34,320 bases of DNA from Dehalococcoidia bacterium (GTDB lineage: Bacteria; Chloroflexota; Dehalococcoidia; Dehalococcoidales; RBG-16-60-22): positions 1 through 34,320 of the forward strand of contig PLLL01000035.1 in NCBI GenBank assembly GCA_003141235.1, written 5' to 3'. The notes beneath the pieces are model-generated. The model made no database searches, was not told the origin of the DNA, and worked only from the letters and a program-made list of their open reading frames with translations. Every line of letters starts with the position of its first letter. Position 1 is the stretch's first letter. Positions 1 through 34,320 of the stretch are shown piece by piece. The translations under genes and the position numbers were made by a program.

Positions 1-48
1 AGATTGCCACGTCGTCCCGATTTCATCGGGACTCCTCAGAATGACAGA
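1..48. repeat. Palindromic repeat-like sequence at window edge, in frame with mutS
   Basis: agattgccacgtcGTCCCGATttcATCGGGACtcctcagaatgac; perfect 8-bp stem 14-21/25-32. Related hairpin core at 21774-21805 and 'agattgccacgt' recurs at about 17339. Confidence 0.6.
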
Positions 49-1447
49 AAACCTGAGACCCTGCGGCGAGGTCGTCGAACTAATCGCTAAAGCGCTCGTG
101 GATGAGCCGTCGTCCGCTTTAGGGGAGGGCGGGGTGATAAGGAAGGGCTTCTCCGAAGAACTGGACACCCTGCGCCAGACGTCCGGCAACGCGCGGCAGT
201 ACCTCGCCGGAATGGAGCTTAAGGAGCGGGAGCGCACGGGGATAAAGTCGCTGAAAATAGGCTTCAATAACATTTTTGGCTACTATATCGAAGTTTCCAA
301 TTCCAACCTGAAGCAGGCGCCGCAGGACTATATCCGCAAGCAGACGCTCGTGAATGGGGAGCGCTTTTTCACGCCGGAACTGAAAGAGTACGAATCGTTA
401 ATTCTGAACGCGCGCGACCGCATTTCGGAGATGGAATCGAGCCTCTTTAGACAGGTGTGTAAACAGGTCGCCGCCGACAGCGAAAAGATACTGGCTTTAG
501 CGGGTGTCGTGGCGCAACTGGATGTGTTCGCCGCGCTGGCGGATGTCGCCGTGCGCTATAGCTATACCCGCCCCGTCCTCGACGACGGGAAAGTAATCGA
601 CATCAAGCAGGGACGCCACCCGGTCGTCGAAAGGAACCTCGAAGCGGGCACGTTTGTCCCCAATGATATTTACCTGTCTAACGACGATGCCCAGCTTATC
701 GTCCTGACCGGCCCGAACATGTCGGGCAAATCCACCTATCTGCGGCAGGTCGCTTTAATTGTCCTGCTGGCGCAAATCGGCAGCTTTGTGCCGGCGCAGT
801 CGGCCGGAATCGGCATCGTCGACCGTATCTTTACGCGCATCGGGGCGCGGGACGACCTCGCCGCCGGGCAGTCCACCTTTATGGTGGAGATGGTCGAGAC
901 AGCCAATATTTTAAACAACGCCACGCCGCGCTCGCTTTTGATTCTGGACGAGATAGGGCGGGGCACCAGCACTTACGACGGCCTGTCCATCGCCCGCGCG
1001 GTAGCGGAATATATCCACAATCACCAGGGACTTGGCGCGCGTACCGTTTTCGCCACGCATTACCACGAGATGGTCGCTTTAGCGGGCTATCTGCCGCGCG
1101 TTAGGAACTTCAACGTGGCGGTTATTGAAGAGGCGGGGAAGGTTATTTTCCTGCATAAAATTGTGCCGGGCGGCGTGGACAAGAGCTACGGCATCCACGT
1201 GGCGCAACTGGCGGGACTGCCCCGCCCCGTTCTCCACCGCGCCCGCGAGGTTTTAGACGAGCTGGAAAGCAGCAACGGGCGTGGGGTTCAAAGTGAAGTA
1301 AAGAAACCTAAAGAGCCGATGGCGCAAATGCCTTTGTTCGGGGGGAAAACGGCTTTAGAGGCCGAGCTTGAAAAACTCGATTTGGACGGCCTGACGCCGC
1401 TGGAGGCTTTAAACAAGCTGTATGAGTTAAAGAAGAAGATGGGGTAG
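1..1447 (+). CDS. mutS: DNA mismatch repair protein MutS, C-terminal part (5' truncated by window edge)
   Basis: Reading frame is open to the window edge; contains Walker A TGPNMSGKSTYLRQ, STFMVEM, DEIGRGTSTYDGLS, FATHYHE and the LTPLEALNKLYELKKK tail typical of MutS. Confidence 0.95.
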   Translation, partial: DCHVVPISSGLLRMTENLRPCGEVVELIAKALVDEPSSALGEGGVIRKGFSEELDTLRQTSGNARQYLAGMELKERERTGIKSLKIGFNNIFGYYIEVSNSNLKQAPQDYIRKQTLVNGERFFTPELKEYESLILNARDRISEMESSLFRQVCKQVAADSEKILALAGVVAQLDVFAALADVAVRYSYTRPVLDDGKVIDIKQGRHPVVERNLEAGTFVPNDIYLSNDDAQLIVLTGPNMSGKSTYLRQVALIVLLAQIGSFVPAQSAGIGIVDRIFTRIGARDDLAAGQSTFMVEMVETANILNNATPRSLLILDEIGRGTSTYDGLSIARAVAEYIHNHQGLGARTVFATHYHEMVALAGYLPRVRNFNVAVIEEAGKVIFLHKIVPGGVDKSYGIHVAQLAGLPRPVLHRAREVLDELESSNGRGVQSEVKKPKEPMAQMPLFGGKTALEAELEKLDLDGLTPLEALNKLYELKKKMG

Positions 1448-1492
1448 TAGCAATTACACTTTTTGGCCTTAATAAAGGATTTCTTGCCATCT

Positions 1493-1530
1493 CCCACTTT
1501 AACAAAGGGGGAATTGAAGGGGGATTTTTC
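1493..1530. repeat. Palindromic intergenic repeat
   Basis: CCCACTTTaacAAAGGGGGaattgaagggggattt; stem with one mismatch, similar to other CCC..TTT/AAA..GGG hairpins in the window. Confidence 0.55.
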
Positions 1531-1533
1531 TTC

Positions 1534-1593
1534 CTCACCCCACTGGAAGCTTTAAACAAATTATACGAGTTAAAGAAGAAGCTGGGAGAGTGA
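1534..1593 (+). pseudogene. Diverged second copy of the mutS 3' end
   Basis: Translates as LTPLEALNKLYELKKKLGE*, matching the MutS tail LTPLEALNKLYELKKKMG*; nearly all codon differences are synonymous. Confidence 0.8.
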
Positions 1594-1612
1594 GGAGAAA
1601 TATTTATTAGAA

Positions 1613-2533
1613 TTAAACTACCTTTACCATGAAATTCTTTTCTACAGATGACCAACTATCACATTCTATCCAGTAAGCCATGTTGTATTCACCAGATATT
1701 TCTGGAGCTTTTACTTTTATTTTTAACCTCTTTACTACTCCGGGATTGATGTCACCGATCTTATGCCAAAACTGCTTTGGATTTTTCATATTTAAATAGT
1801 CATAATCACACTTTTCTGGTTTTTCTCCTGGGAAATCCAACTCCTCAGTCCCTGAAAATCTAACAGAAGTTTGTTTTGCAATCGCTCCTTGTTCTAGTTC
1901 AAAAAAGACATCTATTTCTTTTATTTCGCCTTGTTTAAATATTAATTGATAATCCCAAAAATCTATCTTTACAACTGGTGACAGTTTTATAGTATGTCTC
2001 TCTAAAGCTCGTTCCATGAGAGTGCTTAAATCAATAGAGTTGGAGAAAAACTCAATATTACATATGCCCTTATATAAGAAATACACTGAAATTCCCAATA
2101 AGAGTAGAGAAATACCCCATATTACATTTTGTGCTATGCCTGATATTCCAATAGCGATTCCTGAGGTAATTATTGATGATAAAAGAATAGAGCCAGGTAA
2201 AAATACCAAGTACTTGGCGGTTAATCCTTTTGACATATTAATGATTTTTGAAGTTGATTTATCTATCTCATTTACCTCAATATCTAACTTGTCTAACTCG
2301 GCTCTTAATTCTTTAGCGAAAGAAATGCCATCAGTTGACGCTATTTTCTTAGTCAATTCATTTTTCTTTTGGTCTATTAAATCTTTACGTCTTTTGGCAG
2401 CACTTTCATTCTTCTTGATACTTAATTCTGATGCGCCTTTATATATGGTTACCGCAAAGATAAAGACAGCGATAGTTATTGCCAATAATGCTAAATCTGC
2501 AAGAATTGTATAACCATATAGTGTTTCCATCAA
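1613..2533 (-). CDS. Hypothetical membrane protein with C-terminal soluble (beta-rich?) domain
   Basis: 306-aa ORF with hydrophobic segments LADLALLAITIAVFIFAV and SGIAQNVIWGISLLLLGISVYFLYKG; TTG-ATG start region; AT-rich. Confidence 0.7.
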   Translation of the reverse strand: MMETLYGYTILADLALLAITIAVFIFAVTIYKGASELSIKKNESAAKRRKDLIDQKKNELTKKIASTDGISFAKELRAELDKLDIEVNEIDKSTSKIINMSKGLTAKYLVFLPGSILLSSIITSGIAIGISGIAQNVIWGISLLLLGISVYFLYKGICNIEFFSNSIDLSTLMERALERHTIKLSPVVKIDFWDYQLIFKQGEIKEIDVFFELEQGAIAKQTSVRFSGTEELDFPGEKPEKCDYDYLNMKNPKQFWHKIGDINPGVVKRLKIKVKAPEISGEYNMAYWIECDSWSSVEKNFMVKVV

Positions 2534-2637
2534 TCCCGTCCTTACATAATATTAGTTATTATTATACTCCCGCCTGTCAAATGTTCCTAATACAAAATCC
2601 CTCTCAATCTCCCCTGGGATATCGCCCTTCATTTTAC

Positions 2638-2660
2638 CCCTCTCCCTCGATGGGAGAGGG
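2638..2660. repeat. Palindromic hairpin
   Basis: CCCTCTCCC-tcgat-GGGAGAGGG, perfect 9-bp stem. Confidence 0.7.
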
Positions 2661-2694
2661 CAAGGGAGAATTAATCCTATCTTTTCCTCTTACC

Positions 2695-2732
2695 ACTTCC
2701 TTGTTACTTGCTCCTTACTACTTGTTACTTCA
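2695..2732. repeat. Degenerate 7-mer tandem repeat (reverse orientation)
   Basis: cttccttgttacttgctccttactacttgttacttc is the reverse complement of aagtaac/aagtag/caagta-type 7-mers also found at 12002 and 20139. Confidence 0.6.
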
Positions 2733-2782
2733 TCCCCTTTTATCATACACTGGTTAATCAAGTACAAAGCGGAGGTGTCCCT

Positions 2783-3019
2783 ATGAAGACATTAATCATA
2801 TACGGCTCGCTATACGGCAACACGGAGCAAATCGCCAAAGCTATCGGCGGCGCTATTGCCGGAGAGGTTAAGGTGGTTAAGGTCGGGGAAAACAAAAGCG
2901 TCAATCACACGCTTGCGGAACAGTGCAATGCCCTTCTCAACCGCCACCTTCAAAGTACCGAACTTGGCTCCCCGACCGTAAGGTCGCGGGAAGTTTACAT
3001 GGGGGTAATATTAAGATAA
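2783..3019 (+). pseudogene. Flavodoxin N-terminal fragment
   Basis: MKTLIIYGSLYGNTEQIAKAIGGAIAGEVKVVKVGE is flavodoxin-like with an FMN-phosphate loop, then the sequence becomes non-homologous and stops. Confidence 0.7.
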
Positions 3020-3105
3020 TGTATCATGGTTTTTTGTGATTGACTATAATTATTAAAGAGTATAGGATATGGCTAGCCGCTTTGCCTGTTGACAGGTAGC
3101 TTTTT

Positions 3106-6100
3106 ATGAGGAAAAAAACAGTAGTATCACCATTCCCGGACGACCCGCTCTGGTATAAGGACGCGATAATTTATGAGCTCCACATCCGCTCTTTCTACGA
3201 TAGTAACGCCGACGGCATCGGCGACTTCGCGGGGTTAATCCAGAAACTTGATTACCTCGAAGAACTTGGGGTAAACACTCTGTGGCTGCTTCCCTTCTAC
3301 CCATCACCGCTTAAAGATGATGGGTATGATATTTCCGACTATTATAATATCAACCCCGTCTATGGTCAGATGGCTGATTTCGAGACTTTCCTTGATGAAG
3401 CCCATCGCCGCGGCCTCCGTGTCATTACGGAACTGGTGATTAACCATACCTCTGACCAGCACCCCTGGTTCCAGAAGGCGCGCCTTTCTGCTCCCGGAAG
3501 CCGCGCGCGCGATTTCTACGTCTGGAGCGATGACCGCGATAAATATAAAGGGGCGCGTATCATTTTCAAAGACTCTGAATGTTCCAACTGGACATGGGAC
3601 GAAGCGGCTAAAGCATATTACTGGCACCGGTTCTATTCCCACCAGCCTGACCTCAATTTTGACAATCCGGCGGTTCACCAGGCTATTTTCAAAGTAGTCG
3701 ATTTCTGGTTTAAAAAGGGCGTTGACGGACTAAGGGTTGACGCCGTGCCTTACCTTTACGAGCGGGAGGACACCAGCTGCGAAAACCTGCCCGAGACTCA
3801 TGCCTTTTTAAAGGAACTGCGTGCTCATGTTGATAGTAAATTTAAAAATCGCCTTCTTTTAGCCGAGGCCAACCAGTGGCCGGAGGATGCCGTCCCGTAT
3901 TTTGGTAAAGGGGACGAGTTCCATATGGCCTTTCACTTCCCGATTATGCCGCGCCTGTTTATGGCCATTGGCATGGAGGACCGCTTCCCGATCGTTGATA
4001 TTCTCCGGCAGACTCCGCCGATACCTGAAAACTGCCAGTGGGCTATCTTCCTCCGCAATCATGATGAGCTGACGCTGGAGATGGTGACCGAAGAAGAGCG
4101 TGATTACATGTACCGGGTATACGCTCAAGACCCTGATGCGCGTCTCAACCTGGGTATCCGCCGCCGCCTGGCCCCGCTCCTTAATAACGACCGGAGAAAG
4201 CTTGAGCTGCTGAATGCCCTGCTTTTCTCTTTACCTGGAACGCCGGTGGTGTACTACGGGGATGAAATAGCTATGGGGGACAACATTCATCTCAGCGACC
4301 GCAACGGGGTGCGCACGCCGATGCAGTGGAGCGCCGACCGGAATGCCGGCTTTTCCCGCGCCAATCTGCAAAAACTTGATTTCCCGGCGATTACCGAACC
4401 GGCTTATCATTATAAATCGGTCAATATAGAGACACAGCAGGACAATCCCGACTCCTTCCTGTCATGGATGAAGCGAATTATCGCTCTCAACAAGCGGTAC
4501 AAGGCTTTCGGGCGCGGCAGTATCGAATTTCTGCAACCGGAGAACCATAAGGTACTAACGTTCCTCCGCCGTTATCAGGGAGAGACAATTCTGGTGATAG
4601 CCAACCTTTCACACCTGGGGCAACAAACTCAGCTTGACCTCAAAGAGTTCACCGGCTGCCGGATTATCAATGTCTTTGGCCCGGTGGAGTTCACACCGGT
4701 CACGGAGAGCAAATATCACTTTACACTTAGTCCTTACGCCTACTATTGGTTTGCGCTCCAGCCGCGGCAGGTTGGAACGACACCGCTCCGGGCGCTGCCT
4801 GCCGAAGAAATAGCCAGAGTCCCAACTGTAGCCAAAGCTGCTGACGAACTTTTTGAAACTGAGAATCTGGATGTAATGGAGACATTACTGCAAAACTATA
4901 TAAAAGGCCGCCGCTGGTTCCGCAGTAAAGCGCGTGATATCCAATCGTCCCGGATTAAAGATGTTATTCCGACACACTCACCGGAATGTACAGCCTACTT
5001 CGTCCTGATTCAGGTTAACTACGTCGAGGGTGAGCCGGAGACTTACGTGATTCCTCTCAGCGTCGTCTCTGCCGAGCAGGTACGCGCGATTCGCAGTGAA
5101 CAACCTCAAGCTATCGTCGCCCGCCTCCAGCCGCCGGATGGCGGTAACGAGTCGCTGCTCTGCGACGCTATGCTGGATAAAAATTTCTGCAAGTTCCTCC
5201 TGCAAAGCATCGGCAAAAGACACCGCTTCAAAGGAGAAAACGGTCAAATCGTAGGTTCATCGACTCCGGCTTTTTCCAACGCTCTGGGCCCGGATGAAGC
5301 TGTCCCGGAACCGGTCCCCATTAAAGCCGAGCAAACCAATACGTCTATCGTCTATGGGGACAAATTAATACTCAAGCTGTTCCGTCAACTTGGTGAAGGG
5401 ATTAATCCGGAACTGGAAATAGGCCGCTTTCTTACCGAAAAGACAGCCTTTACCAATGTCCCGCCGCTGGCCGGCGCTATCGAGTATCATCAGGCGAACG
5501 CCAGGCCGATAAGCCTGGCCATCCTCCATGGCTTTGTGCCCAACGAAGGTGATGCCTGGCGTTATACCCAGGATTCTCTGGAACGTTACTTTCAATATGT
5601 ACTTACGCAACCCGCAAAGTCCAGACCTCCCCTTCCCCGGGGACCTCTGGTCTCCCTATCAAAGGAGATTCCTCCCCTTGCCAGAGAGGCTATCGGTGCT
5701 TATCTTGTTTCCGCACAACTCCTGGGACAGCGAACCGCCGAACTTCATATAGCTCTTACCTCCGCGCCGGATGATCCGGACTTTGCTCCGGAGCCATTTT
5801 CATTTGCATATCAGTCATCTCTTTACCAGTCGATGCGCGGCCAGACCGTCCGTACTTTGCAGCTACTGCGGGAAAAGATACCGAGCCTGCCTGAAGATAT
5901 CCGGGCAACGGCACAGAAGGTCTGTGACCTTGAGTCTTCCATCATCGAACGCTATCATTTAATTCAGCACCAGAATATTTCGGCGGTCAGGACCCGGTAC
6001 CATGGAGACTATCACCTCGGGCAGGTACTCTACACAGGTAAGGACTTTGTCATCATTGACTTCGAGGGTGAAACGGCCCGCCCGTTAAGCGAGCGGCGTT

Positions 6101-6459
6101 TAAAGCGCTCACCTCTCAGGGATGTTGCAGGAATGATACGCTCGCTACACTATGCTGCGAACAGTGCCCTGCTGCGCCAGGTATCACTGGCGCCCCGCCC
6201 GGAAGACGAACTGGCGCTTCTCCAGGATTGGGCTCAATATTGGTATATCTGGGTCTCGGCAACTTTCCTCGCAGCCTATTTGGACAGTATAAAGGTACTG
6301 AACTTGCTGCCTGAGGACTCCGAGCAACTGCGAATACTCCTGGATGCTTTTCTTCTTGAAAAGGCAGTGTACGAAATCGGCTATGAACTCAACAACCGGC
6401 CGGGTTGGCTCAACATCCCCCTTTTGGGCGTATTACAGCTCATGGAGACTGGTTCGTGA
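3106..6459 (+). CDS. treS: Maltose alpha-D-glucosyltransferase (trehalose synthase)-maltokinase fusion
   Basis: GH13 features (YELHIRSFYDSNADGIGDFAGL, DGLRVDAVPYLYERE, LRNHDELTLEMV) and a maltokinase half (GQRTAELHIAL, YHGDYHLGQVLYT, FEGE), 1117 aa. Confidence 0.93.
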   Translation: MRKKTVVSPFPDDPLWYKDAIIYELHIRSFYDSNADGIGDFAGLIQKLDYLEELGVNTLWLLPFYPSPLKDDGYDISDYYNINPVYGQMADFETFLDEAHRRGLRVITELVINHTSDQHPWFQKARLSAPGSRARDFYVWSDDRDKYKGARIIFKDSECSNWTWDEAAKAYYWHRFYSHQPDLNFDNPAVHQAIFKVVDFWFKKGVDGLRVDAVPYLYEREDTSCENLPETHAFLKELRAHVDSKFKNRLLLAEANQWPEDAVPYFGKGDEFHMAFHFPIMPRLFMAIGMEDRFPIVDILRQTPPIPENCQWAIFLRNHDELTLEMVTEEERDYMYRVYAQDPDARLNLGIRRRLAPLLNNDRRKLELLNALLFSLPGTPVVYYGDEIAMGDNIHLSDRNGVRTPMQWSADRNAGFSRANLQKLDFPAITEPAYHYKSVNIETQQDNPDSFLSWMKRIIALNKRYKAFGRGSIEFLQPENHKVLTFLRRYQGETILVIANLSHLGQQTQLDLKEFTGCRIINVFGPVEFTPVTESKYHFTLSPYAYYWFALQPRQVGTTPLRALPAEEIARVPTVAKAADELFETENLDVMETLLQNYIKGRRWFRSKARDIQSSRIKDVIPTHSPECTAYFVLIQVNYVEGEPETYVIPLSVVSAEQVRAIRSEQPQAIVARLQPPDGGNESLLCDAMLDKNFCKFLLQSIGKRHRFKGENGQIVGSSTPAFSNALGPDEAVPEPVPIKAEQTNTSIVYGDKLILKLFRQLGEGINPELEIGRFLTEKTAFTNVPPLAGAIEYHQANARPISLAILHGFVPNEGDAWRYTQDSLERYFQYVLTQPAKSRPPLPRGPLVSLSKEIPPLAREAIGAYLVSAQLLGQRTAELHIALTSAPDDPDFAPEPFSFAYQSSLYQSMRGQTVRTLQLLREKIPSLPEDIRATAQKVCDLESSIIERYHLIQHQNISAVRTRYHGDYHLGQVLYTGKDFVIIDFEGETARPLSERRLKRSPLRDVAGMIRSLHYAANSALLRQVSLAPRPEDELALLQDWAQYWYIWVSATFLAAYLDSIKVLNLLPEDSEQLRILLDAFLLEKAVYEIGYELNNRPGWLNIPLLGVLQLMETGS
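5618..5683. repeat. Palindromic repeat apparently inserted in frame in treS-mak
   Basis: agtccagacctccccttccccggggacctctggtctccctatcaaaggagattcctccccttgccagag; encodes the atypical peptide SRPPLPRGPLVSLSKEIPPLAR inside the maltokinase half. Confidence 0.6.
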
Positions 6460-6524
6460 GAGTCGATAGCGACATCTTAAAATTTCATTCTTAATAGCGT
6501 AATAAATACACGGGGCAATAAAGA

Positions 6525-6881
6525 ATGGACAATGTTATCACGATAATAATGGCAGGAGGAGCAGGCGAGAGGCTTCAGCCTCTGACCAGAGAGCGGTCCA
6601 AGGCGGCTGTACCTTTCGGGGGTAAATTTCGGCTCATAGATTTTGTGTTGAGTAACTGTATCAACTCCGGCCTTCGTAAAGTATATGTGCTGACACAATA
6701 CCGCTCGGAGTCACTGAACCACCACGTTCAGAATGGCTGGGGCATCTCAAGCTCCGGTCTGGGCGACTTTATTTACTGCGTGCCCGCACAGCAAAAGCTT
6801 GGAGCAGAGTGGTATAAAGGAACGGCTGGTATAATACTGCTTCGGAACGATCCAAGTATCAGAGAGAATGAATATGGCTAA
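6525..6881 (+). pseudogene. glgC: Glucose-1-phosphate adenylyltransferase N-terminal fragment
   Basis: IIMAGGAGERLQPLTRERSKAAVPFGGKFRLIDFVLSNCINSGLRKVYVLTQYRSESLNHHV...EWYKGTA is GlgC; homology ends there, leaving a 118-aa ORF. Confidence 0.85.
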
Positions 6882-7404
6882 GCTTAAGAAAACGAAGCAA
6901 AATATAATTAAAAAGGCCGAGGAACTGGGGGTGGAATATGAAGCCAGATACAAAGGCTGCGGGCAGTGTACGTTTCTGGCAATAGTTGACGCTCTCAGAT
7001 GGGGAGAAATAGAACTCATACCTGAGGATATGGAAGAAAGACTTTATCCTGCGGTCAGCATGCTGACTGCGGGTGTCTGTATGACCGGGGAGGGCACCTG
7101 CGGCGCTATGGCGCTTGGCCTTGCCCTGGGGGTTTCTCGGGATAGCGCAGATGTCGCCGCCGCACGTTACGCCGCTGCTTCCATCAGGGATTCACTGCTG
7201 GAAAAATGTCACCGTGAATACCGTTCTATTCTGTGTAAAGATATCCAGAGAAAATACTTCGGTAAAGCATGGGACCTGACCGATGACGAGATGGCGCATG
7301 AGTTCCTGGGGCTCACACGTGGTTGTGTCATCATGCAAACCGCGAAGTGGGCAGTTGAATGTATTTTAGATGAATTTGAAAAAGGAAATGTAAAAGGTGG
7401 ATAG
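6874..7404 (+). CDS. C_GCAxxG_C_C family-like redox protein
   Basis: GCGQCTFLAIVDAL and GVCMTGEGTCGAMALGLALGV cysteine spacing resembles C_GCAxxG_C_C family proteins. Confidence 0.6.
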   Translation: MAKLKKTKQNIIKKAEELGVEYEARYKGCGQCTFLAIVDALRWGEIELIPEDMEERLYPAVSMLTAGVCMTGEGTCGAMALGLALGVSRDSADVAAARYAAASIRDSLLEKCHREYRSILCKDIQRKYFGKAWDLTDDEMAHEFLGLTRGCVIMQTAKWAVECILDEFEKGNVKGG

Positions 7405-7420
7405 ACCCCCTTTTATTTTA
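7392..7420 (+). terminator. Putative intrinsic terminator
   Basis: AAAAGGTGG-ataga-CCCCCTTTTatttta overlapping the stop codon; 9-bp stem with one mismatch and T-rich tail. Confidence 0.5.
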
Positions 7421-7470
7421 ATGCGGCACATTCGAGAACTTACGGGAAAGATTTGCCTAACCCGTCTCTC

Positions 7471-7578
7471 TTATAAATCAATTTTCCAGGCATGGCCGCA
7501 CTTACCGCATTTGCAATAGAGAGTATTCGATATGGTGAAAGTCTTTACGTCCTCACTTCCGCACTTAGGACATTTCAT
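7471..7578 (-). CDS. 35-aa zinc-ribbon-like small protein (absent from the ORF track)
   Basis: Minus strand translates as MKCPKCGSEDVKTFTISNTLYCKCGKCGHAWKIDL*; its ATG overlaps the TGA of the upstream ferredoxin gene (ATGA). Confidence 0.75.
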   Translation of the reverse strand: MKCPKCGSEDVKTFTISNTLYCKCGKCGHAWKIDL

Positions 7579-8093
7579 AGCTTCTCCTCCCTCGTATATG
7601 CTCGGGCTGATTTCCTGGCAGCGAAATCAGACAACTCTTCAAGAGTACCCCATTTTAAAGCCTCGGTGGGGCATGTAGCAACGCACACAGGTTTTTGCCC
7701 CATCGCCACACGGTCCAGGCACATATCACACTTCCGCATCGTGCCATCTTCGTCAAATTGAGGTATACCAAAAGGGCAGGCATCGAAACAAGAGCGGCAG
7801 CCGATACATTTGCTACCGTCCACAACTACAATACCATCCTCTATCCGCCGGCTGATTGCTCCTGACGGACAGGCTGCGGCACACGGTGCTTTGGCGCAGT
7901 GCCTGCAGGTAAGGGAATAGAATTTTCTGGAAACCTCCGGGAAAGTGCCTGTGGTAACTTCTATCACTTTCCTCAATTTTATTGTTCCGGCCTTTATGCC
8001 GTGCCATTGCTTACAGGCAATCTCACAGGAGAAGCATTTAATACACCTGTCGGACTCGAAATAGAAGCCGTATCGTTTATTCACGATTATCAC
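7575..8093 (-). CDS. 4Fe-4S dicluster ferredoxin subunit (DmsB/NrfC-like)
   Basis: Four Cys clusters: CIKCFSCEIACKQ, CRHCAKAPCAAACP, CIGCRSCFDACPFG, CDMCLDR...CVATCPTEAL. Confidence 0.9.
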   Translation of the reverse strand: MIIVNKRYGFYFESDRCIKCFSCEIACKQWHGIKAGTIKLRKVIEVTTGTFPEVSRKFYSLTCRHCAKAPCAAACPSGAISRRIEDGIVVVDGSKCIGCRSCFDACPFGIPQFDEDGTMRKCDMCLDRVAMGQKPVCVATCPTEALKWGTLEELSDFAARKSARAYTREEKL

Positions 8094-10459
8094 TCTTCAA
8101 TCTTACTAATTTTAACCAAAGTCTGTTTAGGCATCTGGGAATAAAACTTATCGAAATATTTCTCGTCTGAATTGTATAAATTGTTCACCTCGGAGCCGCC
8201 GTCGAATACAGAGTATTCCGGCAGGTCAAGCTCCGCACATGATTGCCACCAGCCGCGCTTCGTCATCAGCACATCAGGCGCGATACCTTGAAAATATTCG
8301 GCTTTAAACTTACACCAGCCATGACGTGACTCGACCCTTACCCAATCGCCGTCGCTGATACCATATTTCCGCGCCGTAACAGGGTTGATGCGCAGCCAGG
8401 GATAAGGTTGGAGCTCTCGCAGATACGGGATATCGTGCAAATAACTATGTTGACTAAGGAGGTGAGCATGGACATCGCTAAGGACTAAGGGATACTCTGC
8501 GGTCAACTCCGGTGTCTGGGCGATGCCCTCTGGAGGTCCCTGGTAAGTAGGGAGGTAAGGTAATTTACCGGTCTTGTCGTTGTTATCCTTCCCTCCGATA
8601 AATTCGTTATAGCACTGCACCTTGCCGTGGGGAAGGTTTTTAAAGAGGGCAGCGTATCTCCTGTATTCCGGTTCCGGTGACGGGATAGTCCTCTTGATAA
8701 AGATGCCCCTCGGACTTTTACGCAGCTCTTCCAGTGTTATGCCTGAAGGCGCCAGTTGCTCATTCAGGAATGCTTCCATACTCCCGTTCCAGAAATCGGC
8801 GCCATAGCCCATTCTGACCGCCAGTTCCAGATAGAATTGCCAGTCGGACCGGGATTCTCCCAGGGGCTCGGCGATTTTATTGTAGATTCCAATCCAGGTG
8901 CCTTCCCGGCGATTCCTGACTTCAATCTGATCATTTCGCTCGTAATCAGTACAGGCCGGCAGCACGATGTCGGCATAGTTCACGTGAGAAGCCCAATTAA
9001 TATCCATCACAAAAAGGAATTCAAGCTTCTTTAGAGCTTCGGCTACTTTTTGCGGATTCCGTGTGGCTGATAACGGGTTAGAGCAGGTAGCATTAAGAAC
9101 TCTTATCGGGTAAGGCTTGCCGGTCAGAACACTCATTAATCCTTTATAATAAGCCGAAGTGGGGCCGCCATCCCAGTTGCCGGACTTTTGATACCAGATT
9201 GGAGATTCAGGATCTACCAGCTTATCAGCCATGTCCGGAGGAGCTTTTTCCGGTAAAGTGGATATGCGGTTAATATCGATAAGACCTGGGCCAACCGTAG
9301 AACCCGCATAAAATCCGCCCGGGACATCCAGGTTACCGGTAATAGCGGCTATAAGACAGATGGCCTGGACCGTGGCAGTGCCGTCACTGGCCTGGTCGCC
9401 GACGCCGTTCCCGATTTTAATATATGATGGCTTTATAGTGCCGATCATCCGGGCGGCTTCTTTAATCCTGGCGGCGGGTATTCCGGTGATAAGCTCCGCC
9501 CATTCCGGGGAATGTGGCTGCACGTGCTCCGCCAGTTCATTAAAACCATAGCACCAGTTGGTGACAAAGTCGGCGTCATAAAGTTTTTCATTAATAATAA
9601 CGTTGAGGATTGCCAATGCCAGAGCGCAATCGGTGCCCGGTCGTACTGGTAGCCAGATGTTGGCTTTAGCCCCAAGCGGCTCCAGCATCGGGCGTATGTC
9701 TATTAGCTTCGTCCCTTTTTCAATGGCATTTAAAATAGCGAAAGGTTGGCCTTGATTTACAGCCGCATTTTCACAGTTTGCGCCCCAGTTGACGATGAGT
9801 TTGGTTTTATTCCAGTCATCCGGGGCGTTACTGGTAAATCCTATGGTAATTTTAGCTGCGGCTGCCCGGGGAGTGGCGCAAATCGCGCTGTGTAAGTAAT
9901 TAGGGCTGCCGTGAATATTGAGGAAACGGCGGCCTAAAGTAGCCAGAACCGGCCAGTATTCCGGAGAAAGTACGGCATAAGATTCCGGCCCGTATTTCTC
10001 CTTGGTCTCCTTTAACCTGGCGGCAATAGTATCCAGGGCTTCATCCCACGTGATGCGTTTAAATTTCCCTTCTCCCTTCTCACCTGTTCTTTTCATGGGG
10101 TAGGTGAGACGGTTAGGGGAATAGAGTAGTTGCATCCCGGTATTGCCTTTAGCACAAAGAGAGGTGCATCCCTGACCCCAGTTATTAAATGCCTCAGGGT
10201 TGCCTTCGACTCTCACAAACCGGCCGTTTTTAACATGACAGAGTATGCCGCACCTCGGCTTGGCGGAGCCGCATCCATGGCAAAAGGTCGGAATTATCTT
10301 CTCTTCGCCGTCGCTGTCTAGCGGCGGTTTTGAGAGTAAATCTGCCTGTTTCCTGGCCTTTACCGGCTTTTTCCCGGGCATACTGGTAGCTGTAAGAGAA
10401 TTCTGCTGTTTAACATCAGACTTTTTCATTTGTATCTCGTTATGTATATTGGGTTCCAT
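8090..10459 (-). CDS. Molybdopterin-dependent oxidoreductase catalytic subunit (DMSO reductase superfamily)
   Basis: N-terminal FeS motif CHGCGSAKPRCGILCHV...CAKG, ITWDEALDTIAARL, GNLDVPGG, ANIWLPVRPGTDCALALA; 789 aa, no obvious twin-arginine signal. Confidence 0.9.
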   Translation of the reverse strand: MEPNIHNEIQMKKSDVKQQNSLTATSMPGKKPVKARKQADLLSKPPLDSDGEEKIIPTFCHGCGSAKPRCGILCHVKNGRFVRVEGNPEAFNNWGQGCTSLCAKGNTGMQLLYSPNRLTYPMKRTGEKGEGKFKRITWDEALDTIAARLKETKEKYGPESYAVLSPEYWPVLATLGRRFLNIHGSPNYLHSAICATPRAAAAKITIGFTSNAPDDWNKTKLIVNWGANCENAAVNQGQPFAILNAIEKGTKLIDIRPMLEPLGAKANIWLPVRPGTDCALALAILNVIINEKLYDADFVTNWCYGFNELAEHVQPHSPEWAELITGIPAARIKEAARMIGTIKPSYIKIGNGVGDQASDGTATVQAICLIAAITGNLDVPGGFYAGSTVGPGLIDINRISTLPEKAPPDMADKLVDPESPIWYQKSGNWDGGPTSAYYKGLMSVLTGKPYPIRVLNATCSNPLSATRNPQKVAEALKKLEFLFVMDINWASHVNYADIVLPACTDYERNDQIEVRNRREGTWIGIYNKIAEPLGESRSDWQFYLELAVRMGYGADFWNGSMEAFLNEQLAPSGITLEELRKSPRGIFIKRTIPSPEPEYRRYAALFKNLPHGKVQCYNEFIGGKDNNDKTGKLPYLPTYQGPPEGIAQTPELTAEYPLVLSDVHAHLLSQHSYLHDIPYLRELQPYPWLRINPVTARKYGISDGDWVRVESRHGWCKFKAEYFQGIAPDVLMTKRGWWQSCAELDLPEYSVFDGGSEVNNLYNSDEKYFDKFYSQMPKQTLVKISKIEE

Positions 10460-10660
10460 TTAAAATTATAGCACGAAAACCACTGCTAAATCCTCTGTTC
10501 GTGCAGGGGTGACGTGCCCCCCGAAAACGATACCAGCTATGAATTGTTTCCTGAAAATGGACCCCCCCCCAATAACAATTATTCCCTTTACCCTCAACCC
10601 TATACCCTTGCCCCTTTCCCATTTTTATCGTACACTGATTAACAACTATCCGGCAGGAGC

Positions 10661-10690
10661 TTGACGCGCCGTACGCATTTTCTCTATGCT
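10661..10690 (+). promoter_or_regulatory. Putative promoter for the cyclase-family gene
   Basis: TTGACG (10661-10666), 18-bp spacer, TATGCT (10685-10690), RBS gaggagg before ATG 10727. Confidence 0.45.
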
Positions 10691-10726
10691 GTGTAGGAAA
10701 TCCATTTTACATTGAGGAGGCTGATC

Positions 10727-11386
10727 ATGGCAGTTATAGCGCCCAAGGGCTGGTATGATATTTCCGTACCGCTCAAGCAGAACATGACCAAATTTCCCTC
10801 CGACCCCACACCGTTTAAGGTGTATCGCCTCAGCGATGTGGCGCTGGGAGCAAAAGTTACCATGTCCATGATTGAGATGATATCGCACACCGGCACGCAT
10901 ATCGATGCGCCCCTCCACTTTATCCCCGGCGGGAGCACCATTAGCGATATGTCACTGGATGCGACCATCGGCCCGGCGCGCGTTATCGAAATTAAGGACA
11001 AGCAGAAAATTAGAGTTGCCGAGATTGAAAAATATGACATTAAAAAAGGCGAACGCCTGCTCTTCAAGACGCGCAACTCGCCGCTCACTTACACCAGCGA
11101 AACGTTCGTCGAGGACTATGTCTACTTCGATATCCCCGCCGCGGAATACCTCGCCGAAAAGAAAGTGCGGATGGTTGGCCTGGATAATATCACTATCGGC
11201 AGCTTTAAAGAGCCTGGAAGCCTTACCCAGACGCATACGATATTCCTGCGGGCCGGTGTCTATATCCTCGAAGATTGCGCCCTGGGGGACGTGCCGCCCG
11301 GCGATTACGAGCTGCTCTGCCTCCCGCTGCTCATGTATAACGGCGATGCCGGGCCCAGCCGCGCTATCCTGAGACCTTTAAAATAA
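10727..11386 (+). CDS. Cyclase family / kynurenine formamidase-like protein
   Basis: WYDISVPL and HTGTHIDAPLHF metal-binding motif; RBS gaggagg upstream of ATG 10727. Confidence 0.88.
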   Translation: MAVIAPKGWYDISVPLKQNMTKFPSDPTPFKVYRLSDVALGAKVTMSMIEMISHTGTHIDAPLHFIPGGSTISDMSLDATIGPARVIEIKDKQKIRVAEIEKYDIKKGERLLFKTRNSPLTYTSETFVEDYVYFDIPAAEYLAEKKVRMVGLDNITIGSFKEPGSLTQTHTIFLRAGVYILEDCALGDVPPGDYELLCLPLLMYNGDAGPSRAILRPLK

Positions 11387-11399
11387 GAAAGGAAAAGAA

Positions 11400-12005
11400 A
11401 TGAAAATCCTGGCTATTTCGTGCAGTCCTAATAAGGACGGCAGTACGGTTACCCTGTTGAATAAGGCGCTCGAGGGAGCGAAAAAAGACGGCGCTGAGGT
11501 GGAGCTATGGAGCGCGGCCGGTAAAGACATCAAGCCCTGCGATGCCTGCCGCGCCTGCGGCAAGACCGGCAAATGCGTTATCAAGGACGATGTGACGCCG
11601 CTCCAGGAAAAAATGATTGCCGCCGACGGCATTATCTTCGGGATGCCGGTGTATTATTACGGGATGGCCGCCCAGGCAAAGTGCATCATCGACCGGTCGA
11701 CGGCTCTCAAGCCGCCCGGGAGAAACCTGAACAATAAAATCGGCGGGCTGGTCACGGTGGCGGGCAGCTTCGGACTATCTGATGTGGTAAAAGACTTCTG
11801 CTTCTATTTCTTCTCGCAGCGGATGCTGATGGCCAACTGGATAGGCGCTTACAGCCTTGGAGTTGAAGAGCTGAAGAAAATGGAGAAGTGCATGCAGGGT
11901 TCGCAAGACCTCGGCAGGGCAATGGTGGCGATGGCCAGGATGAATTTCAAGTATCCCGCCGAGCTCATGGGTAGGGCGGTTGCCTACGGCACGCATACGA
12001 AGTAA
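11400..12005 (+). CDS. NAD(P)H-dependent FMN reductase / iron-sulfur flavoprotein-like
   Basis: MKILAISCSPNKDGSTVTLLNKALEGA, CDACRACGKTGKCVIKDD, GIIFGMPVYYYGMAAQAKCIIDR. Confidence 0.88.
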   Translation: MKILAISCSPNKDGSTVTLLNKALEGAKKDGAEVELWSAAGKDIKPCDACRACGKTGKCVIKDDVTPLQEKMIAADGIIFGMPVYYYGMAAQAKCIIDRSTALKPPGRNLNNKIGGLVTVAGSFGLSDVVKDFCFYFFSQRMLMANWIGAYSLGVEELKKMEKCMQGSQDLGRAMVAMARMNFKYPAELMGRAVAYGTHTK

Positions 12006-12052
12006 GTAGCAAGTACCAAGTAGCAAGTACCAAGTAGCAAGTATCAGGTATC
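12002..12052 (+). repeat. Short tandem repeat (14-bp period, two 7-mers)
   Basis: aagtagcaagtaccaagtagcaagtaccaagtagcaagtatc abutting the FMN reductase stop codon. Confidence 0.85.
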
Positions 12053-12088
12053 AAAGAGGGGGGCGTAAAAGCCCCTCTTTCTTTTTGT
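12053..12088 (+). terminator. Intrinsic terminator
   Basis: AAAGAGGGGggcgtaaaagCCCCTCTTTcttttt. Confidence 0.8.
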
Positions 12089-12113
12089 CTAACGACAAAT
12101 TCACATAGCCAAT

Positions 12114-12133
12114 AATAGAACAAAAGTGCTAAT
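12114..12133 (+). promoter_or_regulatory. SOS-box-like operator upstream of the terminase module
   Basis: AATAGAACAAAAGTGCTAAT; 18/20 identical to 19779-19798; GAAC-N4-GTGC core. Confidence 0.5.
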
Positions 12134-12206
12134 ATCTTAAAACAGGAAACGAATCTGAAGCTAAGCAGATGTGAATTGTTTTTAGCGTTATGTTAAGGGA
12201 GGCTGT

Positions 12207-12353
12207 ATGAGGGTGTTAAAACTAGCCATGGAGAACGGCAGGTGGGACCTGGCGGCGCATACTATCGTACTGGCGGCGGCAAAGCAATTGGAGAAAGGGG
12301 GGAAATCAATTGGAAATGAAAGAAAAACGAAAAAGGGGCGGGCAAAAGGGTAA
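12207..12353 (+). CDS. 48-aa hypothetical phage-associated protein overlapping the TerS-like gene
   Basis: MRVLKLAMENGRWDLAAHTIVLAAAKQLEKGGKSIGNERKTKKGRAKG*; aagggagg RBS-like sequence upstream. Confidence 0.5.
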   Translation: MRVLKLAMENGRWDLAAHTIVLAAAKQLEKGGKSIGNERKTKKGRAKG

Positions 12354-12684
12354 TCAGAATGCACGGACACATGGCTTTTATTCAAAGGCGCTCGATGACA
12401 CGGAAAAGGACGACATGGAACTGGCCATCGGAATAAGCGACATCGACGATGAGATAGCTTTGCTACGGGTTAAAATAAAGGCGGTGCTGGCGAGAGACCC
12501 GGAGAACGTGAAGCTGATAATGCAGGCGACGAATGCGCTGGCAGAGCTAATGATAAAAAAGTACCAGATCAATAAAGAGCAGAAGAAAGGGCTGAAGATA
12601 GCGATAGGCAACGTGTTTCGAGATGTGGCTTTGCCGGCGGGAATAAACCTGGGGGCGGATATCATTGGAAAGCGATTCGGTTAA
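12310..12684 (+). CDS. Terminase small-subunit-like phage protein
   Basis: N-terminal GGQKGNQNARTHGFYSKAL motif common in TerS-like phage proteins, immediately upstream of TerL. Confidence 0.6.
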   Translation: MEMKEKRKRGGQKGNQNARTHGFYSKALDDTEKDDMELAIGISDIDDEIALLRVKIKAVLARDPENVKLIMQATNALAELMIKKYQINKEQKKGLKIAIGNVFRDVALPAGINLGADIIGKRFG

Positions 12685-14086
12685 TACATGGCCAGGCGTT
12701 CGGTTGCTACACCCCTATCAACAAGAGGTGTGTACAGCCATATACCTCAGCGTGCGCGACAAAAAAGGGCTGACCTTTTCGGTCGAGATAGCGCGACAGG
12801 GGGGCAAGAACGAGATGTCAGCACAACTGGAAATGATGCTGCTCATCGCGCATATGGAAAAGCCGAAAAACCTGATAAAGTGCTCGCCGACGTTCAAGCC
12901 GCAGTCGGTCATCTCGATGATACGGTTGAAAGACCGCCTGAATGATGCCGGTTTTAACGGCGACTGGGCGTCCGAGCTCGGATATATCATCAAGCTCGGA
13001 GAGGCTCGCGCTATCTTCCTCTCCGCTGATGAATCGGCCAGCGTCGTCGGCAATACAGCTCACATCCTGCTCGAAATCGACGAGTCTCAGGACGTCAGCA
13101 AGGAAAAGTACACCAAGGAGTTCAAGCCGATGGGCGCGACGACCAACGTAACCACCGTCCATTACGGCACGACCTGGGACGATACCACACTGCTGGAGGA
13201 GGTCAAGCAGACCAACCTCGAACTGGAGCGGCGGGACGGCATCCGGCGGCACTTCCGCTATGACTGGGAGGAGGTGGCGAAATACAACCCGGACTACCTG
13301 GCTTACGTGACGGGGGAAAGGGAGCGGCTGGGCGAAAACCACCCGCTTTTCCTGACGCAATACCGCCTCTTGCCGATAACAGGCGGGGGCGGCTTTTTCA
13401 GCGCGCAGCAGCGGGCGCAATTGCAGGGCGAACACACGCGCAGACACCAGCCGGAAGCGGGAAAATTATATATCGCCGGGATAGACCTGGCCGGGGAAGA
13501 AGAATTAGAGGACGGTCATCTGATTTCATTAAATCCAAAACGCGATTCCACGGTGGTTACTATTGGCGAACTGGACTTTACCGGTGGGGATAACACGGTT
13601 AAAGAGCCGCATATTAAAATAATTGAGCATTACCGCTGGACAGGGAAAAAGCACCCCGAGCTTTACGCACAGCTGGTGGATATCCTCAAAAATGTCTGGC
13701 ATTGCCGCCGGATAGTCGTGGATGCAACAGGCGTCGGCGAGCCGGTGGCGTCGTTTTTGCGTAAGGCGCTGGGCTCAAGGGTAGAACCGTTCCATTTCAC
13801 GGCGAAAAGTAAAAGCGAGCTGGGCTTCAACCTGCTGGCGGCGGTGAACTCCGGGCGGCTGAAGGTTTATAAGGGTGACGGCTCGGCGGAGTATCAGGAG
13901 TTCCGGGGGGAAATGGAGCGGGCGCGGAGCCAGTACCGGGCCAGCCAGACGATGAACTTTTACGTCGACCCCGCGCAGGGGCACGACGACTTTTTAATGA
14001 GCCTGGCGCTGGTGGTGGAGGCGGGACGGGGATACGAAAAGAGAGAGGCGAAAGGTGGAGAAAGGGAGGGAGGAAGTAGTTGGTAG
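12665..14086 (+). CDS. Phage terminase large subunit
   Basis: ARQGGKNE Walker A-like motif, IDESQDV Walker B-like motif, nuclease-domain motifs AGIDLAGE, VVDATGVGEPV, HDDFLMSLAL. Confidence 0.85.
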   Translation: MESDSVNTWPGVRLLHPYQQEVCTAIYLSVRDKKGLTFSVEIARQGGKNEMSAQLEMMLLIAHMEKPKNLIKCSPTFKPQSVISMIRLKDRLNDAGFNGDWASELGYIIKLGEARAIFLSADESASVVGNTAHILLEIDESQDVSKEKYTKEFKPMGATTNVTTVHYGTTWDDTTLLEEVKQTNLELERRDGIRRHFRYDWEEVAKYNPDYLAYVTGERERLGENHPLFLTQYRLLPITGGGGFFSAQQRAQLQGEHTRRHQPEAGKLYIAGIDLAGEEELEDGHLISLNPKRDSTVVTIGELDFTGGDNTVKEPHIKIIEHYRWTGKKHPELYAQLVDILKNVWHCRRIVVDATGVGEPVASFLRKALGSRVEPFHFTAKSKSELGFNLLAAVNSGRLKVYKGDGSAEYQEFRGEMERARSQYRASQTMNFYVDPAQGHDDFLMSLALVVEAGRGYEKREAKGGEREGGSSW

Positions 14087-14238
14087 TTGGTAGTTAGGGG
14101 AATAAAAACTCCCTTAATCCCTTCCTTCGGCTTTGCTCAGGACATGCTTTACGAAAGAGGAAGATTGGTAAAGGAGGGAGAGGGAGTGAGGGAAGATATT
14201 ATTTAGAGATATATATTAATTTTATATATCAATCCCAC

Positions 14239-14679
14239 TCATTTCTTCCCTTTGAGTTCAGATAATCCTATGAAATACATAATTGGTATAAGCAAGAATA
14301 AAATAAAACCATAGTAGAATGCCAACAATACCACCCAAGTTGGAGGTGAAATTGAAATAACAGACGAAATTCCTTTGACATACCCTAAAATATATACAAT
14401 CCAGAAAATAACAAAACTTGGGTAATAGGCTTTGGTATTAATAAATTCTTCAACCCTCTCACGCCATGTTTTCCGAAATGATGCGATGATAAAAAATAGA
14501 GACAAAACTATGGCGACGACTCCAAAAATTTCATATACTATATAGGGACTTGTCATAAATGGCACATGAAACTGACTATCGTAACCAAAACCCCATTGAT
14601 TTGTTTCTGGTTTGTACCCAAGTGATATTATCGCAAATGAAAAGAGTAAAACACTCCAAGATACAATACGTTTCGGCAT
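14239..14679 (-). CDS. Hypothetical multi-pass membrane protein
   Basis: 146 aa, several hydrophobic helices (YIVYEIFGVVAIVLSLFFIIASF, PSFVIFWIVYILGYVKG, WVVLLAFYYGFILFLLIPIMYFIG). Confidence 0.6.
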   Translation of the reverse strand: MPKRIVSWSVLLFSFAIISLGYKPETNQWGFGYDSQFHVPFMTSPYIVYEIFGVVAIVLSLFFIIASFRKTWRERVEEFINTKAYYPSFVIFWIVYILGYVKGISSVISISPPTWVVLLAFYYGFILFLLIPIMYFIGLSELKGKK

Positions 14680-14799
14680 TAGTCACCTCCTCTTTTGCCG
14701 TGATTATAATATTATATCTTGACTTATGTCAATAATAGCTTGAATATATTAAATATCCTAAACATTTACCCATAATACTGTGCCTTGGTGAGGATAACA

Positions 14800-14913
14800 G
14801 GAGGGGAAAAGGGGAGGGGTGGGTTAAAATCCTCCTTGTCTCCCCCTTTGACAAGGGGTGACAATTCATCAGGTAAAGATTACAATAATTACACAAGAGG
14901 CAAACATTATCTC
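14800..14913 (+). repeat. Repeat unit A (palindromic) upstream of the DUF559 gene
   Basis: aatcctccttgtctccCCCCTTtgacAAGGGGtgacaattcatc...aggcaaacattatctc; direct repeat of 15277-15364, with a G-rich flank shared with 15806-15834. Confidence 0.75.
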
Positions 14914-14927
14914 AATTTAAAAAGCGA

Positions 14928-15311
14928 GTGCGAAGAGTTTTGGTAATACCGTATAATACTAACCATAAAATAATTTCAAAAAGCCTTCGCAGTAAACCTA
15001 CGGAAGCAGAACGGTGTTTGTGGAAAAGGCTTAAGCTAAAACATATCGGCTATATCTTCCACAGGCAGAAGCCGATAGGTGATTACATTGTGGATTTTTA
15101 TTGTCCTAAAGCAAAACTCATTATTGAAGTTGATGGCGATTATCACTCTAGTGCTGAAATGGCCGGCAATGATAAGGTCAGGGATAAAATAATGCAGAAT
15201 CTTGGAATGACTGTATTGCGATTTCACAATTCAGAAGTACTAAATAATACTGAAAAAGTGATAGATACGATTAGACAAATCCTCCTTGCCTCCTCCTTTG
15301 ACAAGGAGTGA
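14928..15311 (+). CDS. DUF559 (Vsr-like fold) endonuclease-domain protein
   Basis: LRSKPTEAERCLWKRLKLKHIGYIFHRQKPIGDYIVDFYCPKAKLIIEVDGDYHSS...VLRFHNSEVL is a typical DUF559 sequence. Confidence 0.88.
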   Translation: MRRVLVIPYNTNHKIISKSLRSKPTEAERCLWKRLKLKHIGYIFHRQKPIGDYIVDFYCPKAKLIIEVDGDYHSSAEMAGNDKVRDKIMQNLGMTVLRFHNSEVLNNTEKVIDTIRQILLASSFDKE

Positions 15312-15380
15312 CAATACATCGGGTCATAAAAAGTAATTCAAATACATAAGGCAAACATCGTCTCCCCTGTCAAGGGGAGA
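15277..15380 (+). repeat. Repeat unit B overlapping the 3' end of the DUF559 gene
   Basis: aaatcctccttgcctccTCCTTtgacAAGGAgtgacaatacatc...aggcaaacatcgtctcc followed by CTCCCCTgtcaAGGGGAG (15362-15379). Confidence 0.75.
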
Positions 15381-15396
15381 GCAGAGTAGGATTAAA

Positions 15397-15807
15397 TTGA
15401 GAAAACGCTCAGATATAAAAGCCGATATTGAAAAATTAAAGAAATTAAAAGCTTTACAGATAAAAGCTACAGATAAATTAAACAAGATAGGGGAAGATGC
15501 TGCCGGTAAAGCACCCAAAAAGAAAAAGACCAAACCGGCAGTTAAAAGAAAGCCGGTAGTAAAAAGAAAGCCGCTAATAAAGAGAAAGCTGGCAGGTAAA
15601 AATAAAGCTAAAACTACCGTTAGCGTAAGAAAAAAAACCTCAAGAAAAAAACCTAAACCTGTAAGAAAGACTATATCCAAATCACCTGTAAAAAGAAAGA
15701 TAGTACGTAGAAAGAAGATAACGGCACCCGCTAAAAGAAAATCAGCGGCTAAAAAGGCAAAAACAACAAAAAGAAACAAAGCCAAAAAAGCAAAGAGTAA
15801 AAGGTAG
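15397..15807 (+). CDS. Lys/Arg-rich low-complexity protein (histone H1/AlgP-like composition)
   Basis: 136 aa with repeated KRKPVVKRKPLIKRK / KKAKTTKRNKAKKAKSKR; TTG start. Confidence 0.6.
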   Translation: MRKRSDIKADIEKLKKLKALQIKATDKLNKIGEDAAGKAPKKKKTKPAVKRKPVVKRKPLIKRKLAGKNKAKTTVSVRKKTSRKKPKPVRKTISKSPVKRKIVRRKKITAPAKRKSAAKKAKTTKRNKAKKAKSKR

Positions 15808-15870
15808 GGGAAAAGGGGAGGGGGGTGAATTAAATCTCCCTCTTATCCCTCCTTACAAAGGAGGGAAGGT
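15806..15870 (+). repeat. Repeat unit C (palindromic)
   Basis: ggggaaaaggggaggggggtgaattaaatctccctcttatCCCTCCTTacaAAGGAGGGaaggtgac; G-rich arm matches unit A upstream flank. Confidence 0.65.
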
Positions 15871-15920
15871 GACTTACTCTGCTCCGAGGCTCTTTGCTGT
15901 GCTAAGAATTACCAACCCGC

Positions 15921-16496
15921 CTACTCAATAATGATATCCAGACCTTGCAGCAGGGTCTGTACCTCGGGGTAGGAAAAGCGGGTCTTTTTCAGCGTGTTGT
16001 TCAGAGGGTCAATGGCATAGTTCCGGGCGCCCTTAAAATTAGCGCCGGAAAGATTAGTCTTAAAGAAACGGCTTTTTTCAAAATCGGTGTTTTTAAAGTC
16101 CCCCTTGCTTAAATCAGCCTCCGTGAAATCGGCGTCTTTCACCTCGCAGTCAATCATCGTGATAAGAGAGATTTTCATCAGCCTGAAGCTGGAATAATTG
16201 AGCTGGCAATCTTTGAACGCCATCTCCCGTAAAAGTTCTGTTTTTGTCCAGTCGATACCTATCACTTTACAGCGGTTAAACTCCACCTCAATAAAGCGGC
16301 AGTTCATGGGGACTACAGCGCTGAGGATACAGTCATTGAATTTACAGGTTATAAATTTACAATTCACAAATTTAGTATTGATAAAGCTGCAGGTATCAAA
16401 GATACATTCTTCAAACGTCCGGGACTTTACGCTTTCATCAGACAGGGAGAGGTTAGCAATAGTCTCCTGGATATACGTGTCTTTCGGAAAGCTCAT
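15921..16496 (-). CDS. Pentapeptide repeat protein
   Basis: A(D/N)LxX-like repeats: CSFINTKFVNCKFITCKFNDC, DADFTEADLSKGDFKNTDFEKSRFFKTNLSGANFKGA. Confidence 0.85.
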   Translation of the reverse strand: MSFPKDTYIQETIANLSLSDESVKSRTFEECIFDTCSFINTKFVNCKFITCKFNDCILSAVVPMNCRFIEVEFNRCKVIGIDWTKTELLREMAFKDCQLNYSSFRLMKISLITMIDCEVKDADFTEADLSKGDFKNTDFEKSRFFKTNLSGANFKGARNYAIDPLNNTLKKTRFSYPEVQTLLQGLDIIIE

Positions 16497-16598
16497 GTTT
16501 GATATTATATTCCTTAAAGTGAGTTATTTCCATGATTAGTAGCGCTCCCCTTGTTTTTTGTGTATGATGTAGGCATTGTATTTTAAGGAGGGTCAAAC

Positions 16599-17306
16599 GT
16601 GGCGCAAAAAGACCTGGAAGCTAAAGTAGCGGCGATAGATAAAGAGCTGACTCGCTTAAAAGACATCGAGGCGATACGCCGGCTGGAAAACGCCTACAGC
16701 TATTACCTGGTCATGTGGATGCCGGATGAAATCATGGACCTGTTTGCCTGGCGGGACGACACCACGCTCGAATGGCCGGAGGGGACGTTTTTCAAGAAGG
16801 ACGGGCTGAACCGCTTCTTCGGGAAAATCAACGCGGATAAAAACCCGGAGTTCATGCATCAGATGATGCAGATTTCCGATATCATCGATATTGCCGAGGA
16901 CGGTCTGACCGCCAAGGGGCGGTGGTGGGGCTTCGGCGCGCTGGCCATACCGGCGGGCGATGCAATTATGCAGACTTATTCCTGCGGCATTTACGAGAAC
17001 GACTTTATTAAAGAGAACGGCGTCTGGAAGTTCTGGAAGATAAAGTGGGTGCCGGTCTATTCGGCGACGCCGGCGAGGGGCTGGGTTAAGGAAGAAAAGG
17101 TCTTTAAACCGAAGGGCCCGATGGCGCCGCGCGAGCCGGGTGAGGTCATGATACCGCCCTGGTGGAAATCGGACTTACCGGCCAAGGGCATCGCGTACTC
17201 TTACCCGTCCGGCTATATTCTGCCGTTCCACTTCAAGCACCCGGTCACCGGCAAACTGACGACGGAGGAAAAGAGAAACGAAAGGGTAAAGGGCGTTAAA
17301 AAGTAG
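16599..17306 (+). CDS. SnoaL-like / NTF2-fold domain protein
   Basis: Begins with IEAIRRLENAYSYYLVMWMPDEIMDLFAWRDDTTLEWPEG, typical of SnoaL-like proteins; RBS aaggaggg. Confidence 0.7.
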   Translation: MAQKDLEAKVAAIDKELTRLKDIEAIRRLENAYSYYLVMWMPDEIMDLFAWRDDTTLEWPEGTFFKKDGLNRFFGKINADKNPEFMHQMMQISDIIDIAEDGLTAKGRWWGFGALAIPAGDAIMQTYSCGIYENDFIKENGVWKFWKIKWVPVYSATPARGWVKEEKVFKPKGPMAPREPGEVMIPPWWKSDLPAKGIAYSYPSGYILPFHFKHPVTGKLTTEEKRNERVKGVKK

Positions 17307-17373
17307 ACGAACTCGTTCATTAATTTAGCCTGTGATAGAGATTGCCACGTGGGATTTCACCCTCACCCAGGTC

Positions 17374-17394
17374 CCTCTCCCATCAAGGGAGAGG
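17374..17394. repeat. Palindromic hairpin
   Basis: CCTCTCCC-atcaa-GGGAGAGG. Confidence 0.7.
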
Positions 17395-17536
17395 TTATAA
17401 GGAAGGAACGGGGTTTTTATGGGGAGAGGAAAGGGGGCGAAGAAGTAGTTGGTAATTTGTAGTTGGTAGTTTGTAATAAACGGAGAGAGGTAATGGATTT
17501 ATTCCTCGATGAAAATGACAAGACGGCCATAAAAAG

Positions 17537-17570
17537 CCTCTCCCCCGGGAGGCAGGTACCGGGGGAGAGG
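17537..17570. repeat. Palindromic hairpin, 12-bp perfect stem
   Basis: CCTCTCCCCCGG-gaggcaggta-CCGGGGGAGAGG. Confidence 0.8.
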
Positions 17571-17595
17571 GCAACAAAGGGGGGGATAGAACTGA

Positions 17596-19353
17596 TTAAT
17601 AAGAGAAAGCGGTGCGCCTCCCGACCCATAAACCGAGTAAGAAGAATATCAGGGCGCCAACTGCGGCTCCCACGTAGATACCCCAGCTGGGTAATTTAAA
17701 CGCGCCGGGAATGTAGAATACATTGGCGCCGGTCCAACCGCTTTCATTGGAGGCAGCATCAATGGCCTCTATTCTCCAATAGTAGGGGGTATCCGTCCCT
17801 GCCACTTGCGTTTCTTCGAGTGCTGTCATTGCATAGGTGGAAACTGTGAGGCCGGTTTTGTTGAGCACCAGCGAACTTGTCCCGAAACTTTTATCAGCAG
17901 AGACTTGCAAACAGTAGGTAACCGGCAGACTGTCATCGGTAACATCCTTCCAGTCGAACGTTACCGGCGATTTGGCTTTAGCCCCAAGCTCCGGTGTCAG
18001 CGGCTGCGGTACACTGGGCGCGGTGGATTCCATGGTAAATTTGGTCGTGGCGGTATTGGTGCCGTCAGTTGCAGTGATGATATGGTCGCCTTTAACACTG
18101 GCCGGGGCTTTGAAAAAGGGCGCAATAAAGGTGCCGTTGGTTTCAGCTTTTACGCTGGCCACCACAGTAGTATCGTATTTAACCGTCACGTTAGCCCCCG
18201 GTGTAAAACCTGCCCCGGTGATGGCGATAGTCGCGCCAACGGTAAATCCGCTCTGGTTGATTCTAAGGACAGACTGGCTTGAAGGCGTGGGGGTGGGTGT
18301 AGGCGTGGGTGTGGGAGTAGGAGTAGGCGTTGGAGTTACAGCAGTAGAAGTAACGGCGAATTCCTTGCTAACTGTGACCGTGCCTACAGTAACCGAGACG
18401 GTATGCGCGCCAGCCGCGGCTGTTGCCGGGATGGTAATAACGCTGGCAATGGTGCCGCCCGTACCGGTTTGCGCGCCACTGTTTGGTGTAATCACAGCGG
18501 TATCAAATTTAAAGACAATCGGGGTACTGGCCAGGAAATTAGCTCCCGTAATCGTTACCAAAGAACCAGCCGCTCCTGAAGCGGGTGTGAAGGTGTCAAT
18601 TGTGGCGGGGACAGAGACGGTAAAAGTGGCCGTGGCGGTTGAGGTCCCGGCGGTAACGGTAATGGTGTGGGCGCCGGCGGCAGTGCCTGCCGGTATCGTG
18701 ATAGTGCTCATGAAAGTGCCATAGGTGCGTGTGGCTGAGTCTCCTGTCGGCGTGAGAGCCGTCGTTGTGTCTAACATAAAGGCCAGAGCGGTGCTGGCCG
18801 GGAAATTGCCGCCGCTGATACTAACAGTGGTGCCGGCCGGACCGGTGGCGGGGGCCAGTGCGTCAAGGGAAGCGCCGGGAGAAACGGTTAATGTGGCCAC
18901 GGCCGCAATGGCTGTAGATGGAGCTGTAGCGCTATCGTTATAGCGAGTCGTAGTATAAACATAATAAACGGTGCCCACGGTAACGGTAACAGGTGTAGTC
19001 GTCCCGAGAGTGCCATCGTTAATAGTGGCGGGCATGTTGAAATGCCCCAAAAATGAGCCGTCGTCGTTTAGAGTTAGCCCGCCGTAAATCCCGACATATC
19101 GAGTAACCGTGGTACCGATTGAACCGCCTACCGCAACCGACTGGTCGGACAGGTAGACATCAATGTAATAGTCAGTTGTCGTGATCGCGGCATAGCCGGT
19201 ACCTGAATAGGTTACGCGGTCGCCGACCTTTGCCGATGTGGGGCTAAGAACTAAAGTTACTGATGCTAAAGCCGGCGTGGCCGGGATAACCGCCAGCAAC
19301 ATTGATAGAACGATTATTACACCGAGCAATCTAAGTATCTTTTTATATTTCAT
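17596..19353 (-). CDS. Secreted multi-IPT/TIG-domain protein with TP-rich linker and C-terminal transmembrane anchor
   Basis: Signal peptide MKYKKILRLLGVIIVLSMLLAVIPATPALA; repeated (T/S)FTPASGAAGSLVTITGANF modules; (TP)n linker; Fn3-like region; C-terminal IYVGAAVGALIFFLLGLWVGRR. Confidence 0.88.
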   Translation of the reverse strand: MKYKKILRLLGVIIVLSMLLAVIPATPALASVTLVLSPTSAKVGDRVTYSGTGYAAITTTDYYIDVYLSDQSVAVGGSIGTTVTRYVGIYGGLTLNDDGSFLGHFNMPATINDGTLGTTTPVTVTVGTVYYVYTTTRYNDSATAPSTAIAAVATLTVSPGASLDALAPATGPAGTTVSISGGNFPASTALAFMLDTTTALTPTGDSATRTYGTFMSTITIPAGTAAGAHTITVTAGTSTATATFTVSVPATIDTFTPASGAAGSLVTITGANFLASTPIVFKFDTAVITPNSGAQTGTGGTIASVITIPATAAAGAHTVSVTVGTVTVSKEFAVTSTAVTPTPTPTPTPTPTPTPTPSSQSVLRINQSGFTVGATIAITGAGFTPGANVTVKYDTTVVASVKAETNGTFIAPFFKAPASVKGDHIITATDGTNTATTKFTMESTAPSVPQPLTPELGAKAKSPVTFDWKDVTDDSLPVTYCLQVSADKSFGTSSLVLNKTGLTVSTYAMTALEETQVAGTDTPYYWRIEAIDAASNESGWTGANVFYIPGAFKLPSWGIYVGAAVGALIFFLLGLWVGRRTAFSY

Positions 19354-19449
19354 ATAAACCTCCTAGTTTATATAACGTATGATTTAATAAAAGGTTATCA
19401 GCCAGAGTATTTTTACCCCGGACTTTCTTAAAAATGTAGCCGACTCCTT

Positions 19450-19656
19450 TTAAGCTATCAGTCTCCTTCTGGCGCCCCGGCTGGGGTTATATGTTCCGGC
19501 AAAGTTATCCAGAGTATCTATATTGATGAGCCAGGTGTTGTGGATTTTATGCGCCGGCAAATCACCCTGACGGCACAGCCTTTTGACCGTTTCAGGATGG
19601 ACCTTTAAACGGCGGCCAGCCTCGATGACGTTAAGATAATTTTCCCAGACGGGCAT
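19450..19656 (-). CDS. Excisionase/MerR-like HTH DNA-binding protein
   Basis: MPVWENYLNVIEAGRRLKVHPETVKRLCRQGDLPAHKIHNTWLINIDTLDNFA is a helix-turn-helix domain of excisionase type. Confidence 0.8.
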   Translation of the reverse strand: MPVWENYLNVIEAGRRLKVHPETVKRLCRQGDLPAHKIHNTWLINIDTLDNFAGTYNPSRGARRRLIA

Positions 19657-19714
19657 ATTGCTCTCTTAACATTTTGTTAATAATGCTTTATCAAAGCAAT
19701 TATTATAATTAATT

Positions 19715-19754
19715 TTAGTACCGGATATGCTCATTTGTCAAGCCCCGGTACTAA
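19715..19754. promoter_or_regulatory. Inverted repeat, candidate operator in divergent intergenic region
   Basis: TTAGTACCGG (19715-19724) and CCGGTACTAA (19745-19754), perfect 10-bp inverted repeat, 30-bp offset. Confidence 0.55.
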
Positions 19755-19771
19755 GAGACGACACAAACTTG

Positions 19772-19800
19772 TTGACGTAATAGAACATACGTGCTAATCT
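19772..19800 (+). promoter_or_regulatory. Promoter with SOS-box-like operator in the spacer
   Basis: TTGACG-17 bp-TAATCT with AATAGAACATACGTGCTAAT at 19779-19798. Confidence 0.55.
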
Positions 19801-19827
19801 TGTGCTGTTTGGTGTAAGAGGAGTGCC

Positions 19828-20151
19828 ATGAATACTTTAACGAATGAGATTAGAGTTGACGCCACGGAACCGGAACAGGAAGAAACAGAACAGCACGAAA
19901 AAGACTTGCCGCCGGAATATTGCCAATACAAGGATGAAGGGTGCGAATACGCCAAATCCTGTCTCGATTGCCCCTTTCCGCAATGCCTGTACGATGAACC
20001 CCGGGGCAGGCAGCGCTGGCTTAAGGAGCTGCGCAACAAAGAAATAAACCGCCAATTTGAGGCCGGCCGGAAGATCAGAGAACTTGCGGTAATGTTCGAT
20101 GTCAGCGATAGAACGGTACAAAGGGCGGTCAAAGGGATAAGTAGCAAGTAA
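19828..20151 (+). CDS. Cys-rich HTH DNA-binding protein (phage-type regulator)
   Basis: CQYKDEGCEYAKSCLDCPFPQC cluster plus C-terminal HTH IRELAVMFDVSDRTVQRAVK. Confidence 0.65.
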   Translation: MNTLTNEIRVDATEPEQEETEQHEKDLPPEYCQYKDEGCEYAKSCLDCPFPQCLYDEPRGRQRWLKELRNKEINRQFEAGRKIRELAVMFDVSDRTVQRAVKGISSK

Positions 20152-20188
20152 CAAGTAGCAAGTAACAAGGAAAAAGTAGCAAGGAAAT
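20139..20188 (+). repeat. Degenerate 7-mer tandem repeat
   Basis: aagtagc aagtaac aagtagc aagtaac aaggaaa aagtagc aagg; supplies the TAA of the upstream gene. Confidence 0.8.
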
Positions 20189-20315
20189 AAGAATAAGTGA
20201 CAAATATAAAGGAGCGGGGAAGCGATTGGTACTTGTAACCTGGCGGTTGTTACTTAAATAAAATGGGTTTGATACTTGACAGTTGTCACTTAATATAAAA
20301 AAGGAGAGATAAGCT

Positions 20316-20681
20316 ATGAGCGAAGTATTTATTTCCCAGCTAGCGCGTCTGGATATGGAAAGAGTAAAAGGCTATAAGGACATGCTGGACTTTTACTACG
20401 GGCGACAGTGGGAAGGCCGGGAGAGAAGGGGCGAAAGACGTCTAACTTTTAATTATGCCAAGGTCTTTATAGAGAAAATTACATCTTACCTGATGTCTGA
20501 TATCAGCTTTACCGTGGACGCTTTAGAGGACTCGGATAAAGCGAGAGATAACGCCAGGCGGGAAATAGAGGCGGAGGCGGCGCGGTCACGGATACCGGCC
20601 GGAGCGCCGCAGAGGACGCCGCCGGACATGTCGGGTCTGTCAGCACGGGAAAAGATACAGTACGGTCTGGGGGGAGGATAA
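20316..20681 (+). pseudogene. Phage portal protein N-terminal fragment, possibly fused to another structural gene tail
   Basis: YKDMLDFYYGRQWEGRERRGERRLTFNYAKVFIEKITSYLMSDISFTVD is portal-like; ORF ends at 121 aa with an unrelated-looking tail RIPAGAPQRTPPDMSGLSAREKIQYGLGGG. Confidence 0.65.
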
Positions 20682-20692
20682 ACTGGAAGTGT

Positions 20693-20775
20693 CCCCCTTT
20701 GGAAAAGGGGGATAAAAGGGGGATTTTGATTCGCGTACAACAAAATCCTTCTCACTCTCCCTTTACAAAAGGGAG
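20693..20775. repeat. Two palindromic repeats between portal fragment and MCP
   Basis: CCCCCTTT-gga-AAAGGGGG (20693-20711) and CTCCCTTT-aca-AAAGGGAG (20757-20775). Confidence 0.75.
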
Positions 20776-20831
20776 ACGATAGATAGGGTCAATATTCAAC
20801 AATAATATTAAATAACAGGAGGTAATTTATT

Positions 20832-21752
20832 ATGGCTTTAACATTAGCCGAAGCAGCCAAACTTTCAAACGATATGCTGATGCAGGGGGTGGTGGAGACC
20901 ATCGTTAAAGACTCTCCGGTGCTCCAGAGGCTTCCTTTCATCGAAATCGTGGGCAACGGTCTGACCTATAACCGGGAAAACACTTTACCCGATATTGATT
21001 TTTACGATGTCGGCGATACTTGGACGGAATCCACGCCGACTTTTTCCCAGGTGACGGCCAATCTGAAAATCATGGGCGGCGACGCCGATGTGGATAACTT
21101 CCTCAAAGCGACCCGCAGCAATATCCAGGATCTGGAGACAGCCGTTATCGAGCTGAAGGCCAAGGCGCTGAAGAACAAGTTCGAGGAGATGTTCATTTAC
21201 GGCAATACCTCGACCAATGCCAAACAGTTCGACGGGCTTAAGAAAATCATCAATACCGGGTCGTCTGGCGACCAGGTCATTGCCATGGGCGCAACCGGCG
21301 CCACGCTGACCCTGGCCAAGCTGGATGAGCTTGTCGACGCGGTTAAAGGCGGAAAACCGGACATGCTCCTGATGAGCCGCCGCTCGCGGCGTAAGATAAA
21401 CGCCCTGGTCAGGACGGCCGGCGGTATGACCGAGACCGACCAGGATAAATGGGGCAATTTCATGCAGCTCTGGGACAGCGTGCCCATCGGTGTGAATGAC
21501 TGGATTCTGGACACTCACGTCCTCAGCAGCAGTGTGGAAACGGCCACCACCGGCGGCACCTCTTCCACCATCTACGCCGTCCAGTTCGGGGAGGGGGCGC
21601 TTAGCGGCCTGACCAGCCCCGGCTATCTGCACGCTGAACCGGTAGGCCCGCTGGAGACCAAGGACGCCTCACGGACACGGGTCAAGTGGTATGTATCACT
21701 GGCTTTGTTCAGTTCGGTGAAAGCGGCGGCCCTTATCGGCGTCCAGGATTAA
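20832..21752 (+). CDS. Phage major capsid protein
   Basis: 306 aa; MALTLAEAAKLSNDMLMQGVVETIVKDSPVLQRLPF...; capsid-like organisation and genomic context; RBS aggaggt. Confidence 0.75.
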   Translation: MALTLAEAAKLSNDMLMQGVVETIVKDSPVLQRLPFIEIVGNGLTYNRENTLPDIDFYDVGDTWTESTPTFSQVTANLKIMGGDADVDNFLKATRSNIQDLETAVIELKAKALKNKFEEMFIYGNTSTNAKQFDGLKKIINTGSSGDQVIAMGATGATLTLAKLDELVDAVKGGKPDMLLMSRRSRRKINALVRTAGGMTETDQDKWGNFMQLWDSVPIGVNDWILDTHVLSSSVETATTGGTSSTIYAVQFGEGALSGLTSPGYLHAEPVGPLETKDASRTRVKWYVSLALFSSVKAAALIGVQD

Positions 21753-21773
21753 TACTTGACATAAATATTGATT

Positions 21774-21809
21774 CAGGGGGTCCCGATATTTTCGGGACTC
21801 CCCCTGAGG
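21774..21809. other. Strong RNA hairpin between MCP and next gene
   Basis: TCAGGGGGTCCCGA-tattt-TCGGGACTCCCCCTGA; 8+6 bp stem with a 2-nt bulge, not followed by a U-tract. Confidence 0.75.
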
Positions 21810-21817
21810 AGGGAAAA

Positions 21818-22324
21818 ATGGAGAAACGGGAATTAGCTAACTGGTTATGCCGGTTCCGGCTCAGCAAGTACCAGGAAGATATCGAGCCGTACCGGGATAA
21901 AGAAACGGAATTTCACCGGCTTTTTAAGCCTTACGAGGTTATCAAAGGAGAAGGGAACTGCCTGCTTAACACCGGCATTGACGAGATGTGGGATTTGATT
22001 GTCGGGGATTCAACCAACCACTTTAATAATACTACCGCCCAGATCGGCGTCGGCGATTCCAATACAGCGGCTTCGGCTTCGCAGACAGACCTGCAGGCCG
22101 CGACTAACAAGACCTACAAGGGTATGGAGTCGGGCTATCCCACGTCGACCGCGCAAAAGGCAAACTTTAAATCCAGCTTCGGCGCCAGTGACGCCAACTA
22201 TACCTGGAACGAGTGGGTGGTCAAACAATCCACCAGCGCCAAATGCCTGAACCGGAAGGTTGAGTCTCTGGGGACCAAGTCCGGCGGCACATGGACGCTT
22301 GAGGTAAATATAACCTTATCGTAA
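21818..22324 (+). CDS. Phage structural protein (unknown function)
   Basis: ATG 21818 after gaggaggg RBS; MEKRELANWLCRFRLSKYQEDIEPYRDKETEF..., co-directional with MCP. Confidence 0.6.
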   Translation: MEKRELANWLCRFRLSKYQEDIEPYRDKETEFHRLFKPYEVIKGEGNCLLNTGIDEMWDLIVGDSTNHFNNTTAQIGVGDSNTAASASQTDLQAATNKTYKGMESGYPTSTAQKANFKSSFGASDANYTWNEWVVKQSTSAKCLNRKVESLGTKSGGTWTLEVNITLS

Positions 22325-22339
22325 AGATAGGAGACTAAG

Positions 22340-24184
22340 GTGGCAGACGTAAAGATATTAGAGCCTGTTCTTAAAAAGGCGCTGGCAAAGCAGGGAATAG
22401 CTGCGGGCAGCGTGGCGCTCTGGCACGATTATGCCCCGCGTTCCCGCGGTAAAAGCTTTTCGCCTTATGCCGGGCACTATCTTGATAATGTGTCAGGGAA
22501 GAAATTCGCTGTAATATCCGGACTGCCAGGGTGTGATGCCTACGGGCAGACGCATGAGCTCGCCTGGTCGGATAAAAACGATACTGTGGAAAATGGGAAC
22601 AATATCTTCCACGCCGCTATCAGTAAGGGCACGGTGCATCTGTTGGCCCTTTCCGACCAGCCGACAGGGGCAAGAAATAGCGATGAAGTAGCCTTTCATC
22701 CGCAGCTATTTATTGATGAAGCGGAGATTCTACCCCTGTCGGACCTGCCCAGGTTGTTAGAAGCAGACCCCGCCAATGAAAACTACCACAATAATGTGCT
22801 GGAATGGAACTATGGAGTATGCCTGCGTAGAATCCGAGTCATTGAGGGTAATTTTCTCGGTTCATGGGTGTTCGTTGCTTCACCGAAGGGCGATGTCCTA
22901 ATCAAGTATAATCAGTCGGGCAAAATTAAGTTACGACTCCAGTACGCTAAAGACGACGATACCGAATTTATTCCAAAATCTTTCTTTGATACAGCCAGAA
23001 GTTATCCTGTCACCATCTCCGATAGCCTCACATTCTATCCCGACGCCAATCCTGAAACCTCAAGTGTGGATGGATTTATAACCCGTGGGGCAACTCAAGA
23101 ATTATGGAGTGCAATAATAGCAGGGGCAGGTACAAATGCGTACCCAAGTAATCCTTCTGGTGGTCCAGGGGCATCTATCGGAGGAGGAACAACTGCTAAC
23201 TATTGGGTATACAATTCAAGGACTATCTTACTCTTTGATACCTCCGCTATACCTGATAACGCTGAAATAACCGCCGCTGTTCTTTCAATGTATGGCTCCA
23301 GCAAAGCATCGGTAGGAGGAGCTATTCCTAATACGAATGTCTACGCATCCACACCTGCTTCAAACACCGATTTAGTGACTACTGACTATTCACAAGTAGG
23401 TTCAACTCCTTTCTGTGATACAGCTATTACCTATGCGAATTGGAATGTGGCTACTCCCTTCTGGAATGATTTCGCCCTCAATGCTGCTGGTATTGCAGCT
23501 ATATCTTTAACCGGTGTATCTAAGTTTAGTCTCAGAAATGCAAACTACGATGTTGCCGCAAGTCAACCTCCTTGGACTTCTGGCGGAGTCTCCTATTTGG
23601 ATGGTTATCTTTCTGAGCAGGGTACAGGATACCAGCCTAAACTGGTGGTGACTTATACCACGGGTGTTACCGAAAAAACATCTGCCGATTTGTGTTCCGG
23701 GATAGACGTTAAAGATGATTATCCTGCAGTTGCGTTAGAAAATTCGGAGACAGGCTCCGGGGTGGATGCTAAAAGTGATTATCCGGCGGCGCTGCTGGCC
23801 GGCCCGGAAACGGGAACAGGAACCGATGCCGGGAGTGGCTATTTCCCGGCAATATTGGCCTCACCCGAGAGCGGTTTGGGAACAGATGTCTCTTCATGGC
23901 TGGCAGTTCTGTTACAGGCGATAGAGACGGCATCGGGTTCTGAACTGGCCGCGGTGGGTAGGGATTCGACGGCGCTGCTGGCGTCGGATTACGGCGGGGG
24001 TTCCGAACTCGGCACATTGCTGAAAACAGTCTTGATTGGTGACGCGGGCGGTGGTGCCGATGCTCTGAAGTCCCTGATAAAAATGGCGGGTTCAAATTCG
24101 GATATACGGTTGTATGAAGGTCTGGGCCAGGAAAAAATACCATCCAGGCAAACAGGAATGCCAAATAAGGAGGTGAATATATGA
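22340..24184 (+). CDS. Phage virion protein with DNRLRE-like domain and C-terminal degenerate ~20-aa repeats
   Basis: 614 aa; jelly-roll-like SRTILLFDTSAIPDNAEITAAVLSMYG...QPKLVVTYTT; C-terminal ETGSGVDAKSDYPAALLAGPETGTGTDAGSGYFPAILASPESG repeats. Confidence 0.6.
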   Translation: MADVKILEPVLKKALAKQGIAAGSVALWHDYAPRSRGKSFSPYAGHYLDNVSGKKFAVISGLPGCDAYGQTHELAWSDKNDTVENGNNIFHAAISKGTVHLLALSDQPTGARNSDEVAFHPQLFIDEAEILPLSDLPRLLEADPANENYHNNVLEWNYGVCLRRIRVIEGNFLGSWVFVASPKGDVLIKYNQSGKIKLRLQYAKDDDTEFIPKSFFDTARSYPVTISDSLTFYPDANPETSSVDGFITRGATQELWSAIIAGAGTNAYPSNPSGGPGASIGGGTTANYWVYNSRTILLFDTSAIPDNAEITAAVLSMYGSSKASVGGAIPNTNVYASTPASNTDLVTTDYSQVGSTPFCDTAITYANWNVATPFWNDFALNAAGIAAISLTGVSKFSLRNANYDVAASQPPWTSGGVSYLDGYLSEQGTGYQPKLVVTYTTGVTEKTSADLCSGIDVKDDYPAVALENSETGSGVDAKSDYPAALLAGPETGTGTDAGSGYFPAILASPESGLGTDVSSWLAVLLQAIETASGSELAAVGRDSTALLASDYGGGSELGTLLKTVLIGDAGGGADALKSLIKMAGSNSDIRLYEGLGQEKIPSRQTGMPNKEVNI

Positions 24185-24780
24185 ATTTAACGGAAATGAT
24201 TGCTTTAGTCAGGAAGGATTTGCACGATGAGGACAGCGGCAGCTACCGGTGGACAGATGCCGAGCTTACCCGGCATATCAGCCGCGCGGTGAGGGAATTG
24301 TCAGAAAAAATTCCGTTACTGGCCAGGGCTACCCTGCCCACGACGGCAGATTCACGGGAGTTAGATATATCCGGCCTCACTAACCGCATCATGGTCGAAG
24401 CGGTAGAGTATCCGGTAGATGCGTCGCCACCCCGTTATCAGCGGTTCTCTATCTGGGGAGATACCCTGACCATCATCAGCGGCCACGAGCCGGACGGCTC
24501 TAACTGTAATGTTTATTACGGTACTTTGCACACACTGGATGCCAATGGTTCGACAGTCCCGGTCAAGTATGAGGATCTGGTGGCCACCGGCGCCTGCGGC
24601 TATGCGGCCATCGAGGAGGCGGCCTACGCTATTAACCGGGTCAATGCCGGCGGCACGATGACCGCCGCCGAGTTCCGTCTCTGGGGAGGCGAGCGGCTGG
24701 GCATCTTCCAGGAGAGGCTTAAGAGGCTGGGCAGAAAGCAGCGGGTTAGAGCTCAGCAGCTTTTTAAGTCTCAAGACTGA
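24181..24780 (+). CDS. Phage head-completion/adaptor-like protein
   Basis: MNLTEMIALVRKDLHDEDSGSYRWTDAELTRHISRAVRELSEKIPL resembles phage adaptor proteins; ATGA overlap with upstream gene. Confidence 0.55.
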   Translation: MNLTEMIALVRKDLHDEDSGSYRWTDAELTRHISRAVRELSEKIPLLARATLPTTADSRELDISGLTNRIMVEAVEYPVDASPPRYQRFSIWGDTLTIISGHEPDGSNCNVYYGTLHTLDANGSTVPVKYEDLVATGACGYAAIEEAAYAINRVNAGGTMTAAEFRLWGGERLGIFQERLKRLGRKQRVRAQQLFKSQD

Positions 24781-24800
24781 AGCGCATGGAGGATATTGAA

Positions 24801-25016
24801 ATGAAAGAGTGGATAGAGTTTATCAAGGCTGTTATCCGGCCCTTCATCATCGTCTGGGGCGCTGTCCTCTACGGGATTTGCATCATCAAGGCGATTGAAG
24901 TACCGGACTTGCTGGCGGTGCTGGTCACCGCTGTTATCACCGAGTACTTTGGTGAAAGAGCCGTTTTAAGGTTCAAGGAAAATGCCGCCAGCGGAGACAC
25001 AAAGGGGGAATCATGA
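24801..25016 (+). CDS. Small membrane protein (holin-like?)
   Basis: MKEWIEFIKAVIRPFIIVWGAVLYGICIIKAIEVPDLLAVLVTAVITEYFGERAVLRFKE; two hydrophobic segments. Confidence 0.5.
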   Translation: MKEWIEFIKAVIRPFIIVWGAVLYGICIIKAIEVPDLLAVLVTAVITEYFGERAVLRFKENAASGDTKGES

Positions 25017-27010
25017 GGCAATTATCTACTACGCTTTTAACTGCCCAGAAGCAGGCAGCTACAATCCCTTGTGTCAAAGTTGCCGCCGCCAATAAAATTG
25101 CCGGCGTGGTCAGGTACGACTGGAGCCGTCTTTATACCGGCTCCGAGGATGATTATTACCATGCCATGGCCATGCCCGGCGATGGCTCCCTTATCCGCGC
25201 CAGGGCAACGCTGCCGGCTGATTCACGGAAGCTCTACCGCCAGCGGGTGGCCGATCCCGGTGCGGGCAGCGATTTCAGCCAGTGGACTTATACCGGACAG
25301 TATAATGCCGTCGTAACAGCAGCGGCGGCGCTGGGCGCCGAGGTGTCCATCTTCTGGACCAACACCAGTCGTGAGATCAGGCGTATCAAGAGCACCGATT
25401 ACGGCGTCAGCTGGGGCAGTTCCGAGCTTATCGACTATACGCCTACCACCGCTATTTACGGTCTGACAGCCGCCTACAAATCTAACGGCGATCTGGCTAT
25501 TTTCTTCGCTGACCAGGCTACGCTTTACGTTAAAAAGAACTTAAGCGGCACCTGGCAGACCAAGGCGGCCTGGGATAAGACCACCGGCAACCTGTCCGGC
25601 GCGGCAGCTATCTACAGCGGCGACTGGTATCTGCTGCTGACCGGCAAGGATAGTTCCGGTAATTTCAAGCTCTGGAGCCTGGTTTATGGCGATGGCGGCG
25701 AAGTCGCCGCCGGAAGCTGGTCGGCGCTGAAAGAGCTGGCCTCGGCGCCGTCCGGCGGAACATTCGAGTATCGCCAGCCGTTCCTGGACAAAACCGATGC
25801 CTGCAGATGTTTCTTCGTCGAGGCGTTTACCGGCAATGAGGCCTATAGCCGGCCTTTCTGGTCATATGCAGTTCCCGGCGCGAGTTTCGTCGATGGCCTG
25901 TGGCATGAGCCGGTACCGTTTAATCTTTCATCCGCGTATGGTCTGTCCATACGCCACCTGGGCGACTATGCCTGGCTGACTGCCCCCGGCGGCGTGTGGC
26001 GAGCGCCGATGGCAGCTCAAAGTATTGATTTGACGGAAGACATCATCAGCGTCAGACAGGAGCTTGACGAAAAGGCGGGCACTATAACCATTGAATTAAA
26101 GAATGAAGACGGAAAATATACCGCGCCGGGGCAGGGTGACCTGGCTGTCCTCGATATCGGCTGCCAGATAGAATTCAGTCCGGGCTACGTGACGGCGGAC
26201 GGCAGCGAGTGGAGCGCCGGGCCGAGCTTTTTCCTTGAAGCCCTGGAGCATAACAGCGCCGGCGGTCTTGCCAGCCTGGTACTTCACGCACGGGATGGTT
26301 GGGCGGCGCTCGGGGAATGGGAGGCCAGACACCAGTTCCGCTGGAACAAAACTACCGGTGATTTCAGCGTTAAATCCATTATCGCTTTCGTGCTGGGCAG
26401 GGCCGGCCTGAAGCTGGAAGTGGAATCGCAGTCGGCGGTGATAACCGGCTTTTACCCGGACTTTACGGTCAGTCCGGGCGATGACGGCCGGACGGTTATA
26501 ACCCGGCTGCTGTCTTTCGTTCCCGATGTCCTTTTCGTTGAGGGCGATAAAGCATATCTTGTTAATCCGCTGGCTACCGATAACTCCGTTTACAGCTATG
26601 GCGGGGCGCATACTATCCGGGAAGGCCGTTATCGCCTAGGAGCTATGGGTAAAAATCGCGTGCAGGTGGAAGGTGATGCCAGCGGCGCGTTGGTTCTGGC
26701 CGATAATTTCACCTGGGACGAAATAGGCCGGAGTTATGACCGCCTGGACAAGGTAGGGGATAAAAACCTGAGTACAGTGGCCAAAGCTAAAGACCGCGGC
26801 CAGGCCATTTTAAGAGAAATGGAAATCAAGGCGGTGAGCGGCGCGATTGTCACACCCGTAAACTGCGGGCAGCAGCTATATGATGTCATCGATATTACCG
26901 ATGTAAAGGCCGGGCTCAACGCCGCCAAGAGAAGGGTGCTCGGTCTGGTACTGGTCTACCAGCCCCGCCGGGGGGAATACAGCCAGCGTATCTTGCTGGG
27001 AGGGGTGTAG
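25013..27010 (+). CDS. Phage tail/attachment-like protein (BNR-like propeller plus hub-like C-terminal region)
   Basis: 665 aa; STDYGVSWGSSELIDY BNR-like repeat in N-terminal half; C-terminal region with EDIISVRQELDEKAGTITIELKNEDG and DGRTVITRLLSFVPDVLFVEGDKAYLVNP. Confidence 0.5.
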   Translation: MRQLSTTLLTAQKQAATIPCVKVAAANKIAGVVRYDWSRLYTGSEDDYYHAMAMPGDGSLIRARATLPADSRKLYRQRVADPGAGSDFSQWTYTGQYNAVVTAAAALGAEVSIFWTNTSREIRRIKSTDYGVSWGSSELIDYTPTTAIYGLTAAYKSNGDLAIFFADQATLYVKKNLSGTWQTKAAWDKTTGNLSGAAAIYSGDWYLLLTGKDSSGNFKLWSLVYGDGGEVAAGSWSALKELASAPSGGTFEYRQPFLDKTDACRCFFVEAFTGNEAYSRPFWSYAVPGASFVDGLWHEPVPFNLSSAYGLSIRHLGDYAWLTAPGGVWRAPMAAQSIDLTEDIISVRQELDEKAGTITIELKNEDGKYTAPGQGDLAVLDIGCQIEFSPGYVTADGSEWSAGPSFFLEALEHNSAGGLASLVLHARDGWAALGEWEARHQFRWNKTTGDFSVKSIIAFVLGRAGLKLEVESQSAVITGFYPDFTVSPGDDGRTVITRLLSFVPDVLFVEGDKAYLVNPLATDNSVYSYGGAHTIREGRYRLGAMGKNRVQVEGDASGALVLADNFTWDEIGRSYDRLDKVGDKNLSTVAKAKDRGQAILREMEIKAVSGAIVTPVNCGQQLYDVIDITDVKAGLNAAKRRVLGLVLVYQPRRGEYSQRILLGGV

Positions 27011-27011
27011 T

Positions 27012-27224
27012 ATGAAATTACGAAAAGCGGAACTCAGGAGTTTCAACTCCGGCAACTATACGGCCACGATACGTATTGCGGGGGGATACAAAGTTTACCT
27101 GGAAGATTTGAGCGTAGCGCGGAATCTGGCCACGGCGGAAATGGTGACCGGCCGCAATGTCGCCGTGATATTTTTCGATGATAATAACCCCAAAGATGCG
27201 GTTATCGTGGCGGTTTACACATGA
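27012..27224 (+). CDS. Small phage structural protein
   Basis: MKLRKAELRSFNSGNYTATIRIAGGYKVYLEDLSVARNLATAEMVTGRNVAVIFFDDNNPKDAVIVAVYT; beta-rich, last gene of the co-directional set. Confidence 0.5.
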   Translation: MKLRKAELRSFNSGNYTATIRIAGGYKVYLEDLSVARNLATAEMVTGRNVAVIFFDDNNPKDAVIVAVYT

Positions 27225-27393
27225 TCCCCGGGTTTATATAGCTTGCTGTGGAGACCAGGCGTTAAGCGCTTTCCTGCACTTCCAGGGTAAGTATCTTTTC
27301 TGAGCCGCCTTCGAGATAAAGAAAGACCACCCGGTTTTACTGACTAAGCTCCGGATGGTCGGCGGCTTATAGGCCTCCAGCGATTACGTTAAA

Positions 27394-28182
27394 TTAAGAT
27401 TTATCGCTGACAAAAGACTTAAAACGTGCCATTAGACTTTCTTTAAACTCGATGAACTCCGTCCTGGTGACATATTGTCCGGTGCCGGCATCTCTGGTGC
27501 CCTTGCCGCGGATTAGCATTGGCAGGCTTCTCTGGGCGGCTTCAAAGACGGTGTGGGTCAGTTCATTATTCACCAGCTTGTTCTGCACCATCCTCAGGTT
27601 GCGCCGGATTACATCTTCGCTGATATCGAGTTTGGCAGCGGCTTGTTCGAGGCTGGCGCCGCCGGCGATAGCGCTTAAAATCAGTGACTCTTTAGAGTTC
27701 AGGTTAGCCAGGATGTTATCAATCTGCTGGTTGATGGTAGCCACATCTTTGAACTCTATAAGCACTTTGGCCGCCAGTCCCGGCAGGAACAGCTCATCGA
27801 TGATAGGGAGGCTTCCCTGAGCGACCACCCTGATGATATTCAGTAGATATTCGGGTTCGATATCTTTGGTAAGGCAGGCGCTGGCGCCGCACTTGATGGC
27901 CTGGAATATCTTTTCCTCGGCCTTTTTCTCCAGAATAAGGATAACAGAAACCGAAGGGAGGTTCCGCTTGATGCGGCGGGTAATATCACATCCATCGGTC
28001 GCGGTATCTTGAAGACTCAGGATGGCAATGTGCGGCGGATTAGCTTCGATGAGGGGAAGAGCCTCTTCGTTGCCGGTCGCTTCGCCGGTTACTTCAAAGT
28101 CTTCCTCACCCGAGAGGATGAAGTGAATACCCTCTCGGAAAAGAACCTGCGGGTCTGAAAGAAACACTCTTATTTTTTCCAT
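27394..28182 (-). CDS. Degenerate-receiver (pseudo-receiver) LuxR/NarL-type response regulator
   Basis: REC-like N-terminus MEKIRVFLSDPQVLFREGIHFIL and HTH LNSKESLILSAIAGGASLEQAAAKLDISEDVIRRNL; phosphoacceptor Asp position is Ser (HIAILSLQDT). Confidence 0.8.
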   Translation of the reverse strand: MEKIRVFLSDPQVLFREGIHFILSGEEDFEVTGEATGNEEALPLIEANPPHIAILSLQDTATDGCDITRRIKRNLPSVSVILILEKKAEEKIFQAIKCGASACLTKDIEPEYLLNIIRVVAQGSLPIIDELFLPGLAAKVLIEFKDVATINQQIDNILANLNSKESLILSAIAGGASLEQAAAKLDISEDVIRRNLRMVQNKLVNNELTHTVFEAAQRSLPMLIRGKGTRDAGTGQYVTRTEFIEFKESLMARFKSFVSDKS

Positions 28183-28430
28183 CTTTTCTATCGTCCTGCC
28201 CTTAAAATAGATTCATATATTCTACATAATTATTTTACTCTTTCCAATTTAACATAGAAAAATAAAAATGTGTCTAAGGATTATAAATTAATCATAAAGA
28301 TTTATAAACTTTTAATTAAGAAATAATACCGGAATGAAAAAAGGAAGCGAAAACAAAGTAAAAACGAGGTATCTATTGTTGATGGTGTGGAATAAAGGCG
28401 AACTTGCCCGGAGAACAAGGCAAGTGATAT

Positions 28431-29129
28431 TCAACTGGATATAGGCCGGATAAACTTGTAGCCGATGCCGTGCTCGGTTACGATGATGCCGGGGGTCTCG
28501 GAATTATCCTCGATTTTTTGCCTGAGGTGCTGGATATGCACCCTCAGCAGGTCACGGGCGTCCACGTAGGTGTCTCCCCAGACCTTGGCGAGCAGACTCT
28601 CATGGGATAGTATACGGCCTTCATTCCGGATGAGGTGATAGAGCAATTTTCTTTCCGTAGAGGTAAGCTTTATCGGTTTACCGTTCAGGAGGACTTCATT
28701 ACGGGCAAAGTCTACGGATAGCTTGCCGGAAGTAAATGGGCGTTCATCACCGGGTACACCCAGTCCTTGGACGCGCCGCAGGACGGCCTGCACCCGGGCG
28801 ATAAGCTCGATATGGCTAAAAGGTTTGGTGATATAATCGTCGGCGCCCAGTTCCAGCCCTTTGGCAATGTCCGTATCCTCGCCCCTGACGGTCAGCATGA
28901 GTACCGGAACATCGGAGAAACGGCGTATCTCTTTAAGTACCTGGTAGCCATCCATGTCCGGCAGGCCGATATCGAGGATTACAACATCAGGACTTTCATT
29001 CTCGACGAGGTCTACACCTTTACGCCCGTTGGCCGCCGTTATCACTGTAGTACCACTCCATCGCAGTTGGAAACACAACGAAACGACTTCAACGATACCG
29101 GGGTCGTCTTCTACTACCAGAACCTTCAT
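28431..29129 (-). CDS. OmpR/PhoB-family response regulator
   Basis: MKVLVVEDDPGIVEVV, PDVVILDIGLPDMDGYQVLKEIR, ADDYITKPFSHIELIARVQAVLRR, winged-helix C-terminus. Confidence 0.95.
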   Translation of the reverse strand: MKVLVVEDDPGIVEVVSLCFQLRWSGTTVITAANGRKGVDLVENESPDVVILDIGLPDMDGYQVLKEIRRFSDVPVLMLTVRGEDTDIAKGLELGADDYITKPFSHIELIARVQAVLRRVQGLGVPGDERPFTSGKLSVDFARNEVLLNGKPIKLTSTERKLLYHLIRNEGRILSHESLLAKVWGDTYVDARDLLRVHIQHLRQKIEDNSETPGIIVTEHGIGYKFIRPISS

Positions 29130-29140
29130 AGCGCTCCTTA

Positions 29141-29854
29141 TCAAACAGCCCGTGTTGAAGGTCTTCGCGGCACAAAGAAGGAAAAGGTGCTACCGCTACC
29201 CGAGTCGCTTTCAACCCAGATTCTACCTCTATGCAGCTCGATAACCTGTTTGGACAATGCCAGCCCCAGCCCCAGTCCTGGTTGGCGCTGCCTGTCGGCG
29301 GCGATACGGCTGTAAGGTTTGAATAGACGGGACTGCTCTTCCTTGGCGATGCCTATACCGTTATCTTTTACGGCTACCATAATGCCGGAGTCCTGTTCCC
29401 ATACCTTTATGGAAATACTGCCGCCCTGGGGTGTGAACTTAACGGCATTGGTCATCAGGTTCATTAATACCTGCTCCAGCCTTGGCCCATCTCCGTGGAT
29501 GATGGGTAAATAACCGGGTAAGTCCGTCGTAAGCTTATGCCCTTTGCCCTGAAGAAGCGGAGTGATTTGCACGCACACTCCTTGAACAATCGACTTCATA
29601 TCCACCGGCTCGAACTGCATCTGGATTTTTCCGCTGCCTGTTTTCACAGTGTCTAAAAGTTCGGCCAGCCGTTTTTCCAGCGTGTTGGAGTTCTGAATGA
29701 TGGTCTGAATAAGCTTCTGGGAGGATTTATCGGCGATGTTCTCAAGTTCTTCGCCCAATAAACCTGCCGCGGCAATAATCGAGGTCAGGGGAGTTTTTAA
29801 TTCATGGCTGAGGGTATCAATAAACCTCAACCATTCTTCTTCTTTAGTTTCCAT
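29141..29854 (-). CDS. Cytoplasmic sensor histidine kinase without recognisable sensor domain
   Basis: FIDTLSHELKTPLTSI H-box, NLMTNAVKFTP N-box, DNGIGIAKEE, GLGLGLALSKQVIELHRGRIWVES. Confidence 0.93.
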   Translation of the reverse strand: METKEEEWLRFIDTLSHELKTPLTSIIAAAGLLGEELENIADKSSQKLIQTIIQNSNTLEKRLAELLDTVKTGSGKIQMQFEPVDMKSIVQGVCVQITPLLQGKGHKLTTDLPGYLPIIHGDGPRLEQVLMNLMTNAVKFTPQGGSISIKVWEQDSGIMVAVKDNGIGIAKEEQSRLFKPYSRIAADRQRQPGLGLGLALSKQVIELHRGRIWVESDSGSGSTFSFFVPRRPSTRAV

Positions 29855-29983
29855 TCTTTATATGCCTTTAATAACGGGCGTTAGATTTAATTTAATGTAG
29901 CACGTTTTCAGGCGTGTATCAAGTATTAACGTCCGTAACAGGGTGGCTTAAGCAGACGGTACTTAAAGCGGCACAGGGTAAGG

Positions 29984-30370
29984 CTATTTGGCCATTCCTT
30001 TAGCCATGTTTTTCAGAATGCTAAGGATGCCGATGACGGCCCGTTGTACCTCAGGAGGCTCTTCGCCAAGCATTCTGGCCACATACGGGTCAAGCTGCCG
30101 GCTGGTATAGCGTGCCCCGGTTTCTTCAACCCCGCCATGAGCCTGAGGAGAGAGAAAACCGGCCAGGGTGAATAGCTCATCCTCGTCAAAACCCAGGGGC
30201 TTGGCGATACGACGCAATATCCGCGCTGATGGAAAGCGTTCGCCCCTTTCTATCCGCCCCAGATGAGATGAAGATACACTGGACTCTGCGGCGAGCTCCT
30301 GGAGAGTTAAAGGGACCTTGATTCTTTGCTGCTTAATTATTTTTCCCAGGTCACTATTAGAATAATCCAT
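29984..30370 (-). CDS. XRE-family HTH transcriptional regulator
   Basis: LGKIIKQQRIKVPLTLQELAAESSVSSSHLGRIERGERFPSARILRRIAKPLG. Confidence 0.92.
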   Translation of the reverse strand: MDYSNSDLGKIIKQQRIKVPLTLQELAAESSVSSSHLGRIERGERFPSARILRRIAKPLGFDEDELFTLAGFLSPQAHGGVEETGARYTSRQLDPYVARMLGEEPPEVQRAVIGILSILKNMAKGMAK

Positions 30371-30378
30371 AACATTAT

Positions 30379-30407
30379 ATTATAATATGCCATTTGGCAA
30401 ATGTCAA
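30379..30407 (-). promoter_or_regulatory. Perfect-consensus promoter with operator-like palindrome in the spacer
   Basis: Minus strand TTGACA-TTTGCCAAATGGCATAT(17)-TATAAT; GCCAAATGGC palindrome; -10 ends 8 nt before the ATG. Confidence 0.75.
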
Positions 30408-30473
30408 GCCCCTGTGAGGCGCATTCACTAGCGCTATGTCCATATTTTGGCTTTTTAGTGTTGCCGGAATTTC

Positions 30474-30502
30474 TTGACGCTTTTACGTTCCGACTATATA
30501 AT
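30474..30502 (+). promoter_or_regulatory. Promoter of the FAD oxidoreductase leader
   Basis: TTGACG-17 bp-TATAAT. Confidence 0.7.
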
Positions 30503-30532
30503 TAATTCAGTCTTGCGCCTGCTGTCCGGAGG

Positions 30533-30580
30533 GATTAAAGCCGAGAGGCTTCTTTAATCGTTATGAATCTCGGCTTTTTT
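30533..30580 (+). promoter_or_regulatory. Candidate transcription attenuator (terminator / alternative hairpin) in 5' leader
   Basis: Terminator stem AAAGCCGAGA (30537-30546)/TCTCGGCTTT (30568-30577) + TTTTTT; competing stem GATTAAAG (30533-30540)/CTTTAATC (30552-30559). Confidence 0.6.
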
Positions 30581-30603
30581 ATGGGTGAAGAATACCGGGT
30601 GAA

Positions 30604-31992
30604 ATGATGAAGAGCTACGATGTTATTATCATAGGTGGCGGTCCGGCGGGGATTTTCGCCGCTCTGGAGCTTTGCCAGGCAACCGGCCTGAAAATTCTCC
30701 TTATCGAAAAGGGTAAGGACATCATCGGGCGGCGGTGTCCGGTAAGAGACACGGGCAGTACGTGCGTATCGTGCCGGCCGTGTAATTTGGTCTGCGGTCT
30801 GGGTGGGGCGGGCGCTTTTAGCGATGGCAAGCTGGTTTTATCTTCTGAGGTCGGCGGACATCTGGAGGATTACCTCGGTAAAGAGCCTACGGCCAGACTC
30901 ATTAAATACGTGGATGATTTATATCTTAAATTCGGCGCCTCGGAAAAGGTTTACGGCGGTGATGGCGCCGTCGCTGAAATCGGCCGGAGAGCTGAACAGG
31001 TCGGGCTGCGCCTGATACCTACACCCGTACGCCACATGGGCACGGAAAACTGCTATTCGGTGCTGAAAGCGATGCAGGATTATCTGGCGCCGAAAATGGA
31101 ATTGAAACTCTGCTGCATGGCCGCGGAGATAATCACGGATAAAGGCGTCGTTCAAGGCGTCCGGACTGAAGACGGTGAAGAATATCGCTGTAAATACCTC
31201 ATTTTAGCGCCTGGCCGTGAAGGGGCCGACTGGTTATCCCATGAAGCCGCACGGCTCCGCCTGACCATGAATATTAATCCGGTGGATATCGGCGTCAGGG
31301 TAGAAGTGCCGGTCGAGGTTTTGAAAGAATTGACCGATGTTCTGTATGAAGTCAAGCTGGAATATACATCGCAGAGTTTCAGCGACCGTATCAGGACGTT
31401 CTGCATGTGCCCGGCCGGCGAGGTTATCATGGAGTCTACCGGCGGCAACGATCCTGTGGTGACGGTCAATGGACACAGCTATGCCAGCCATAAAAGCCCC
31501 AATACCAATTTTGCTTTGCTGGTCAGCACTAATTTTACCAGCCCCTTCCACGAGCCGATTGCCTACGGTAAATATCTCGCTAAACTCGCCAATTTTCTTG
31601 GCGGGGGTGTGCTGGTACAGCGCTTCGGCGACCTGCTGGATGGTCACCGCTCCACAATAGAGCGTATCAGGGAGGGTAAGGTTAAACCTACCCTAAAGAG
31701 CGCCACCCCCGGCGATTTGAGTTTCGCGCTTCCCTTCCGGCATCTTACCGGCCTGATAGAGATGCTGATGGCGATGGATAAGCTGACCCCGGGCGTGGCC
31801 TCGCCGGATACGCTGATGTATGGGATAGAGGTCAAGTTTTACTCCTTCCGGCCCAAGCTGAGTTCCTGCATGGAGACGGAAGTCCGCAACATGTTCGCCG
31901 TTGGTGACGGCACCGGCGTCAGCCGCGGGCTGGTGCAGGCATCGGCCTCCGGCCTGGTGGCTGCCGTTGAAATCATGAAAAGAAGCGAGTAG
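30604..31992 (+). CDS. NAD(P)/FAD-dependent oxidoreductase (COG2509-like)
   Basis: DVIIIGGGPAGIFAALELCQATGLKILLIEKGKDI dinucleotide-binding motif; NLVCGLGGAGAFSDGKLVLSSEVGG; FAVGDGTGVSRGLVQASASG. Confidence 0.92.
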   Translation: MMKSYDVIIIGGGPAGIFAALELCQATGLKILLIEKGKDIIGRRCPVRDTGSTCVSCRPCNLVCGLGGAGAFSDGKLVLSSEVGGHLEDYLGKEPTARLIKYVDDLYLKFGASEKVYGGDGAVAEIGRRAEQVGLRLIPTPVRHMGTENCYSVLKAMQDYLAPKMELKLCCMAAEIITDKGVVQGVRTEDGEEYRCKYLILAPGREGADWLSHEAARLRLTMNINPVDIGVRVEVPVEVLKELTDVLYEVKLEYTSQSFSDRIRTFCMCPAGEVIMESTGGNDPVVTVNGHSYASHKSPNTNFALLVSTNFTSPFHEPIAYGKYLAKLANFLGGGVLVQRFGDLLDGHRSTIERIREGKVKPTLKSATPGDLSFALPFRHLTGLIEMLMAMDKLTPGVASPDTLMYGIEVKFYSFRPKLSSCMETEVRNMFAVGDGTGVSRGLVQASASGLVAAVEIMKRSE

Positions 31993-32007
31993 AGCTGAAA
32001 ATATACC

Positions 32008-32036
32008 TTGACATCGTGCTTGCTTGCGTCTACAAT
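32008..32036 (+). promoter_or_regulatory. Promoter for rpsU leader
   Basis: TTGACA-17 bp-TACAAT. Confidence 0.7.
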
Positions 32037-32042
32037 ATATGG

Positions 32043-32139
32043 GTGTGTTTATTAAAAACACACTTGGGTATTGACTGAATCTGGGGGTTTGGCCGGTACA
32101 AATGCCAACCCCTATAATATTGGCCGGTAATTTGCCGGC
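32043..32139 (+). promoter_or_regulatory. Structured 5' leader of rpsU (three consecutive hairpins)
   Basis: GTGTGTTT-attaa-AAACACAC; GGGGTTTGGC...GCCAACCCC; GCCGG-taatttg-CCGGC. Confidence 0.5.
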
Positions 32140-32171
32140 AGGATATTGGTACAGAAGGGGAGTGATGGTCA

Positions 32172-32381
32172 TTGGCAGATGTTACGGCTGGCCAAGATGA
32201 AAGCTTCGATAGTTTGCTCAAGCGGTTTAACCGGAAGGTGCAGACGGATGGCATATTAGCCGAGCTGCGCCGCCGCGAGCACTATGAAAAACCAAGCATC
32301 AAACGCAAGAGAAAGAAAGCCGCCAAGAAACGCGGCGCTGCCAGAGGCGCCAGGGTGTTCCGCCGCGCAACTATGCGCTAG
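32172..32381 (+). CDS. rpsU: Small ribosomal subunit protein bS21
   Basis: ESFDSLLKRFNRKVQTDGILAELRRREHYEKPSIKRKRKKAAKKR; TTG start. Confidence 0.92.
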   Translation: MADVTAGQDESFDSLLKRFNRKVQTDGILAELRRREHYEKPSIKRKRKKAAKKRGAARGARVFRRATMR

Positions 32382-32422
32382 ATTGAAAGGCCGATAAGAA
32401 CGGCTAAAAGCAGGTTCCCTCT

Positions 32423-32881
32423 ATGGAGCAGGAAGCAGAGCTTAAAAAGAAATTAGCTGACGATCTTAAGCAGGCGATGAAGAGTGGTAATACCGTCAAG
32501 CGTGACACTCTCCGCCTGCTTATTACTTCTATCAATTACGCTGAAAGCGCCAAGCAAGCCCCTTCCACCGATGCCGATGTCCTCGGCGCGGTAGTTAAAG
32601 AAGTTAAACGACACCAGGAAAGCATCGACGCTTTTAAATTAGGGAAACGGGCGGACCTGGTAGCTAAAGAAGAAGCCGAGATGGTCGTACTCCAGAGCTA
32701 CATGCCTAAGCAACTAAGCAGGGATGAGATAGTTGCTGCGGTGAAAGAAGTTATGGCGGCGGAGGGGGCTAAAGGCCCCGGTGATAAGGGCAAAGTAATG
32801 CAGCAGTTGATGCCCAAGCTCAAGGGTAAAGCGGACGGCAAAGAAATCAACGACGTGGTGACCCAGTTACTTAGTCAGTAG
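32423..32881 (+). CDS. GatB/YqeY domain-containing protein
   Basis: LKKKLADDLKQAMKSGNTVKRDTLRLLITSINYAE...YMPKQLSRDEIVAAVKEVMAA...GKVMQQLMPKLKGKADGKEINDVVTQLL. Confidence 0.92.
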   Translation: MEQEAELKKKLADDLKQAMKSGNTVKRDTLRLLITSINYAESAKQAPSTDADVLGAVVKEVKRHQESIDAFKLGKRADLVAKEEAEMVVLQSYMPKQLSRDEIVAAVKEVMAAEGAKGPGDKGKVMQQLMPKLKGKADGKEINDVVTQLLSQ

Positions 32882-32934
32882 GGGCGGTGGCGTAAAATAC
32901 TTAACCCTATTTATCAAACCATCAATTTTTCGAA

Positions 32935-33516
32935 TTATGGTATATCATGTTGTCTTTGAGCTCGGCGTGTTATCCTGTCTAATGCTATACAGATTAAGAT
33001 GGAATTAATAACAATAAACGAAATGACTTGGAATTTTGTACTTCCGACAAAAAGTAGAAACCCTGTCATAATGTTAAAATATAGACATGAACATAAAAGA
33101 AAGCGTATGTTTTGGAACATCAGCTTGAAGGATATATAATAGATAGTCACTAGAACGAATACAAGAAAGATAATAGTGATCCAAGATAAGTATGGATTTT
33201 TTTGAAAATCTACAAAGACTTTCACAATCTCAGTTGTAGTAATTGAGAATAGTATAGAATATAGATAAGGAGAATACTTAAAGAATACTTTCATAAATTT
33301 GCTATCATGATCGCTTAGGAAAATGATCAATACATGAAAAAATCCAAATATTATAAGAATACAGCCGATAACAAATACTAATAAATTACCTGGCTGTAAT
33401 ATACCCTCTGACGAATGCAATGGGATGACAGTTTTAATAGCAAAACTACCTGCTAGGAAATAGGCGACTGCTTCTGTTAAAAGAAACACAGATTTATTAT
33501 TATCGCGTTGCTGCAT
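32935..33516 (-). CDS. Hypothetical multi-pass membrane protein
   Basis: 193 aa with about 4-6 hydrophobic segments; starts 8 nt after the RHH gene stop. Confidence 0.65.
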   Translation of the reverse strand: MQQRDNNKSVFLLTEAVAYFLAGSFAIKTVIPLHSSEGILQPGNLLVFVIGCILIIFGFFHVLIIFLSDHDSKFMKVFFKYSPYLYSILFSITTTEIVKVFVDFQKNPYLSWITIIFLVFVLVTIYYISFKLMFQNIRFLLCSCLYFNIMTGFLLFVGSTKFQVISFIVINSILICIALDRITRRAQRQHDIP

Positions 33517-33524
33517 TTATTTCT

Positions 33525-33752
33525 TCACTCCTTTTCCCCCCTTTTCATTTTTAGAGATACTGTTCCTTCCTTTTCACCCAACGCTGCCAGACCCTCACGG
33601 GCATCGATATCGTCTTCCAGTTTCTCAATAATCGCTTCCGTTAGCCACTCTTTCATGGTCTTGCCCTGTAAAGCGGCCACGGCTTTAACGCGGTTGCGGA
33701 GTTCCGGGTCTATATCCAGGAAATACCTTGACCTGTTAGCTAAATTAACCAT
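33525..33752 (-). CDS. Ribbon-helix-helix (antitoxin-like) regulator
   Basis: RSRYFLDIDPELRNRVKAVAALQGKTMKEWLTEAIIEKLEDD resembles CopG/Arc-type antitoxin N-terminus. Confidence 0.7.
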   Translation of the reverse strand: MVNLANRSRYFLDIDPELRNRVKAVAALQGKTMKEWLTEAIIEKLEDDIDAREGLAALGEKEGTVSLKMKRGEKE

Positions 33753-33775
33753 ATCAGCTACCTCATACTATGAAT

Positions 33776-33810
33776 ATAGCCATTATAGCCGACATAGCCA
33801 TTATTGTCAA
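33776..33810 (-). promoter_or_regulatory. Consensus promoter overlapped by three 9-bp-spaced operator repeats
   Basis: Minus strand TTGACA-17 bp-TATAAT; GGCTAT (ATAGCC on + strand) at 33776, 33785 and 33794. Confidence 0.7.
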
Positions 33811-33815
33811 GATAT

Positions 33816-34320
33816 TTATAATCCCACCGCCTTCTCCATCTCCCCGCACAGCCTCTCCATTTTTATCCCCGAATCTATCACCGCCCAGGGCAGCTTTTGG
33901 CCTGTGTCCCATTTCTGATTGACATAATATTCAATGTCCAGGTGATTTTCTTCCACTGCCTGGCGCCAGCCGGAGAGCGTAACTTCTGCCATACTCGCCA
34001 GTGCCGGCGCTAATCTGGCGTCACCGCGTGATAGCGCCCCCTGAACCCGGCTCCAGGCTGGACTTTCCTCATTGAATTTAATGCCTTTCAGTGGCAGGTT
34101 GTTCCTCAGTATCGCCAGGCGGCCGTTCAGCGTTTCCTGGGACGCCATAGGGAGCCACTGGAAGGGCGTACCCGCCTTGGGGACAAAGGGGGAGGCATTT
34201 AAGGTAATGCGCATACCGCTGCCGCGCTTTTCGAGCCTTTCTTTTAGCGCCAGCGTCAGCTTAACAATATCTTCGACGTCCGTGTCCGTCTCGGTCGGCA
34301 GGCCGACGATGAAATAGAGG
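33816..34320 (-). CDS. Radical SAM protein, C-terminal part (continues beyond window)
   Basis: Frame open to window end: LYFIVGLPTETDTDVEDIVKLTLALKERLEKRGSGMRITLNASPFVPKAGTPFQW, typical of the B12-binding radical-SAM type. Confidence 0.85.
   Translation of the reverse strand, partial: LYFIVGLPTETDTDVEDIVKLTLALKERLEKRGSGMRITLNASPFVPKAGTPFQWLPMASQETLNGRLAILRNNLPLKGIKFNEESPAWSRVQGALSRGDARLAPALASMAEVTLSGWRQAVEENHLDIEYYVNQKWDTGQKLPWAVIDSGIKMERLCGEMEKAVGL

Follow-up and report, generated by a model that had tools for sequence, protein, structure and literature searches.

The window analysed here (the whole stretch of 34,320 nucleotides, contig C32 of a genome of 2.15 Mb in 122 contigs) is read, with a probability of roughly 0.6, as holding a decayed copy of a mobile element that ends in REP-type palindromes, carries a Vsr-like (EDxHD) nuclease of the DUF559 family as its only gene and works in a manner like that of REPIN-RAYT systems. 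Palindromic repeats between genes are found in bacterial genomes at large, and the DUF559 domain, itself common, has no known function; to our knowledge, the machinery that spreads most palindromic repeat families is unknown, RAYTs accounting for some of them only. The evidence suggests that the DUF559 enzyme and the repeats around it constitute a mobile genetic element that had not previously been recognised. A search of the open-access literature (subscription papers and preprints lay outside it) returned no report linking DUF559 to REPs or palindromes.

The nuclease gene and its repeats in the window

The DUF559/EDxHD Vsr-like nuclease gene (14928–15311, forward strand; 127 aa, GTG start; PF04480) lies between two related repeats, termed units A and B. 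Unit A (14827–14918, forward strand) is a truncated REPIN-like repeat, recognised by BLAST to unit B and to solo copies on contigs C94, C47, C19, C12, C62 and C18; it contains a foot (AAATCCT), a first hairpin (CCCCTT-TGAC-AAGGGG, 14843–14858, with a covarying pair at 14844/14857) and a spacer. Unit B (15277–15393, forward strand), of about 120 bp, is a complete REPIN-like repeat when compared with full-length copies and has three stems: an outer stem (AAATCCT/AGGATT) closes the hairpins CTCCTT-TGAC-AAGGAG (15293–15308), which sequence and covariation mark as compensatory to that of A, and CTCCCCT-GTCA-AGGGGAG (15362–15379), identified from sequence, the full-length copies and covariation. The earlier note on this DNA had described units A and B as related, each with its first hairpin, and the gene as running into the repeat. 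This description holds: the units align in direct orientation with 90% identity over their first 48 bp, both hairpins are present, and the DUF559 gene overlaps unit B with its last ~10 codons. A third hairpin that had been taken as separate is B's own second arm, because full-length copies elsewhere in the genome (on C94, C47, C19 and C95) hold both hairpins inside an outer AAATCCT/AGGATTT stem.

A G-rich arm said to be common to A and C, GGGGAAAAGGGGAGGGG, was located at 14803–14819 and again at 15807–15823, where it opens unit C (15807–15865, defined from sequence) ahead of a foot (AAATCTCC) and a hairpin (CCCTCCTT-ACA-AAGGAGGG, 15847–15865); arm, hairpins and unit C carry no strand assignment. 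Reading A-gene-B-gene-C as an intact cassette array, as had been proposed, is not supported. Unit A is without its second hairpin, and the Lys/Arg-rich ORF that follows unit B (15397–15807, forward strand; 136 aa), for which a Pfam search matched no family, looks like an unrelated neighbour outside the recurring unit. Since unit A lacks that hairpin, the window's copy of the DUF559-repeat element is regarded as decayed.

Other features of the window include broken-up prophage pieces (12310–14086 and 20316–21752) with repeat-rich stretches between them, which hold small-terminase-like and large terminase genes, a possible portal fragment and an SU10-like major capsid protein. Short intergenic direct-repeat tracts of the AAGTAGCAAGTA / GTAGTTGGTAGTT type are found at 12003–12071, 14076–14101, 17429–17484 and 20138–20192, with the inverse at 2682–2730, and the end of a mutS-like gene is partly duplicated downstream (1390–1448 and 1533–1591; 59 bp, 81% alike), the two copies being separated by a hairpin repeat.

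Besides unit B, about a dozen copies of the REPIN-like repeat are found in the genome. Searching it with unit A, a check that the earlier note had proposed, gave 22 BLAST matches at E≤1 and 14 at E<1e-6, and the generic palindrome pattern occurs 54 times, its reversed control once. Nine full-length copies are dispersed REP doublets in the sense used for REPIN-RAYT systems, that is, foot-plus-hairpin units in inverted pairs. Folding these nine with RNAalifold gave 21 pairs, four of which were changed on both sides. Among the four is the compensatory change first noticed in the window, C-G at 14844/14857 vs T-A at 15294/15307, which was correctly described and which occurs in the nine genomic copies as C-G seven times and U-A twice. 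A Pfam search found five DUF559 genes in this genome, all adjoined by GC-rich pyrimidine/purine hairpin repeats of different subfamilies, and their protein tails extend into the repeats (e.g. NPPCIPPLRKGE). REPIN pairs also flank toxin-antitoxin and defence genes: the accessory genes bracketed at L028:4548-5306 and 3253-4404, and at L030:3879-4452 and 4682-5185, comprise a CAP12/Pycsar-type TIR protein (PADLOC PDC-S35), a PDC-S11 protein, a HigBA pair and a Mrr_N protein.

The DUF559 nuclease

The assignment of the window's gene to DUF559 was borne out by its match to PF04480 (112.4 bits against a curated cut-off of 20.6; E 1.2e-32). Across the aligned family, residues E28, D56, E67, D69 and H73 are invariant in 127/127 sequences and D82 in 126/126. 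The DUF559 profile matches 3HRL (E 2e-36) and 3R3P, the catalytic domain of I-Bth0305I (E 6.5e-6), and these two are also the best PDB matches of an AlphaFold2 model (pLDDT 82.8), with target TM values of 0.90 and 0.80; PvuRts1I and Vsr follow, the Vsr entries 1VSR and 1CW0 standing lower in the list. Family and predicted fold place the protein among the EDxHD/Vsr-like nucleases, near I-Bth0305I, itself an EDxHD-family homing endonuclease (PMC3943268). In Caulobacter without its cytosine methylase, the SOS response depends genetically on a DUF559 protein, which bears indirectly on nuclease activity, and a role for this protein in very-short-patch repair has been proposed (PMC12907096). The Geomonas DUF559 gene is under purifying selection, with dN/dS of 0.06–0.18 in the 13 pairs computed, though G098 has a frameshifted copy; that copy (L405, G098:C1:4063800-4066300) retains intact hairpins at both ends and has the look of a decaying element.

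Hairpins beside DUF559 genes across phyla

One genome per species was scanned with an alignment of 17 proteins (A1), and the 80 loci recovered represent at least 20 phyla, one archaeon included. Perfect hairpins of at least 8 bp were found within 250 bp of DUF559 upstream in 47/77 cases, downstream in 55/80 and on both sides in 36/80; the corresponding figures for other genes in the same loci were 46/652, 84/652 and 5/652. The stretches within 350 bp of DUF559 showed a 58-fold higher density of C..TT-nnn-AA..G palindromes than the remainder of the loci did. With hairpin classes that are coarse in this survey, the combined set has a pyrimidine-arm hairpin within 250 bp on at least one side of 108 of the 123 DUF559 genes and on both sides of 63, and none beside the remaining 15. 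Repeat copies are thus strongly associated with DUF559 genes, as the earlier note had suggested checking.

Two other sources of this pattern were rejected. An artefact of the query alignment would not be expected to extend to copies retrieved by the Pfam model alone, of which 15/29 were flanked on both sides. A general property of small accessory genes is likewise not indicated: no PIN gene had hairpins on both sides in the same genomes as the DUF559 set (0/26), and in order-level relatives the count was 12/19 for DUF559 and 0/30 for PemK. Distant viral DUF559-like genes, taken as a natural negative control, are mostly without repeats.

Architecture of the unit and matching of repeat to nuclease

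The typical unit, of ~440 bp, consists of a hairpin, an inward foot (..GGGGGGATTT), the nuclease gene, the inverse foot (AAATCCCCCC..) and a second hairpin. Its outer-to-outer span has a median of 446 bp (IQR 426–509), and the foot of the nearest repeat points to the gene on both sides (25 vs 5 upstream, 31 vs 5 downstream). The gene is flanked either by single units in inverted orientation or by complete direct copies of ~115–160 bp. Two repeat types occur beside DUF559, CCCCCTTT (YTT) and CCTCTCCC (YC), and the type is the same upstream and downstream in 59/64 genomic cases.

The repeat type follows the nuclease. The DUF559 protein tree was used for its overall pattern alone, as it is built on few columns and leaves many forks open. 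On this tree, repeat type requires 10 changes over 118 rows, against a shuffled mean of 39 and minimum of 31. Over the 63 rows with known phylum, repeat type requires 5 changes and host phylum 31 (minimum possible 19, shuffled 42), and an effect of host lineage was rejected, as repeat type tracks protein clade and not phylum. Proteins with the F-Y-RQ motif pair with YTT (54/56) and those with F-R-RQ pair with YC (32/33). Both pairings are found inside single genomes (e.g. G000, G011, G020, G062, G072 and G078), and G066 is an exception.

Repeats beyond the two main classes also occur, as on the Pseudanabaena plasmid ABRG53a (L246), where CCCCCCAATTCTGGGGGG palindromes flank DUF559. In Neisseria gonorrhoeae (L245, NZ_CP119142.1, a chromosome-sized record although held in a plasmid collection), DUF559 lies between two near-identical direct repeats with the hairpin CTCTCCCTGTGGGAAAGAG; this gene is probably the one solved as 3HRL (NGO0050, Neisseria gonorrhoeae).

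Occupied and empty sites

Mobility was addressed by comparing 19 genomes of Geomonas, the genus of G092. Both occupied and empty orthologous sites, which the earlier note had suggested seeking, were found here and not at the window site; the comparisons are between species, with no base-resolution junction within one species. Between formate dehydrogenase and cytochrome genes, a repeat-DUF559-repeat arrangement is present in G092 and G095, the site is bare in G101, G102 and G097, and G105 holds a single repeat and no gene. The lone repeat fits either gain of the gene at a pre-existing repeat or its loss by recombination. In G110, the unit separates two transporter genes that are immediate neighbours in G111, and as this empty state has no repeat it suggests that a pre-existing repeat is not always needed; inspection by eye at G110 showed no target-site duplication.

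DUF559 is found at further sites with unrelated flanks in G095, G098, G099, G101, G108 and G110, and the sequence that Geomonas units have in common runs from one outer hairpin to the opposite outer hairpin, which gives the boundaries of the unit. The gene is not always mobile, since in Azospirillum it occupies one conserved place in all strains, with no empty site on plasmids.

REP number and DUF559

Palindromes were counted in 61 relatives with the pattern CYCCCTTTNNNAAAGGGRG, one mismatch being allowed; they reach 108 per genome, against 0–2 for the reversed control. The median is 21 in DUF559 carriers vs 1 in other genomes (p 4e-7), and the partial rank correlation of REP number with DUF559, given genome size, is 0.50, whereas PemK in the same test was not significant. 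DUF559 is present in 0/35 genomes with ≤2 palindromes and in 11/14 with ≥10. The genomes compared lack phylogenetic independence, but restricting the comparison to the family that the window belongs to leaves the difference in place (p 8e-5). Circular counting was rejected, as the association remains when four palindromes are deducted for each DUF559 gene (p 8e-5). Mobilisation by Y1 transposases was also rejected: Y1_Tnp, found in 8/61 relatives, shows no association with REP number, and the DUF559-REP link persists among Y1-negative genomes (p 1.5e-5). Some REP-rich relatives, with G012 (39 palindromes) and G044 (29) as instances, are without DUF559, and G054 has 52 YTT palindromes yet its sole DUF559 comes from the other clade; incomplete MAGs may explain such genomes without a matching DUF559.

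Relation to known systems

The closest parallel is the REPIN-RAYT system, in which REPs are associated with TnpA-REP (Bertels and Rainey 2011, PMC3116915). Both have short, footed palindromes dispersed in intergenic DNA as inverted doublets, and both have a low-copy gene between the same repeats, with repeat type matched to gene type. They differ in the enzyme, which in RAYTs is an HUH (Y1) tyrosine transposase flanked by REPs and here is a PD-(D/E)XK/EDxHD nuclease, the flanked gene being DUF559.

With EDxHD homing endonucleases such as I-Bth0305I (PMC3943268), the DUF559 protein shares a homologous catalytic domain (sequence E 6.5e-6, target-normalised TM 0.80), and in both the nuclease gene is a mobile unit with occupied and empty sites, the latter found among orthologous Geomonas sites. 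However, I-Bth0305I is a long multi-domain enzyme, whereas DUF559 has 127 aa and no additional DNA-binding domains, and no intron or intein context was found for DUF559 units. Nor are the targets one cognate allelic locus; dispersed palindromes delimit the gene, and the units stand at several unrelated sites with unrelated flanks.

Pairs of MITEs and parent transposons likewise have terminal inverted repeats and short non-autonomous derivatives of a gene-bearing unit. The DUF559 unit differs from these in having a small nuclease as its sole gene, in lacking a DDE transposase and in that no target-site duplication was identified, as judged by eye at G110. Multicopy palindromic sequences without explanation were noted long ago in Geobacter (PMC2996986, PMC2700814). 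Compared by description, they too are intergenic families of unexplained origin, in close relatives of Geomonas, and the portions of those papers that describe them link no nuclease to them.

Proposed mechanism and alternatives

In the proposed mechanism, the solo and paired terminal repeats (REPs and REPINs) scattered in the host genome would be non-autonomous copies. The nuclease would recognise the foot plus hairpin and may cut DNA that bears the repeat, upon which repair could copy the REP-ended unit, or a REP alone, into the break and would draw on repeat homology at places that already carry a REP. Such a system would act as a REPIN-RAYT pair, or as a homing gene with dispersed targets, in which a PD-(D/E)XK-type nuclease replaces the HUH transposase. 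The earlier note's suggestion that a Vsr-fold nuclease spreads with structured repeats is upheld as regards their association, the occupied and empty sites and the covariation, also seen in the additional copies, whilst it is by inference that we give the nuclease itself the part of moving the repeats. A broader proposal, to which we give about even odds, concerns the pyrimidine-arm REPs CCCCCTTT-nnn-AAAGGGGG and CCCTCACCCTAACC-CTCTCCC-n-GGGAGAGG: these would make up a superfamily that extends across phyla, with the DUF559 nucleases as its missing mobilisers. Nucleases and repeats would jointly constitute a class of mobile element without transposase, recombinase or reverse transcriptase: a REP-ended nuclease gene of ~440 bp, spread by cutting at or near repeats and by repair copying, with each clade matched to its own repeat.

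The strongest alternative, which we regard as unlikely but deserving of real weight, is that REPs are spread by a RAYT/IS200-type transposase or an unknown factor, and that ordinary homologous recombination moves small accessory genes such as DUF559 from REP to REP, where they persist because REPs mark harmless intergenic sites. It would account for the HigBA pair and the Mrr_N, TIR effector and PDC-S11 proteins that are also REPIN-bracketed in the window's genome, and for the several loci with full-length direct-repeat flanks, as recombination would leave. Yet PIN and PemK genes are equally accessory and none is flanked on both sides, the unit has constant inward feet and a constant span, and the repeat type follows the clade of the nuclease, between phyla and even where both clades share a genome. 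REP number, moreover, is tracked not by the Y1 transposase but, among Y1-negative genomes, by DUF559.

It is improbable that DUF559 is instead a repair or processing nuclease for hairpins, cruciforms or T:G mismatches at REPs, kept beside them by selection and mobilising nothing. A repair enzyme acts in trans and has no need to be embedded in repeats, and the gene is patchy, at varied insertion sites and missing from sister species, which sets it apart from housekeeping genes; these points weigh against the nearness of the fold to Vsr and the repair role proposed in Caulobacter, from which such a reading would draw. That GC-rich hairpins or terminators merely happen to adjoin a small gene is very improbable and was rejected, for although downstream hairpins stand beside 13% of control genes, the excess on both sides, the 58-fold density and the membership of multi-copy families, with pattern counts far above the near-zero reversed control, are not those of chance.

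Significance

Under the preferred reading, of a REP-ended element with a DUF559 nuclease as its sole gene, the consequences depend on the pairing of nuclease and repeat being functional. If it is, the DUF559 domain would gain a function and a large class of orphan repeats would gain a mobiliser, and a further route for the spread of selfish genes would stand beside transposases and intron or intein homing. The pairing is directly testable in the laboratory, because two nuclease clades carry two distinct repeat types.
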